A DNA stretch of 64,000 nucleotides, taken from an uncultured Gammaproteobacteria bacterium (GTDB lineage Bacteria > Pseudomonadota > Gammaproteobacteria > Nitrosococcales > Methylophagaceae). Position 1 is the stretch's first letter. Every line of letters begins with the position of its first letter. The notes beneath the pieces were generated by a model. The model searched no databases. It was not told the origin of the DNA and worked only from the letters and a program-made list of their open reading frames with translations. The stretch spans positions 62,001 to 126,000 of the forward strand of contig CAJQOM010000016.1 in assembly GCA_905479985.1 (NCBI GenBank), in the 5' to 3' direction. Positions 1 through 64,000 of the stretch are shown one piece after another. A program made the position numbers and the translations under genes.

Positions 1-372
1 ATCAAAAGACAAACCACTTTCAAAAGCAAAATCACCCAAAACACGCTGACAAAAACCATGAATCGTGAAAATAGCCGACTCATCAAAACTCTGAATCGCT
101 AACGACAAACGTTGCCTTAACGCAACATCATGCACTGGTTCGGATAACAAGCCATCCCTAGCCTCAACCAATTTTTCACGTAATCGATCTCGTAATTCTT
201 CAGTAGCTGCACGGGTATACGTCACCACTAAAATCTGATCGACGGTTAAACCCTGCTCCAAAATCAACCGCAAATACAGTTCAGCTAAGGTATAAGTCTT
301 ACCTGTGCCCGCACTGGCCTCAATCACATTTAAGCCGGATAAGACCACCGTTTTCGGATCTAGATGACTCAT
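1..372 (-). CDS. recB: Exodeoxyribonuclease V beta subunit RecB, N-terminal part
   Basis: This is the beginning of RecB, the helicase/nuclease subunit of the RecBCD enzyme that processes double-strand breaks; the rest lies beyond the left edge. About 124 codons are visible. The protein starts MSHLDPK and carries a UvrD-type Walker A loop (EASAGTGKT) near residue 20, followed by a helicase motif region with TRAATEELRDR and the TIHGFC segment typical of RecB. The ATG overlaps the stop codon of recC by four bases (ATGA), so the two genes are translationally coupled. The start was chosen because of this overlap and because the Walker A sits at the usual distance from the N terminus. Confidence 0.93.
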   Translation of the reverse strand, partial: MSHLDPKTVVLSGLNVIEASAGTGKTYTLAELYLRLILEQGLTVDQILVVTYTRAATEELRDRLREKLVEARDGLLSEPVHDVALRQRLSLAIQSFDESAIFTIHGFCQRVLGDFAFESGLSFD

Positions 373-3300
373 AAACGACCACCTTCTAAGTGATCATAAA
401 TCGGCTGATAAATCGCCAAAGCCAAAGTCTTAAAATCCTCATCTAACGGCGCAGTGTTATACAACTGTTGATAATAAATATCATCTGACTCGGCAACAGC
501 AAATTGCCCACCCAACCACGTTGCCCACATCGCATTATCTGGATCGGCCCGCCCGCCATTTAATGCTGCTTTGGCATACGCAAAGCTAGTATTAGCAAAT
601 AACGGCAATGGCTGCTGGCTGCCAGTCCAATAATGGTTCAACAAATCTAATAAGTGACTTTCTGGTTCATCAACGGGCAATAGCTTGATATCAGCATCTT
701 CTGTTATCCAACGGCTTTCACATATGACACCTTTCGGACGCAGACAATTGAGAATCAAATGTCGACACCAGACAGCCAATAACTCACCACCCTTAACCTT
801 GCCCAAGCGGTATTGGAATAAACCCGTCGAACTCACCGCCTCCAACTGCCCAAGTAGTGAAAACTCACCCAACGTTAAATCAAACCCTATCGGGGCTAAG
901 AACACCTCCGGATAAACAGGCAAGACCCGCTCAACGAATTCCTCAACCTGAGCCGTCTGACCATCCAAAGCATACTCACCGACAACCCCTTGCGGCAACA
1001 CCCCTGTCGCTTCAATTAACGGCGTAATCTCCGCCAGCGTGTCGCCGTTTAACCGCTGTGCCAACACTTGTTGACGCAGTTGCCATGCTTCAAGACCACC
1101 CAACGAAAATGGCTCACGGCTATCTAACACATCCTCGTCCAGTTCCAATCGTAAACCTAGACGTTGTTGCATTAAATAACGGGCTGGATGACGATAAAAC
1201 TGAATCAATTGATTCAAACTCACTTGCCGCCATTCTGCTTCAGGCTCTGGTAAAGCGGTCTCAAACCACGTTGAACTTGATTCACCTTGTTGTCCATTAG
1301 GCGGACAATGTGCTGATTGATAACTGACTAACTGTTCAGATGATCCATCAAAATAGCGTCGGCTAAACGACTGCAACGGATGCTGCGTTAACACCTGTTG
1401 CCAAATATCATCGCCACTGGCTTGCTCAAACCCTTGTCGTAATACATCACGCACATCACTGACTAACACCGATGGGGGAATCGGTGCATTATCAACAATG
1501 CTCGCCCCAACATAACTAAGATACAAATGTTGCCGTGCCGACAAAATCGCTTCCAAAAACAAATAGCGATCATCATCCCGTCGTGATCGATCGCCTTTCC
1601 TAAAATCATAAGACAATAAATCAAAACCTTGTTTAGGCTGACGGCGAGGAAAGCTATCGTCATTCATCCCAATCAAACACACGACCGAAAATGGAATACT
1701 CCGCATCGGTACCATGCCACAGAACGTCACGCCATGCCCCATAAACCGGTGTGCTGCTGGGCTCACATCCTGATGACTTTGCAACCATTCCCGAATCAAA
1801 CTGATCGGCATCGTCTGTTCAAACGTGGCCAATGACGCACTCTCAACCAAACCATCCAAAGCTTGCATAATCGACATCACATCGGCCTGATCACGGGCAT
1901 TATCATGTTGCGGTTTAAAAAACTGGCTTAATAAATTGAGTAAAACTTGTTGCCATTGCACAGCCGTATTCGATTGTTTCAACCGCTGACGAGCCCTATC
2001 CAAGCTATCAACAAACGCACAGAGCTGTGCCATTGTTTGTGCCCGTTCACCGCGAATACCATCCACACCCAACTGACCATCAAACAAACGCCAACCGCCA
2101 TCATCATCCGATAACGGCAAGGCATAACCCAATAACAATCTATCTAACCCTGCCCGCCAGCTATTGGCTTGCGTTGCGGGTAAGTCTAACGCCGCCTTAT
2201 CATCTGCCGACAAGGCCCAACGTATCTGCGTCTCACGACACCAATCTCGTATCAACGCCACATCGCCCTCATTCAGAGAAAAACGCTGCTGAATCGCCTC
2301 ACATTCCAATAAGGCCACAATACTTTCAACATCAAACCGGGATTCTGGCAACGCCAATAATCGGTCAAAAGCCCACAATACCGGACTCTGCTGCTGACCA
2401 CTGGCCCCTGATATGCCATAAGGAATAAATAAGTCTTTCGTTGCAGTGCCAAACACCGCATCAATTGCCCCGGCATAGACATCAATATCCGGCGTCATCA
2501 CCACAACATCGGTTGGCGACACATCAGGGTGGCGTTCAAATAAGGCCAATAACTGATCATGCAAGATTTCAACTTCACGCATCGTACTATGGCAAGCATG
2601 ACATTGAATCGAATCATCCTCATCAGCAACCTGCCGCTGTTCTGCACTCAAACTCGGATCAACTAACTGCACAATATCGCATTGCAGTTGCCCCAATAAT
2701 GTTGAATTATCGGGCAACGAAAATAAAGACGTCGACTCATGCTCACACTGTTGCAATTGCTCAAAAAAGTCCTGCCCTTGCTTACCTAAACTCGCCAACA
2801 AAGGATGACCCGATTCATTAACAACCGCATCGCCATCAAAATCGAGTGTTTGTTGCCCTTGTTGTTTAGGCGCTAACAAATCACCCCAATACTCTTCACT
2901 CGGCGACAAGAAATACAAGGTGATATCACACCACTTCGCCATCAACTCATACAAAGCCAAATACACCGGCGGCAAAGCCGACACACCAAAAATAGCCAAT
3001 CGTGTTGGCAAACCAGCAGGCCTTTCGGTACAAGTTTGTAAATGGGTTTTTAGGCTTTCTAATAAATTTGCCCGATGCATCGCAGGCTGAGGCACTTCAG
3101 CAGTCAAACGCTGCCACAACATTGCTTGCCAATGCGGTAACTGTGTCCCCGGTTGCTCCCACTCTTGCACCCAGTCCGGTCGATACATTAAATATTGATC
3201 AAAACTATCAGCAATACGATGCGCCAAGCCGTAACGCTTTACTGCATCGTCACGATCATCAGCCTCACCTAAATAGCCAGCCACCGGCTCAAAACCAGCT

Positions 3301-3611
3301 TGTTTAGCACACACAGGTAATACATTAAATATCCGCCATGTCATTGCATCCTTACTAAAGGCAGACTCCTTAGGAATATCAGGCAACACACGACGGAATA
3401 AAGCCCAGATATAAGCCGAAGGATAAGGAAACTCTGTATGACTAGCAATCGAATGATGTTGGGCTAAATACAAAGACAACCAACGCGACAACTCATTACT
3501 CTGAACAATAATGGTTTCAACTTCCAATGGCGGCAATGGTGCTAGTTGCTGCTGCTCGGCTAGCCTCGCCGCCAGCTGCAACATATCATTACTGTAGACC
3601 ACTTTAAGCAT
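369..3611 (-). CDS. recC: Exodeoxyribonuclease V gamma subunit RecC
   Basis: The protein is 1080 residues, close to the usual RecC length of about 1100. RecC is the Chi-recognising, inactive-nuclease scaffold of RecBCD and acts in the cytoplasm on double-strand DNA ends. The N terminus (MLKVVYSNDM) followed by SNELSRWLS, and the central GMVPMRSIPF and NDDSFPR segments, are characteristic of the family. It is directly upstream of recB with a four-base overlap. No ptr gene separates recC from recB, unlike Escherichia coli. recD would be expected beyond the left edge. Identification is from recognised family segments and context. Confidence 0.95.
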   Translation of the reverse strand: MLKVVYSNDMLQLAARLAEQQQLAPLPPLEVETIIVQSNELSRWLSLYLAQHHSIASHTEFPYPSAYIWALFRRVLPDIPKESAFSKDAMTWRIFNVLPVCAKQAGFEPVAGYLGEADDRDDAVKRYGLAHRIADSFDQYLMYRPDWVQEWEQPGTQLPHWQAMLWQRLTAEVPQPAMHRANLLESLKTHLQTCTERPAGLPTRLAIFGVSALPPVYLALYELMAKWCDITLYFLSPSEEYWGDLLAPKQQGQQTLDFDGDAVVNESGHPLLASLGKQGQDFFEQLQQCEHESTSLFSLPDNSTLLGQLQCDIVQLVDPSLSAEQRQVADEDDSIQCHACHSTMREVEILHDQLLALFERHPDVSPTDVVVMTPDIDVYAGAIDAVFGTATKDLFIPYGISGASGQQQSPVLWAFDRLLALPESRFDVESIVALLECEAIQQRFSLNEGDVALIRDWCRETQIRWALSADDKAALDLPATQANSWRAGLDRLLLGYALPLSDDDGGWRLFDGQLGVDGIRGERAQTMAQLCAFVDSLDRARQRLKQSNTAVQWQQVLLNLLSQFFKPQHDNARDQADVMSIMQALDGLVESASLATFEQTMPISLIREWLQSHQDVSPAAHRFMGHGVTFCGMVPMRSIPFSVVCLIGMNDDSFPRRQPKQGFDLLSYDFRKGDRSRRDDDRYLFLEAILSARQHLYLSYVGASIVDNAPIPPSVLVSDVRDVLRQGFEQASGDDIWQQVLTQHPLQSFSRRYFDGSSEQLVSYQSAHCPPNGQQGESSSTWFETALPEPEAEWRQVSLNQLIQFYRHPARYLMQQRLGLRLELDEDVLDSREPFSLGGLEAWQLRQQVLAQRLNGDTLAEITPLIEATGVLPQGVVGEYALDGQTAQVEEFVERVLPVYPEVFLAPIGFDLTLGEFSLLGQLEAVSSTGLFQYRLGKVKGGELLAVWCRHLILNCLRPKGVICESRWITEDADIKLLPVDEPESHLLDLLNHYWTGSQQPLPLFANTSFAYAKAALNGGRADPDNAMWATWLGGQFAVAESDDIYYQQLYNTAPLDEDFKTLALAIYQPIYDHLEGGRL

Positions 3612-3643
3612 CTAAATATTATCTACCTCCGTAAGATACCTCA

Positions 3644-3919
3644 TTAAAATATTTTCAACTCACGATAAAAGTTTTCGGGAGTTCCTTGCCCAATAAGTGC
3701 TAAAACAAGTTCTTTTTCCAAGTAGGCATGAGCCAGTGAATAAAGTTGTACCTTATGTTTATACTTGAAAACTTGAATGACAGCCAAATCACTCACTTTC
3801 ATTTCACCTGTAGACGGATCTGAAATAATTTGCTGAATAGCCTCATCAAGTGCTTCTTTTTCTTGCTGATACATCTTTTTTACATAGCGTTTAAATGTAC
3901 CCGTTTGTTTAACAATCAT
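3644..3919 (-). CDS. RelE/ParE-family type II toxin
   Basis: This 91-residue protein looks like a RelE/ParE-superfamily toxin: it begins with the typical beta strand and helix (TGTFKRYVKKM), has a middle segment KVSDLAVIQVFKYKHKVQLYSLAHAY and a C-terminal strand ending in FYRELK. Members either cut ribosome-bound mRNA (RelE type) or poison gyrase (ParE type); sequence alone does not tell which. Its ATG overlaps the stop of an upstream ParD-like antitoxin reading frame, the normal antitoxin-toxin order. That antitoxin is broken by a frameshift, so the toxin may be inactive, inhibited by another antitoxin, or the frameshift may be a sequencing error. Confidence 0.8.
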   Translation of the reverse strand: MIVKQTGTFKRYVKKMYQQEKEALDEAIQQIISDPSTGEMKVSDLAVIQVFKYKHKVQLYSLAHAYLEKELVLALIGQGTPENFYRELKIF

Positions 3920-4135
3920 CCAAATTGATACTCAGATACCTCAGCAGCCTTGTTTTCTTCAGTGCCAATTAATTCGCCTTTAATGAAGCCTATAAGGCAG
4001 ATCTGGATTTTCATCAGCAATTTCACCAATTCTTGCCCAATACCCAATGTGTTTAGGCGCACTATGGTGCTGCGCTTTGCCGTTGATAACAGCTTCACTA
4101 ATAAGCTCTTCTGATAACTTAATTGCTTTTGCCAT
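3916..4135 (-). pseudogene. ParD-like antitoxin, frameshifted
   Basis: Reading from the ATG at 4135 gives 51 residues (MAKAIKLSEELISEA ... YWARIGEIADENPDLPY) that match the ParD-like antitoxin family (the AxxxYWAxIG pattern followed by a NPDLP motif), then a stop at 3980-3982. Removing one base near 3990-3994 (TATAGGC to TATGGC on the coding strand) restores LPYGFIKGELIG and continues to a stop that overlaps the toxin ATG. The downstream part is therefore coding sequence kept in the wrong frame. This is either a real inactivation or a single-base sequencing error. A second partial copy of the same N terminus lies at about 6763-6817. Confidence 0.75.
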
Positions 4136-4339
4136 AGTATCTGCCTTATCTTAAAAATCCAACCTATCATACGCCATAGCTTGCATAATAAAACCTATAC
4201 TAAATGCGCTTCATTATTTTAAGGATAATTAGATTAATCAGACACTGCCCTTTTAATTCGGTTATTTTACTTTCCAAGTTTATATTGTGCCTAATTTATT
4301 AAAAACCAAGCTGACTAATCCCTATCCTTGACAAAACAC
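4093..4339. repeat. Direct repeat copy A (partner at 6773-7020)
   Basis: About 247 bases that recur imperfectly at 6773-7020 in the same orientation. Shared blocks include CTTCTGATAA, CCATAGTATCT, CCCTTTTAATTCGGTTATTTT, ACTTTCCAAG and CTAATCCCTA. The copy covers the first codons of the ParD-like antitoxin, its upstream region, and ends at the promoter of the TonB receptor. The two copies bracket the 2.4 kb TonB-receptor segment. Confidence 0.85.
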
Positions 4340-4372
4340 TAATACAAATGATAATTGTTTGCATTTGCATCC
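4328..4372 (+). promoter_or_regulatory. Promoter with overlapping Fur box for the TonB receptor
   Basis: A consensus -35 TTGACA (4328-4333) is followed after 16 bases by GATAAT (4350-4355), a good -10. The -10 lies inside AATGATAATTGTTTGCAT, which matches about 12 of 16 positions of the Fur consensus core. The arrangement is that expected for iron-repressed transcription of the receptor gene whose ATG is at 4426. Confidence 0.7.
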
Positions 4373-4425
4373 AAATAAAGTTAGAGTGGGGCCTCGTTCT
4401 TAAATTGATAAGAGAAGTTCCTACT

Positions 4426-6579
4426 ATGAAATATAAGTGCAACTTATTTGCCAGCAGCATGATGACAGTGATGTCTATGGGCTTGGTCAATACCGCGATA
4501 GCAGATGAAAGTCCTATAGCATTGGGACAAATGTTTATTATTGGTGATTCCGAAGCCGCTAGAAGATTACCTGGTTCTGCTTCGGTTATTGGCAATGATC
4601 AGTTAACGGTTGAAGCTTCGACCGACATTAATCAGCTGTTGAAAACAGTCCCCGGTGTCTATATTCAGGAGGAAGAAGGTAACGGTCTACGTCCTAATAT
4701 CGGTATTCGTGCTGCGGCGCCAGGTCGAAGCGAAAATATTACCTTGATGGAAGATGGTGTATTAATTGCGCCAGCACCTTATTCTAATCCTGCGGCCTAT
4801 TATTTCCCTACTACTATGCGTATGAATTCGATTGAAGTACTGAAAGGTGCTGCAATATTACGCCACGGCCCTCAGACTGTCGGTGGTGTGGTTAACTTGG
4901 TTTCAACACCTATCCCTGAGCAGAATAAGGGAAGAGCTATGCTTTTGCTTAGTGATGAAGGTTCGACTGATCTTCATCTAAACTATGGTGGCAAGTCAGG
5001 TCAGTGGGGCTATTTACTAGAAACGGTTCAGCGAGACAACGAAGGCTTTAAAGATATTGACCGTAGTAATAGCGATACAGGCTTTGAGATTGAAGATTAC
5101 GTCGGTAAACTTTCTTGGGAAAATGATCGCAATAAAGTGCTAATGAAGTTTCAACGCTCTTCAGAAACATCAGATGAAACCTATACTGGTTTGACAGATG
5201 CAGATTTCAAAAACGATGAAAATCGTCGTTATGGACTCAGCAATAACGAGAATATGGATAACAAACACTGGGGCATTAATTTAAGTCACAGCTTTAAGTG
5301 GACAGAGAACCTGAACTCAACGGTGACGATTTATAACAATGAATTTGAACGTGACTGGTTTAAGACGGGTGACAGTAAAGACTATATCAATGATGCCAAT
5401 AACGGTGATTCAGCAGCTCAAGCTGTTCTTGATGGCACTACTGATGTTACTGGACTGGAATTCAAACACAATAGTCGAGAATATAAATCTCGTGGTCTCC
5501 AGGCTAACTTCAACTGGCAACTTGCGGATCACAATATAAATTTTGGTGCACGCATCCATCATGATGAAATGGATCGCTTTCAACCGGTCGATATTTACGA
5601 TCAAACTAACGGTCACCTAGTCTATCAAGGTCAAAAAGCAGGTGAGATCAGTGGTAGTAATAATCGTCTAGAAGAAGCAGATGCAATTGCCTTGTGGATA
5701 ACGGATGATTATCAAGTGACTGAACGGTTGTTAGTTAATTTATCTTTGCGTATGGAAGATATAGAAACCAGTCGTAAGGAGTTTGCTACTAGCGATCGTT
5801 CAACGCTAGCTGCGGATAGCAAGCAACGCTCTAATGAGTACCGTGAGTACTTGCCAGGTATCGCTGCAAGCTATGACTTGACTGATAATTGGTCGGTATT
5901 GGCCGGTTACCATGAAGGTATGACACCACTGGGTGGTGGTGCAAAGGATGGTGAAGGACCTGCAAAGAGTGATAATTACGAGTTAGGCGTACGTTTTAAT
6001 AACGGGCCACTTCACTCTGAAGCTATTGCTTTTTATAGTGACTTTAGCAAGTATGCTGAACTTTGTTCAAATGCTAACCCATGTTCCAATGGTCAGAATA
6101 CTGGTAGTTCGTCAACTGGCGGAGCTGTTGTTCAAGGTTTAGAGTTCCAAGTAGGCTCTCTATTTACACTGGGTGATTTTTATATCCCGGTTGATCTAGC
6201 CTACACCTACACCAACGCTGAAACGAATGGCGATAGTGCCGGCACATCTGACCTGACCTTAGCAAACATTCCAGAAAATATGGCCAGTCTGCGAGTTGGT
6301 CTTGAACATAACAGCGGATGGAATAACTATGCCGTTGCCAAATACATTGATAAAACGTGTAGTACCCAAGGTTGTAATAAATCTAATAATGCATTTGATG
6401 AAACGGGTGCACTAACAACCGTGGATTTAATCAGTCGTTATCAGTTTTATCAAGGGCCCGAAGTGTTTGTGAAGGTTGTTAATGCCTTTGACAGACAAGA
6501 GATCATTTCTCGCAGTCCTTATGGCGCTCGACCTAATATTGCTCGTACTGTTTGGGCGGGTCTTATATACGACTTTTAG
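4426..6579 (+). CDS. TonB-dependent outer-membrane receptor (FecA-like)
   Basis: The protein is 717 residues from the chosen ATG at 4426; an upstream in-frame ATG at 4348 lies inside the Fur box and is rejected. Residues 1-26 are a signal peptide ending AIA-DE. A plug domain follows (INQLLKTVPGVYIQ, GIRAAAPGRSENITLMEDG, IEVLKGAAILRHGPQTVGGVVN), then a 22-strand barrel ending in the usual aromatic residue (YDF). The plug resembles FecA-like receptors, so a ferric chelate is the likely ligand, supported by the Fur box. No TonB/ExbBD, periplasmic binding protein or ABC importer is adjacent. The gene stands alone between two direct repeats and has its own terminator, suggesting an inserted cassette. 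Confidence 0.9.
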   Translation: MKYKCNLFASSMMTVMSMGLVNTAIADESPIALGQMFIIGDSEAARRLPGSASVIGNDQLTVEASTDINQLLKTVPGVYIQEEEGNGLRPNIGIRAAAPGRSENITLMEDGVLIAPAPYSNPAAYYFPTTMRMNSIEVLKGAAILRHGPQTVGGVVNLVSTPIPEQNKGRAMLLLSDEGSTDLHLNYGGKSGQWGYLLETVQRDNEGFKDIDRSNSDTGFEIEDYVGKLSWENDRNKVLMKFQRSSETSDETYTGLTDADFKNDENRRYGLSNNENMDNKHWGINLSHSFKWTENLNSTVTIYNNEFERDWFKTGDSKDYINDANNGDSAAQAVLDGTTDVTGLEFKHNSREYKSRGLQANFNWQLADHNINFGARIHHDEMDRFQPVDIYDQTNGHLVYQGQKAGEISGSNNRLEEADAIALWITDDYQVTERLLVNLSLRMEDIETSRKEFATSDRSTLAADSKQRSNEYREYLPGIAASYDLTDNWSVLAGYHEGMTPLGGGAKDGEGPAKSDNYELGVRFNNGPLHSEAIAFYSDFSKYAELCSNANPCSNGQNTGSSSTGGAVVQGLEFQVGSLFTLGDFYIPVDLAYTYTNAETNGDSAGTSDLTLANIPENMASLRVGLEHNSGWNNYAVAKYIDKTCSTQGCNKSNNAFDETGALTTVDLISRYQFYQGPEVFVKVVNAFDRQEIISRSPYGARPNIARTVWAGLIYDF

Positions 6580-6718
6580 TTGAAGCTGTCATTCTTAAAA
6601 AAGCAGTGCTACGAAGGGGATACGACGGCTGAATTATAGTTTTTTTGATTTATCCTTAAAACCCTTTGGCTTTACAGCCCTGCCGATTCGATTCGGCTCA
6701 TAAGTATCACCACATATC

Positions 6719-6755
6719 GAAGCCTCAGTAGTGTATTCTACTGAGGCTTTTTTAT
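6719..6755 (+). terminator. Rho-independent terminator after the TonB receptor
   Basis: AAGCCTCAGTAG and CTACTGAGGCTT form a perfect 12-bp stem with loop TGTATT, followed by a run of T residues. Confidence 0.9.
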
Positions 6756-6772
6756 TGGATGCCAATTAAAAT

Positions 6773-7020
6773 CGCTTCACTGATAAGCTCTTCTGATAAT
6801 TTAACTACTTTTTCCATAGTATCTACCCCCTAAAAACTAATATATCTCATAGGTTGCATAATGAACCCATATTAAAGGCGCTCGATCATAAGGATGGTTA
6901 AAGCAGGTTAGATTAATTGGACCCTACCCTTTTAATTCGGTTATTTTACTTTCCAAGCTAATAACGCTCCTAATTCAATCAACACCAAACTTGGCTAATC
7001 CCTAGGCTTGTCAAAACACA
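6773..7020. repeat. Direct repeat copy B (partner at 4093-4339)
   Basis: Imperfect copy of the segment at 4093-4339 in the same orientation. On the minus strand it begins with a stunted antitoxin start (MEKVVKLSEELISEAI, then a stop after a few foreign codons), so the antitoxin gene is cut off at the end of the repeat. It ends shortly before the ADP-ribosylglycohydrolase-like gene. Conserved blocks include TTTTAATTCGGTTATTTTAC and GGCTAATCCCTA. Confidence 0.85.
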
Positions 7021-7169
7021 CCCCTGTATTGAATAGGTCAAATGTATTGTTTATTATGTTGATCCTTTCAAACACATTTCACAGTAAAGCAACTAACCAG
7101 TTCATTATCGGTCATTAATGTATCCGAGGTGGTGACTTACTTTTCCCCTTACTAACTAAAGGTATTTTC

Positions 7170-8285
7170 GTGAGTCATAACTCTACTCAGTCACTTCGCA
7201 TTGCCAACGCCCTTAAAACACAATTCATTGCTGATGCGTTGGCCATGCCGGTGCACTGGTTTTATCAACCGCTAGAAATAGAACTGGCTTTCCCCGGTGG
7301 TATTCAACGGTTTGAGGCCGCGCCAGAGTTTCACCCCTCTTCTATTATGTCGCTACACTCGAAGCGCAAAGGCGGCCGTCAGTCTAGTGATACCTCTAGC
7401 AAAACGGCCACCGAAGTTGTCGGCGATGTCATTTTAAAAGATAAGGCTCAGTTCTGGGATACGCCCAATGTGCATTATCATCAAGGCATGCCAGCAGGAG
7501 AGAATACGTTAAATGCCCACTGCGCTCGCCTAATAATGCGTGTTGTCGCTAATTCACCTGAAAGCTATGACAGACAAAAATTTGCAAACGCCTATATCGA
7601 GTTTATGACAGCAGAGCCACCTCGTCACCCAGACACCTATGCTGAGTCCTATCATCGTGGTTTTTTTGCACATTTTTCTCAAGGATGCAAACCAGAAAAG
7701 TGTGCAATGAAAACACATGATACCGCTTCCATCGGCGGATTAGCCACGATTGCGCCATTGGTCTTTTCAGAACGTCTAAGAGGGTCCAGTGAGTCTGCAA
7801 TACAAATTACTTGTCGTGAACACTTAGCTTTGACACATCCCGATGAATCATTAATGCGCGTCTGTGATCGTTATGTAACGTTGCTTTGCGGGCTGATGGA
7901 AGAACCTGCTCAAGAAGGTGTTAAAGCCTTGTTAATACAAGCTGGTAAAGGCTCACCAGGTTTGGATGTCGCCGGTCTCATCAAACGCAACTTGCCCGAT
8001 AATCAAGTCGTAGGACAGTTGTTTTCACCTGCCTGCTATATTTCAGATTCTTGGCCTATCGTTTTATATTTAGCCTACAAATATCTAAATGATCCGTGGA
8101 AAGCACTTAGAGTTAATACTAACCTTGGCGGTGACAATGCCCACCGGGGTAATGTGCTTGGCATCATATTAGGCTTGCAAAGCAATACTGTCGCCAACAA
8201 CTGGTTTGAAAAACTGTTAAACCACAACGCAATTGGTCAGGAGATTGATGCACTGGTTGACACGGCAAATACGGCTAAACTTTAA
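7170..8285 (+). CDS. ADP-ribosylglycohydrolase-family protein
   Basis: The 371-residue protein starts at a GTG preceded by AAAGGT. The N-terminal FIADALAMPVHWFY corresponds to the GDALGxP region of the ADP-ribosylglycohydrolase (DraG/ARH, crystallin J1) fold, and the C-terminal GGDNAHRGNVLGIILG corresponds to the family's GGDTDTxAAxxG metal-binding segment. In DraG/ARH enzymes these acidic residues bind two magnesium ions used to remove ADP-ribose from proteins. Here the second Asp is replaced (GGDNAH instead of GGDTD), so the substrate or activity may differ. It is a single gene with no visible ADP-ribosyltransferase partner and converges on yaeQ. Confidence 0.75.
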   Translation: MSHNSTQSLRIANALKTQFIADALAMPVHWFYQPLEIELAFPGGIQRFEAAPEFHPSSIMSLHSKRKGGRQSSDTSSKTATEVVGDVILKDKAQFWDTPNVHYHQGMPAGENTLNAHCARLIMRVVANSPESYDRQKFANAYIEFMTAEPPRHPDTYAESYHRGFFAHFSQGCKPEKCAMKTHDTASIGGLATIAPLVFSERLRGSSESAIQITCREHLALTHPDESLMRVCDRYVTLLCGLMEEPAQEGVKALLIQAGKGSPGLDVAGLIKRNLPDNQVVGQLFSPACYISDSWPIVLYLAYKYLNDPWKALRVNTNLGGDNAHRGNVLGIILGLQSNTVANNWFEKLLNHNAIGQEIDALVDTANTAKL

Positions 8286-8314
8286 TCTCGAATAAAACAA
8301 CAATAAGCGAAGCA

Positions 8315-8842
8315 TCAATTCATCGCAGTGAAAGTAATGGTCTGCACATCATTATCATCACTTAAACACATAACACCCTCTTGGATATTGCATTGTAACT
8401 GCATTGAGCGTTGCAGTAATGCGTCGACACCATCAGCCGTGATTTGAATGACGGATAAGTTATCGAAACGCTGACACTTTTCTTGCTGTTGCTGCCACCA
8501 GACCTTCGCTTTGCCTTCATTATAGGTATAGATAATGACTTGTTTGGCACGGCCACAGGCTTTGCGAATGCGTTTCTCATCTAGCTGACCAAAATCAATC
8601 CATCGTTCAATTTCACCGGTTAATGACTTTAGCCAAAGTTCTGGTTCGTCGTCGTTATTCATCCCTTTGGTAAAGCTGAGTTGCTCATTGGCATTCAAAC
8701 TAAAAGCGATAAGCCGAATCATAAACCGGAAATCATTTTCTGATGGGTGTTGTGCCATCGTCAACTCATGGCTTTGGTAATAGTGCGTATCCATATTGGC
8801 GATAGAGAGGGAGACTTTATTGATAGTGGAACTGATGGCCAT
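8315..8842 (-). CDS. yaeQ: YaeQ family protein
   Basis: The 175-residue protein matches YaeQ throughout: the N-terminal pattern MDTHYYQSHELTMAQHPSE, the middle FMIRLIAFSLNA, and DFGQLDEKRIRKACGRA are hallmark segments of this PD-(D/E)XK-like fold. YaeQ has no established biochemical role; a link to RfaH-type transcription elongation has been suggested for E. coli. Length equals that of the family (about 180). It converges with the preceding gene and is followed on the same strand by nothing obviously related. Confidence 0.9.
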   Translation of the reverse strand: MAISSTINKVSLSIANMDTHYYQSHELTMAQHPSENDFRFMIRLIAFSLNANEQLSFTKGMNNDDEPELWLKSLTGEIERWIDFGQLDEKRIRKACGRAKQVIIYTYNEGKAKVWWQQQQEKCQRFDNLSVIQITADGVDALLQRSMQLQCNIQEGVMCLSDDNDVQTITFTAMN

Positions 8843-8916
8843 AAAATGCTCGGTGATGAATGTGCAGGTGAATTCAGAATAATGAAAGAGGTAGGTTTAT
8901 TTAATCAATCATACAT

Positions 8917-9534
8917 TCATATAACCACATCAACTTGTGTTTCAAGCACATTATCATGTTCAATAATCACCATGGATACACTTTCAGCCTCTTCGGCTGA
9001 CAGGCGCCGATAGAGGCCATCTGAGCCATTAAATTTGTACCCAGCAATATAGAATTGGGTGGTCAACAATTCTCTGTTCCCATCCAACACTTTGACATGA
9101 ATATGCGGTGCTCTGCCGGGGTAGATTGTTGGTTTGATGGTTCTAAACTGATACCAACCTTCATCATCAGTCATATCGTGCCCAAAGCCTTGAAAGCCAT
9201 TATCGTAGTCACCGCGATGCCTGTCACGCGCATGCAAATACCGACCATTCACATCGCACTGCCAAATCTCAATCCGATGGTTTGCTAATGGTTCACCTTC
9301 TCTAGACACCACCCGACCTTTGAGCAGGATAATGTCTCCGCCCGCTTCTTTCACCATATCATCCACTTTGACAAGATCATTATCGATATCATCAAAACGC
9401 ATTGCGGGCTTTGGATAAAACGGCCCTTCCGTAGTACGTGGTGTCAAAATACCTGCCACTGCACCACCCGAGATAACCACCCCTGCTATAGCGGTCGAAT
9501 ATTTAAGCAGGGTGCGACGTGTGATTGATTTCAT
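8917..9534 (-). CDS. Tat-exported intradiol ring-cleavage dioxygenase-like protein
   Basis: The 205-residue protein begins with a signal containing RRTLLK and a hydrophobic stretch (residues 1-28), which looks like a twin-arginine or Sec leader. It continues with TEGPFYP, the signature start of the protocatechuate 3,4-dioxygenase beta-chain fold. Candidate non-heme iron(III) ligands are a Tyr in NGRYLHARD, a Tyr in TIYPGRAPHIHVK and the two His of HIH. Family members open catechol-type rings by intradiol cleavage. The protein is shorter than PcaH and there is no PcaG partner or beta-ketoadipate gene nearby, so the substrate is unknown; export suggests a function outside the cytoplasm. Confidence 0.82.
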   Translation of the reverse strand: MKSITRRTLLKYSTAIAGVVISGGAVAGILTPRTTEGPFYPKPAMRFDDIDNDLVKVDDMVKEAGGDIILLKGRVVSREGEPLANHRIEIWQCDVNGRYLHARDRHRGDYDNGFQGFGHDMTDDEGWYQFRTIKPTIYPGRAPHIHVKVLDGNRELLTTQFYIAGYKFNGSDGLYRRLSAEEAESVSMVIIEHDNVLETQVDVVI

Positions 9535-9671
9535 TTTTATCTACCTTGCATGACGATAAAATTAATCGTCGTAAGTAAAAGTCTTCACCTTCATCATTTA
9601 CTGCATTGTAACAATAGGAGGGGTGTCGAGCGATGTGTGAACACGCTTATTTTACCTTCGTTGAAATAGCA

Positions 9672-9702
9672 CCAGACATGCCCCTCTGAGAGACATGTCT
9701 GG
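9672..9702 (-). terminator. Inverted repeat downstream of the vWA gene, possible terminator
   Basis: CCAGACATG (9672-9680) and CATGTCTGG (9694-9702) form a perfect 9-bp stem with a 13-base loop, just past the stop of the vWA gene. There is no clear T-run on the coding strand, so intrinsic termination is uncertain. Confidence 0.5.
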
Positions 9703-9718
9703 CTAGATAAGTCTAATA

Positions 9719-10927
9719 TTAATATCGTGCACTATCATCGCTATAAATAATCCCTTTGTCTTTTGCCTGAGATTTAATCGATTGGTATATTTTGTCATCA
9801 AGCGAGTCTTTTTTACTGCCTGATTCAGCGACTTTTTGTTTTAAGTATTGCTCACGTTTTTCTGCTAACGTCTTTATGTCACTTTCAATCTCACTACGTT
9901 GTTGTTTTGTTTTTGCAATATGGGCTGTTTGCTGTTCTACATCCATGCCTTGAATTGATGCCGGTAATTGTTCTACCGGAATATCTTTTAAGGCAACATC
10001 ACCACTACTGATTTCTTCGATTAAATCACCTTTGCCTAATAAGTTCTTTTTACCACTTTTTGATACATTAAACGTCGCTCTTCGTGCCAGTGACTCTGCA
10101 CTCGCTTCTTTGCTCAGTTTATCGGTCGCTCTCATCTTCAGCTCTTGCTCTATTTTTTCACTTCTATTGCCATAATAAAGACGGGTATTGTCTAATTGTC
10201 TTGATAACTTAGCGAGTTGTTTGTCATAGGGCGTAGAAAACGCAACAGCATTACCGGTCTGTGCTACCTGAAAAAAGTCACCAGCCCCTAGACTCGCAAT
10301 ATGATCCCACTGCAGTTTTGTTTCATACTCATCCCCTGCTTGAATGGTATTGATAATAATCCCCTTACGTTTAGCCAGCGCTATCGTTTTTGGGTACTTC
10401 ACATCGTCTTGATAATCCATATGTGCCGGTGCATCCCCCACTAGGAATATCACTTTATAAGTATGTGGGGTTGAGCTCCACTGCATTGAATTAACAGCAT
10501 CATAAAGTGCTTGGTTAACACTCTCTGGTCCATCACCACCGCCACCGGCTTTAAAATCAATTAATTTGGCATACACCGAATCTAAGTCATTCGATAAAGC
10601 GACACTCCGCGTGACATAAGCATCGCCACGATCACGGTAGGCGATCAGGCCCATTTTAATGTCGGGTGCACTTTGAGCTGACGCCATCGTACTGGCAATA
10701 GACCATATTTTTTCTTTTGCAGCGTGGATAAGGTGTGACATGCTGCCTGTGGTATCGAGTGCAAAGACAACTTCTATCTGCGATTGCTGCATAATCGGAT
10801 GTTCAATGATCGGTCTGTGATGGTGGTGTGGTGATGCAATCTGAGCCAGCAAAGGCGAAGATGAAAGTAATAATAGGCTCAGTGCTGATAAACCTAATAG
10901 GTGCTTGCTGTGTTGTTTGGTAATCAT
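9719..10927 (-). CDS. Exported von Willebrand factor A domain protein
   Basis: The 402-residue protein has a signal peptide (residues 1-29, ending LLAQI) and then a short His-rich stretch. A vWA domain occupies about residues 50-240 with an intact MIDAS motif DTTGSMS (Asp58) and the later GGGGDGPESV and FLVGDAPAHMD segments, so it should bind a divalent metal and a protein ligand in the periplasm. The C-terminal third is charged and helical, probably a coiled coil. It is divergent from a response regulator/histidine kinase pair with about 200 bases between; a shared regulatory region and a sensing partnership are inferred, not shown. Confidence 0.85.
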   Translation of the reverse strand: MITKQHSKHLLGLSALSLLLLSSSPLLAQIASPHHHHRPIIEHPIMQQSQIEVVFALDTTGSMSHLIHAAKEKIWSIASTMASAQSAPDIKMGLIAYRDRGDAYVTRSVALSNDLDSVYAKLIDFKAGGGGDGPESVNQALYDAVNSMQWSSTPHTYKVIFLVGDAPAHMDYQDDVKYPKTIALAKRKGIIINTIQAGDEYETKLQWDHIASLGAGDFFQVAQTGNAVAFSTPYDKQLAKLSRQLDNTRLYYGNRSEKIEQELKMRATDKLSKEASAESLARRATFNVSKSGKKNLLGKGDLIEEISSGDVALKDIPVEQLPASIQGMDVEQQTAHIAKTKQQRSEIESDIKTLAEKREQYLKQKVAESGSKKDSLDDKIYQSIKSQAKDKGIIYSDDSARY

Positions 10928-11126
10928 AATAATGCCCCTGTAATAAATAACAGTTGAATGAATAAGGAAATAACAATGTGCGTTGATTGACGCTTTGTTA
11001 TTCAGTTCGAGATTCAGTTTATGACAACGGAAAAGTGAACAATAGACAGGGTTTGGTAAACTTTAAATGGTGCTTTTTTTACAAAAAAGTTACGTTAGAA
11101 CTGACGGATCGACATACACTATCAAC

Positions 11127-11834
11127 ATGCAAAATAAACAACGAATATTATTAGTTGAAGATGAAGCAGCAATCCGCCAAGGCTTGATCGATGTCTTTAT
11201 CTATCATGGCTATGAGGTTGATTTTGCTGTCGATGGTGGCGAAGGGTTACAAAAAGCATTAACGGGGAAATTTGATTTAATCTTATTAGATGTCATGTTG
11301 CCGACGCTCGATGGCTTTAGTATTTGCAACCAGATCAGGGAGAAGAATCGAGAACAAGCCATTATTATGCTGACAGCGAAAAGCAGCGAAGACGATATTA
11401 TCGAAGGCTTAACGCTGGGTGCTGATGATTATATTGCCAAACCTTTTTCCGTGACCCAATTACTATTAAGAATACAAGCGGTATTACGACGGACATCGAC
11501 CCAACTGGCATCAAACCAACAGATTACCTTAGCCGATAATGTGCTGATTGATTGTCAAAATATGGCTGCAACAACGAGCAACGGCACCTTGACCTTTACC
11601 CGACGAGAAATGGATATATTGTTGTATCTCGACGCCCATTCACAACGCCCCGTCTCACGAGATGAATTGCTGAATAAAGTCTGGGGTTATGCCGATGATA
11701 TTGAGCTTGAAACGCGGACAGTCGATATTCATATTGCTAAGTTACGCCGTAAATTGGAACCGGACTCATCACACCCCCGGTACTTAGTGACGGTGCGTGG
11801 CGCCGGCTATCGCTTAATGACGGCGACGGCATAA
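11127..11834 (+). CDS. OmpR-family response regulator
   Basis: From the ATG at 11127 the product is 235 residues; the longer frame from 11067 adds 20 residues that no receiver domain needs. The receiver domain has the acidic pair (VEDE, residues 10-13), phosphoacceptor Asp55 in LLDVMLP and the conserved Lys in AKPFS. A winged-helix Trans_reg_C domain follows, with LTFTRREMDILLYL, SRDELLNKVWGY and TVDIHIAKLRRKLE. It should act as a phosphorylation-controlled DNA-binding regulator. Its stop is two bases from the start of the histidine kinase gene, so the pair is one transcription unit. Confidence 0.93.
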   Translation: MQNKQRILLVEDEAAIRQGLIDVFIYHGYEVDFAVDGGEGLQKALTGKFDLILLDVMLPTLDGFSICNQIREKNREQAIIMLTAKSSEDDIIEGLTLGADDYIAKPFSVTQLLLRIQAVLRRTSTQLASNQQITLADNVLIDCQNMAATTSNGTLTFTRREMDILLYLDAHSQRPVSRDELLNKVWGYADDIELETRTVDIHIAKLRRKLEPDSSHPRYLVTVRGAGYRLMTATA

Positions 11835-11835
11835 C

Positions 11836-13956
11836 ATGGCCAGCCAATTACTCACGGGCTTAAATAAACATCGCTTGCAACGCGGCATTATTTTATTCTT
11901 TTTAGCCTTGGCGATCCCCACAGCCATACTCATCCAACAAGCCTATAGCCAATTAAAATGGGAATCCTTTCATCAACATCATTTAATGGCAAAAGACGTT
12001 GCTGCACGTATTGATGCCCAGTTTTCACAATTGATTAATGTCGAACAGCAACGTTCATTCAGCGATTATAGTTTTTTAACATTAGCCGGCGATCCTGCTG
12101 CCAATTTTCTACAACGATCACCACTCTCGGCTTACCCTATTCAATCTGCTATCGCCGGCGTGATTGGTTATTTTCAAGTCGATTCTGCCGGTAATTTAGT
12201 CACGCCCTTATTACCCGAACAATTAAGCCAAATATCTCGTTACGGCGTCACAGAAACCGACCTTAATGCCCGAGTCGCATTGCAAGGACAGCTGCATGAT
12301 ATTTTGAGTCAAAACAGCTTAGTCCGTAATGATAAAACACGACAAGACAATCAGTTTGACAGTATCGCGATGACCGAACAGGCTAAAGAAGAAGTGCAGC
12401 TGGATGATGATGTTGAAGTAATGTCAGCTGATTCAGTTGAATCTGCCCCTTATAGCATTAGCCCACCCGTATTAGCAGAGCCAGACCGAGCTTACCAAGG
12501 GCAGCAAGGCTTTGATCAATTAAACAGTGCAACGTCAACTCAGTCGCCAATACAATCCAAGCTAGGACGAATAGAAGACCTAAAGTTGAAACAGGATTAT
12601 TTGTCAGAGAAAGCACCGCAGGCCCAAAAAGACATGGCAGCGGCCACCAAAAAGAGTCAACGGAAAGTAACACCAGCCAAACGAACCGAATCCGTCGCCT
12701 TACCTAAACAGGTTGAACAAGCCTTAGAGAAATTTGAAAATGAACTAAAGCAACGCTTTCCTGAAGTCGCTGCACAAGAACGACTGGACACACTACCTAT
12801 CCGTACCTTTGAAAGCGAGATTGATCCCTTTGAATTTAGTCAATTGGCCAGTGGCCACTTTGTGTTGTTTCGCACTGTTTGGTTAAATGGCCAACGTTAT
12901 ATTCAAGGCTTACTCATCGAGAAACAGCCCTTTTTAGATGCATTGGTAAAGGGCGTTTTTAACGACACTGCATTAGCAAAAATGAGCCAATTATTAGTCG
13001 TCCATCAAGGGGATGTTTTAGCTGCTTTTAGTGAACAAGATAGGTCAAAGAGTTACGCCCAAAGCACTGACTTATCGGGTGAATTACTGTATCAAACGCA
13101 ACTGTCAGCGCCTTTGAATGATATGCAGTTGCTCTTTAGTATTACTAAACTTCCCATTGGGCCAGGTGGCCGCGTGATTATTTGGCTCGCCGTGATCGTT
13201 AGCCTCGTATTACTGGTCGGTTTTTATTTATTATATCGCTTAGGCATGAGTCAAATTAAGCTCGCTAACCAACAGCAAGACTTTGTCTCAGCCGTGAGCC
13301 ATGAGCTTAAAACACCACTGACATCGATTAGAATGTATGGCGAAATACTCAAGCAAGGCTGGGCAACAGAAGATAAGAAAAAACAGTATTACAATTTTAT
13401 CTTTGATGAAAGTGAACGATTATCGCGTTTAATCAATACCACGCTATTAATGGCTAAGTTCAGCAGAAATAAACAACAAGCTGACCTTAAAATGGTCTCT
13501 GTCGCTGAGTTAATGCAAAACTCCCTTTCTCAGATCAGCTCACAAACTGAAAGGGAAGGCTTTGAGTTAACATTATCTTATGATGCCGTTGCAGACAAAA
13601 ATCTCATGATTGATCCCGATTGGTTTGCCCAAATCATGATTAACCTAGTCGACAATGCGATTAAGTTCTCACAACATGGTGAGCAAAAACAGATTGATTG
13701 TCAGTGCACTCAAAGTACCGATGGTACGATTAACTTTAGTGTCAGAGACTATGGCCCCGGCATTGCAAAAAAACAAATGAACAAGATTTTCAAACTGTTT
13801 TATCGTAGTGAAGACGAATTGACACGCGAAACAGTCGGTACGGGCATTGGTCTCGCTTTGGTTCACCATATGGTACTGGATATGAACGGAAAAATAGCTG
13901 TGACTAATAGCAAACCTGGTGCTCAATTTACTGTCCGTTTTATGAGTCAGCCTTAA
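11836..13956 (+). CDS. Membrane sensor histidine kinase with large periplasmic domain
   Basis: The 706-residue kinase has TM1 at about residues 17-38 and TM2 near 448-470, enclosing about 410 periplasmic residues. The middle of that region (roughly 180-290) is low-complexity and rich in Gln, Ser, Lys and Asp, likely a flexible linker between two sensor parts. The cytoplasmic portion has the HisKA box with His489 in AVSHELKTPLTSIR, the N box NLVDNAIKFS, and ATP-lid motifs DYGPGIA and GTGIGLALVHH. No HAMP domain is evident. It follows the response regulator gene immediately. Its signal is unknown; the divergent exported vWA protein is a candidate partner. Confidence 0.92.
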   Translation: MASQLLTGLNKHRLQRGIILFFLALAIPTAILIQQAYSQLKWESFHQHHLMAKDVAARIDAQFSQLINVEQQRSFSDYSFLTLAGDPAANFLQRSPLSAYPIQSAIAGVIGYFQVDSAGNLVTPLLPEQLSQISRYGVTETDLNARVALQGQLHDILSQNSLVRNDKTRQDNQFDSIAMTEQAKEEVQLDDDVEVMSADSVESAPYSISPPVLAEPDRAYQGQQGFDQLNSATSTQSPIQSKLGRIEDLKLKQDYLSEKAPQAQKDMAAATKKSQRKVTPAKRTESVALPKQVEQALEKFENELKQRFPEVAAQERLDTLPIRTFESEIDPFEFSQLASGHFVLFRTVWLNGQRYIQGLLIEKQPFLDALVKGVFNDTALAKMSQLLVVHQGDVLAAFSEQDRSKSYAQSTDLSGELLYQTQLSAPLNDMQLLFSITKLPIGPGGRVIIWLAVIVSLVLLVGFYLLYRLGMSQIKLANQQQDFVSAVSHELKTPLTSIRMYGEILKQGWATEDKKKQYYNFIFDESERLSRLINTTLLMAKFSRNKQQADLKMVSVAELMQNSLSQISSQTEREGFELTLSYDAVADKNLMIDPDWFAQIMINLVDNAIKFSQHGEQKQIDCQCTQSTDGTINFSVRDYGPGIAKKQMNKIFKLFYRSEDELTRETVGTGIGLALVHHMVLDMNGKIAVTNSKPGAQFTVRFMSQP

Positions 13957-14226
13957 ACAAGGCCTAGAAATTTTGACGCTTTCACCCAGAATATATGAAA
14001 GTGAAATAGGGTAAATTGAATTTGGGCCGACATCGCTGACAAGCGTGAAACACTTTACTACATTTATCGTTATCTATTGCTCTCAATAATGCTAACCTTC
14101 GCCTCAAAACCTTGTTAATATACTCGGGCCATATGCCTACTCCTTAAAGCTCTAGCTATACTTGCGCATGTTAAGATAACGTTATATTTACATAAGAATA
14201 CTGATCGGTAAAAGGTGGTTTATAAG
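13957..14226. other. Intergenic region before the diguanylate cyclase gene
   Basis: About 270 bases. Apart from an AGGTGG ribosome-binding site next to the ATG at 14227, I see no hairpin or confident promoter. Confidence 0.4.
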
Positions 14227-16032
14227 ATGTTAAAAGATGTTCGCTTAACCAAAAAGCTGCCGTTCATCATGATTTCGCTCGCGTTGATTTCGGCACTGGT
14301 GTCATGCCTTATCGCTTATCAACATGCCGCTAAAGCGATGGTGGATGAGGCGAATAACAAGTTGTTTTCACTACTGGAATCACGTGAAGCCTCACTTCAC
14401 CAATATTTTGACACTATTCATAACGACGTCGCATATCATGCTGGCAGCCCGACAATCATTAACGCTTTAAAGGAATTTTCCGAGGCATGGGCCTCATTGC
14501 CGGCTGACAAGAAAACCTATTTGCAAAAAATTTATATTGAGGAAAACCCCTTCAGCTCTACGCTAAAAGGAAACTATACCACTGCCTCCGATGGTTCAAA
14601 ATACAGCACAGTTCACGCTGCTTATCACCCACAGTTTGCCAATCTTCGAAAAGCACGGTCATTCCATGACGTTTTCCTGATCAGTCCGGCGGGAGATCTC
14701 ATCTACACATCCCATAAGGAAAAGGATTTCGCTACTAACTTAGTTAATGGCCCTTGGAAAAATACCCCCTTAGCCGCTATTTTTCGCGATATTAGCAGCA
14801 GCACCGGGTACGATAGGATCACCTTTTCAGATTTCTCTTTATACCCGCCTAGCAACAACCTTCCCGCCAGCTTTATTGCGGCACCCGTATTTGATTCAAG
14901 TCACACATTTCTCGGCGTGCTGGCCTTTCAAATGCCGATAGAAAAACTCAACGCTGTCATGCACGTCACAGCAGGAATGGGCGAAACGGGAGAAACTTAT
15001 TTGGTGGGCCAAGACTCTTTAATGCAGAGTGACTCTCGCTTTTTTTCAGGCCGCAGCATTCTAAAAGTAAAAGTCACCACTGATCCCGTCACATGGGCAC
15101 TTGACGGGCGTGAAGGCATTACTTTATCTCAAGACTACCGCGATATTCAGGTTATCTCAGCTTATAAACCTTTCGATTTTTTGGGAACGCGTTGGGCATT
15201 GATAGCCGAGATTGATCAAGCTGAAGTATTGTTACCCGTAAAGCAATTAAACACCTTTTTAACCATCAGCGGTGTTGTAATCGCCATTGTCATCACCTTT
15301 CTTGGCTATCTACTCGCAAATGATTTGGCAACCCCGATTACCGCTATGACCCATGTCATGTCTCGGCTCGCCAATAATGATCTCAACGTCAACATCTCTG
15401 TCACGGAGCGTCAAGATGAAATAGGAGGTATGGCACTAGCATTAGTGTATTTTAAGGACTCAGCCATAGAACAAAAAGGTCTTCGAGATCGCATGAGTTT
15501 TATGGCTAAGCATGACTCCCTAACTCAATTGCCCAATCGCGATTTCGCCGTAAAACAATTGCAGAAGATGGCAAATGAATATCATGTCAATGGTAAACAA
15601 TTCTCTATAATGTTTGCCGACCTCGATGGCTTTAAACAAGTCAATGATACTTATGGACATTCTGCCGGCGATATAGTGTTAAAGGAAGTGAGTGCTCGAT
15701 TTAAGACCTGCATCCGCGATAGCGACATACTCGCTAGATTTGGTGGTGACGAATTTTTACTGATAATATCGGGGAGCGGCGATATAGCTTATTGCTCAAC
15801 AATCGCACGCAAAGTAATCAGCTCTCTAGAAGCCCCATTCACCCTAATAAATCAAAAGCTTACCTTAGGTGTCAGTATCGGCATCGCTACTTTTCCGTAC
15901 CATACAAATGAAGTTAACTCCTTGCTTAAAATCGCTGATAAGGCAATGTACACTGCTAAACATAACGGTAAAAATAACTTTATTGTCGGAGAAATTGATA
16001 AGGTGATGAAAACAGAATATCCCAGTTTCTAA
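14227..16032 (+). CDS. Membrane diguanylate cyclase (Cache-HAMP-GGDEF)
   Basis: The 601-residue protein is started at the ATG at 14227, which has AGGTGG eight bases upstream; an upstream in-frame GTG at 14215 lies within that site. TM1 is near residues 12-34, then a long periplasmic region resembling a dCache sensor (FHDVFLISPAGDLIYTSHKE, GETYLVGQDSLMQSDSR), TM2 near 345-365, a HAMP segment (PITAMTHVMSRLANNDL) and a C-terminal GGDEF domain. The active-site motif FGGDEF is intact and an RDSD inhibitory (I) site lies five residues before it, so it should make cyclic di-GMP and be product-inhibited. It is monocistronic. Confidence 0.93.
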   Translation: MLKDVRLTKKLPFIMISLALISALVSCLIAYQHAAKAMVDEANNKLFSLLESREASLHQYFDTIHNDVAYHAGSPTIINALKEFSEAWASLPADKKTYLQKIYIEENPFSSTLKGNYTTASDGSKYSTVHAAYHPQFANLRKARSFHDVFLISPAGDLIYTSHKEKDFATNLVNGPWKNTPLAAIFRDISSSTGYDRITFSDFSLYPPSNNLPASFIAAPVFDSSHTFLGVLAFQMPIEKLNAVMHVTAGMGETGETYLVGQDSLMQSDSRFFSGRSILKVKVTTDPVTWALDGREGITLSQDYRDIQVISAYKPFDFLGTRWALIAEIDQAEVLLPVKQLNTFLTISGVVIAIVITFLGYLLANDLATPITAMTHVMSRLANNDLNVNISVTERQDEIGGMALALVYFKDSAIEQKGLRDRMSFMAKHDSLTQLPNRDFAVKQLQKMANEYHVNGKQFSIMFADLDGFKQVNDTYGHSAGDIVLKEVSARFKTCIRDSDILARFGGDEFLLIISGSGDIAYCSTIARKVISSLEAPFTLINQKLTLGVSIGIATFPYHTNEVNSLLKIADKAMYTAKHNGKNNFIVGEIDKVMKTEYPSF

Positions 16033-16205
16033 AAAAGAATTAAGCATAAAGTTTAATTCAAAGTAGACACCCTTTTTATGCAACGGCCTGCTCAATATGC
16101 CTCGAAGAAAAACTGTTTTTTCCATCGCTAGTGATCGCTGTTATGTACTATTAAGTTAGAATTAAAACACATCCCACCTTACCTTGTAAGGCAAGGTTTA
16201 CACAC

Positions 16206-16632
16206 TTATTTAGTATTAATCACACCCAATAATTTAAGTATTGATTTTTCATAAATCGGTTCAGGTGAGCCCGTTTTCACTTTGTGTAGAAAGTACTTCT
16301 CGTAAGCAATCTTAGCCCAGCGAACCCACTTTCCTTTCTTCATCCATGCCGTGTTACGTGATGGAATTTGAGGCATCGCAATAAAGGCGGCACCCCTTTC
16401 TCCCATATCCGCCAAACAAATCGCATTCCATGTCGCTATAGTCTCAGGTTCACCACCATCAATACAGGCCTTGATATTATGTACGGCTGCTGTCGCCATA
16501 CTCTCAATCATATAGCCCGTTTGGGGCGCGCCAACCGATAAAGGCCGGCAACATCATTGAATAGTTAAAGAGTAAGGCATGAATTTTGACTAGCTCTGCT
16601 TGCGAATCAACTTGCTCGACGTGTGATGGACT
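16206..16632 (-). pseudogene. Remnant of a sulfide:quinone oxidoreductase-type flavoprotein
   Basis: An open frame of 101 residues (ATG at 16511) encodes only the C-terminal tail of an SQR-like FAD enzyme: MIESMATAAVHNI, ICLADMGERGAAFIAMPQ, WAKIAYEKYFLHK and a final LLGV. Upstream, in another frame, 16523-16632 reads VEQVDSQAELVKIHA and YSMMLPAF, the family segment that normally precedes this tail. The two pieces are joined at GAPQTGYM with loss of about 40 codons and a frame change, and the FAD-binding N terminus is missing. The gene is therefore dead. A second, shorter copy of the last codons lies at 17757-17815. Confidence 0.75.
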
Positions 16633-16646
16633 TCATCTGTTCAGTA

Positions 16647-17000
16647 TCACTGGCTTGTCATCCTAACCAACTTCAAGCTCATTAAATCATTACCTTTCAT
16701 CAAGGTATTATCATCAATAATTTTCCAGACATCTTCTTCATTGACCGAACTCTTAAAGACAAGATATCGGTCACTGCCAGACTCACGAACAAAGATTTCT
16801 TCAAACTCAGTTCGATTTCCCTCACTGTCTATATAGTTTTTACCTATGACAAATTTCTGAGAGCCGGCAACTTCAGCAAAAACATCCATCAACTCAATAG
16901 ATGAACCCGCTTCACTTTCATATTCCCCTTCAAAGCCATGACCACAGCCTGTCAATGCCATCATTAATGCTAATATTGAAACCAACTTAAGCCATGCCAT
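16647..17000 (-). CDS. Small putative lipoprotein, unknown function
   Basis: The 117-residue product has a short basic-hydrophobic leader and a lipobox (LTGC, Cys at residue 19), so it should be lipid-anchored after signal peptidase II cleavage. The mature part is acidic and beta-rich (FEGEYESEAGSSIEL ... SGSDRYLVFKSS ... DVWKIIDDNTLM), resembling small lipoproteins that report a threshold or matrix interaction, but I do not recognise a family. It lies between two sulfide:quinone reductase remnants and is divergent from the DUF5610-like gene. Confidence 0.65.
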   Translation of the reverse strand: MAWLKLVSILALMMALTGCGHGFEGEYESEAGSSIELMDVFAEVAGSQKFVIGKNYIDSEGNRTEFEEIFVRESGSDRYLVFKSSVNEEDVWKIIDDNTLMKGNDLMSLKLVRMTSQ

Positions 17001-17194
17001 GAATATCTCTCCTAATCTCTATGATTGAATGATAACTTAAGCCAAATAAGGCCACGAATCAATCCTGTTAATAAAATAGTCCTTGATCTCGGTATGACAA
17101 TAAAACCCACCAGCCCTTTCAGAAAGCGTGGCTAGCTCAAGTTATCTTTAATAATACCGATATAATAGTAAAGCAACATTACCCGGAGCCACTT

Positions 17195-17755
17195 ATGGCT
17201 ATTCAACCGCTGAATCAATCAGCCACTTCAATAACAGCCATAAACGGTAAACAAAATACTGCTGGCGAATTAGGCCAAAGCCAAGTAATACCTCCCCAAG
17301 ATGCTCAAAAACAGCTTAACGCTGCTATTTTAAGCTCGGCACTTGAATTCAACCTGTCATCTGGCAATGAGCCACTCTCGTTATTTTATAAAGCAGCATT
17401 GGACAATATCAATGCGGCATTCGATGGCACGCTGCGTAATAATGCCAGTGAATCAAGATATCAGTCGACAATTGGTGCCAGCCCAGAAGCCACGGCAGAT
17501 CGACTTCTGTCAGTTAGCGTTGCTTTATTTCCCTTATTTCAACAACAACGTCCCGATCTATCTGAACAAGAAGCAGCAAACGCTTTTGCTCAAACCATCG
17601 GTGAAGCCATTGATAACGGTTTTGGTGAAACGCAAGAAATATTATCGACTTTGGCTGTTTTAAAAGGCTCGGCTGCTGATAATATTGTGAGTACTTATGA
17701 GTTGGTTCAGCAAAAGTTACAGACCTTCGTTGACAGCTTTTCAGCCTCAAAATAA
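17195..17755 (+). CDS. DUF5610-like protein, unknown function
   Basis: The 186-residue protein starts with a Gln/Ser/Thr-rich disordered N terminus (about residues 1-40). A helical domain follows, with the pattern LSSALEFNLSSGNEPLSLFYKAAL, SPEATADRLLSVSVALFPLF and FAQTIGEAIDNGFGETQEIL, which I recognise as the DUF5610 family; no function is established. There is no signal peptide. A GGAG ribosome-binding site precedes the ATG. It is a single gene and ends at the second sulfide:quinone reductase remnant. Confidence 0.7.
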   Translation: MAIQPLNQSATSITAINGKQNTAGELGQSQVIPPQDAQKQLNAAILSSALEFNLSSGNEPLSLFYKAALDNINAAFDGTLRNNASESRYQSTIGASPEATADRLLSVSVALFPLFQQQRPDLSEQEAANAFAQTIGEAIDNGFGETQEILSTLAVLKGSAADNIVSTYELVQQKLQTFVDSFSASK

Positions 17756-17756
17756 C

Positions 17757-17815
17757 TAAGTCTTAGTCACACCCAATAACGTCAGTATTTTTCTCATAAA
17801 CAGGCATTTCATAGG
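17757..17815 (-). pseudogene. Second short remnant of the sulfide:quinone reductase 3' end
   Basis: On the minus strand this reads PVYEK then, after a one-base frame change, ILTLLGVTK, parallel to PIYEKSILKLLGV at 16206-16260. At the DNA level both copies share TCACACCCAATAA and similar flanks. It looks like a decayed duplicate of the same gene end. Confidence 0.55.
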
Positions 17816-17859
17816 GCGCCGGCAATAATCATATGTGCCATAACCCAGTATAAAAAATG

Positions 17860-18783
17860 CTAATGAACGGTACCAGAGTCGAAAATTGTACCGGCACCGG
17901 CATGAGCAAAGATCAAAGCCACATCGGCCTTATCAAAGTAATAGTGTTCATTACAGAACTCGCACGCCACTTCGATTTTCTCTTGCTCTTCAACCAATGC
18001 CATCGCATCGTGTTGTCCTAATAAGTTGATGGTGTTCGCCACCCTTTCACGTGAGCAACTGCAGGCAAAGCTTAATATCGTTGTCGTCAATAAGCGGCAT
18101 ATTTCCTCATGAAATAAGCGATGTAATAATGTCCCAGCACCTAATGTCACCAACTCATCTTGACTCACTGTTGATGCTAAATGGCTAATCCGTACCCAAG
18201 CCTCTTCTTCATCTTCAGTAGACCGTTCGGCATGCGGCAATTGCTGCAATAACAAACCCGCGGCCATATCAGTATTGGCTGATAACCAAACCCGCGTCTC
18301 GAGTTGCTCAGACTGTCTAAAATAGGTTTCCAGCAATTCTGCTATTGAGCCACCATCGAGCGCAACAACACCTTGATAAGGTTGTGCAGCACCGTCCACT
18401 TCAATCGTAATTGCCAAGGTCCCTTCACCGGTCAAGTCGACTAACGTTGCATCCTCAGCCAGTGTTGCATCTTCATCCCACTGGGCGAAAGCCCGCAAAG
18501 TATCATCACTGGTACACTCAACCATCAGCACTTTGACTGGGCCGGTTGATTTGATTTGTAGTACCAAACGGCCATCAATCTTAACCGTCGCGGCCAACAA
18601 AGCAGCAGCTGACATCATCTCACCCAAGAGGGTTTGTAACACCACAGGATAACTACGGCGTGATGTCACAGCTTGCCATGTGTCATGTAAATGGACCCAT
18701 TCACCTCTAATGGCAGCATTATCAAAAATAAAACGCTGCAAGCTATCAGATTGAAATGACGGGGTGTCGTTACTTTCTTTCAT
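17860..18783 (-). CDS. hslO: Redox-regulated chaperone Hsp33
   Basis: The 307-residue protein matches Hsp33: N-terminal domain with RGEWVHLHDTW and LLGEMMSAAALLAATVKIDGRLVLQIKSTGPV, and the C-terminal redox switch with the two Cys pairs CSCSRERV and CEFCNEHYYF. In the family these four Cys bind zinc when reduced; oxidation releases the zinc and activates holdase activity in the cytoplasm. It lies downstream of htpG on the same strand but is separated by a strong terminator, so it probably has its own promoter. Confidence 0.96.
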   Translation of the reverse strand: MKESNDTPSFQSDSLQRFIFDNAAIRGEWVHLHDTWQAVTSRRSYPVVLQTLLGEMMSAAALLAATVKIDGRLVLQIKSTGPVKVLMVECTSDDTLRAFAQWDEDATLAEDATLVDLTGEGTLAITIEVDGAAQPYQGVVALDGGSIAELLETYFRQSEQLETRVWLSANTDMAAGLLLQQLPHAERSTEDEEEAWVRISHLASTVSQDELVTLGAGTLLHRLFHEEICRLLTTTILSFACSCSRERVANTINLLGQHDAMALVEEQEKIEVACEFCNEHYYFDKADVALIFAHAGAGTIFDSGTVH

Positions 18784-18792
18784 TCATCTTCC

Positions 18793-18828
18793 AAAAAAAA
18801 TGCCGGACATAAGGTATGTCCAGCATTC
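18793..18828 (-). terminator. Rho-independent terminator after htpG
   Basis: On the minus strand AATGCTGGACATA and TATGTCCGGCATT pair with one mismatch around loop CCT and are followed by eight T residues. It lies between htpG and hslO. Confidence 0.88.
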
Positions 18829-18899
18829 TACATTAACTGTTAAACAGATGAAGTGATGTTCTGACACCACGCCATCAGATTAGCTTATTAATAATGCAT

Positions 18900-20810
18900 T
18901 TATGCAACTAATAATAATAAGGTATTTAAACGTTTCACATAGCTAGCCGGATCTTCCAACTGGCCGCCTTCTGCTAACAAGGCTTGGTCAAATAAGATAG
19001 AAGACCAATCACCAAAACGCGCATCATCAGACTCATCATTCAACCGAACAACCATTGGATGCTCTGGGTTAATTTCAAAAATTGGCTTGGTACCACCGAC
19101 TTCCTGACCGGCTGCTTTTAGCATCCGTTCAAGGTTGGCACTCATATCCGTATCATCAACCACTAAACACGCTGGAGAATCGGTCAAACGATGCGTAATA
19201 CGCACATCTTTCACTTTATCACCCAAATTCGTTTTAACGCGTTCGACTAAATCAGCAAAGTTTTTATCCGTCTCTTCTTGTGCTTTCTTCTCTTCTTCGT
19301 CAGCGAGTTCGCCAAGGTCAAGATCGCCTTTGGCAACAGATTGGAATGACTTGCCATCAAAATCAGTTAATGAGTTCGTTAACCACTCATCAACACGATC
19401 GGCGAGCAATAATACCTCAATGCCTTTCTTAGTAAATACTTCAAGATGCGGGCTGTTTTTAGCCGCGGCAAAACTTTCTGCTGTGATGTAGTAAATTTTA
19501 TCTTGCTTGTCTTTCATACGAGCAACATAGTCAGCCAACGTTACTGTTTGGTCTTCGCTGCCAGTCTCAGTTGTTGAGAACAACATCAATTTAGCCAACG
19601 CTTCTTTGTTGGCAATATCTTCGCCCGGGCCTTCTTTAATGACTTGGCCAAACTCTTTCCAGAATGTGGCATATTTCTCAGCATCATTCTTCTGCATTTT
19701 CGCTAGCACACTCAGTACTTTTTTCACTGAAGCGGCACGAATGCTATCAATCGTTTTACTACCTTGTAGGATTTCACGAGACACATTCAACGGTAAATCA
19801 TTGGTATCAATCACACCACGAATAAACCGCAAATAACGTGGCATTAACTCATCAGCATCTTCCATAATGAAAACACGTTTCACATACAATTTTAGGCCTT
19901 GTGTACGTTCGCGATCCCATAAGTCATAGGGTGCCGTTGAAGGAATATAAAGTAATGACGTATATTCTGTCTTACCTTCAACTTTATTGTGGCTCCAGCT
20001 TAATGGATCTTGGTAATCATGCGAGATTTGCTTATAAAACTCTTTATAGTCATCTTCGCTGATGTCGCCCTTAGACTGTGTCCATAACGCCGTTGCCTTA
20101 TTGACTGTTTCATCTTCAAGCTCAGCAGTGTCATCAATCTTGCCATCTTCATCAGGCACAGGCTCTTTTTTCATTATGATCGGCAGATCAATATGATCAG
20201 AATATTTTGTAATACAGTTACGTAAACGCCAGCTATTTAAGAACTCATCTTGGTCATCACGTAAATGCAAAATAACTTCCGTACCACGCATCTCTTTATC
20301 GATATTCTCGATAGTAAATTCGCCCTTACCTTCTGATGTCCATTCAACACCCGTATCAGCATCGTCACCAGTACGACGTGTTCTTAATGTCACCTTGTCA
20401 GCAACGATAAACGAAGAGTAAAAACCAACACCGAATTGACCAATCAACTGTGAATCTTTTGATTGATCGCCCGTCATTTTATCGAAGAATTTTTTAGTAC
20501 CTGAATTCGCAATCGTACCGATGTTCGCAATCACTTCTTCGCGATTCATACCAATACCATTATCGGTAATCGTAATCGTCTTGGCATCCTTATCAAAAGA
20601 CACTCTGATTTTCAGCTCTGCATCACCTTCGTACAAGCTATCATCAGACAATGCATCAAAACGTAATTTGTCCGACGCATCTGATGCATTAGAAATCAAC
20701 TCACGCATAAAGATTTCTTTATTGCTATAGAGCGAATGAATCATCAGATCCAATAATTGGGTGACTTCAGTCTGAAAACCTAACGTTTCTTTTTCTGCTA
20801 CAACGGTCAT
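18900..20810 (-). CDS. htpG: Molecular chaperone HtpG (Hsp90)
   Basis: The 636-residue protein has the bacterial Hsp90 length. The GHKL ATPase domain shows [17 protein letters not shown], the ATP-lid segment [21 protein letters not shown] and GQFGVGFYS. The middle domain has [10 protein letters not shown] with the catalytic Arg region, and the C-terminal dimerisation domain ends at LNTLLLL. HtpG is a cytoplasmic ATP-dependent chaperone of the heat-shock response. A sigma32-type promoter is present upstream and a strong terminator downstream. Confidence 0.98.
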
Positions 20811-20852
20811 TGAAATACTGCCTCCATCGGCTTTGTTTATCTTAAAGTCAAC

Positions 20853-20880
20853 AAATGGGGGCGAGGTTTAAAAGTTCAAG
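20853..20880 (-). promoter_or_regulatory. Sigma32 heat-shock promoter of htpG
   Basis: On the minus strand CTTGAAC (20874-20880) is followed after 13 bases by CCCCATTT (20853-20860). This matches the RpoH consensus (CTTGAAA, 13-15 bases, CCCCATNT) in all but one base of the -35. It predicts a leader of about 35 bases before the htpG ATG. Confidence 0.85.
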
Positions 20881-21030
20881 GGGTTGGCCGTAATTTATGA
20901 AGTAGTTAAACACTCGCTGCAAAAGGCAGGCTTTTTTATGATCGGCGATAACTCCGGTGCCCTTTTCTTAAGTTCGTTTCTTTTCGGCACGTAAAAGAAA
21001 TCCCCCTAGCTGCAACGAAATCAAATTAAT

Positions 21031-24000
21031 CTAACTAGCTTTATAAGGCTTACCCTCAAACTTCCGCATAATCACATAAAAAATCGGGGTAAAGAATAGG
21101 CCAAAGAACGTCACACCCAACATCCCTGAGAACACGGCGACACCAATATCATTTCGCATTTCTGAACCCGCACCAGTTGATAACACCATGGGCACGACCC
21201 CCATAATGAAGGCGAATGACGTCATCAAAATCGGCCTTAATCGCATATGACTGGCTTGAATGGCTGCTTTAACTGTCTCCATGCCTTGAATTTCAAGTTC
21301 TCTTGCAAACTCAACAATCAAAATCGCATTCTTACTCGCCAGCCCTGCCAACACAAATAGACTGATTTGAGTGAAGATATTATTATCACCATCGGTTAAC
21401 CAAATCCCTGTCACCGCCGCTAAAATGGACAAGGGCACAATGGCAATCACCACTAATGGCAAAGCCAAACTTTCATATTGCGCGGCCAATACCAGAAAGA
21501 CTAATAACAGACAAAGTGGGAAAATATAAAACGCGGTATTACCACTTAAAATTTGTTGATACGTAAGCTCGGTCCATTCGTATTCGAACCCATTAGGTAA
21601 AGTCTGTTCAAGAATTGTTTTAATCGCTTGTTGTGCATCTTCACTGGCATAACCCTGGGCGGTATCACCGTTAATATCTGCCGATAAATAGCCATTGTAA
21701 TGCGCAGCACTTTCGGGGCCATAGCTCTCCGACATGGCAATAACACTGCCCAGTGGCACCATATCGCCATTACTGTTCCTCACTTTCAAGTTAGTGACAT
21801 CTTTTGGGTCAGAACGGTATGCTTCATCAGCCTGAGCGATCACGCGATAAGTCCGGCCAAACTGATTAAAATCATTAATATAAAGCGACCCCAAATAAAT
21901 CTGCATCGTGTCAAAGATCTCTTTAACATTTAGTCCTAACTGTTTTGCCTTAGTCCGATCTAAATCGGCATAAAGTTGAGGCACATTGATCTTATAATTC
22001 GAATACACACTGGTTAATGCCGGGTGCTGCCATGCTTGTTGTTGCACGCTATCAACCACTTCTGCCAACTTCTCATAACCTTGGGCACCCCTATCTTCGA
22101 TTTGTAGTTTAAACCCACCCGTTGTCCCCAAACCACTCACTGGTGGTGGTGGAAAAATCGCCACAAAGGCTTCCTTAATACCGCCATATTTCATCTGTAA
22201 TTTCTGAGCAATAGCCGCTGCAGATAGATCGTCACCTTCTCTTTCAGAAAAAGGGTCTAAGGTCACAAACACAATCCCAGCACTGGCACTATTCGTGAAA
22301 CCATTCACTGACAACCCGGGAAACTGCACCGCACTTTCAACACCAGGTTCGGCCAACGCAATCTCACCCATTTGCTCAATAACATGTTCTGTTCGCTTCA
22401 ACGTTGCCCCATCAGGTAACTGGGCAAAACTAATCAAGTATTGCTTATCTTGTGGTGGCACGAAGCCTTTTGGAATTCCGTTGAAACCAACTACTGTCAC
22501 CGCAAGCAAAGCCAAATACACAACAAATGACAAAGACTTATGCTGCAATAAGCCCCCTACTGAATTGGAATAGCCTCGTGAACTGCGATCAAAAAAGCGA
22601 TTAAAGGCCTTAAACACACCACCGAACAAGAAATCGATAATACGCGTTAAGCGATCTTTAGGCGCATCATGTGGTTTTAATAACAAGGCTGCTAAAGCGG
22701 GACTAAGCGTTAAAGAATTAATCGCTGAAATCACCGTTGAAATCGCAATTGTTAAGGCAAATTGTTGGTAAAACTGGCCTGTTAAACCACTGACAAAGGC
22801 AATCGGCACGAATACCGCCACCAGCGTTAAGGAAATGGCAATAATCGGCCCACTGACTTCTGTCATCGCTTGATAAGCGGCATCTAGCGGCGTTAAACCA
22901 CGCTCAATATTTCGCTCAACATTTTCCACCACGACAATGGCATCATCCACCACGATCCCGATCGCCAATACCAAACCAAATAACGACAAGGTATTAATCG
23001 AAAACCCAAACAAATACATTAATGAAAACGTGCCGATAATCGACACGGGCACGGCCAATAACGGAATAATCGATGCCCGCCATGTTTGTAAAAACAACAC
23101 CACAACTAACACCACCAAAGCCAAGGCTTCTAGTAACGTCACAATGACGGCTTTAATCGATTCCTTAACAAATATCGTTGGGTCATAAACCACTTGATAA
23201 TCAACACCGACAGGGAAACTTTCCTTCAATTTCGCCATGACAGCCCGAACATCATTTGAAATTTCAATCGCATTAGCACCCGGCGCTTGGAAAAGCGGCA
23301 CAGCGACTGCTGGCTGATTATCTAACATTGAGTTTAAACCATGATCAGCCGCCGCTAACTCTATCCGCGCCAAATCCTTAAGCCGGGTGATTTGACCACC
23401 GGCCCCGGCCCGAATAATAATTTGTTCGAATTCTGAAACTGACGTCAGCCGGCCTTTTGCATTCACTTGTAGCTGTAGCTGCACACTATCGCTTGTTGGT
23501 GGACCACCAATAATACCGGCCGCCACTTGTACATTTTGTTCTTGAATCGCAGCGACCACATCATTGGCTGTCAGGCCTTGCTCAGCAATCTTGTTTGGAT
23601 TCAACCAAATTCGCATTGCATAATCGCCAGAACCAAAGAGCTGCACAGAACCTACACCACGCACTTTGGCTAACTGATCTTTAACGTGGATCAAGGCGTA
23701 GTTACGTAAATACAGCTCGTCGTAACTATTATCGGGCGAGAGTAAATGCACCACCATCGTCAAGTCAGGTGAGCTTTTCACCACCGTCACACCTATCTGA
23801 CGTGACACATCTGGCAACCGGGGTAGCGCCTGTGAAACGCGATTCTGAACCATTTGCTGCGCCAAGTCAGGATCAGTCCCAATTTTGAACGTGACCGTCA
23901 ATGTCATCCTGCCATCAGATGTCGCCTGTGATGACATATACAACATATTTTCGACGCCATTAATCTGCTCTTCTAATGGCCGCGCCACCGTTTCTGCGGT

Positions 24001-24174
24001 GACCTTTGGGTTCGCACCCGGGAAAGAGGCTGTCACCACAACAGAAGGCGGCGCCACATTCGGGTATTCTGATACCGGCAATTGAAACATCGCCAATAAG
24101 CCTGCAATGAAGATCAATAAAGACAATACGGCAGCAAAAATAGGACGATCAACAAAGAACCTGGAAATATTCAT
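21031..24174 (-). CDS. RND efflux transporter permease (HAE1/AcrB type)
   Basis: The 1047-residue inner-membrane protein has the AcrB/MexB architecture: N-terminal MNISRFFVDRPIFAAVLSLLI with TM1, two large periplasmic loops and twelve membrane helices. The proton-relay pair is present in GIVVDDAIVVVENVER and the TM10 lysine in LASKNAILIVEFA. It exports amphiphilic compounds as a trimer together with a membrane-fusion protein and an outer-membrane channel. The membrane-fusion gene is directly upstream with 29 bases between; no TolC-like gene or regulator is adjacent, so the channel must be encoded elsewhere. Confidence 0.96.
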   Translation of the reverse strand: MNISRFFVDRPIFAAVLSLLIFIAGLLAMFQLPVSEYPNVAPPSVVVTASFPGANPKVTAETVARPLEEQINGVENMLYMSSQATSDGRMTLTVTFKIGTDPDLAQQMVQNRVSQALPRLPDVSRQIGVTVVKSSPDLTMVVHLLSPDNSYDELYLRNYALIHVKDQLAKVRGVGSVQLFGSGDYAMRIWLNPNKIAEQGLTANDVVAAIQEQNVQVAAGIIGGPPTSDSVQLQLQVNAKGRLTSVSEFEQIIIRAGAGGQITRLKDLARIELAAADHGLNSMLDNQPAVAVPLFQAPGANAIEISNDVRAVMAKLKESFPVGVDYQVVYDPTIFVKESIKAVIVTLLEALALVVLVVVLFLQTWRASIIPLLAVPVSIIGTFSLMYLFGFSINTLSLFGLVLAIGIVVDDAIVVVENVERNIERGLTPLDAAYQAMTEVSGPIIAISLTLVAVFVPIAFVSGLTGQFYQQFALTIAISTVISAINSLTLSPALAALLLKPHDAPKDRLTRIIDFLFGGVFKAFNRFFDRSSRGYSNSVGGLLQHKSLSFVVYLALLAVTVVGFNGIPKGFVPPQDKQYLISFAQLPDGATLKRTEHVIEQMGEIALAEPGVESAVQFPGLSVNGFTNSASAGIVFVTLDPFSEREGDDLSAAAIAQKLQMKYGGIKEAFVAIFPPPPVSGLGTTGGFKLQIEDRGAQGYEKLAEVVDSVQQQAWQHPALTSVYSNYKINVPQLYADLDRTKAKQLGLNVKEIFDTMQIYLGSLYINDFNQFGRTYRVIAQADEAYRSDPKDVTNLKVRNSNGDMVPLGSVIAMSESYGPESAAHYNGYLSADINGDTAQGYASEDAQQAIKTILEQTLPNGFEYEWTELTYQQILSGNTAFYIFPLCLLLVFLVLAAQYESLALPLVVIAIVPLSILAAVTGIWLTDGDNNIFTQISLFVLAGLASKNAILIVEFARELEIQGMETVKAAIQASHMRLRPILMTSFAFIMGVVPMVLSTGAGSEMRNDIGVAVFSGMLGVTFFGLFFTPIFYVIMRKFEGKPYKAS

Positions 24175-24203
24175 ATTTTCCCTAACGTAAGAAAATGCAG
24201 TAA

Positions 24204-25361
24204 TTAATGTGTCGCGCTAGTCGACACAGGACTAATCGTAACAGGCATCCCCGGGCGAACCTTCGCTAAGCCATTGGTGATAATGCGTTCTCCAGACACG
24301 AGACCACTGACCACTTCACGCGACACACCTGCTTGCTGACCCAACACCACTTCTCGATAAGCCACGACATTGTCATCCCCAACAACCAGTACAAATTTCT
24401 TTGACTGATTGGTACCAACGGCTGCCTGTGGAATCATCAAAGCAGAGAATTCCTCCGCCGATCCCAGCTCAATATTGGCATACATACCTGGTTTCAATAT
24501 CCCATCTGTATTATCAAACAAAGCCCGGGCTCGAATGGTCCCCATTGAACTATCCAACTGATTATCAAACGAATATAAATGCCCTTGATAAATCACTTGA
24601 TCGTCACCCGACAATCGCAAAGTCACCGGCATTTTTTTCAATTCAACAGCAGAGCGTGCCGCTTGAATATAACGTCGTTCATCGACATTAAATTCAGCAT
24701 AAACTTGTTGCTGAGAAACCAACGTCGCTAACACCGGCGCCCCAGTATTCACCTCAACCACATTACCTTCCGTGAGCTCAGCACGGCTAATACGGCCATC
24801 AAACGGCGCTCGTATCGTTGCGTAATCTAAATCTATTTTCACCTCTGCCAAAGTACTTTTTACTTCAGAAATAGTAGCCAAAGACACTTCATACTCTGCT
24901 TTAGCTTGATCAAATAAACTTTGTGAAATCAATTTCTTATTAACAAGACCTTTCGTTCTTTTCAATTCTTGTTCAGCTAGTTTGTAGCGAGAACGTGCCG
25001 AGACTAATTGCGCTTCGACCCTTTTTACCGTCGCTTCAAAAGGCCTTGAATCAATCAAAAATAAGGGAGCCCCAGCTTTAACTAACTCACCTTCTTGAAA
25101 TAAGACTTGCTCGATACGGCCACCTACCAATGGCTTAATGTCGACAGTCTCGACCGCTGCCAACTTACCCGAATACCCTGTCCATATACGTAACAATGAA
25201 GGCATGACGGTCATGACTTCGACTGCTGGCGGTGGCGGCATCATTGCTTGGGCTGAATTTGCTGCCTCAGCTTCCGGCTTTGACAAGGCCCAAGCACCAA
25301 CAGCGGCAATAAGCAGCAAGCTAATAAAAGTACCTTTTAGAGAAGAAAGTCCCACGGTCAT
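24204..25361 (-). CDS. RND efflux periplasmic adaptor (membrane-fusion protein)
   Basis: The 385-residue protein has an N-terminal hydrophobic anchor (about residues 9-27). It then shows the adaptor order: a lipoyl-like half (VDIKPLVGGRIEQVLFQEGELVKAGAPLFLID), a helical hairpin (VEAQLVSARSRYKLAEQELKRTKGL), the second lipoyl half (YATIRAPFDGRISR) and beta-barrel/membrane-proximal domains ending GLVSGERIITNGLAKVRPGMPV. It bridges the RND permease encoded just downstream to an outer-membrane channel. No lipobox Cys is seen, so it is probably anchored by its N-terminal helix. Confidence 0.94.
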   Translation of the reverse strand: MTVGLSSLKGTFISLLLIAAVGAWALSKPEAEAANSAQAMMPPPPAVEVMTVMPSLLRIWTGYSGKLAAVETVDIKPLVGGRIEQVLFQEGELVKAGAPLFLIDSRPFEATVKRVEAQLVSARSRYKLAEQELKRTKGLVNKKLISQSLFDQAKAEYEVSLATISEVKSTLAEVKIDLDYATIRAPFDGRISRAELTEGNVVEVNTGAPVLATLVSQQQVYAEFNVDERRYIQAARSAVELKKMPVTLRLSGDDQVIYQGHLYSFDNQLDSSMGTIRARALFDNTDGILKPGMYANIELGSAEEFSALMIPQAAVGTNQSKKFVLVVGDDNVVAYREVVLGQQAGVSREVVSGLVSGERIITNGLAKVRPGMPVTISPVSTSATH

Positions 25362-25747
25362 CCTTTGTCCTAATACTTATTCAAATTCAGAAGCGAATTA
25401 AGAAAATTTACGTACAAATTATATCGTCATTAAATAGCCAATAACATCACCGATCATTAGCTCATTACCCATTATTAAGACATAATCCCATAAAGCCCTT
25501 ACTTTTATTGGGTTGTATCACTTGCCACCAAAGCTTTACTATCTGACTGACATAATTAAGTGATAGGACAGACCTTAAATTAATGCGCAGGAAAGCAAGT
25601 CCACACTCGAATTGAACAGTTAACAAAATACTGTAAGAATAGAAGCCACCATAACGTTATTTGATTGTTAAACGGATTGCCCACCCGTTAATAAGTCTCC
25701 ATTGCTTATTTGCCCGAGTGAGCGTCTAAAACGGGGATAAATGTAGC
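25362..25747. other. Intergenic region between the RND pair and the molybdoenzyme
   Basis: This 386-base gap separates divergent genes and must hold both promoters. I see AT-rich sequence, but no confident -35/-10 pair, hairpin or operator. Confidence 0.4.
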
Positions 25748-28042
25748 ATGGCAGTAAGTAATAAAATTGAGGTAGCCGAAGGCTTTTCAGTTCACCATGT
25801 TGTGTGTCCACATGACTGCCCTGATTCCTGTTCCATGCTCGTCACCAAAGACGATACCACCGGTAAGGCCATTCAAATACAAGGTGACCCCACTCACCCG
25901 ATCACCCGTGGTCATCTTTGTAACAAAGTGAATCACTATTTGGACTTTGTTTATAACGACAACCGCGTCCTCTATCCGCATAAGCGTGTTGGTCCTAAAG
26001 GTCCCGGTGCTAAGTTTAAGCGCATTTCGTGGGATGAAGCCCTCACGACCATCACCGACAATTTCAAACAAACCATCGAAGATTATGGCTCCGAAGCCAT
26101 TCAACCTTATTCATACTCCGGCACCATGGGCATGGTGGGTTACTGGACCATGGACAGCCGCTTCTGGAATAAAATGGAAGCCGCTAGACTAGAACAATCG
26201 ATTTGTATCTATGCCGCTATGTGGGCGGGCCTCCATACATACGGTATGGCACATGCCAATACATCTATCCATGAAGCTGCCCAAGAAGCAGACCTTATTA
26301 TCCTCTGGGGCACTAATTTAGTCAGTACCGGTGTCCACGCCATCCCCTTCATCCGAGAAGCCCAAGAACGCGGTGCCAAACTCGTTGTCATCGATCCACG
26401 TGAAACCCGCACCACCATGATGGCAGACTGGCATATTCAACCTCGGCCCGGTACGGATGCTGCACTTGCCTTAGGCATGATGAAAGTCATCGTCGATAAT
26501 AATTTGCACGATGTTGAATTCTTAAAAGAACAAACCGTTGGTTGGAAAGCATTAATCGACAAAAAGCTACCTGAATACACCCTAGAAAAAGTCGCCAAAA
26601 TTACCGGTGTCAAAGCCAAAGATATCGAAAAGTTCGCACTCGAGTATGGCTCAACCAAAAAGTCCGTTATCAGAGCCAACTATGGCCTAAATCGTCATCA
26701 AAATTCTGGCCAAATGTCTCGTGCTATTTTAACTTTGCCCTGCATCACAGGCGCATGGCGTGAAAAATGTGGTGGTGCGGGTTTTGGCAACCTCGAAGAA
26801 ATGTGGCTTCGCCACGATCTCAACAAACTTCATCGCCCCGACCTAGGTGAGCGTGGAAAAAAACGTCAAATCAGTATGGTACAAATCGGCCGGGCCCTTT
26901 CTGACAACATTGGCTACGATGGCGAGCAACTCGACCCACCGATTAAATCCATGTTTATCTACAACTCCGATCCTGCCAATTGTGCCCCTAATACTAATGG
27001 TGTTCGTAAAGGCCTCATGCGTGACGATCTCTTTGTAGGCATTCACGAAACCTTCTGGACCGACAGCTGTAACTATGCTGACATCGTCCTGCCAGCCGAT
27101 ACCCAACTCGAACGCATGGATTTGGTGGCGACCTACGGCAACTGGTATTACGGGATGAACGAGCCCGTTATCGAGCCGCTAGGAGAAAGTGTTCGTAACT
27201 CAGAAATGTTTAGAAAACTCGCTGACAAAATGGGTTACAACGATACCGATGATAATGCCTTCACTCAAACCGATGAAGAGATCATTCGCGATATCCTCGT
27301 CGATGATACCGTCAACCCATTAATGGAAGGCATTGATTACGAAGAACTCAAAGCCAATGGTTGGGCCCGAGCCAATACCGGCACCAGCCGCCGAGACTTT
27401 TTAAATCAGGGCTGGCCAACGCCCAGTGGCAAAATCGAAATCTACAGCGCCGCTTTGAAAAAACAAGGCATCGACCCACTCCCTAGCTACGTACCAGAAA
27501 TAGAAGGCCAAGAAGATCCCAAACGGAAACAGTTTCCACTTCAAGTGTTAAGTTGTGCCTCACACTATTTTATCGGTGATTCATTCCAATCTGTCCCACG
27601 GCTACAAGCCATGATGTCTCGCCCAACGGTAGAACTCAACCCCAAAGATGCCAAAAAACGTAGCATTACCGATGGCGATCTCTGCCGAATTTATAACGAC
27701 CGGGGAGAAACTTTCGCCCATGCCGTCATTATCAAAAAGCTCATTTCCGGCGTCTGTAATACCCAAAAACAATTCAAAGGCAGCAATACCTATGGCGGCG
27801 TCAATATCAACGCCCTCAACTCCGAAATGCTCACCGATTTTGGTAATAGCCCCACCTTCTATTCCTGCTTAGCTGAAGTCGAACTGGCGAGTGATCAAGT
27901 TAAAAAAGATATCTTGGACAAGTGGGGTGGCAAAGCAGGCTATATCCAACGCTGGCGTGACGATCCAAAAAACAAAGACATCAAAGCCACTGACGCTCAA
28001 ATTATCGCTGCTGCTAAAAAAGTACATCAAGGGATATTTTAA
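25748..28042 (+). CDS. Molybdopterin oxidoreductase, substrate unknown
   Basis: The 764-residue protein belongs to the DMSO reductase/formate dehydrogenase superfamily. An N-terminal 4Fe-4S site is formed by Cys20, Cys24, Cys28 and Cys58 (CX3CX3CX29C). Bis-MGD binding segments follow: LIILWGTNLVSTG, KLVVIDPRETRTTMMADWHIQPRPGTDAALALGMM and a C-terminal molydop-binding domain (PTVELNPKDAKKRSITDGDLCRIYND). A Cys in SICIYAAMWAG is a candidate molybdenum ligand. There is no Tat leader, so it is cytoplasmic. The flavin/iron-sulfur reductase begins two bases downstream, implying an NAD(P)-linked complex. Formate dehydrogenase- or nitrate reductase-like roles are possible; I cannot assign a substrate. 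Confidence 0.85.
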   Translation: MAVSNKIEVAEGFSVHHVVCPHDCPDSCSMLVTKDDTTGKAIQIQGDPTHPITRGHLCNKVNHYLDFVYNDNRVLYPHKRVGPKGPGAKFKRISWDEALTTITDNFKQTIEDYGSEAIQPYSYSGTMGMVGYWTMDSRFWNKMEAARLEQSICIYAAMWAGLHTYGMAHANTSIHEAAQEADLIILWGTNLVSTGVHAIPFIREAQERGAKLVVIDPRETRTTMMADWHIQPRPGTDAALALGMMKVIVDNNLHDVEFLKEQTVGWKALIDKKLPEYTLEKVAKITGVKAKDIEKFALEYGSTKKSVIRANYGLNRHQNSGQMSRAILTLPCITGAWREKCGGAGFGNLEEMWLRHDLNKLHRPDLGERGKKRQISMVQIGRALSDNIGYDGEQLDPPIKSMFIYNSDPANCAPNTNGVRKGLMRDDLFVGIHETFWTDSCNYADIVLPADTQLERMDLVATYGNWYYGMNEPVIEPLGESVRNSEMFRKLADKMGYNDTDDNAFTQTDEEIIRDILVDDTVNPLMEGIDYEELKANGWARANTGTSRRDFLNQGWPTPSGKIEIYSAALKKQGIDPLPSYVPEIEGQEDPKRKQFPLQVLSCASHYFIGDSFQSVPRLQAMMSRPTVELNPKDAKKRSITDGDLCRIYNDRGETFAHAVIIKKLISGVCNTQKQFKGSNTYGGVNINALNSEMLTDFGNSPTFYSCLAEVELASDQVKKDILDKWGGKAGYIQRWRDDPKNKDIKATDAQIIAAAKKVHQGIF

Positions 28043-28044
28043 TA

Positions 28045-29169
28045 ATGACAACGATTAAAACCAGTGGCTTTAACGACCCCTTTGATAACCTATTACCCTC
28101 ACCTGATACTGCCATTCAACGTAAACGCGTCAATAGCCGTCCGGGTAAAATAACTAAAATTACCAATCTCACTCACGACACGATTGAAGTCACCGTCACC
28201 TGCGACAAAAACACGCCCCCTTTCAATGCCAAAGCCGGCCAATACGGTACGCTGAAAGTCGATGGCATCGACCGACCTCGTGCCTATTCTTTTGCGAAAG
28301 CCCCCGTACTCGAGAAAAAAAACCAAGTCACCTTTTTTATTCGCTTAATTGAAGGCGGCGAATTATCAGACTGGTTTAAACAAAAAAAACGCACCAGAGA
28401 AAAAGTTATTGTCAGTGGCCCAATGGGCAAATTTGGTCTTGATAAGTCTAACGACACCATTGTTTGTATAGCAGGCGGTAGTGGTATGAGTGCCATCAAA
28501 GCCCTTGTTGAACAAGCCAGCCATCAATCACTCGCTCGCGACTGTTTATTTTTTTATGGCGCTAGAACACAAGCTGATCTCTATTGTCTTGAAGAAATGG
28601 AAGCCATCAAGCAACAATGGCATCCTGACCACAGCTTCACCTTCATCCCCGTTTTATCAGAAGAATCCCATGACTGTGACTGGCAAGGCCCCAGAGGGTT
28701 TGTCACCGAGTATTTAAAAAGCCATTACATTGATACCCGACAACTGGATATCAATCACATCAAGGCATTCTTCTGTGGCCCGCCAGCAATGATTGATCAT
28801 GGCGTTACGGTATTACAAGATGCTGGATTACCCTCCGAAGCCATTCGATATGACAAATTTGAAGATATCCGGTCACCTGCACCAGTCATTGATAATCGAA
28901 AATGCACGCTTTGTGACGAGTGCCTATTAGTCAAACCCATCGATAACTGCATCGTTGAAACCAGTGCCTTTAGTCATTCACGACAAACAGGGATCACTGA
29001 CATCGAAACCGTCAGACCCGGACGAACCTCTGGTCTGTATTACAGCACCCTTTTAATCAACAATGACCAATGTATTCGCTGTTATGCCTGCGTCGATGCC
29101 TGCCCTCACAATGCCATATCACCCGCAAATCTAGCAATACCACAAGTGCTGAAGCTCATTCAGTTATGA
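28045..29169 (+). CDS. FAD/NAD(P)-dependent reductase fused to a two-cluster ferredoxin domain
   Basis: The 374-residue protein joins a ferredoxin-NADP reductase-like module to a ferredoxin. The FAD-binding barrel is near residues 30-135, with RPRAYSFAKAP for flavin binding; the NAD(P) domain is near 140-265, with VCIAGGSGMSAIKAL and FFCGPPAMID. The C-terminal part has CX2CX2CX8C (CTLCDEC...NC) and CX2CX2CX3CP (CIRCYACVDACP), enough for two 4Fe-4S clusters. It should pass electrons between NAD(P)H, flavin and the molybdoenzyme encoded two bases upstream. Plant-type 2Fe-2S domains are more common on such reductases, so this arrangement is unusual. Confidence 0.85.
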   Translation: MTTIKTSGFNDPFDNLLPSPDTAIQRKRVNSRPGKITKITNLTHDTIEVTVTCDKNTPPFNAKAGQYGTLKVDGIDRPRAYSFAKAPVLEKKNQVTFFIRLIEGGELSDWFKQKKRTREKVIVSGPMGKFGLDKSNDTIVCIAGGSGMSAIKALVEQASHQSLARDCLFFYGARTQADLYCLEEMEAIKQQWHPDHSFTFIPVLSEESHDCDWQGPRGFVTEYLKSHYIDTRQLDINHIKAFFCGPPAMIDHGVTVLQDAGLPSEAIRYDKFEDIRSPAPVIDNRKCTLCDECLLVKPIDNCIVETSAFSHSRQTGITDIETVRPGRTSGLYYSTLLINNDQCIRCYACVDACPHNAISPANLAIPQVLKLIQL

Positions 29170-29237
29170 TTCAGCTTGGCAATCTATACTAATATAGTTA
29201 GCGACCCAGCCCATTTAACAACAACAAGGAAAATATC

Positions 29238-29438
29238 ATGTCAGTAGCCAGAGTTACAGAAATTATCGCAACATCATCTAAAAGCTTTGATGATGCCGTT
29301 GAAGAAGGCGTAAAACGCGCCACCAAAACATTAGAAAACGTCACATCAGTCTGGGTTAAAGACCAGTCTGTTGATATTAAGAAAGACAAAATAGTCGCTT
29401 ATAAAGTCAACCTTAAAGTCACCTTTATCCTTAAATAA
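29238..29438 (+). CDS. Dodecin flavin-binding protein
   Basis: The 66-residue protein is a dodecin: MSVARVTEIIATSSKSFDDAVEEGVKRATKTL, then the conserved Trp of VTSVWVKDQSV and a C-terminal strand YKVNLKVTF. Dodecins assemble as hollow dodecamers that store or buffer flavins in the cytoplasm, stacking the isoalloxazine against the Trp. It is the first gene of a tight three-gene run with DUF937 and Kbp-like genes. The flavoprotein gene upstream could make flavin buffering relevant, but this is inference. Confidence 0.93.
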   Translation: MSVARVTEIIATSSKSFDDAVEEGVKRATKTLENVTSVWVKDQSVDIKKDKIVAYKVNLKVTFILK

Positions 29439-29453
29439 TATTGGGGAGACATC

Positions 29454-30026
29454 TTGGATTTACTACAAATGGTCTTGGCAGCAACGCAAAATAACGCCGT
29501 TGATAAACTTGCTAGCCAACATAACTTATCCAGTAACCAAGCCACGGATGTGCTATCACAGCTTCTACCCGAGTTAGGTAGTCGAATCCAAGGCAATATC
29601 CAGCAAGGTAATGGCCTTGAGTCTCTCATTAATGCTTTAGGGAAAGGAAACCATCAACGTTTTGTCGATGAAGACAGCGCATTAGACGATCCAAATACTG
29701 AAATGGAAGGCAATAAAATTCTCGGCCATTTACTCGGTAATAAAGAGACTAGCCGACAAGTTGCATCACAAGTTGAAAGCAACACCGGCGTCAGCTCGAG
29801 TATTATCAAGAAACTATTACCTATGGCTGCCACATTATTAATGGGTGCCATGAGCAAAGGTGCACAGTCCAGTGGTCTGCTTGATAATTTACTTGGCGAC
29901 AGTAGCGGTCAAAATGACCTTCTTGGTTCAGTGATCGGGTCCATGCTCGGTGGTGGATCAAATAATGGCAACCAAACGGATGCAGGCGACATCGTCGGCG
30001 GTTTATTAAAAAGCTTTTTAAAATAA
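29454..30026 (+). CDS. DUF937 family protein
   Basis: The 190-residue protein starts at TTG (29454), five bases after a GGGGAG ribosome-binding site; the next in-frame ATG is 15 bases later and badly spaced. The sequence has the DUF937 (YidB-like) pattern: repeated helices with LASQHNLSSNQATDVLSQLLPELGSRI, ILGHLLGNKETSRQVASQVE, LLPMAATLLMGAMSKG and a Gly/Asn-rich stretch before DIVGGLLKSFL. The function of the family is unknown. It lies 15 bases after dodecin and 20 bases before the Kbp-like gene. Confidence 0.85.
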   Translation: MDLLQMVLAATQNNAVDKLASQHNLSSNQATDVLSQLLPELGSRIQGNIQQGNGLESLINALGKGNHQRFVDEDSALDDPNTEMEGNKILGHLLGNKETSRQVASQVESNTGVSSSIIKKLLPMAATLLMGAMSKGAQSSGLLDNLLGDSSGQNDLLGSVIGSMLGGGSNNGNQTDAGDIVGGLLKSFLK

Positions 30027-30046
30027 AACTTAATAGGAGAGAAACA

Positions 30047-30487
30047 ATGGGATTGTTCGATTTCGCATCAAACTTTGGTAAAAAAGTATTCAACTCAGTT
30101 GAAGAAGCCTCAGATAAATTAAGAGAAAAACTCACCGGTGTCAGCAACCCAGGTGTTGCCGACTTAGATGTTAAATTCAAAGATGGTGTTGTTAGCCTAG
30201 AAGGCAAAGCAGAGTCAGCAGAAGCGATGGAAAAAGCCGTGTTAATTGCCGGTAATACCCAAGGTGTCACCGAAGTTAATATCGATAACTTAGACTCCCC
30301 TACACCCGCAGCAGATGTCCAATATTACACCATAGAAAGCGGCGATAGCTTGTCAAAAATTGCCAAACAATTTTATGGCAATGCTATGGACTACCCAAAA
30401 CTGTTCGAAGCCAATAAAGAAGTGATCGAAGACCCAGATCTTATTTATCCTGGTCAGAAAATCAGAGTTCCAGCCAAAACTTGGTAA
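30047..30487 (+). CDS. kbp: BON-LysM protein, Kbp (YgaU)-like
   Basis: The 146-residue protein closely parallels E. coli Kbp (149 residues): N-terminal MGLFDFASNFGKK, a BON domain at about residues 30-88 (DLDVKFKDGVVSLEGKAES, GVTEVNIDNL) and a LysM domain at about 96-145 (YTIESGDSLSKIAKQFYG, LIYPGQKIRVP). Kbp is a cytoplasmic potassium-binding protein needed for normal growth at high K+ in E. coli. There is no signal peptide. A GGAG site precedes the ATG and a strong terminator follows the gene. Confidence 0.92.
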   Translation: MGLFDFASNFGKKVFNSVEEASDKLREKLTGVSNPGVADLDVKFKDGVVSLEGKAESAEAMEKAVLIAGNTQGVTEVNIDNLDSPTPAADVQYYTIESGDSLSKIAKQFYGNAMDYPKLFEANKEVIEDPDLIYPGQKIRVPAKTW

Positions 30488-30499
30488 GATTCAAAATGC

Positions 30500-30538
30500 A
30501 AAAAGGGCTTGTCTCATCTGAGGTAGGCCCTTTTTTTA
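30500..30538 (+). terminator. Rho-independent terminator after kbp
   Basis: AAAAAGGGCTT is matched by AGGCCCTTTTT with a loop of about 14 bases and a terminal T-run. It closes the dodecin-DUF937-kbp unit. Confidence 0.8.
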
Positions 30539-30551
30539 TAGCTGACAACAA

Positions 30552-30968
30552 TTATTCGCCAGAAAAAGCAGCGAACACCTCAGCCCCTGTCATATTCTTT
30601 GTTTTATCGGCAAAACAATAATAGCTCGGCTTTTCATCAATGAAAATTTGGTGATCAAACTCTAGTTCACCGTCCAAATCAAATAAGCCCGCTGACAACA
30701 TATGCTGATCAGTCTGTTTTAAACGATAAAACAAATGGGTGCCACAAGCTGAACAAAATGCCCTTTCTGCCCACTCGGAAGAATCATATCGACTCACTTT
30801 ATCTTCACCCACAATTATGACCGCTTGTTGTCCGTCGACAGCAAAGAAGGGCCCACCTGACCAATTTCGACACATCGAACAGTGACAAGCGCCCATTGAG
30901 CTCGCCAACGTTTTAGCTTCTATTTTGACAGAACCACATAAGCAACTGCCCTTTGCTTCAATTGTCAT
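30552..30968 (-). CDS. GFA (CENP-V/glutathione-dependent formaldehyde-activating) family protein
   Basis: From the ATG at 30968, which has AGAGGG six bases upstream, the product is 138 residues; a TTG nine codons earlier is rejected. Zinc ligands of the Mss4-like fold are present: CLCGSV near residue 10, CHCSMCRNWSGG near 33 and CSACGTHLFYRL near 78. The founding member speeds S-hydroxymethylglutathione formation from formaldehyde, but most homologues have no tested activity and that role is disputed. No glutathione-formaldehyde dehydrogenase gene is nearby. Confidence 0.85.
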   Translation of the reverse strand: MTIEAKGSCLCGSVKIEAKTLASSMGACHCSMCRNWSGGPFFAVDGQQAVIIVGEDKVSRYDSSEWAERAFCSACGTHLFYRLKQTDQHMLSAGLFDLDGELEFDHQIFIDEKPSYYCFADKTKNMTGAEVFAAFSGE

Positions 30969-31051
30969 CAGTGACCCTCTATCTTGTCTAACCAAATTAA
31001 CCTGTTCTCACACATCCTTCCCATAGGACACATTTAAACAGCTTAATATCC

Positions 31052-31086
31052 AAAAAAGCCGTAATGAACTGAATCATCACGGCTTT
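31052..31086 (-). terminator. Rho-independent terminator after the VPxPA-CTERM gene
   Basis: On the minus strand AAAGCCGTGATGA pairs with TTCATTACGGCTTT with one wobble/mismatch, followed by a T-run. It lies 24 bases past the stop codon. Confidence 0.85.
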
Positions 31087-31109
31087 AATATCAAACGGTT
31101 CTGAATCGT

Positions 31110-31715
31110 TTAAGCAGTGATTGCTTTACGTCTTAACCCCATAAAACCTAATAAAGCCGGAGCAAATAATAAAGCAGCAGCTGGAATTGGCACTGCTTTG
31201 ACTTTAATAGCATCAAGGCTGCCACCTAATGTATCTTCTTTACCTATTGCAGCAAATTTCAATACATCGTTACCAATGGCCTCTACCATAAAGCTATATA
31301 TCGTCCAGTCATGTACTTTGCTACCAGCGCCTGAAACAGAGTCTAATAAAACACCGTTCCAAAAAACACTAATACCATTCGTACTTTCCAATTGCCAAAT
31401 ACGAGGAGAATAAGCAAAAGAAAGCGCATACATTTGACCAACGGCCGTACTCAATGTCTGAGAAATAGAACTATTAGAGTTTTCACCATGAGAGTCAAGC
31501 TCAGCAAACTGGTGACCCTCATAAGCTTTGCCAGCAACATTGTCTCGAATCTCTATACCAGCACCACCCGTAGTCCAACCAGCAAGCGACGGCAAAACAG
31601 TCCATGTGCCAGGTTTAATATCTGGGTTCTCAAATGAACCATTAACCACGATATTTGCAGCTTGTGCCTGCCAAGAAAACACACATAGGAATGAAGCTAA
31701 CAATATTTTTTTCAT
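31110..31715 (-). CDS. Exported protein with VPxPA-CTERM sorting signal
   Basis: The 201-residue protein has a signal peptide (residues 1-19, ending WQAQA). The mature body starts NIVVNGSFENPD and is beta-rich, resembling DUF642/carbohydrate-binding-like jelly rolls found in PEP-CTERM proteins (SISQTLSTAVGQMYALSFAYSPR). The C-terminal tail has VPIPAAALLF, a hydrophobic helix and a basic end LRRK, which is the three-part PEP-CTERM sorting signal in its VPxPA form. Such proteins are processed by an exosortase and often linked to extracellular polysaccharide; no exosortase is in this window. Confidence 0.85.
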   Translation of the reverse strand: MKKILLASFLCVFSWQAQAANIVVNGSFENPDIKPGTWTVLPSLAGWTTGGAGIEIRDNVAGKAYEGHQFAELDSHGENSNSSISQTLSTAVGQMYALSFAYSPRIWQLESTNGISVFWNGVLLDSVSGAGSKVHDWTIYSFMVEAIGNDVLKFAAIGKEDTLGGSLDAIKVKAVPIPAAALLFAPALLGFMGLRRKAITA

Positions 31716-32118
31716 CTCTATACTTTTCCTTATAACTTAAATTACAAGTTTCATAATGTACTTGCTGAAAAATTCTACTAAGCTATTTCAAGAAAAGATA
31801 TCGTACCTTGGTACTAAAAAAGCAATAAAATCAAAAGTTAACAGCAAAAATAACGACTTGTTAACAAAAAGGCCTAACGGCTACTCCATTTTCGAGAAAA
31901 ATGCCGGACGACGTGCTTTGATAAAACCCATTCGATTAGCCACACATGGAAATCACCGCCAACGACACGATCGTTTTAACCTTCATGCCACAACCAAACC
32001 AATCAACCGCTATCAGCCCCACGTAAAGGACGTAATATATCTAATTTACCGAATCTTACCCAAAAAGGATCGGCTTCTGATAAAGTGAGAGAGCCATTAA
32101 ATACAGTTAGCACGGACT
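31716..32118. other. Intergenic region upstream of two divergent genes
   Basis: This 403-base gap contains an open frame at 31756-32088 with basic, biased composition and no recognisable domain, which I do not regard as a gene. The part next to 32118 should hold the promoter of the endonuclease/phosphatase gene. I see no hairpin or repeat I can name. Confidence 0.4.
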
Positions 32119-32916
32119 ATGCCTCAAACTGAACTTAGCATCCTCACCTATAATATTCATAAGGGATTTAGCGCTGGCAATCGACACTTTGTTTTGCCAC
32201 GGCTCCGCGATACCCTCATCCAAGCGGATGCAGATATTTTATTACTGCAAGAAGTCCAAGGTGAACATAAGCAACACGAAATAACCCAATCCGGTTGGCC
32301 TGATAACTCGCATGCTGAATATATTGCTGAAGGCGTTTGGCCACATATCGCCTATGGTAAAAATGCCCGTTATCACCTTGGAGATCATGGCAATGCCATT
32401 TTAAGCAAACACCCCATTATTCGTTGGGAAAACATCAATGTTTCAGCGCTTTCATGGGCAAGTAGAAGCCTGTTACATGGCGTCATTAACCTACCTGACA
32501 TTAATGAAGATTTACATATTATTTGCATTCACTTAGGCTTAATGAACCTTGAGCGCAAACAACAAATTAGAATTTTATCGGAACGTATCGAAGCCCATGT
32601 ACCAGACAATGCCCCACTCATTATTGCTGGCGACTTTAATGATTGGAGTGAGAAAGCTGAAAGACATTTTTCAGAACAGTTAAACCTACAAGAAACCCAC
32701 CATACTTTGCACAATAGGCACGCAAGAACATTTCCAGCCTGGTTACCAATGTTAAAAATGGACCGGGTCTATTATCGCAAGGTCAAACCGATAAGCTGTG
32801 AACGGCCACGTTATAATCTATGGCGCCGCCTGTCTGATCATGCACCCTTAATTGCCAAGTTCGAAATCTGTAATGAAATGGTAGAACATGTAAAAAAAGC
32901 CAAGGCGGAAGGCTAA
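32119..32916 (+). CDS. Endonuclease/exonuclease/phosphatase (EEP) family protein
   Basis: The 265-residue protein shows the EEP fold: N-terminal LSILTYNIHKGFSAG, metal-binding Glu in LLLQEVQGE, the YGKNARYHLGDHGNAILSKHPI stretch, catalytic GDFNDW and the final LSDHAPLIAKF with the catalytic Asp-His. These magnesium phosphodiesterases act on nucleic acids, inositol phosphates or lipids; the SDHAPL type with this short length is often annotated as a YbhP-like protein. No signal peptide. Its stop codon abuts the stop of convergent yaaA. Confidence 0.9.
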   Translation: MPQTELSILTYNIHKGFSAGNRHFVLPRLRDTLIQADADILLLQEVQGEHKQHEITQSGWPDNSHAEYIAEGVWPHIAYGKNARYHLGDHGNAILSKHPIIRWENINVSALSWASRSLLHGVINLPDINEDLHIICIHLGLMNLERKQQIRILSERIEAHVPDNAPLIIAGDFNDWSEKAERHFSEQLNLQETHHTLHNRHARTFPAWLPMLKMDRVYYRKVKPISCERPRYNLWRRLSDHAPLIAKFEICNEMVEHVKKAKAEG

Positions 32917-33690
32917 TTATTCAGCATGGTCGCGAATAAAGACCCAGTCATCGCCATCTGACATCCCAGCACTGAAACGGTAACCATCACTATCAAATTT
33001 TTTCAGTTGCTCAGGCTCATTAATCCGGTGATCAATAATATAACGGCTCATTAAACCGCGTGCTTTCTTAGCATAAAAACTGATGATTTTATATTGACCA
33101 TTTTTCATATCTTTAAACGCTGGCGTAATAATCCGTGTGCTCAACTTCTTTGCTTCTAACGCTTTAAAGTATTCATTTGAAGCTAAGTTAACCAAAACTG
33201 CATTAGATTGTGACGCTTCCGTTTCAATCTCTTCACGAAGTTGACCACCCCAAAACTGATAAAGATTTTTACCTTTTGCATTGGCAAACTGTGTACCCAT
33301 TTCCAAACGGTAAGGTTGAATCAAATCCAATGGCTTTAACACACCATATAAACCCGACAAAATACGCAAATGCTGTTGGGCAAACGCCAAACCTTCGTCA
33401 TCCATTGTGTCAGCATCAAGACCCGTATAGACGTCACCTTTAAATGCCAACACGGCTTGCTTCGAATTATCCAAACTAAATGGCGTTGTCCAAGTTTGAA
33501 AGCGTGCCATATTCAACCCAGCTAACTTATCACTCAACTTCATCAACGTCGCAATGCCAGGCGCGGATAATTCACGTAACTCATCAATCAATGCTTGAGA
33601 TTGTGCCAAGAATTTGGGCTGAGTATGACAGTTCGTAATCGGTTGGGATTCAAAATCAAGCGTTTTAGCAGGTGAAATAACGGTGATCAT
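32917..33690 (-). CDS. yaaA: Peroxide stress protein YaaA
   Basis: The 257-residue protein matches YaaA from its first residues ([15 protein letters not shown]) through [36 protein letters not shown] and the C-terminal FDSDGYRF. In E. coli YaaA is induced by OxyR and lowers free intracellular iron during hydrogen peroxide stress; it folds as a DNA-binding helix-hairpin-helix-like protein. Length is that of the family. It is convergent with, and directly adjacent to, the EEP gene. Confidence 0.96.
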
Positions 33691-33844
33691 AATCGAACAT
33701 CCTAAAAATAGTTTTTAACCACCACTTTACCATTTCTTGTTTATTGACACCAAGTTATAACCCTTAATTATCTTTTAATACTAGAGCTTATGCCACGTTT
33801 ATGGGACACTTTCACGCTAAACAAAATGGCAACTAACCCACCTT

Positions 33845-34360
33845 ATGACCAAAACAATCATCAATGGTATCGATACTTTCAATGACTGGATCGGCCGCAT
33901 GACCGCTTGGCTCGTCCTCGCCATGGTCCTGCTCATTTGTTATGACGTTGCCATGCGTTATTTCTTCAATCAAGGATCAGTCGCATTACAAGAACTGCAA
34001 TGGCATCTTTTTGCGCTTATCTTCTTACTCGGCAGTGCTTATACCTTAAAACATGATGGTCACGTCCGCGTTGATTTGATTCATCAAAGCCGCCTTTTAT
34101 CAGACAAACACCGAGCGTTGATTAATATTGTCGGTATTTTATTTTTTTTAATGCCCTTTTGTATCCTGATATTGACAACCACATGGCCATTTGTAGAAAA
34201 CGCCTTTTACTATAACGAAGGCTCGCCAGATCCCGGCGGCCTACCCCATCGATTTTTGCTAAAAGGGAGCATCCTCATCGCTTTCGGATTACTTATTTTA
34301 CAAGGCATTGCCGAACTCCTTAGAAACAGTCTTAGACTAAGTCAGCAGGAACCCAAATAA
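33845..34360 (+). CDS. TRAP transporter small permease (DctQ type)
   Basis: The 171-residue membrane protein has four predicted helices and typical DctQ segments: DVAMRYFFNQGSVALQELQWHLFALIFLLGSAYTLKHDGHVRVDL. DctQ proteins stabilise the large permease of sodium-driven tripartite transporters for carboxylates and related solutes. Its stop overlaps the ATG of the large permease gene by one base, so the two are coupled. No DctP-type solute receptor is encoded on either side. Confidence 0.93.
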   Translation: MTKTIINGIDTFNDWIGRMTAWLVLAMVLLICYDVAMRYFFNQGSVALQELQWHLFALIFLLGSAYTLKHDGHVRVDLIHQSRLLSDKHRALINIVGILFFLMPFCILILTTTWPFVENAFYYNEGSPDPGGLPHRFLLKGSILIAFGLLILQGIAELLRNSLRLSQQEPK

Positions 34361-35661
34361 TGGAAGTCTGGGCCTTAGTCATGTTTGCCGTGTTGTTTCT
34401 ATTACTCTTACTCGGCTTCCCAGTTGCTTTCACTTTGGGTGCCGTTGCCTTCGGCTTTGGTAGTATTTTCTTAGGCATCGAGTTCTTTGACCTCTTGCCA
34501 CTGAGAATTTGGGGCATCATGACCAACTTCACCTTACTGGCCGTGCCGCTCTTCGTCTTCATGGGCGTGGTGTTAGAAAAGTCAGGCATTGCCGAACAAT
34601 TACTCGAAACCATGGGCAAACTGTTCGGACGTGTGCGAGGTGGCCTTGCCATCTCCGTCGTTATTGTCGGTGCCTTATTAGCAGCGACAACGGGCGTCGT
34701 CGGGGCATCAGTTGTCACCATGGCTGTGATTGCCCTGCCCGCCATGTTGAAACATGGCTATGCACCCACTTTAGCCGGCGGCACTATTGCAGCTTCAGGT
34801 ACATTAGGTCAAATCATTCCGCCCAGTATCATCTTAATTTTACTCGGTGATGTCATTGGTGTACCTGTCGGACAACTCTTCATGGGTGCTGCTGTGCCCG
34901 GTATGATGCTCGTTCTCGCCTATATGACCTATATTGCCTTTGTTGCTTGGCGACACCCTGATATGGCACCCGCTATCAAACTCGACCAAAGTGAACATCG
35001 ACATCTCGCCATACAAGTAATGAAAAGTTTATTGCCACCACTGGCGTTAATTCTCACTGTCTTAGGCTCAATTTTCTTTGGTGTTGCATCACCAACAGAG
35101 TCTGCCGCAGTCGGCGCCTTAGGAGCCATGCTACTGGCGATCATGCATGGCAAGTTAACCTTAAATAACCTTAATCAAGCAATGCAACAAACCACACGCT
35201 TAACCAGCATGGTCTTTTTAATTCTCATTGGCGCCACGGCTTTTGGCCTCGTCTTCGTTGGCATGGGCGGCGACGATCTCATCTTCGACATCTTCGACCA
35301 ATTACCCGGTGGGAAATGGACCTTCCTGCTACTGAGCATGTTGCTCATTTTCCTACTTGGCTTCTTCTTAGACTTTATCGAAATCTGTTTTATCGTCGTA
35401 CCCATTATTGCGCCAGTAGCCATTCACCTTGGTCTAGACCCACTTTGGTTTGCTTTATTGATTGCGCTAAACCTACAAACCTCATTCCTAACGCCACCTT
35501 TCGGCTTTTCTTTATTTTATTTAAAAGCCAGTGCACCCGATTTAACATTACAATCGATTTATAAAGGCATTGTGCCTTTTATCATCATTCAGCTGATCGT
35601 ATTAGCCCTCGTGATTGCCTTTCCTGAGATCACGCTTTGGTTGCCGAATTTAATGGAATAA
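34360..35661 (+). CDS. TRAP transporter large permease (DctM type)
   Basis: The 433-residue protein has about twelve membrane helices and DctM motifs: LGFPVAFTLGAVAFGFG, FVFMGVVLEKSGIAEQLLE, TGVVGASVVTMAVIALPAMLKHGY, ASGTLGQIIPPSIILILLGD and SPTESAAVGALGA. It is the transport subunit of a sodium-coupled TRAP system in the inner membrane. The substrate is set by the missing receptor and cannot be inferred. Transcription is with the small permease gene just upstream. Confidence 0.95.
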   Translation: MEVWALVMFAVLFLLLLLGFPVAFTLGAVAFGFGSIFLGIEFFDLLPLRIWGIMTNFTLLAVPLFVFMGVVLEKSGIAEQLLETMGKLFGRVRGGLAISVVIVGALLAATTGVVGASVVTMAVIALPAMLKHGYAPTLAGGTIAASGTLGQIIPPSIILILLGDVIGVPVGQLFMGAAVPGMMLVLAYMTYIAFVAWRHPDMAPAIKLDQSEHRHLAIQVMKSLLPPLALILTVLGSIFFGVASPTESAAVGALGAMLLAIMHGKLTLNNLNQAMQQTTRLTSMVFLILIGATAFGLVFVGMGGDDLIFDIFDQLPGGKWTFLLLSMLLIFLLGFFLDFIEICFIVVPIIAPVAIHLGLDPLWFALLIALNLQTSFLTPPFGFSLFYLKASAPDLTLQSIYKGIVPFIIIQLIVLALVIAFPEITLWLPNLME

Positions 35662-35763
35662 TTAGAATTCATTTTAGAACAAACATCATACCGAAAATTG
35701 ACCAATATGCTTAAACCCCTATAACAGCAGCCGCTAAACGCTATTCGTGTGAAATAAGAGACA

Positions 35764-36735
35764 TTAAAAAGTGACGTTTTGAACCTGTTTAATATTACTT
35801 TGATCTAAAATTAACATCAATACGCGATCCAAACCCAAAGCCACACCAGTACATTGCGGCAGACCTGCTTGCATTGCAGCTAACAAATTCTCATCAATTG
35901 GCATGTCGGGTTTACCCAGACGCTGACGTTGTTGGTTATCTTGTTCAAAACGTTGCCTGAGTGCTTGTGCTTCCAATAATTCATCATAACCGTTGGCTAA
36001 TTCCAAACCGCCAGCATAAAGTTCAAAACGAGCCGCAACATAATTACCCTGCCCATCTATCTTTACTTTTGCCAATTGCGCTTGAGAAGCAGGAAAATCA
36101 TAGATAAAAACAGGTTGATTTAATTCAGCTAACTTTGGCTCAATCACTTCGCTCATCACTAGCGCTAACCAGCCATCGCGATCCAACTCAAAATCAGCGG
36201 CCAAGCTAGGTATATGTGTAAAAGCGAGCGATTTAAGATCTGCATCAGTGCAATCAAAGACATCTAAATCTAAGTATTTTTTAAAAACAACAGCATAAGA
36301 CAAACGAATAGCATCAGAAAAGTCTGCTACCGATGTTAATAACTCAACCACTTCATCCATCAACTGTTCTAATGTTAATTCAACCCGATACCATTCCAAC
36401 ATTGTGAATTCAGGTGAATGGTGCTTACCAGACTCGCCATTCCGAAATACTTTGGCAACTTGATAAATAGAACCTGATCCAGCTGCTAATAACAGTTTCA
36501 TCGCAAATTCAGGAGAAGTCTGTAAGTAAAAATCCTGTTTTTGATCTGTGCCGATGGGAATGTAATCTGTCTTAAAGCTATCCAAATACGGCGCCGTTGG
36601 CGCAGCCTGAGACAAAATAGGCGTCTCGACTTCTAGCACCTGCTTTTGGGCAAAAAAATGGCGGGCATCAGCCAATAGCTGTGCCCGCCTTTTCATTGTT
36701 TCTATACTAGCCGATGGTCGCCAATCGTTTTCCAT
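35764..36735 (-). CDS. epmA: EF-P--(R)-beta-lysine ligase EpmA
   Basis: The 323-residue protein is a truncated class II lysyl-tRNA synthetase paralogue: motif 2 region VFRNGESGKHHSPEFTMLEWYRV and motif 3 GVALGLDRVLML are present and the tRNA-anticodon domain is absent. EpmA (PoxA/GenX) attaches beta-lysine to EF-P. It is downstream of efp on the same strand, with two REP-like elements in the 244-base gap; epmB lies on the other side of efp. Confidence 0.97.
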   Translation of the reverse strand: MENDWRPSASIETMKRRAQLLADARHFFAQKQVLEVETPILSQAAPTAPYLDSFKTDYIPIGTDQKQDFYLQTSPEFAMKLLLAAGSGSIYQVAKVFRNGESGKHHSPEFTMLEWYRVELTLEQLMDEVVELLTSVADFSDAIRLSYAVVFKKYLDLDVFDCTDADLKSLAFTHIPSLAADFELDRDGWLALVMSEVIEPKLAELNQPVFIYDFPASQAQLAKVKIDGQGNYVAARFELYAGGLELANGYDELLEAQALRQRFEQDNQQRQRLGKPDMPIDENLLAAMQAGLPQCTGVALGLDRVLMLILDQSNIKQVQNVTF

Positions 36736-36773
36736 GGGATATATAGTTTAAGCGTTTAGATTTTGTCGTATAA

Positions 36774-36844
36774 CAAGGCATTTTTTGCACGGAGAGTGGG
36801 AGCCTATTGGAATAGGTGACCCGTCGAGTACAAAAATAACGCCG
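36774..36844. repeat. REP-like element, copy 1
   Basis: A 71-base element starting CAAGGCATTTTTTGCAC and ending ATAACGCCG. Its centre is a hairpin CCTATT-GG-AATAGG (36803-36816) flanked by GAGTGGGAG on the left and GTGACCCGTCGAGTA on the right. A similar element follows at 36882-36953 in the same orientation. Confidence 0.8.
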
Positions 36845-36881
36845 CACCGTTTACACATCATCAAAGGGTTTTATGTCAGTA

Positions 36882-36953
36882 CAAGGCATTTCGCACACGC
36901 AGAGCGGGAACATATATTAATATGTGACCAATCGAGTATGTGGAATAACGCCG
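36882..36953. repeat. REP-like element, copy 2
   Basis: A 72-base element starting CAAGGCATTTCGCACAC and ending ATAACGCCG. The flanks match copy 1 (GAGCGGGAA, GTGACCAATCGAGTA), while the central stem differs: ACATAT-ATTA-ATATGT (36910-36925). Both strands of the stem change together relative to copy 1. Confidence 0.8.
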
Positions 36954-36979
36954 TAATGGCATAAAAACCGAAGATGATA

Positions 36980-37549
36980 TTAGTCTTTGGCACGCTCAAC
37001 ATACTCGCCGCTTCTAGTATCAATACGCAGCAATTCACCAATATTCATAAATAAGGGCACACGCACCACCGCACCGGTCTCTAATGTCGCAGGCTTGCCG
37101 CCTGTCCCCGCTGTATCACCTTTCAAACCTGGATCGGTCTCGGCAACCACTAAATTTACAAAGTTAGGCGCCGTCACCAACAACGGGGTGCCATTCCACT
37201 GTGTCACGGTGTAAACATATTGCTCTTTTAGCCATTTCTTACAATCTTCAATCGCATTGGCATCCGCCGCATGTTGCTCATACGAAACCGGATCCATAAA
37301 ATACCAAAACTCGCCATCAGTATAGGAATACTCTAATTCCACCTCAATAACGTCAGCACTTTCTACACTCTCGCCAGATTTAAAAGTCCGCTCATTGGTA
37401 CGACCTGTTTTTAAATTACGAAATTTAACACGGTTAAAAGCCTGACCTTTACCTGGTTTAACCAATTCGTTTTCGATGATGCTGCAAGGATCGCCATCCA
37501 GCATAAATTTAAGTCCAGATTTAAATTGATTTGTACTTACACTTGCCAT
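36980..37549 (-). CDS. efp: Elongation factor P
   Basis: The 189-residue protein is [24 protein letters not shown], then the modified loop [12 protein letters not shown] with Lys34, the site lysylated by EpmA and EpmB, and C-terminal [19 protein letters not shown] rescues ribosomes stalled at polyproline. It is divergent from epmB with 52 bases between start codons, so the substrate gene and one modification gene share a promoter region; epmA is downstream. Confidence 0.98.
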
Positions 37550-37601
37550 AGCAACCTCTTTTAGGGGACGATCATCGTCTGTTTATAGTCTTAGGCGCAA
37601 T

Positions 37602-38609
37602 ATGATACCTCAAACACCCACGGTGTTACCAAAACAAGGCTGGCAGACCGCCTTAGCCAATGCCATTAAAGATCCGAAAGAACTCTTGGCACAGCTTGGT
37701 TTAACCGATCGTCTTACTGCCATTGATGCCACTGCGCTTAAACAGTTTCCACTGCGTGTGACACAAAGCTATATCAATAAAATGCGCCATGGCGACCCGC
37801 TTGATCCCTTATTACGCCAAGTTTTTCCATTGATTGATGAAGACATCACCGATGATAATTTTGTCACCGACCCAGTGGGCGACCAATTGGCCATCACCAG
37901 CCCCGGCATACTTCAAAAATACCACGGTCGTGCCCTACTATTAACGACAGGCGCCTGTGCCATTCATTGCCGATATTGTTTTAGACGCCATTTCCCCTAT
38001 AACGACAGCAATCCCTTAGCCAGCCAATGGCAACAAACATTAACGACATTACAACAAGATGAATCACTCAATGAAGTCATCTTGAGTGGCGGTGATCCTT
38101 TAGCATTAAGTGATCAAAAATTAACTCAGATGGTCGCAGAGCTTGAACAGATTCCCCACATCAAACGCCTACGCATCCATACCCGTCTTCCGGTTGTCTT
38201 GCCTGAACGTATTAACGCTGATTTATTAGCTTGGATAAAGTCGACGCGCTTTCAAGTTGTGATGGTCATTCACGCTAATCATAGCCAAGAATTAACACAG
38301 CCCGAAGCTGACGCACTTGAGGCGTTGGCTCAGGCCAAAGTACAATTACTCAATCAAGCCGTATTATTGAAAGGGGTTAATGACTCCGTAGAAGCCCTCA
38401 CAATGCTCAGTGAGCGGCTAATCGATGTAGGTGTACTTCCTTACTACTTGCACTTACTCGATCCGGTCGCAGGCGCAGGACACTTTGATGTATCAGAGGA
38501 ATTAGGCATTGCGTTAATCAAGCAATTAAGAACCAAACTGTCTGGTTACTTAGTCCCACGCTTAGTACGCGAGCAACAAGGTGAAAACAGTAAAACGATT
38601 ATCTGTTAA
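37602..38609 (+). CDS. epmB: EF-P beta-lysylation protein EpmB (lysine 2,3-aminomutase type)
   Basis: The 335-residue radical-SAM protein has the cluster motif CX3CX2C in GACAIHCRYCFRRHFPY and aminomutase segments VILSGGDPLALSD and LRIHTRLPVVLPERI, plus a PLP-binding Lys region near the C terminus. EpmB makes (R)-beta-lysine used by EpmA on EF-P. Length is as in E. coli YjeK (342). It is divergent from efp and converges on the citrate synthase gene with 12 bases between stops. Confidence 0.97.
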   Translation: MIPQTPTVLPKQGWQTALANAIKDPKELLAQLGLTDRLTAIDATALKQFPLRVTQSYINKMRHGDPLDPLLRQVFPLIDEDITDDNFVTDPVGDQLAITSPGILQKYHGRALLLTTGACAIHCRYCFRRHFPYNDSNPLASQWQQTLTTLQQDESLNEVILSGGDPLALSDQKLTQMVAELEQIPHIKRLRIHTRLPVVLPERINADLLAWIKSTRFQVVMVIHANHSQELTQPEADALEALAQAKVQLLNQAVLLKGVNDSVEALTMLSERLIDVGVLPYYLHLLDPVAGAGHFDVSEELGIALIKQLRTKLSGYLVPRLVREQQGENSKTIIC

Positions 38610-38621
38610 TTCAAAACTAAA

Positions 38622-39779
38622 TTAACGTTGCGTCATAGGTTGGTAATCACGTACTTCACTGCCTATGTAGATTTGCGTCGGACGATAAATACGGTTATTT
38701 GAAATTTGCTCACGCCAATGGGCCAACCAACCTGCTGAACGTGCCACCGCAAATAAAGCGGTAAATTGATCTGCTGGAATACCCATCTCAGCATATAAAA
38801 TACCTGAGTAGAAATCGACATTCGGATAAACACCCTTGTGACCCAGGCGATCAACGCAAATTTCTTCAACTTTCATCGCCGTTTCAAAAGTACTATCGAG
38901 CTTACTTCCACGATCTTCAATTAATTCGGCAACCAATTTATGTAAAATCGTTGCACGCGGATCTTTAACTTTATACTCTCTGTGACCCATTCCCCAGATG
39001 ACTTCTTTATTCGCTAAGGCGTTATCAACCCATGCTTCCGCTTTGTCTGCACTGCCAATTTTTTTCAGCATTTCAACGACTTTAGAGTTCGCTCCACCAT
39101 GCAATGGGCCTGATAAAGTACCAATCGCACCTGAAATCACACTGTAAGGTGTGGCTAAAGTAGAACCTGACACTAAGGCAGAGAATGTCGATGCATTTAA
39201 AGTATGTTCAGCATGTAAAATCAGGCAAACATCCATGATTTTTGCCAACATCGGATCCGGCTCTTTACCATTGAACATATACAATAGATTTTCGGCCACC
39301 GACAGATCTTCACGTGGTTCTATCGGATCATAACCCTGACGAATATGCTGCCACATGGCGACTAATGGGGCCATTTGAGCAATAATATTAACGGTCATAT
39401 TGCGAACATAATTTAAATCTTCACAGATATCAGAGTCTGTCAAACACTCCGTACCAGGATAAAACATGCCTAAACTTGATACCGCAGTCTGCAACATATC
39501 CATCGGGTGGCCGGTGGATGGAAAGTGATACATCATTTCACGGATATGATATTTAATCCGGTAATGACTTCTTAATTTTTTGGTGAATCCTGCTAAGTCA
39601 GCCGCAGAAGGCAACTCGCCGTCAAGCAATAATAAGGTCGTTTCCTCGAAGCTACTATTTTCAGCCAACGTTTCTAATGGATAGCCACGATAATAGAGCA
39701 GACCTTGTTCGCCATCAATAAACGAAATGGCAGATTTAGTGGCAGCAACGCCTTCCAGCCCGGGTAAAAAATCACTCAT
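38622..39779 (-). CDS. gltA: Citrate synthase (short form)
   Basis: The 385-residue enzyme condenses acetyl-CoA and oxaloacetate in the first step of the TCA cycle. Active-site regions are visible: LHAEHTLNASTFSA, GPLHGGANSKVVEML and GHREYKVKDPRA, with the C-terminal YGIL-type helix region ending in RPTQIYIG. It is shorter than the E. coli type II enzyme (427) and resembles the dimeric type I/2-methylcitrate synthase group, so a PrpC-like role is possible. No prp genes are adjacent, which favours citrate synthase. Confidence 0.88.
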   Translation of the reverse strand: MSDFLPGLEGVAATKSAISFIDGEQGLLYYRGYPLETLAENSSFEETTLLLLDGELPSAADLAGFTKKLRSHYRIKYHIREMMYHFPSTGHPMDMLQTAVSSLGMFYPGTECLTDSDICEDLNYVRNMTVNIIAQMAPLVAMWQHIRQGYDPIEPREDLSVAENLLYMFNGKEPDPMLAKIMDVCLILHAEHTLNASTFSALVSGSTLATPYSVISGAIGTLSGPLHGGANSKVVEMLKKIGSADKAEAWVDNALANKEVIWGMGHREYKVKDPRATILHKLVAELIEDRGSKLDSTFETAMKVEEICVDRLGHKGVYPNVDFYSGILYAEMGIPADQFTALFAVARSAGWLAHWREQISNNRIYRPTQIYIGSEVRDYQPMTQR

Positions 39780-39897
39780 CCTATGACCTCACGTTCTATC
39801 TATGCAGTTCAAATTCATCACAGCATTATACGTGATACAAAAAAATGTACACCTTTAACTATTTTATCCTTTAAAAACAATAGATAACATAGGTTAA

Positions 39898-40854
39898 CTA
39901 AGAGACATGTTCGCCTTGTGCTTGTAAATCAGCATGATATGACGAACGCACCATTGGCCCACTCGCCACATGCTCAAAACCCATCTCTTTAGCCACAACA
40001 GCAAGCTCATCAAACTCAGCAGGCGTCACAAACCGCTCTACCGCCAAATGATGGCGACTGGGTTGTAAATATTGCCCTAACGTCAGCATACGACAACCAT
40101 GATCACGCAAATCTTGCATCACCTGTTTAATCTCATCCATTGATTCACCCAAGCCAAGCATCAGGCCTGACTTAGTCGGCACTTCAGGATGTTGTTCCTG
40201 AAAGTTTTTAATCAAATCTAAAGACCACTGATAATCAGAACCGGGCCGAACCGCTTTATATAAACGCGGAATGCTTTCTAGATTATGGTTAAAAATATCG
40301 GGAAGATCGTCAGCTAACACTTCCAGTGCAACATTCATTCGCCCGCGAAAATCTGGGACTAAAACTTCAATATTAGTCTCTGGTGATTGTGCCCTAACCT
40401 CTTGAATACAAGCTTTAAAGTGTCCTGCACCACCATCACGTAAATCATCACGATCAACCGAGGTGATGACCACATGTTTTAATTGCATCGCTGCAATCGT
40501 TTTCGCCAAATGGGCAGGCTCATTTTCATCTAAAGGATCAGGCTTACCATGCGCCACATCACAAAAAGGGCACCGGCGTGTACAAATTTGTCCCATGATC
40601 AAAAACGTCGCCGTACCGTGGGTAAAACACTCCCCCAAGTTCGGGCAAGCTGCTTCCTCACAAATCGTATGCAGGTCATGCTCACGTAATAACGCTTTTA
40701 GACGCACAACTTCAGGTGTGACAGGCGCCTTAGCGCGTATCCATGCAGGCTTTCTTTTTGGATCACTCGGTATCACTTTAACCGGAATCCGAGACACCTT
40801 TGATTCACCTCTTAATGCACTCACATCCCGTTTTTCACGGCCTATTTCAGACAT
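39898..40854 (-). CDS. lipA: Lipoyl synthase
   Basis: The 318-residue radical-SAM enzyme inserts two sulfurs into octanoyl-protein to make the lipoyl group. The auxiliary cluster motif CX4CX5C ([12 protein letters not shown]) and the radical-SAM motif CX3CX2C (CTRRCPFC) are both intact, followed by [17 protein letters not shown] and the C-terminal RSSYHA arginine-serine motif. It is 10 bases downstream of lipB on the same strand. Confidence 0.98.
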
Positions 40855-40864
40855 TCAAACACCT

Positions 40865-41464
40865 TTATTTCATCTGTTGCGTTATAGCAGCAACAAATTG
40901 TTGTTTCACTTGCGCCATTGATAACGCACACCCTAAGCTTTTCAAATCCGTCATTTTCATTCCCTGATAACCACATGGGTTAATTGACAAGAAAGGCGAT
41001 AAGTCCATATCAACATTAATACTGATGCCATGATAACAGGCACCCCGCTTTACTCTTAATCCTAATGAAGCCAGTTTTTCACCGGCAATATACACACCCG
41101 GCGCATCGGCGTCAGAATAGCCCTCAATTCCTTGCTCAGCTAACATTGCGATCACACTGTTTTCTAATCGGTTCACCATCTCACGGACACCGATCCCTAA
41201 ACGCCTTAAATCAAATAAAGTATAGGCTATCAGCTGACCCGGCCCATGATACGTGACTTGGCCGCCCCGATCTGACTGAACCAAGGGAATTTGGCCTAAA
41301 TCCAGCACATGCTCAGCTTGCCCATTCGTACCCTGACTAAAGACAGGGTGATGTTCTAACAGCCACAATTCATCCGCTGTCTCAGCGCCTCTGTTCACAG
41401 TAAAGTCTTGCATAGCAAGACAGGTCGCTCCATAGTCAACTAAGCCCATATCTTTAATTATCAT
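40865..41464 (-). CDS. lipB: Octanoyl-[acyl-carrier-protein]:protein N-octanoyltransferase
   Basis: The 199-residue protein transfers octanoate from ACP to lipoate-dependent enzymes. It has the motif GGQVTYHGPGQLIAY, the catalytic Lys in LASLGLRVKRG, and the Cys in NPCGYQGMKMTDL. It lies 6 bases after ybeD and 10 before lipA, an arrangement of shared transcription typical of gammaproteobacteria. Confidence 0.97.
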   Translation of the reverse strand: MIIKDMGLVDYGATCLAMQDFTVNRGAETADELWLLEHHPVFSQGTNGQAEHVLDLGQIPLVQSDRGGQVTYHGPGQLIAYTLFDLRRLGIGVREMVNRLENSVIAMLAEQGIEGYSDADAPGVYIAGEKLASLGLRVKRGACYHGISINVDMDLSPFLSINPCGYQGMKMTDLKSLGCALSMAQVKQQFVAAITQQMK

Positions 41465-41470
41465 CGGTGA

Positions 41471-41743
41471 TTAAAGAATGTATTTAACCAAGTCGTGGCT
41501 ACTTAAGGCCCGATAAATGGTATCTAATTGGACTTGGCTTTCAACGTAGGCTGTCACCGTTACAGAAGTGAATTTACCCCCTGAGCTTTGCTTTGTTTTA
41601 ACCGCACCTTCTTTTATATCGTCAACGTATTCACGCACAATACCCACGACAGTCGCATCAAACTCAGGGCCACTCAAGCCCATCGCTTTAATATCAAACT
41701 CACAAGGAAATTCAATTAAGGTGTCACGCTCTTCAACTGCCAT
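41471..41743 (-). CDS. ybeD: YbeD/DUF493 family protein
   Basis: The start at 41743 is chosen because GGAGG lies seven bases upstream; the longer frame adds 13 residues inside the aminotransferase gene. The 90-residue product has the ACT-like YbeD fold: TLIEFPCEFDIKAMGL, VREYVDD and SSGGKFTSVTVTAYVESQVQLDTIYRAL. No biochemical function is proven, but it is nearly always next to lipB. Its start overlaps the 3' end of the upstream aminotransferase gene by 11 bases. Confidence 0.93.
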   Translation of the reverse strand: MAVEERDTLIEFPCEFDIKAMGLSGPEFDATVVGIVREYVDDIKEGAVKTKQSSGGKFTSVTVTAYVESQVQLDTIYRALSSHDLVKYIL

Positions 41744-42587
41744 CACAATGCCTCCGCTTTTGTTGTTGATACAAAGCATCAATCTGTTGCCACACCTTAC
41801 CCGGCTTGCCTAATCCGACACCCTGACCGTTCAAAGTCGTGATCGGCAGCACTTCCTTGGTAGAGCTACTCACCCACAATTCATCCGCACCGACCAAGCG
41901 CGCTTCAGAGACTGCTTCTTCAACTACCTCAATTCCCGCTTGTTTTGCCAGTGATAACACCACATCACGTGTAATACCCGGCAAAATGTGATTATTCTTT
42001 GGCGCGGTATAAATAACACCATCAAAGACGGCATAACTATTACTGGCCGAACCTTCGGTCATAAAACCATCACGAATCAATAATGCTTCATCAGCGCCGG
42101 CCTCTTTAGCTTCCTGTTTCAGCAAACTATTAGGTAATAAACTAATCGCCTTAATATCACATCGCTGCCAACGGCTATCAGCCAACGTCACGGCTTTTAT
42201 ACCTTGTGTCTTAACCTGTTCAGACCTAGCCTGTAATGGGTTCGTCATCATAAACACGCTAGGCGCAACACCCTCAGGGAACACATGATCACGCGGTGCA
42301 ACACCGCGAGACACTTGCAGATATAAGGCTTGATCGCCACCACCATTACGGGTAATGAGCGTATCAAGCAACGCTTCCCATTCTTGGTCCTTATAGGGGT
42401 TAGCCATCTTGACGCCTGCCAAACTATTTTTAAGTCGGTTTAAATGTCCTGCTAATTTAAAGCAACGACCCGCGTATACAGGGATCACTTCATAAACGCC
42501 ATCACCCAGCAAAAAACCACGGTCAAAAACAGACACTGTCGCTTGGTCAGATGCTATAAAATCGCCATTAACAAAAACATCAGTCAC
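41733..42587 (-). CDS. dat: D-amino acid aminotransferase
   Basis: The chosen GTG start (42587) lies five bases after the carboxypeptidase stop and gives 284 residues, the family length; an ATG 18 codons upstream would overlap dacA more. Fold type IV PLP enzyme motifs are present: VSVFDRGFLLGDGVYEVIPVY, the PLP-Lys region CDIKAISLLPNSLLKQEA, and GSASNSYAVFDG and ILPGITRDVVLSLA. The product interconverts D-Ala and D-Glu with 2-oxo acids and could supply D-amino acids for peptidoglycan, consistent with the neighbouring cell-wall genes. Confidence 0.9.
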   Translation of the reverse strand: MTDVFVNGDFIASDQATVSVFDRGFLLGDGVYEVIPVYAGRCFKLAGHLNRLKNSLAGVKMANPYKDQEWEALLDTLITRNGGGDQALYLQVSRGVAPRDHVFPEGVAPSVFMMTNPLQARSEQVKTQGIKAVTLADSRWQRCDIKAISLLPNSLLKQEAKEAGADEALLIRDGFMTEGSASNSYAVFDGVIYTAPKNNHILPGITRDVVLSLAKQAGIEVVEEAVSEARLVGADELWVSSSTKEVLPITTLNGQGVGLGKPGKVWQQIDALYQQQKRRHCDGS

Positions 42588-42592
42588 TGACT

Positions 42593-43741
42593 TTAGCCCC
42601 AAATCAGCATCAGCAATGTATCTAATAGTTGACGCCACCAACTGCCATTTTCTACTGCTTCAATAGCAACTAATTGTTTCGTCGCAACCAATTCACCGGC
42701 TAAATGAATATCAACTTGGCCCAATACTTGTCCGACTTCAATAGGCGCAATAATTGGCTGTTGTATATTAGTCGTCGCAACCAATTCCCCATAACGGCCG
42801 CGTGGGACTGTAATTGTTAACCGCTTCTCTAATCCTAAAACCACTTTATCCGTCGCACCCTTCCACACTTTGCTGTCAGCAATTTGTTGTCCTGCTTGGT
42901 ATAAATCATGCGTTTCAAAAAAACGGAAACCATAATTAAATAATTTTTGCGTTTCTTGTGCCCGTGCATTTTCGCTACGCGTCCCCAACACAACAGAAAT
43001 CAACCGCATACCGTCACGCTTTGCCGAGGCAGCAAGACAATAGCCCGCTTCTTCGGTATGGCCGGTTTTTAGGCCATCTACACTCTTATCACGCCACAAC
43101 AGCTTGTTCCGGTTATGCTGCGTAATATTGTTATAGGTGAATTCTTTTTCAGCATACCAAGCATAATGATCAGGAAAATCACGAATAACAGCAGCAGATA
43201 AGGTCGCAATATCTTGCGCCGTCGTATAATGCGCCTTGCCCGGCAAGCCCGTCGCATTCTGATAATTGGTATTAAACATCCCTAACTGCTGGGCATATTG
43301 ATTCATCATCTGGGCAAACGTTTCTTCACTGCCCGCAATATGTTCAGCCAATGCTACCGCAGCATCATTGCCTGACTGAATAATCATCCCACGCAATAAC
43401 ACCTCAACCGACACCTTCGTATTCACTTCAATAAAACTACGTGACCCAACCATTCGCCACGCTTTTTCACTGATTAACACATCGTCTTCTAAAGCAATAT
43501 TGCCTGCGGCTAACTCTTGTGACACAACATAAGCCGTCATTAGTTTAGTGATACTCGCCGGCGGCAAACGCTGTTCAGCATTCAATGCAGCAACCACTTT
43601 ACCACTGTCAAAATCTTGCAAAATATAAGATTTAGCGGCAACCTCAGGTGCTTTTGGTGCTGGTGTTACAGCAGCATAAGCCACAGCCGTAACGAAAGTT
43701 AAACAGATAAATATCAGGCTTTTTAGTGTTTTTAACATCAA
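42593..43741 (-). CDS. dacA: D-alanyl-D-alanine carboxypeptidase (PBP5/6 type)
   Basis: The 382-residue protein has a signal peptide (about residues 1-23), the catalytic SxxK in SITKLMTAYV, SGN in SGNDAAVALAEH and KTG in LKTGHTEEAGYCL, then the PBP5 C-terminal beta domain and an amphipathic C-terminal helix for membrane attachment (WWRQLLDTLLMLIW). It removes the terminal D-Ala from peptidoglycan pentapeptides. It lies downstream of rlpA in the cell-shape operon. Confidence 0.96.
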   Translation of the reverse strand: MMLKTLKSLIFICLTFVTAVAYAAVTPAPKAPEVAAKSYILQDFDSGKVVAALNAEQRLPPASITKLMTAYVVSQELAAGNIALEDDVLISEKAWRMVGSRSFIEVNTKVSVEVLLRGMIIQSGNDAAVALAEHIAGSEETFAQMMNQYAQQLGMFNTNYQNATGLPGKAHYTTAQDIATLSAAVIRDFPDHYAWYAEKEFTYNNITQHNRNKLLWRDKSVDGLKTGHTEEAGYCLAASAKRDGMRLISVVLGTRSENARAQETQKLFNYGFRFFETHDLYQAGQQIADSKVWKGATDKVVLGLEKRLTITVPRGRYGELVATTNIQQPIIAPIEVGQVLGQVDIHLAGELVATKQLVAIEAVENGSWWRQLLDTLLMLIWG

Positions 43742-43755
43742 TACTCTCTAAATAA

Positions 43756-44643
43756 TTATTCAACGACAGCGTGACTTTCACTCACGCCCATTGTCTTTAA
43801 TTTCACGGCCATCATTTCACTGGCTTCAACGTTCGCTAGTGGCCCGACTCTAACCCGATACAAAGGCCCTTGAGGCCGATAAAGCGGCATCAAAAAAACC
43901 GTCTCTTCAATTTGACCAGCCAATTGGGATTTAAACGATTCTGCACGTTCAATAGAACTAAACGTACCCACTTGCAAATATAACGCTGGGCCAGCTGTAA
44001 CATCATGGCTATGTGAATCTGCATCACCTTCATGAGTATGATAGCCAGCAGGATGCGTCACAACGGATTGAGCGATCGGTTTAATCACTGCCACAGGAGC
44101 AGACTTTTTATCCTGACTAGAATAAGTTGCAGCATTAATGGCCCGCACCTCAACTTGCCCTGTCCCTTTGCCAATAATATCTAATTTCTTAGCCGCAGAA
44201 TACGATAAATCAATAATCCGGCCACCATGAAACGGCCCACGGTCATTCACCCGAACAACGATCTTACGACCATTATTCAAATTCGTCACTTCGACATAAC
44301 TCGGCAACGGCAAAGTCTTATGCGCCGCCGTCATTTGGTACATATCGTACGTTTCACCCGTCGCTGTTTTCCGACCGTGAAACTTTTTACCGTACCAAGA
44401 TGCAATGCCCTTTTCACGATAACCCGTAGCACTTTTCATCGGATAATATCGCTTGCCAAGCACCACATAATTTTTTTGGTTTGCAGGCCTAGCTTTTTCG
44501 ACTCTCGGCACAGCATCAGGTATGCCAGACACATCAGGCGGATTACTCGGCGCACTATCCCCTTTTTCAAAAATACTGCCACCGCAGGCCGATAACACAA
44601 GCAGGCTAATGACTACGACACCTTTCTTTATTATTTTCATCAT
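43756..44643 (-). CDS. rlpA: Septal ring lytic transglycosylase RlpA
   Basis: The 295-residue lipoprotein has a lipobox (LSAC) near residue 20. Its double-psi beta-barrel contains GIASWYGKKFHGRKTATGE, MYQMTAAHKTLPLPSYVEVTNL, VRVNDRGPFHGGRIIDLSYSAAKKLDI with the catalytic Asp-His region. A C-terminal SPOR domain (YLQVGTFSSIERAESFKSQL) binds denuded glycan strands at the septum. It lies three bases after mltB. Confidence 0.96.
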   Translation of the reverse strand: MMKIIKKGVVVISLLVLSACGGSIFEKGDSAPSNPPDVSGIPDAVPRVEKARPANQKNYVVLGKRYYPMKSATGYREKGIASWYGKKFHGRKTATGETYDMYQMTAAHKTLPLPSYVEVTNLNNGRKIVVRVNDRGPFHGGRIIDLSYSAAKKLDIIGKGTGQVEVRAINAATYSSQDKKSAPVAVIKPIAQSVVTHPAGYHTHEGDADSHSHDVTAGPALYLQVGTFSSIERAESFKSQLAGQIEETVFLMPLYRPQGPLYRVRVGPLANVEASEMMAVKLKTMGVSESHAVVE

Positions 44644-44645
44644 TA

Positions 44646-45620
44646 TTATTGCTCGTGTTTTTGACGAATTAATGCTGCCAATTGTGTCACCGCCATCGCA
44701 TACATACGACTATGGTTATATCGGGTAATGCTGTAAAAATTCTGCCGCGTCAACCAATACTCTTCACCTTGATGTTGCGTGAGTGTAATCAAAGCCACTT
44801 TCTTTGCATCGGTCGGTAAATGCACCGTAGAGACACCCGCTTGTTTCAATGTAGCAACGTCAATAGAGGGCTTCTGGCCTTTCTTCAATAACGCCGTCGG
44901 TATTGTTTTTGCAATCGATGTTTTATGCACAATCGGCTCACCACGTTGCCAGCCATGGCGCGCTAAATAATTCGCGATACTGCCAATGGCATCCGTCGGA
45001 TTGGTCCAAATATTACGTTTACCGTCACCATCAAAATCGACAGCATAAGCCCGATAACTACTTGGCATAAATTGCCCTAAGCCCATGGCACCTGCATAAG
45101 AGCCGATTGGCGCTAAAATTGACATGCCTTCTTCACGCGTTAAAGTCAGAAAGTGACCTAACTCACTTCGAAAGAACTTACTTCTTGGCGGATAACGGAA
45201 GGCCAAAGTCGATAGCGCATCCACAACTCGATAGCTGCCCACATTACCGCCATAACTGGTCTCGACACCCAAAATAGCCACGATAATATCTGCCGGCACA
45301 CCATACTGTGCTTCGGCTTTTGCCAAAGCCTCAGCATTGACTTGCCAAAAAGCAGCGCCCCCTTTAATACGTTTATCTGTGATAAAAATTTTGCGGTAAT
45401 CGTACCAAGGTTTACTCTTTTCAGCTGGGCGTGAAATCGCTTTTAAAATAGAGTCTTTGACCTCAACCTGCTCAAAAACCGCCTTTAATGTCGCCTTATC
45501 AAATTGCTGTTCTTGATGCATCTCATCAATAAAATCAGCAACACCAGGCAATTCAGCATTGGCATAACAAGCCATAGAAAGAGTCGACAATAAAGCCGCG
45601 GCACATAATAATTGTTTCAA
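44646..45620 (-). CDS. mltB: Lytic murein transglycosylase B
   Basis: The 324-residue protein has a signal peptide (residues 1-22) and MltB motifs: catalytic Glu in IVAILGVETSYGGNVG, PPRSKFFRSELGHFLTL, SYAGAMGLGQFMPSSYR and FDGDGKRNIW. No lipobox Cys is evident at the cleavage site, although a Cys (MACYA) is close to it. It cuts glycan strands in the periplasm. The ATG overlaps the stop of rodA by four bases. Confidence 0.95.
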   Translation of the reverse strand: MKQLLCAAALLSTLSMACYANAELPGVADFIDEMHQEQQFDKATLKAVFEQVEVKDSILKAISRPAEKSKPWYDYRKIFITDKRIKGGAAFWQVNAEALAKAEAQYGVPADIIVAILGVETSYGGNVGSYRVVDALSTLAFRYPPRSKFFRSELGHFLTLTREEGMSILAPIGSYAGAMGLGQFMPSSYRAYAVDFDGDGKRNIWTNPTDAIGSIANYLARHGWQRGEPIVHKTSIAKTIPTALLKKGQKPSIDVATLKQAGVSTVHLPTDAKKVALITLTQHQGEEYWLTRQNFYSITRYNHSRMYAMAVTQLAALIRQKHEQ

Positions 45621-46756
45621 GAGGTCATCATCCTTCTGTGAGTATGAATAGACATCAGGATACCGAAACCCGCTAATAAGGTCACCATTGATGTGCCCCC
45701 ATAGCTGACTAACGGCAAAGGCACACCTACGACAGGCAATAAACCCGTTACCATCCCGACATTAACAAAGACATAGACCAGAAAAGTCAGCGAAATACTC
45801 CCAGCCAATAATCGCGCAAAACTACTTTGAGCTTGACCCGCAATATATAAACCCCGCCCAGCAATCGCTAAATACAATAATAGTAATAAACCTACGCCCA
45901 TTAAACCAAACTCTTCAGCGATGACAGAAAAAATAAAGTCAGTTGACCTTTCAGGCAAAAAAGCCAATTGTGATTGCGTCCCTTCTAACCAACCACGCCC
46001 AAACAGACCGCCAGACCCGATCGCAATTTTAGACTGAATAATATGATAACCAGACCCCAAAGGATCACTTTCAGGGTTGAGAAAGGTTAATACCCGTTGC
46101 CGCTGATAATCATGCATCACATACCACAGCACCGGCAAAGCAGAAGCCGCTGCCAATATAAAGCTAATAATCACTGCCCAAGAAATACCTGACAGAAAAA
46201 TAACAATCAGGCCTGAACTTGCAATCAATAGGGCCGTACCCAAATCAGGCTGCTTCGCAATCAATAGGGCCGGAATAGCCACCATCAAGAAACAAATAAA
46301 CAAACGGGGTAATGTCGGTGGCAATGGTCGCTCAGCCAAATAAGCAGCCAACAATAAGGGCACCGCTATTTTCATTAACTCCGAAGGCTGGAAACGCACG
46401 ACACCGAGGTTAAGCCAACGCTGTGCGCCCTTTCCTTCTTCACCCACCAAAAGAACAGCAATGAGCAAAACCAAGCCCGCACCATAAACCCAATACGCCA
46501 TATCACGCATCCGATCAGGATGAATATTCGCCAACACAACCAAACCAAAGAAAGCCGTGCCCATCCGTATCAACTGACGTGTCAGTAAAGCCACTTCTTG
46601 ATTGCCAGCACTGAACAAAATCATCAGACCCACACCCAGTAAACTTAATAGCCCAAATAGCAACAAAGCATCTAAATGAATCACCCGTAACGTCCGGGTT
46701 AAACTCCAGCGCTCCGGATTAGCCCTATCCGTTAATATCTGGTTATTCATCGACAA
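45617..46756 (-). CDS. rodA: Peptidoglycan glycosyltransferase RodA
   Basis: The 379-residue SEDS-family membrane protein polymerises glycan strands with PBP2. It shows ten membrane helices and SEDS segments: GEEGKGAQRWLNLGVVRFQPSELMKIA, AKQPDLGTALL, LAFLPERSTDFIFSVIAEEFGLMG and LPLVSYGGTSM. It overlaps the 3' end of mrdA by 14 bases. A second in-frame ATG two codons downstream could also be the start. Confidence 0.97.
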   Translation of the reverse strand: MSMNNQILTDRANPERWSLTRTLRVIHLDALLLFGLLSLLGVGLMILFSAGNQEVALLTRQLIRMGTAFFGLVVLANIHPDRMRDMAYWVYGAGLVLLIAVLLVGEEGKGAQRWLNLGVVRFQPSELMKIAVPLLLAAYLAERPLPPTLPRLFICFLMVAIPALLIAKQPDLGTALLIASSGLIVIFLSGISWAVIISFILAAASALPVLWYVMHDYQRQRVLTFLNPESDPLGSGYHIIQSKIAIGSGGLFGRGWLEGTQSQLAFLPERSTDFIFSVIAEEFGLMGVGLLLLLYLAIAGRGLYIAGQAQSSFARLLAGSISLTFLVYVFVNVGMVTGLLPVVGVPLPLVSYGGTSMVTLLAGFGILMSIHTHRRMMTS

Positions 46757-48596
46757 TCACCCCAAAATACTGGTCAATCATCTTGCGTGCCATTGGCGCG
46801 GCTGTTTTGCTACCACTACCGCCATTTTCGGCGACCACAACCACGACGAACTCTGGATTTTCAGCCGGAGCAAAGGCAATAAAAAGCGCATGATCATGTA
46901 ACTTTTTCGCCAAAGTTTCGGCATCATACTTTTCATCTTGTTTAATACCAAACACCTGCGCCGTACCCGTCTTACCGGCCACTTTGAATGGCAAACCCTT
47001 ACCGACTGATTTTGCTGTACCGCGTTGTCCAGATGTCACCTCAATCATAGAGTCAACCACTACCTGCCAATTTTCATTACTGACAATAGGTAAACTGTCG
47101 CCTCGCTTAACTGGCGTTAAATTAAGTTCGCTACCCGCATCTAGTCGACTGCCTCTTGCCACTTGAGGCAGCGTATTAATACCGCGCATCGCTAACATAG
47201 AAGTCGCATAAGCTAACTGAACTGGTGTGGTTTGATTAAACCCCTGACCGATGCCAGAAATTAAGGTTTCTCCCGGATACCAAACTTGGTTTCGTGCTGA
47301 TCTTTTCCATTCGCTAGAAGGAGATAAACCCCGACTTTCACTCGGCACATCAACACCTGACCGACGGCCAAAACTAAATAAATCTAAAAACTGATGTAAC
47401 CGGTCAATCCCCAGCACATTGGCTAAATCATAATAATAAACATCACAAGACTGCGCTAAGGATTGTTTCAAATCAACCCGCCCATGACCGTGTGACTTCC
47501 AACAACGGTACCGATGTTCTTTACCGGGTAAGGTATACCAACCCGGACAATAGGTTTTGGTACTTTTCTTGACAATCCCCAACTCTAATCCCGCTAAGGC
47601 AACGAAAGGTTTTAACGTTGAGCCTGGAGGGTAATGCCCACGCAAAGTACGATCAAATAACGGCCGATCGATTGAATCTCTCAGAACAGAATAATCTTTA
47701 CGACTAATCCCCGTCACAAATAAATTCGGATCAAAATCAGGCTTACTGACCATCGCCAAGACGCCACCTGTTTTAGGATCCATTGCTACGATAGCGCCGT
47801 TGTACTCACCCAATGCTTCAGCAGCAACTCGCTGTAATTGAATATCTAAATTTAAAAATAACGCCTGACCTGACACAGAAGCTTCATTATTTAACTCGCG
47901 AACCACACGCCCTTGAACATTTGTCTCGACTTGCTGATAACCTACTTGGCCATGAAGTAAATCTTCATAATATTTTTCAACACCTGTTTTACCTATCTGC
48001 AACGTGCCTTTATAGTTCTTCTCATCAATTAAACTCTGATCTTTTTCATTGATGCGTCCGACATACCCCACAGTATGAGCAAACAAAGCGCCATGAGGAT
48101 AATGTCGAATTAACCGGCCAACCACATCAACACCCGGAAAACGATGTCGGTTAGCAGAAAAAATTGCTACTTCTTGCTCGGTTAGCCGGTGTCGAATCAC
48201 AACATGACGAAAACGACGCTGTTGCTTAATCGTTTTCTCAATCTTCGCCACATCCTCAATGGACAGTGAAAACAAAACCGCTAATTCAGATAAAGTGTTA
48301 TCTAGCGTAACCACTTTTTCAGGAATCAATTCCAAGCTAAAAGTAGGTATATTTTCCGCTAATACAACACCATTACGATCATAGATAAGCCCACGCTGCG
48401 GTGGTAAGGGTTCGATATCCACCCTATTTTTATTCGATAAAACATCAAAGTGTTCATGTTCGATAACTTGCAATATAGCTAGCCTCGCCATCAAAACGGC
48501 AAATAAAATACCGGCGAAAATTGCAGCGAAAATCAGCCTATCATTGACTAAACGGCTCTCGTTAACGTGATCTTTTAATACAAACCGAGTCGACAT
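46743..48596 (-). CDS. mrdA: Penicillin-binding protein 2
   Basis: The 617-residue class B PBP has one N-terminal membrane helix (about residues 22-44), the PBP dimerisation region (LPPQRGLIYDRNGVVLAENIPT) and a transpeptidase domain with SxxK in PPGSTLKPF, SxN-type SCDVYYYDL and KTG in GKTGTAQVF. It crosslinks side-wall peptidoglycan with RodA, encoded next. Length fits E. coli PBP2 (633). The gene is separated from mreD by 167 bases that contain a large inverted repeat. Confidence 0.97.
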   Translation of the reverse strand: MSTRFVLKDHVNESRLVNDRLIFAAIFAGILFAVLMARLAILQVIEHEHFDVLSNKNRVDIEPLPPQRGLIYDRNGVVLAENIPTFSLELIPEKVVTLDNTLSELAVLFSLSIEDVAKIEKTIKQQRRFRHVVIRHRLTEQEVAIFSANRHRFPGVDVVGRLIRHYPHGALFAHTVGYVGRINEKDQSLIDEKNYKGTLQIGKTGVEKYYEDLLHGQVGYQQVETNVQGRVVRELNNEASVSGQALFLNLDIQLQRVAAEALGEYNGAIVAMDPKTGGVLAMVSKPDFDPNLFVTGISRKDYSVLRDSIDRPLFDRTLRGHYPPGSTLKPFVALAGLELGIVKKSTKTYCPGWYTLPGKEHRYRCWKSHGHGRVDLKQSLAQSCDVYYYDLANVLGIDRLHQFLDLFSFGRRSGVDVPSESRGLSPSSEWKRSARNQVWYPGETLISGIGQGFNQTTPVQLAYATSMLAMRGINTLPQVARGSRLDAGSELNLTPVKRGDSLPIVSNENWQVVVDSMIEVTSGQRGTAKSVGKGLPFKVAGKTGTAQVFGIKQDEKYDAETLAKKLHDHALFIAFAPAENPEFVVVVVAENGGSGSKTAAPMARKMIDQYFGVIVDE

Positions 48597-48658
48597 CGAA
48601 CCCTATGTCCTTTCAAAATGCACATTTTTAGTGCTAGTAATCGCCACATTGGCAAGGC

Positions 48659-48698
48659 ATCCTTTTCATATAATAGCCAAGCTATTACTGAAAAGGAT
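48659..48698. repeat. Long inverted repeat between mreD and mrdA
   Basis: ATCCTTTTCA...TAATAGC and GCTATTA...TGAAAAGGAT pair around a CAA loop with small mismatches in the middle (about 17 pairs). There is no T-run on either side, so it is probably not a simple terminator. Confidence 0.75.
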
Positions 48699-48763
48699 AA
48701 CGCAGTCCAGTGCGGTGAGTAGTGGTGATAAAAGTGTGTAGGTTGAATGGTCATGGGTATGCA

Positions 48764-49243
48764 TTATCTAACATGAAAAGTACGCCTAACACCACGCAAG
48801 AAAATATAAATAATTGGCCATAACACCGTACTAATAATGGCTGGTAACCAAGCATGCCAACCCGTTATTTTCGTCGTCATTACTACCGTAACCACATGTA
48901 CCAACAAAATCAGCGACATTAAGCTCAAAGCTTGTTGCCATAATGGAAACTGCCGCAACTGTAGGTGAAAATGTAAGATCAAATAAATCACTAAAGCATA
49001 AGCAAAAGCCAATATACCTAAAGTACCGCCGAGCAACACATCCATAAATAAGCCAACTAACCAGGCATACCCCACACCAACACGCCGGGGCAGCGCCATA
49101 GCCCAATACATCAAAGTCAATAACACCCATTCCGGTCGAAAATAACGTAATCCCTCAGGCAAGGGCATTAACATGAAGATCATCGCTAATAAAACCGACA
49201 TCACAATAATAAAACCGCCTTGCGGTTTATCGATTATTGCCAT
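48764..49243 (-). CDS. mreD: Rod shape-determining protein MreD
   Basis: The 159-residue membrane protein has five or six hydrophobic helices and MreD features (LPEGLRYFRPEWVLLTLMYWAMALPRRVG, GLFMDVLLGGTLG). It belongs to the elongasome and anchors MreC/MreB to the membrane. It is downstream of mreC with a one-base junction. Confidence 0.95.
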   Translation of the reverse strand: MAIIDKPQGGFIIVMSVLLAMIFMLMPLPEGLRYFRPEWVLLTLMYWAMALPRRVGVGYAWLVGLFMDVLLGGTLGILAFAYALVIYLILHFHLQLRQFPLWQQALSLMSLILLVHVVTVVMTTKITGWHAWLPAIISTVLWPIIYIFLRGVRRTFHVR

Positions 49244-50121
49244 TACTCGACACCCTCCGACTCGATGGTGTCAATTGCATCAATTACTTCTACGGATTCA
49301 ACTACTTCGACGACATCAACTTCACTAACTTCATCCACGGGGTCAATCACGTCATCATCAACCCGAGGTAAAACTAATAACACTTCTCGACTGGTCGCTA
49401 AATCAGCAGCAGGCTGGACTTTAATATTGGCAAAAGGCTTACCTGCCGGCCGACTAATGGCACTGATTGTGCCAACAGGGTAACCCACCGGAAAACGCCC
49501 GCCTAAACCTGATGTCAGCAGCAGGTCTCCAACACGGACATCCGCATTATGGGGCAAATGTTCCAATTGCAACGGCTTTGCCAAACCTCGACCCGTAATA
49601 ATAGAACGTAAACCATTTCGGTTTATCTGGACCGGGATAGCATGGCTCGGATCTGTTAATAAAATAGCCCGGCTAGAAAAACGGCTCACAGACATCACTT
49701 GTCCCATCACACCACGCGCATCTAAAACCGGCTGCCCCTCAAAAACGGCGTATCGCTCACCACGATTAATCACAACTTGTTGCGAAAAGGGATCAGAATC
49801 AATCGTTAACAATTCAGCCACTAATACTCGCTCAGATAACCGAAATGAAGAGCCTAACAACTCATGCAAGCGCATATTCTCACGCTCTAAAGATGCCAGC
49901 TTCTGTAATCGAACACTGTTCAGTAAATTAGTGGCTTTTAAGCTTACATTTTGTTCTTTTAAATCAGTACGACTTTGGAAGTAATCGCTCGTCCAATGAC
50001 CGATATCACTCGGAAAAGAAGCCATTAGCTGCACAGGATACATCACCGTGGCTAAATTACTTCTCACACCAGAAAAAGTGTTTAGACGTGAATCAAGAAA
50101 AAACAATGTCAACGAGGCCAA
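49243..50121 (-). CDS. mreC: Rod shape-determining protein MreC
   Basis: The 292-residue protein has one N-terminal membrane segment and a periplasmic coiled coil (KEQNVSLKATNLLNSVRLQKLASLERENMRLHELLG). The MreC beta-barrels follow, with INRGERYAVFEGQPVLDARGVMGQV and GLGGRFPVGYPVGTI. Family members link MreB to PBP2. The last 40 residues are an acidic low-complexity tail rich in Val, Glu and Asp (DDDVIDPVDEVSEVDVVEVV), which looks like an added, flexible end. Confidence 0.96.
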   Translation of the reverse strand: MASLTLFFLDSRLNTFSGVRSNLATVMYPVQLMASFPSDIGHWTSDYFQSRTDLKEQNVSLKATNLLNSVRLQKLASLERENMRLHELLGSSFRLSERVLVAELLTIDSDPFSQQVVINRGERYAVFEGQPVLDARGVMGQVMSVSRFSSRAILLTDPSHAIPVQINRNGLRSIITGRGLAKPLQLEHLPHNADVRVGDLLLTSGLGGRFPVGYPVGTISAISRPAGKPFANIKVQPAADLATSREVLLVLPRVDDDVIDPVDEVSEVDVVEVVESVEVIDAIDTIESEGVE

Positions 50122-50197
50122 AAATGCCAGCGTTAAACGGGTATTTAATGATGCACGATTTGTAAATAACGGTTTAATTATCTAATACCCAGAAACG

Positions 50198-50231
50198 AAA
50201 AAACCCTCGTAAATAACGTCATTTACAAAGG
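50198..50231 (-). terminator. Terminator between mreB and mreC
   Basis: On the minus strand CCTTTGTAAAT and ATTTACGAGGG pair with G-U wobbles around a short loop and are followed by six T residues. It would reduce mreCD relative to mreB. Confidence 0.8.
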
Positions 50232-50254
50232 TCTTCATAGTGTAAAGCAAAGTC

Positions 50255-51316
<1,062 letters not shown>

Positions 51317-51422
51317 TCAATATATAAAAAAAGGTACTTTATCAATGCAATGGGCTGTTGAGCAAGCCGCGAATCATTTAAACTTCACACTTTCGAGTAA
51401 AAAGTCAGCATTAGGACCATCA

Positions 51423-51710
51423 ATGAGTTTAGATAAAACAGATGTAGAAAAGATTGCCCATCTAGCGCGCTTAGCCATAGATGACAGCGATATCCCTCAT
51501 TATGCGCAAGATTTAACCACTATCTTTGGTTTAGTCGAACAACTCAGCAGCGTCAATACCGATGGGATTACCCCAATGGCACACCCACTGGACGCCGTCC
51601 AAAGATTACGCCCAGATCACGCCACAGAAACCGATCAACGCGAACAATTCCAAGCTATCGCGCCAAAAACTGAAGCAGGTGTTTACCTGGTCCCACAAGT
51701 TATCGAGTAA
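51423..51710 (+). CDS. gatC: Glutamyl-tRNA(Gln)/Asp-tRNA(Asn) amidotransferase subunit C
   Basis: From the ATG at 51423 the product is 95 residues, the family length; the longer frame from 51345 begins with residues unlike GatC. It contains MSLDKTDVEKIAHLARLAIDD and TPMAHPLDAVQRLRPD. GatC stabilises GatA in the complex that amidates misacylated tRNA. It lies 10 bases upstream of gatA. Confidence 0.95.
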   Translation: MSLDKTDVEKIAHLARLAIDDSDIPHYAQDLTTIFGLVEQLSSVNTDGITPMAHPLDAVQRLRPDHATETDQREQFQAIAPKTEAGVYLVPQVIE

Positions 51711-51720
51711 CAGGTAAATC

Positions 51721-53175
51721 ATGCATACAAAAACACTTATCGAATTATCAACCGCATTGCACAATGGCGACATCAGCAGTGTAGAGCTAACACAACATTA
51801 TTTAAACAGAATCAATTCGCATAATAGCGAACTCAACGCCTTTATCACTGTGGCCGAAGATCATGCGTTAGAACAAGCCCGCGCAGCAGATAGTCGCCTA
51901 CAACAAAAAACGGCAGGTCGACTGACTGGGATTCCACTCGCACACAAAGATATCTTTTGCACCGAAGGCCTCCGTACCAGTTGCGGTTCAAAAATGCTCG
52001 ATAACTTTATTGCACCCTACAACGCCACTGTCGTTGAAAAAACCAACGCAGCAGGTATGGTCACATTGGGTAAAACCAATATGGATGAATTTGCCATGGG
52101 CTCATCCAACGAGACCAGCTTTTACGGACAAGTACAAAACCCTTGGGATAAGCAATACGTGCCCGGTGGCTCATCAGGTGGCTCAGCCGCAGCAGTTGCC
52201 GCTAATCTAGCCCCTATTGCCACAGGAACCGACACGGGTGGTTCAATCCGCCAGCCAGCCTCATTATGTAACCTCACCGGCTTAAAGCCGACTTATGGCC
52301 GTATCTCACGTTACGGCATGATTGCCTTCGCTTCTAGCTTAGATCAAGCTGGCCCAATGGCCCATAGTGCTGAAGATGCTGCATTGTTACTCAATGAAAT
52401 GGCTGGGTTTGATCCGCGTGACTCCACCAGCGTAGAACAAGATGTGCCCGATTACTCGGCCACACTCAATGATTCAATCGAAGGCCTAAAAATCGGCTTG
52501 CCCAAAGAGTACTTTGGCGAAGGCTTAGATCCCCAAGTGGCTGCAGCAGTCGAAACGGCAATTAAAACATACGAATCGCTCGGCGCAATCATAAAAGACA
52601 TCACACTCCCAAATACCAGCCTTGCTGTTCCAACCTATTATGTCGTCGCGCCAGCAGAGTGCTCATCAAATCTATCCAGAATGGACGGCGTTCGCTTTGG
52701 TCACCGCTGTGATGATCCCAAAGACTTGCTCGACCTCTACCAACGTTCACGTGGTGAAGGTTTTGGGGAAGAAGTAAAACGTCGCATCATGATTGGCACA
52801 TATGCTTTATCAGCAGGCTATTACGATGCTTACTACTTAAAGGCCCAACAATGTCGCCGTCTCATCAGTGACGACTTCAAACAAGCCTTCAATGACGTTG
52901 ATGTCATCATGGGACCAACAGCACCAACAACGGCATTTAAACTCGGTGCCAAAACCGATGATCCTGTCGCGATGTACCTTGCTGACATCTACACCATCAG
53001 CACTAATTTAGCCGGCCTGCCGGGGATGTCGATCCCTGCTGGTTTTGTGAAAGGCTTACCCGTTGGATTACAAATCATTGGTAACTACTTTGATGAAGCG
53101 CGTCTACTCAACGTAGCCCATCGCTATCAGCAAGCCACTGACTGGCATCAACAAAGCCCAGACAACTTTAAATAA
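51721..53175 (+). CDS. gatA: Glutamyl-tRNA(Gln)/Asp-tRNA(Asn) amidotransferase subunit A
   Basis: The 484-residue amidase-signature protein shows the catalytic Lys-Ser-Ser triad: Lys in LAHKDIFC, Ser in [15 protein letters not shown] and Ser in [12 protein letters not shown]. It hydrolyses glutamine to give ammonia for tRNA amidation. In most related bacteria gatB follows immediately, but here the next gene is a TlpA-like redoxin, so gatB must be elsewhere. Confidence 0.97.
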
Positions 53176-53248
53176 CACACCATAAAGAATGGCACTTATG
53201 TTCATCATTCGTGTCATATCATCACTATGACAACAAGAGTGCCTCACC

Positions 53249-53758
53249 ATGACTTCTCTTAAAAAACCATTGTTATTCGCCCTCATCTTATCTGGCTTAT
53301 TATTTGCCGTTATTTGGATGAAAAGTAATAACACCCAAACGGCGCCAGATATCACTTTCGCCGACATAGATGGGCAACAACACAGTCTTACACAGTATGC
53401 CAATCAACCCGTTTTAATGATTTTTTGGGCAACAGACTGTCCCGGTTGCGTTCAAGAAATGCCCGAGCTTAATGCGCTTTATCAGGATTACGCCGATAAA
53501 GGCTTAGCCATGATTGGGGTGGCGATGTCACATGACTCACCTGAACATATCGATGCCATGCGACAACAACGCCAACTGCCTTACACCCTGACATGGGATC
53601 AAAATGACGACATTGCAACCGCATTTAACCGCGTTCGTGTCACACCTACCCACTTCCTAATCGCCCCAAATGGCGAAATTGTCATGCGCAAAATTGGCAC
53701 ACTCAATTTCGAGCACTTACGTGAAAAGATAGATAACATGCTGCTTACGCCAGCATAG
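53249..53758 (+). CDS. TlpA/ResA-like thiol-disulfide redoxin
   Basis: The 169-residue protein has an N-terminal membrane helix (residues 6-24) and an AhpC/TSA-type thioredoxin fold: APDITFADIDGQQHSL, the active site FWATDCPGCVQEMPEL (CPGC) and PTHFLIAPNGEIV. It should be tethered in the periplasm and reduce or oxidise disulfides, for example in cytochrome maturation. It is monocistronic between gatA and rpmB. Confidence 0.9.
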   Translation: MTSLKKPLLFALILSGLLFAVIWMKSNNTQTAPDITFADIDGQQHSLTQYANQPVLMIFWATDCPGCVQEMPELNALYQDYADKGLAMIGVAMSHDSPEHIDAMRQQRQLPYTLTWDQNDDIATAFNRVRVTPTHFLIAPNGEIVMRKIGTLNFEHLREKIDNMLLTPA

Positions 53759-53881
53759 ACATAATTCGATTACACATCGGATTTTATATATGGTATAAAG
53801 TTCGGCTTTGTAGTTTCAGATGGGGCCGTTAGATACGTCCCTTTATAATAGTTTAAAAGTTCATCAGGAGCAGGTTCTAAA

Positions 53882-54118
53882 ATGGCCAGAGTATGTCAGG
53901 TAACGGGTAAACGCCCTATGAGCGGTAACAACGTTTCTCACGCCCACAACAAAACACGTCGTCGCTTTCTTCCAAACCTTCACCCACACCGTTTTTGGGT
54001 TGAAGCAGAAAATCGTTGGGTCAAGCTACGTGTCAGTAATCACGGTCTACGCATTATCGATAAGAAAGGTATAGACGTTGTATTAACTGAAATCCGTGCC
54101 CGCGGCGAAAAAGTCTAG
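53882..54118 (+). CDS. rpmB: 50S ribosomal protein L28
   Basis: The 78-residue protein is L28: [34 protein letters not shown] and the C-terminal [20 protein letters not shown]. It is followed after 11 bases by rpmG, the conserved pair in gammaproteobacteria. Confidence 0.99.
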
Positions 54119-54129
54119 GAGAATAGAAC

Positions 54130-54285
54130 ATGCGCGATAAAATTAAATTAGTCTCATCAGCAGGTACCGGTCACTACTACACGACCGATAAAAACAAACG
54201 TACCATGCCAGAAAAACTGGAAATGAAGAAATTTGATCCAGTTGTTCGTAAACATGTCATGTATAAAGAAGCTAAAATAAAATAG
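54130..54285 (+). CDS. rpmG: 50S ribosomal protein L33
   Basis: A 51-residue frame: [22 protein letters not shown], then KMPE-like and [19 protein letters not shown], the L33 signature. There are no Cys residues, so it is the zinc-free (C-minus) form. It has AGGAG about six bases upstream of the ATG. Confidence 0.98.
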
Positions 54286-54310
54286 TCCCTTTTACATTGA
54301 ATAATATAAA

Positions 54311-54334
54311 AGCCTGCCTAGTGCAGGTTTTTTT
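54311..54334 (+). terminator. Rho-independent terminator after rpmG
   Basis: CCTGC and GCAGG form a short stem around CTAGT, followed by at least seven T residues. Confidence 0.75.
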
Positions 54335-54396
54335 ATGCCAAGCGGTGCTATTCTAAATTTCTTTAAAATATTGCTATAAGCGCTCAAGGGAATAAC

Positions 54397-55620
54397 ATGT
54401 CATCCGATAGTCTTGCCAATTCAATTTTCCTCGCTAGACAACCCATTTTTGACAATAATCTTGCCCTCTTCGCCTATGAACTGCTCTTTCGCAGTAACCA
54501 AACCAATCAATCAGGTGTCGATGATATTAATGGTGACAGTGCAACAAGCCAAGTCATCAACCACACCTTCTTAGAATTTGGTATCGAACGTGTCTTAGGT
54601 GACAAACTAGGCTTTATCAACTTAACGCGTGCTTTTTTAACTGGCGAAATCTCCTTGCCTTTTGACCATAAAAATATCGTTTTAGAAGTCCTAGAAGACA
54701 TCGAGATTGACGACGAAATCGTTCAATCCGTGACCCATTTCTCAGAACAGGGCTTCACGATTGCACTCGATGATTTTATCTATCACGAAGATTTCAAACC
54801 ACTTGTCGACGTGGCAGATATCATCAAAATTGACCTGCTCGCCCTAACTGACGAAGAACTAGCAGAACATGTCAACATACTTAAAGGCTTTGGCGTCAAA
54901 CTCCTCGCTGAAAAAGTAGAAACCGAAGCGCAATTCCAGCGGTGTAAAGAACTAGGCTTCGACTACTACCAAGGCTATTTCTTCTGCAAGCCTACTATTA
55001 TCGATGATAAGCCCTTACCCGATAATAAAATAGCGGCGCTACATCTTTTAAGTGAACTGCAACGCGCTGACATCAACATTACAGAAATAGACGGGCTCAT
55101 TAAACAAGATGTCTCGCTCAGCTTTAAGCTATTACGCTGCCTGAACTCTGCCAGTTTTGCCTTATCCAAACGCGTCCTTTCCATAAAGCAGGCTGTGATT
55201 TGCTTAGGGCTTGATGCAGTCAAATCATGGGCTACCATCATTGCTTTCTCTAATATCGACACACCGGCATCCACTGAATTATTAACAACCGCACTTGTCC
55301 GCGCTAAAATGGCAGAAGTGCTAGCGCCAGCATTCGGATGCAACAGCGAAACTGCTTTTATGCTCGGACTATTTTCCGTCTCTGACGCACTATTTAACAA
55401 ACCAATGCAAGAACTACTGGCGCCATTGCCTATTGCAGATACAATCAAACTAGCCTTACTCGATGCCGAGGGACCTTTGGGAAAACTATTAATGTTCGTC
55501 AGAACACATGAACGTGGCTCATTGACTGTCATGCCAAAGTCTCTTAGCATTCCTGACATTAACCAGGCATTTATCACCGCAACAGATTGGGCTAACCATT
55601 CTTTAGAGACTATCAAATAA
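54397..55620 (+). CDS. EAL-HDOD protein (degenerate EAL domain)
   Basis: The 407-residue protein joins an N-terminal EAL-like domain (about residues 8-205) to an HDOD domain (about 206-400). The EAL motif is replaced by YELLFR and only some metal-binding residues remain, although DDF, KIDLL and AEKVET are present, so c-di-GMP hydrolysis is doubtful. The HDOD part has LLRCLNSASFALSKRVLSIKQAVICLG. This is the CdgJ/YuxH architecture, a signalling adaptor. It lies three bases before the ABC ATPase gene. Confidence 0.9.
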   Translation: MSSDSLANSIFLARQPIFDNNLALFAYELLFRSNQTNQSGVDDINGDSATSQVINHTFLEFGIERVLGDKLGFINLTRAFLTGEISLPFDHKNIVLEVLEDIEIDDEIVQSVTHFSEQGFTIALDDFIYHEDFKPLVDVADIIKIDLLALTDEELAEHVNILKGFGVKLLAEKVETEAQFQRCKELGFDYYQGYFFCKPTIIDDKPLPDNKIAALHLLSELQRADINITEIDGLIKQDVSLSFKLLRCLNSASFALSKRVLSIKQAVICLGLDAVKSWATIIAFSNIDTPASTELLTTALVRAKMAEVLAPAFGCNSETAFMLGLFSVSDALFNKPMQELLAPLPIADTIKLALLDAEGPLGKLLMFVRTHERGSLTVMPKSLSIPDINQAFITATDWANHSLETIK

Positions 55621-55623
55621 ACT

Positions 55624-56571
55624 GTGACATCACCGCTGCTTTCCGCCAAATCACTCTCACGCTTCTACGGCCCACAACGGGCAGTCAACAAACTCGACTT
55701 CGAGATTTATAAAGGTGAAGTACTCGGCTTTCTAGGCCCCAATGGCGCTGGTAAAAGCACCAGTATGAAAATGTTAAGTGGTAACCTCGCACCCAATGAA
55801 GGTGAAATCACCATCAATGGTTATGATCTCCTCAGCCAACCGAAGCAAGCCAAAGCGCATATCGGCTACCTACCAGAACAACCGCCCTTGTATAAAGAGT
55901 TATCTGTCATCGAATTTCTATCATTCTGTGCCAGAATAAACCAAATTCCATCCGCCAAAAGAAAACAAGCCGTCGAGACGACGATTGAACGGTGTGGCCT
56001 AGGCAATGTCAGAAAACGCCTCATCAGCCACCTCTCTAAAGGCTACCAACAACGCGTTGGTATCGCTCAGGCCATCGTACATACACCAGCAGTTATCATT
56101 CTAGACGAACCGACATCAGGCTTAGATCCTATCCAAATAAGAGAAATCCGCCAACTCATTAAAGACATTGCTCAAGAACACAGTGTTATTTTATCCACAC
56201 ATATTCTGCCCGAAGTACAAATGCTCTGTGATCGCGTCAAGATCATTAATCAAGGCACATTGGTTTTTAACGACACCACGCAAGCCTTACAACAACAAAT
56301 GCAATCCTCAAGCTTATTGGTCACACTCGAATCCCCCCCCACACTCACAACACTAGAGCAGATCAACGGTGTCACGCTTGTCACAGCCTTATCCAACACC
56401 CGCTTCAAGATTCATTATCAACCTGAACAAAACCCAACACAAATGATCCTTGAAGCTGCCATAGCCCAGCAGTGGCAATTAACATCATTATCGCCAGAAC
56501 AACACTCTCTGGAAGATGTTTTTATGAACATTATCCAGCAAGAAACAGAACAACTAGGAGAACAAGCCTAA
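55624..56571 (+). CDS. ABC transporter ATP-binding protein (GldA-like)
   Basis: The 315-residue ATPase starts at GTG and has the Walker A GPNGAGKST, Q-loop region YLPEQPPLYKELS, signature LSKGYQQRVGIAQAI and Walker B VIILDEPTSGLDP. A C-terminal extension of about 90 residues is as in GldA/NatA-type exporters. It is the first gene of a four-gene run with a permease, a GldG-like protein and a DUF4340 protein; the substrate is unknown. Confidence 0.93.
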   Translation: MTSPLLSAKSLSRFYGPQRAVNKLDFEIYKGEVLGFLGPNGAGKSTSMKMLSGNLAPNEGEITINGYDLLSQPKQAKAHIGYLPEQPPLYKELSVIEFLSFCARINQIPSAKRKQAVETTIERCGLGNVRKRLISHLSKGYQQRVGIAQAIVHTPAVIILDEPTSGLDPIQIREIRQLIKDIAQEHSVILSTHILPEVQMLCDRVKIINQGTLVFNDTTQALQQQMQSSSLLVTLESPPTLTTLEQINGVTLVTALSNTRFKIHYQPEQNPTQMILEAAIAQQWQLTSLSPEQHSLEDVFMNIIQQETEQLGEQA

Positions 56572-57311
56572 TGTTCACCATAGCCCGACATGAACTTTAC
56601 CGGCTATTTTTATCCCCTTTAGCATGGCTGATTCTCGCCTTAAGTCAGCTCATCCTCGCTTATCTGTTCTTGACCCATATCGACTACTTCATGCAAGTCC
56701 AGGGCAAAATTTCAGCAATTCCAGGCGCACCGGGCGTCACCGAACTTGTTGCACTGCCTTTATTTAATAATGCTGCCACCATCTTATTATTACTCACCCC
56801 ACTCATCACCATGCGCTTGATCGCTGAAGAACGCCGAAATGACAGCTTCCCCCTATTACTGTCCGCCCCCTTATCAGCCACCCAAATCGTATTGGGAAAA
56901 TACTTTGGGACACTCGGGTTTTTCTTAATGCTTGTCGGCCTAATTGCCTGTATGCCGCTGTCACTCTCGACCGGCACCACACTTGATCTCACAGCCATTG
57001 CATCAGGTGTTTTTGGCCTAACCTTGTTAGTCGCCAGTTTTACCGCCATTGGCCTCTTTCTATCCTCATTGACTAAACAGCCGACCATTGCTGCCATCAG
57101 TACATTCAGTACCCTATTCTTCCTATGGATCATTGACTGGGCCGGCAATACCGGCGAATCAACTTTGCTCAGCTGGCTCTCTTTGCTCAGTCATTTTCAG
57201 CCTATTCTACAAGGTGATATTCATAGCAAAGACATCGCCTATTACGGCATTGTCATCCTGTTTTTCCTAACGCTCACCATTCACCGCATTAACGCACAGC
57301 GTCTCAGTTAA
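56571..57311 (+). CDS. ABC transporter permease (GldF-like)
   Basis: The start is the ATG at 56571, overlapping the ATPase stop by one base (TAATG); the longer frame from 56472 lies inside the ATPase gene. The 246-residue product has six hydrophobic segments and the ABC-2 pattern MFTIARHELYRLFLSPLAW, LLTPLITMRLIAEERRNDSFPLLLSAPLS. It is the membrane part of the adjacent ATPase and resembles GldF-type permeases. Confidence 0.9.
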   Translation: MFTIARHELYRLFLSPLAWLILALSQLILAYLFLTHIDYFMQVQGKISAIPGAPGVTELVALPLFNNAATILLLLTPLITMRLIAEERRNDSFPLLLSAPLSATQIVLGKYFGTLGFFLMLVGLIACMPLSLSTGTTLDLTAIASGVFGLTLLVASFTAIGLFLSSLTKQPTIAAISTFSTLFFLWIIDWAGNTGESTLLSWLSLLSHFQPILQGDIHSKDIAYYGIVILFFLTLTIHRINAQRLS

Positions 57312-57312
57312 C

Positions 57313-58662
57313 ATGAAAATTAATACCAAGACACAACGTCAATTAAAAATACAGAATGGCTTATTTTATGTCCTGATGATCGGTCTGGTTATTTTACTAG
57401 CCCAGTTATCGCTCAAAACCAATACCCAAATGGACTGGACAAGTAACCAGCGCCATAGCCTATCAAAAACCACTACCACCTTTTTAAAACAACTCGACAA
57501 ACCGATTACAATTCAAGTTTTTGTCAGCGAAGGTAATGAGTTTAAACCGGCCTTAACCACCCTTTTAAACCGTTATAAAAGCCATCAGCCTGAACTCACC
57601 ATCCATTATATTGACCCCGATTTTTCGCCCGATATCGTGCGTGAACTCAATATCCAACAACAGGGCGAAATGGTCATTTCCTTAGGCGAGCAACAACAGC
57701 ACGTCTTTGATCTATCAGAACAGTCGCTCACCAATGCCCTTATTGCCGTCTCGAGAGAACAAGACAAATGGCTGGTTTTTATTGAAGGTCATGGTGAGCG
57801 TCAACCAGATCATCAAGCCAATTTTAATATGAGTACATGGACCACAACACTAAAACAAAAAGGCTTTAAAACAAAAACACTGAACCTCGTACAGCATCAA
57901 CAAATACCCCGTAATACAGCAGCAGTCGTCATCGCAAGTCCAGAAAAGCCTTGGCTCCCTGGTGAAATCACACTCCTCAAAGACTATTTAGCCGCCGGCG
58001 GCAATCTACTCTGGCTAACGGAACCCAGCGATAATCGTCCGCTTGCCGCCTTAGCTGAGCACCTCGGACTCGACATCCTTCCCGGCACCCTTATCGATCC
58101 CAATACCGAATTGCTTGGTATTCCTGACCCTCAGTTTGCCTTAATCACTGACTACGCTGACCACCCTATCGGTCAAGCCACATCCAGCGTCACCCTCTTT
58201 CCTAAAGTAAGCGCCATGACGCCAATGACAGAGTCCAGTCATTGGCAATACCAAGCGTTACTCTCCACACCTGCTAATGTCTGGAGCGATAGTGATCCTG
58301 GACCCTTAGCACAATATCAAGCAGGAGATGATACCGCCGGCCCGCTGAATATTGGCTATTTACTCACCGCCAAACAATCACAACAGGACAGACAACAACG
58401 CGTTATCGTCATTGGGGATGGTGACTTCCTATCCAATAGCTTTATCGGTAATGCCGCCAATTTAGAACTAGGTTTAGCCATTATGAATTGGTTAGCCGAA
58501 GACGATAACCTTATTGCCATTCCAGTCAAAACCACCGTCGATAAACAACTAGAATTAGACAAAATGGCCTCACTCTTTATTGGCCTTGGCTTTCTTGTCG
58601 TTTTACCAGCATCCCTACTACTGATCGGACTCAGCCTTTGGTGGTATCGTCGACAACAATGA
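57313..58662 (+). CDS. GldG-like ABC transport-associated protein
   Basis: The 449-residue protein has an N-terminal helix (about 15-32) and a C-terminal helix followed by WWYRRQQ, enclosing a periplasmic domain. It shows the GldG/ABC_transp_aux pattern: DWTSNQRHSLSKTTTTFLKQLDKPITI, LVFIEGHGERQPD, LLWLTEPSD and VIVIGDGDFLSNSFIGNAANLELGLAIMNWLAEDD. The function in non-gliding bacteria is unknown. It overlaps the DUF4340 gene by four bases. Confidence 0.9.
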   Translation: MKINTKTQRQLKIQNGLFYVLMIGLVILLAQLSLKTNTQMDWTSNQRHSLSKTTTTFLKQLDKPITIQVFVSEGNEFKPALTTLLNRYKSHQPELTIHYIDPDFSPDIVRELNIQQQGEMVISLGEQQQHVFDLSEQSLTNALIAVSREQDKWLVFIEGHGERQPDHQANFNMSTWTTTLKQKGFKTKTLNLVQHQQIPRNTAAVVIASPEKPWLPGEITLLKDYLAAGGNLLWLTEPSDNRPLAALAEHLGLDILPGTLIDPNTELLGIPDPQFALITDYADHPIGQATSSVTLFPKVSAMTPMTESSHWQYQALLSTPANVWSDSDPGPLAQYQAGDDTAGPLNIGYLLTAKQSQQDRQQRVIVIGDGDFLSNSFIGNAANLELGLAIMNWLAEDDNLIAIPVKTTVDKQLELDKMASLFIGLGFLVVLPASLLLIGLSLWWYRRQQ

Positions 58663-59537
58663 AATCAAGCTACCTCATCAATCTGGGCCTTATTATCCTA
58701 CTCGCAGGACTGTACTGGTTTAACAATCACAGCGATGCCCCCTCGAGCACTAATACTAAATTAACCCTTATAGATAGCGAAACTGTCGAACATATCATCA
58801 TTTCACAAGGAAACAGGGCCGAGATTATCCTCGATAAAACAGTTGGCCAATGGCAACTAACAGCCCCATTAACGGCCCACGCTAATCCAACAAGAATCAA
58901 TTTACTACTGTCATTGTTAACTATCAATACTGGCCGCCAACAAGCCATCACTAAAGGCCAAGATCTCAGCCCTTTTGGTTTAACAAAAGACAGTGTCAGC
59001 CTAACATTAGGCCAGCAACACTTTCTCTTCGGCAATATCGAACCCATTAGTCAACACCGTTATGTCTTACACAACGACACACTCTACCTACTCGAGGACA
59101 CAATCAGTCCACTACTCAACACCAACGCCAGCAGTTTTATAGATAACCGGTTGATACCAGAAGGACAAAACCTCACACAGATTACAATACCTTTTTATCA
59201 ACAACAGACATTGTCTAATCAAACAATCACATTAAGTCTCATTGATGGTCACTGGCAAACGGAACAACACCTTACAGCAGATAAACAAGTTGAGCTGGTT
59301 GATAACTGGCATCATGCACGCGCCTTACAAGTAATACCGCTTGATGCCATAGCCTCAGAATTTGAACCATCAACATTTCATGCCAACCTTACATTCGATG
59401 ATCAAACAGAGCCTATGAAGCTCGCTTTACACCTAAATGAGGCCAGCTTCTTTATCATCAATGAAAAAGCCAAACTCGCGTATCAATTCCCTAAAGTGTT
59501 ATACCAAACATTATTATTACCCATACCAAACTTGTAG
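58659..59537 (+). CDS. DUF4340 domain protein
   Basis: The 292-residue protein starts at the ATG at 58659, which overlaps the GldG stop (ATGA); an earlier ATG is inside the upstream gene. It has an N-terminal membrane helix (about 5-22) and DUF4340 segments (VEHIIISQGNRAEIILDK, WQLTAPLTAHANPTRINLLLSLL, YLLEDTISPLLNTNASSFIDNRLI). It is consistently found with GldG-type ABC systems; no biochemical function is known. Confidence 0.88.
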   Translation: MKSSYLINLGLIILLAGLYWFNNHSDAPSSTNTKLTLIDSETVEHIIISQGNRAEIILDKTVGQWQLTAPLTAHANPTRINLLLSLLTINTGRQQAITKGQDLSPFGLTKDSVSLTLGQQHFLFGNIEPISQHRYVLHNDTLYLLEDTISPLLNTNASSFIDNRLIPEGQNLTQITIPFYQQQTLSNQTITLSLIDGHWQTEQHLTADKQVELVDNWHHARALQVIPLDAIASEFEPSTFHANLTFDDQTEPMKLALHLNEASFFIINEKAKLAYQFPKVLYQTLLLPIPNL

Positions 59538-59552
59538 CATAAGAGTAAACCG

Positions 59553-60383
59553 ATGCCTGAATTACCTGAAGTTGAAACCACCCGAAAAGGCATCCAGCCC
59601 TATCTAGAAAAAGCAGTCATAACAGATGTCATCATTCGAAACTTCTCACTACGCTGGCCCATCCCCACTGATTTAGCGGAGACATTAAACCAACAAACAA
59701 TTCACTCGGTTAAACGACGGGCAAAATACCTGTTAATTGAATGCGATACCGGCACATTAATGATCCACTTAGGTATGTCAGGCAGCTTAAGAATTTTAGA
59801 CAAAATCGAACGAGATAATCCAGCCAAACATCATCATGTTGATATTACGCTGGATAATGGTCACCTTTTACGCTACACCGACCCAAGACGTTTTGGTGCT
59901 ATTCTGTGGACAGACCAAACGATAAAAGAACATAAGCTCATCGCCCATCTCGGTCCAGAGCCTTTATTAAAAGACTTCCATACCGATTATTTATACCAAC
60001 AGGCACTGACCAAGCGCTGTAGCGTCAAAACCTTCATTATGACTGGCCAAGTGGTCGTAGGCGTCGGGAATATTTATGCCAATGAAAGTTTGTTTCTATC
60101 AGGTATTCACCCAAAAACCATCGCACAAAATTTAACAAAAGCACAATGTGAGAAACTCACAGAACAGATCAAGCTCGTACTCAGCAAAGCAATAAAAGCC
60201 GGTGGAACCACCTTAAAAGACTTTACAAAAAGTGATGGTAAACCTGGGTATTTTGCCCAACAGCTCAATGTTTATGGGCGCAAAAACGAACCTTGTCGCC
60301 ATTGCGGAAACAACATTGAACACTACAAAGAAACACAAAGGGCAACCTATTATTGCCCTAAGTGTCAGCCAGAAACTAACTAA
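59553..60383 (+). CDS. mutM: Formamidopyrimidine-DNA glycosylase
   Basis: The 276-residue protein starts [10 protein letters not shown] with catalytic Pro1 and Glu2 (after Met removal). It has [38 protein letters not shown] and the zinc finger [24 protein letters not shown]. It excises 8-oxoguanine and other oxidised bases in the cytoplasm. Its 3' end overlaps the convergent cold-shock gene by eight bases. Confidence 0.98.
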
Positions 60384-60588
60384 CTGGCGTTACATCTTCT
60401 GCTTGCCAGCCCTTGTCACCTTTAGTGACAGTGAACTCGACTTGTTGACCCTCATCTAAGGTTTTGAAACCATCACCTTGAATAGCACGGAAATGAACAA
60501 AGACATCATCGCCACCTTCACGCTCTAAAAAACCAAAACCTTTTGCTGCGTCAAACCATTTAACGCTTCCAACGACACGTTCAGACAT
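60376..60588 (-). CDS. Cold-shock protein (CspA family)
   Basis: The 70-residue protein has the cold-shock OB fold: [46 protein letters not shown], with RNP1 (KGFGFLE) and RNP2 (DVFVHF). It binds single-stranded nucleic acid and acts as an RNA chaperone. The leader upstream is long and AT-rich, as in cspA-type genes, but no cold box is certain. Confidence 0.96.
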
Positions 60589-60873
60589 AAAAACTCACTT
60601 CATTTTAATTAGATATAGACAGCAAACCGTCATTGGTTATGCCACCTTTTGTTGACGTTAAAATCAACAGTTTTGTCACCGTATCAGCATATTATTAAAA
60701 ATGCAATAGCTAGCGCAACATCTCTACTCACCATAAAAACTTGTCTCAAAACTACAACAAAAAATCAAAAATAACTGCTCAAACAAGCAATTAGCAACAT
60801 ACGGTAAAGACAACCCAACCCAACACCTCGGTCTAAGTTATACTCTTTTCCTGTTTTATTTTCTCAAAGCCTC
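60589..60873. other. Intergenic region between divergent csp and rluD
   Basis: About 285 AT-rich bases that must hold both promoters and the leader of the cold-shock gene. I see no confident promoter elements or hairpins. Confidence 0.4.
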
Positions 60874-61839
60874 ATGACAAACAAATTAGAATTACAAGGC
60901 ATTATCCCTGATGACAGTGCCGGCCTTAGACTCGATCAAGCGCTAGCCCAATTATTCTCAGATTATTCTAGGGGCCAAATCACCAAATGGATCAAAGCTG
61001 GCCATGTCCAGGTTAATGATAAAGTGCTTAGACCAAGAGACAGCGTCACTGGCGGAGAGCGCGTCGAGATCAATGCTGAAATTGAAGTGGTTGATGAGAG
61101 TTGGGTAGCCGAAGCAATCCAGCTTGATGTTATTCATGAAGATCAAGATGTCCTGATTATCAACAAACCTGCAGGCATGGTGGTCCATCCCGGCGCAGGT
61201 AATCATCAAGGTACCATGCTCAACGCCCTACTTCATCATGCACCAGAACTAGAAGCCATCCCAAGAGCTGGCATTGTTCACCGTATTGATAAAGGCACGA
61301 CCGGCCTATTGATGATCGCCAAAACCTTACAAGCCCATAATAGCTTAGTGTCGCAACTACAAGAACGGACTGTCCAACGAGAATATCAAGCCATCGCCAT
61401 GGGCGTCATGACCGCAGGTGGTACAGTCGATGAACCTGTTGGCCGTCACCCAGTAGAACGAAAACGCATGACCGTAATTGGGTCAGGCAAACCGGCTATC
61501 ACCCATTATCGCGTCGAACAACGCTTTCGCGCCCATACCCATATTCGATGTAAATTAGAAACCGGTCGTACCCATCAAATTCGTGTCCACATGGCCCACA
61601 TTCGCTATCCTTTATTAGGCGACCCAGCCTACGGCGGTAGACTCCGCTTACCTAAAGGTGCAACAGAACAATGCCAACAAGGCCTGCAAAGCTTTAAACG
61701 CCAAGCCTTGCATGCTGGTCTGCTAGGGTTTGTGCATCCAAGGACAGAACAAGATGTCTCATGGCAAGTTGATATGCCAGAAGATATGAAAGCAATCTTA
61801 GCTATTCTCGCCAAAGATCAGTTACAAAATAGCGATTAA
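60874..61839 (+). CDS. rluD: 23S rRNA pseudouridine synthase RluD
   Basis: The 321-residue protein has an N-terminal S4 domain (GLRLDQALAQLFSDYSRGQITKWIKAG) and the RluA-family catalytic domain with INKPAGMVVHPGAGN, HRIDKGTTGLLMIAKT (catalytic Asp) and GRTHQIRVHMAHI. It modifies U1911, U1915 and U1917 in helix 69 of 23S rRNA. It is divergent from csp and convergent with katG. Confidence 0.95.
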   Translation: MTNKLELQGIIPDDSAGLRLDQALAQLFSDYSRGQITKWIKAGHVQVNDKVLRPRDSVTGGERVEINAEIEVVDESWVAEAIQLDVIHEDQDVLIINKPAGMVVHPGAGNHQGTMLNALLHHAPELEAIPRAGIVHRIDKGTTGLLMIAKTLQAHNSLVSQLQERTVQREYQAIAMGVMTAGGTVDEPVGRHPVERKRMTVIGSGKPAITHYRVEQRFRAHTHIRCKLETGRTHQIRVHMAHIRYPLLGDPAYGGRLRLPKGATEQCQQGLQSFKRQALHAGLLGFVHPRTEQDVSWQVDMPEDMKAILAILAKDQLQNSD

Positions 61840-61862
61840 CACTAATAACAGCACTGTCTAAA

Positions 61863-61900
61863 AAGGCCAGTATTTCATCAGAAATACTGGCCTTCATTTT
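61863..61900. terminator. Bidirectional terminator between rluD and katG
   Basis: AAGGCCAGTATTTC and GAAATACTGGCCTT form a perfect 14-bp stem with loop ATCA, followed by T-rich sequence on the plus strand and preceded by A-rich sequence for the other strand. Confidence 0.9.
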
Positions 61901-61944
61901 ATTTAAAATACGACATTTACAATGTCGACAAATACCGATTTAGC

Positions 61945-64000
<2,056 letters not shown>

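Follow-up and report, generated by a model that had tools for sequence, protein, structure and literature searches.

A conserved molybdoenzyme-reductase pair of marine Gammaproteobacteria with an apparently dedicated ferredoxin donor and a link to alkane monooxygenase

Within the window, the 64,000-nucleotide stretch of an uncultured gammaproteobacterial genome (Methylophagaceae) analysed here, two adjacent genes at 25748-29169 encode a predicted cytoplasmic molybdoenzyme and a flavin reductase that, judged from sequence, belong to no characterised family. The catalytic subunit is a member of the known DMSO reductase superfamily; what appears to be new is an electron-donor arrangement specific to this enzyme, together with the physiological setting in which the pair occurs, alongside the alkane monooxygenase AlkB.

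The first gene (25748..28042, plus strand) encodes a 764-aa bis-MGD catalytic subunit that scores above the gathering cut-offs for PF04879, PF00384 (2e-42), and PF01568, and whose AlphaFold model (pLDDT 92) adopts the DMSOR fold. With these three domains and this fold, the protein is a member of the DMSO reductase (MopB) superfamily. A fold search with the model recovered the superfamily without a clear nearest family, the listed matches sharing 15-24% identity. By inspection, the N-terminus (MAVSNKIEVAEGFSVHHVVCPHDCPDSC) carries neither a Tat nor a Sec signal. Near the start lies the motif CPHDCPDSC, whose cysteines (C20-x3-C24-x3-C28; 25805..25831, plus strand) are invariant in 50 homologues and are predicted to bind a [4Fe-4S] cluster, with C58 (nt 25919-25921) as the fourth ligand. 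Their spacing is that of DmsA rather than the C-x2-C-x3-C of formate dehydrogenase (FDH) and NapA. The predicted molybdenum ligand, Cys153, is followed by Ile154 (26204..26209, plus strand); Cys153 is also invariant in 50 homologues, and aligns with Sec140 of FdhF, the Cys of NapA and NasA, and the Ser position of DmsA and BisC.

Two bases after the stop codon of this gene, on the same strand, begins the second (28045..29169, plus strand), and both reading frames are intact. Its 374-aa product, an NAD(P)H reductase matching PF00970, PF00175, and Fer4 families, joins an FNR module (28147..28800, plus strand; FAD-binding residues 35-130, NAD-binding residues 142-252) to a C-terminal ferredoxin domain for two [4Fe-4S] clusters (28894..29124, plus strand; CxxCDECLxVKPxxxCIVE ... 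CIRCxACxxACPxxAIS). The cysteines of its two motifs, C287-x2-C-x2-C-x8-C302 and C343-x2-C-x2-C-x3-C353-P (positions 287, 290, 293, 302, 343, 346, 349, and 353), are all invariant among 10 aligned members of the reductase family (A3, 49-88% identity). In the AlphaFold model of the reductase, the ferredoxin half is modelled poorly. Because both proteins are kept at full length and at 49-96% identity in other genomes, the two frames do not reflect chance; a scan for promoters and terminators gave results at chance level. The preliminary description of this locus, which had placed a bis-MGD enzyme in the cytoplasm, two bases from an FNR-like module fused to a ferredoxin with two 4Fe-4S motifs, is borne out on each of these points. 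It had further reported neither cofactor nor transport genes adjacent: the cofactor part stands, moaC lying on another contig, and the transport part falls, as two RND efflux genes (21031-25361, minus strand), outside the operon, lie next to the pair in divergent orientation on its upstream side.

To none of the NCBIfam models did the molybdoenzyme score at the cut-off, and its matches are of superfamily level only: the DmsA family model dmsA_ynfE (308 of 778 bits), FDH-alpha (262.7 of 666), NasC (234.7 of 1100), bisC_fam (213 of 1018), PhsA (182 of 694), NapA (100.5 of 931), and AioA (76 of 359). In a tree of 46 rows, with long branches among the reference rows, the window clade comprises 17 sequences (100/100), lies beside a wide uncharacterised MopB clade, and stands apart from FdhF and the genome's own FDH, from NasA and NapA, and from DmsA and BisC. 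The active site speaks against specific families. Identity as a formate dehydrogenase is contradicted by Ile in place of His after C153 and by the absence of RGQNN (both motifs, Cys/Sec-His and RGQNN, are seen in FdhF and the genome's own FDH), as well as by score and tree; identity as an assimilatory or periplasmic nitrate reductase, by Cys-Ile in place of Cys-Met, with the NasC/NapA scores and the tree also opposed. An S- or N-oxide reductase of the DmsA/BisC/TorA type was rejected on its Ser ligand, where this enzyme has Cys, on low scores, and on a tree position outside DmsA/BisC, and arsenite oxidase and the thiosulfate reductase PhsA were rejected on low scores and for want of such a partner gene alongside. 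The best PDB match by sequence was acetylene hydratase (phmmer 2.8e-54; profile 3e-63); its profile alignment is gapped at the N-terminal Fe-S cysteines, and the residue comparison covered FDH, NapA, and DmsA.

The host genome encodes four PF00384 proteins, namely an FDH, an assimilatory nitrate reductase, NuoG, and the window enzyme, the first three named from their sequences with no profile search behind the names; the nitrate reductase gene adjoins nirB/nirD-like and nitrate-transporter-like genes. With a separate FDH and nitrate reductase in the same genome, formate and nitrate therefore seem to be served by enzymes of their own. Searches of the open-access literature, in themselves weak evidence, returned no description of the family, its ferredoxin domain, or its link to AlkB, and open-access searches on an Fdh4A lead and on the host family likewise returned none. 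The preliminary claims that the pair matches no standard nitrate reductase, formate dehydrogenase, or arsenite oxidase and is a good candidate for an undescribed NAD(P)-linked redox system agree with these scores, residues, and clades, and the tree does not place the enzyme in any characterised family that has such a reductase as its partner.

The preliminary label of orphan, by contrast, does not survive, as the pair is conserved in several gammaproteobacterial families and tied to AlkB. Among the 29 host-genus genomes (g1), six, that of the window included, have the same reductase directly downstream of the molybdoenzyme, with the other five homologues at 83-96% identity. The pair is also present in the families that we label f45 (80%), f165 (73%), and f40 (70-71%), the last with genomes of only 1.1 Mb; two further uncultured gammaproteobacterial MAGs have it too. 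The genome of locus L058 has a lone molybdoenzyme copy with Cys-Thr at the metal and a second copy with the reductase. Homologues from Thermoleophilia (51%) and Anaerolineae (43%) are without the ferredoxin domain, and those on plasmids have no informative annotation. In genome G219, the PF00384 proteins above cut-off are only the window-type enzyme and a NuoG-sized one, and moaC is kept, which is consistent with a cofactor pathway retained largely for the window-type enzyme.

Members of the wide MopB clade (~700 aa; Acidobacteria, Betaproteobacteria, Actinobacteria, and Chloroflexi) resemble the window enzyme at ~36-44% identity, with the same cluster motif (CPHDCPDTC) and an invariant Cys ligand, and differ in the active-site stretch, which reads RTICxxAG where the window clade has QSICIYAAMWAG. 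No conserved reductase neighbour was found across 80 loci of this clade; the neighbours are mostly host-lineage genes, and a ligase-like gene, present at 9 of the 80, does not suffice to suggest a function.

The partnership is most clearly defined by the ferredoxin domain. In family f143 (56-57% identity, genomes of ~1.0 Mb), the gene directly upstream of the molybdoenzyme encodes a 570-aa NAD(P)H flavoprotein of the GltD type (as in PRK12771 and AegA/YgfT), whose flavin module is unrelated to that of the window reductase. Its C-terminus is nevertheless the same ferredoxin domain, CVLCDECLLVKPIKDCIVE...CVRCGECEKVCPTNAIT as against CTLCDECLLVKPIDNCIVE...CIRCYACVDACPHNAIS in the window. A profile of the domain found it in 10 of 369 gammaproteobacterial genomes, exactly those with a molybdoenzyme of at least 57% identity (hypergeometric 9e-20 over the 369 class genomes); put the other way, the molybdoenzyme is accompanied by a two-cluster ferredoxin domain with CxxCDECL in 10/10 class genomes. 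The domain is likewise present in the genomes of loci L058 and L060. In that of L057 the contig ends within the reductase gene, which accounts for the lack of a match, and the profile matched nothing in the distant L064 and L066 genomes. Given two flavoprotein types and an exact match across 10 genomes, the conserved partner is the ferredoxin domain rather than the flavin module, and from sequence it looks like the molybdoenzyme's dedicated electron donor. Because one and the same domain sits on two unrelated flavoproteins, it is the likely site at which the molybdoenzyme is recognised, which opens the interface between the partners to experimental test.

The same genomes carry a membrane oxygenase with the histidine motifs HELAHT and NYLEHYG that matches the alkane 1-monooxygenase structures PDB 8sbb/8f6t (8e-30). 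AlkB at an identity of at least 58% occurs in 13 of the 369 class genomes, all 10 molybdoenzyme holders among them (2.5e-17), and within the host genus in 6/6 pair-bearing species versus 3/23 others (Fisher p = 1.8e-4), counts that ignore shared ancestry and do not control for the species tree within the genus. The reductase points the same way. The nearest relatives found for its FNR module are 2Fe-2S/FNR reductases of the same genomes (40-45% identity), whose genes adjoin a GST-like gene and sometimes an integral-membrane oxygenase. Among 28 genomes tested, the full-length 2Fe-2S reductase occurs only in those bearing AlkB and in most of these; G010 and G016 (81% and 67% complete) are without it. 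In a tree whose four outgroup rows are long-branched, the window-type reductases fall together (100/100), and their clade groups with the AlkB-linked reductases (97/98). Both the latter and the BenC/AntC/MmoC-type reductases share the FNR module of the window reductase and have an N-terminal [2Fe-2S] domain, which the window reductase lacks, having the C-terminal two-cluster [4Fe-4S] domain instead.

Gene order adds a physical link. With gene names assigned by eye, f45 has the block fabA-MerR-AlkB-x-x-dinB-molybdoenzyme-reductase-TraB, and parts of it recur as dinB-molybdoenzyme-reductase-TraB in G787, reductase-TraB in G788 (where the contig ends), dinB-AlkB-MerR in f165, and TraB-AlkB-MerR-fabA in f40. 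In the host genome, AlkB lies on other contigs (C8 and C34 of G000), away from the pair, and in the host genus three members possess AlkB but not the pair. A common habitat or joint transfer, rather than a single pathway, may account for the co-occurrence, although a gene block common to AlkB and the pair argues for a link beyond habitat. Since the marine bacteria that bear the pair have an alkane-oxidizing enzyme as well, the pair probably serves hydrocarbon metabolism.

The reading that we favour, with confidence a little short of even, is that of an NADH-linked cytoplasmic molybdoenzyme that reduces a small substrate through an enzyme-specific ferredoxin in an AlkB setting. The two gene products would form a soluble two-component enzyme, in which NADH, or less likely NADPH, would reduce FAD in the 374-aa subunit; the preference for NADH is suggested by likeness to BenC/MmoC reductases. 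From FAD, electrons would pass to the two C-terminal [4Fe-4S] clusters of the reductase and on to the 764-aa subunit, entering at its N-terminal [4Fe-4S] cluster and ending at the bis-MGD molybdenum (or tungsten), which has Cys153 as its ligand; a small substrate would take up two electrons there. The ferredoxin domain would act as the enzyme-specific docking and donor unit, with an exchangeable flavin module of FNR or GltD type. The system was probably assembled in AlkB-bearing bacteria, its flavin module borrowed from the AlkB-associated 2Fe-2S reductase lineage. A narrower proposal, possible though more doubtful, is that the pair provides an oxygen-tolerant, NADH-fed molybdo- or tungstoenzyme step in the aerobic alkane metabolism of marine Gammaproteobacteria, acting on a product or by-product of AlkB.

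NAD+-linked oxidation of a low-potential substrate would use the same anatomy, and the direction of flow is inferred, as are the electron path, the metal, the preference for NADH, and the role in hydrocarbon metabolism; what the sequences themselves establish is the architecture, its conservation, the exclusive pairing, the association and gene linkage with AlkB, and the separation from known families. Reduction is favoured because the kin of the flavin module spend NADH for oxygenases and the enzyme lacks the residues needed to oxidise formate, and because an NADH-fed donor with low-potential clusters operates in an aerobe. Reverse flow, from a low-potential C1, sulfite-like, or aldehyde-like substrate through ferredoxin and FAD to NAD+, seems unlikely but merits serious attention: most NAD-linked bis-MGD enzymes of the cytoplasm are formate dehydrogenases, AegA/YgfT, to which GltD-type Fe-S flavoproteins are similar, are annotated as formate-dependent, and the host belongs to the Methylophagaceae. 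NAD-dependent FDH and NasC/NasA are indeed cytoplasmic, NAD(P)H-linked bis-MGD enzymes with Cys or Sec, yet they differ in clade and partner subunits, and their signature residues are absent here. Against such a dehydrogenase, moreover, stand the missing Cys/Sec-His and RGQNN, an FDH-alpha score of 263 of 666 bits, a host genome that already has an FDH, and a flavin module from an oxygenase-reductase lineage whose usual role is to oxidise NADH.

The favoured reductive chemistry might instead concern nutrients, with an N- or S-oxide, nitro, or hydroxylamine reductase serving nutrient acquisition and AlkB present incidentally. An ammonium transporter (Amt) gene lies downstream in f40 (L164 5508-6716), AmiS/UreI and a TorF-type porin are encoded upstream in G010 and G016, and the window clade falls on the DmsA/BisC side of the midpoint-rooted tree. 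We consider this improbable, as DmsA and BisC have Ser where the window clade has an invariant Cys, and as these nitrogen-related neighbours vary between lineages whereas AlkB is conserved.

Acetylene hydratase has a Cys ligand with Ile as the next residue, to which Cys153-Ile154 corresponds. The enzyme of Pelobacter acetylenicus (PDB 2e7z), the closest solved structure by sequence, also shares the bis-MGD fold and a cytoplasmic location, though it is non-redox and has no NADH partner, and a related metallopterin enzyme, the ergothioneine synthase MES, performs non-canonical chemistry, with a cysteine desulfurase domain that is absent from the window enzyme (PMC9516567). The pair could on this basis catalyse a net non-redox reaction at Mo/W(IV), either a hydration or a group transfer, with the NADH reductase serving only to keep the metal reduced in an aerobe. 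We regard this as very improbable: identity is ~24%, acetylene hydratase ranked 12th in the fold search with no clear favourite, and a conserved dedicated donor implies electron turnover. That the enzyme is a divergent FDH, assimilatory nitrate reductase, thiosulfate/polysulfide reductase, or arsenite oxidase is largely refuted and hardly credible, since superfamily-level matches to all four are outweighed by NCBIfam scores far under cut-offs, the tree placement, the missing signature residues, and the separate FDH and NasA of the host.

The molybdoenzymes known from hydrocarbon metabolism are for the most part anaerobic enzymes of the periplasm, of the ethylbenzene dehydrogenase type. If the favoured reading of an NADH-fed reductive enzyme holds, a cytoplasmic molybdoenzyme tied to AlkB would add a step to hydrocarbon turnover in the ocean, and part of the large uncharacterised MopB clade would gain a function. 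Some of the aerobic marine bacteria that bear the pair have small genomes.

In the window, a pair of RND efflux pump genes (21031-25361, minus strand) lies directly upstream of the molybdoenzyme gene and is divergent from it. Among the genus loci read, this pump adjoins the molybdoenzyme-reductase gene pair only in the host genome and one other (G003), and the htpG ... yaaA/TRAP block flanking the pair is conserved. Together, these observations suggest a variable insertion site. On the downstream side, a 66-aa gene product (29238-29438, plus strand), which by eye resembles the flavin storage protein dodecin, begins 68 bases after the end of the reductase gene. Three more members of the genus also have such a dodecin-like gene close to the pair, in one case at a distance of several genes; it is therefore probably a genus-level neighbour.

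In two genus members, genes 5′ of the pair on the same, minus strand encode an AmiS/UreI channel together with a TorF-type porin (loci L136, 10902-12261, and L137, 12356-13717), a possible link to substrate uptake. In another gammaproteobacterial family (f40), an ammonium transporter gene lies 3′ of the reductase gene on the same strand (L164, 5508-6716, minus).

For the closest relative of the FNR module found in this analysis, the 2Fe-2S reductase linked to the alkane monooxygenase-like AlkB, a GST-like protein gene lies 5′ of the reductase gene in all loci read (L160, 785-1462, and L163, 7387-8034, both plus strand). Rubredoxin is absent near this AlkB, GST and FNR set, which may in itself be an undescribed arrangement for alkane or alkene oxidation.

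MoaC was not detected in the whole genomes of G079 or G294 (98% and 96% complete), both of which carry the molybdoenzyme. It is present in their close relatives, and its non-detection may reflect an assembly gap or a lost cofactor pathway. A further locus, L058, contains a second molybdoenzyme copy without a reductase (10001-12283); its metal site, SICTYAATEATTQTYG, has Cys-Thr in place of Cys-Ile, and this copy has possibly diverged in function.
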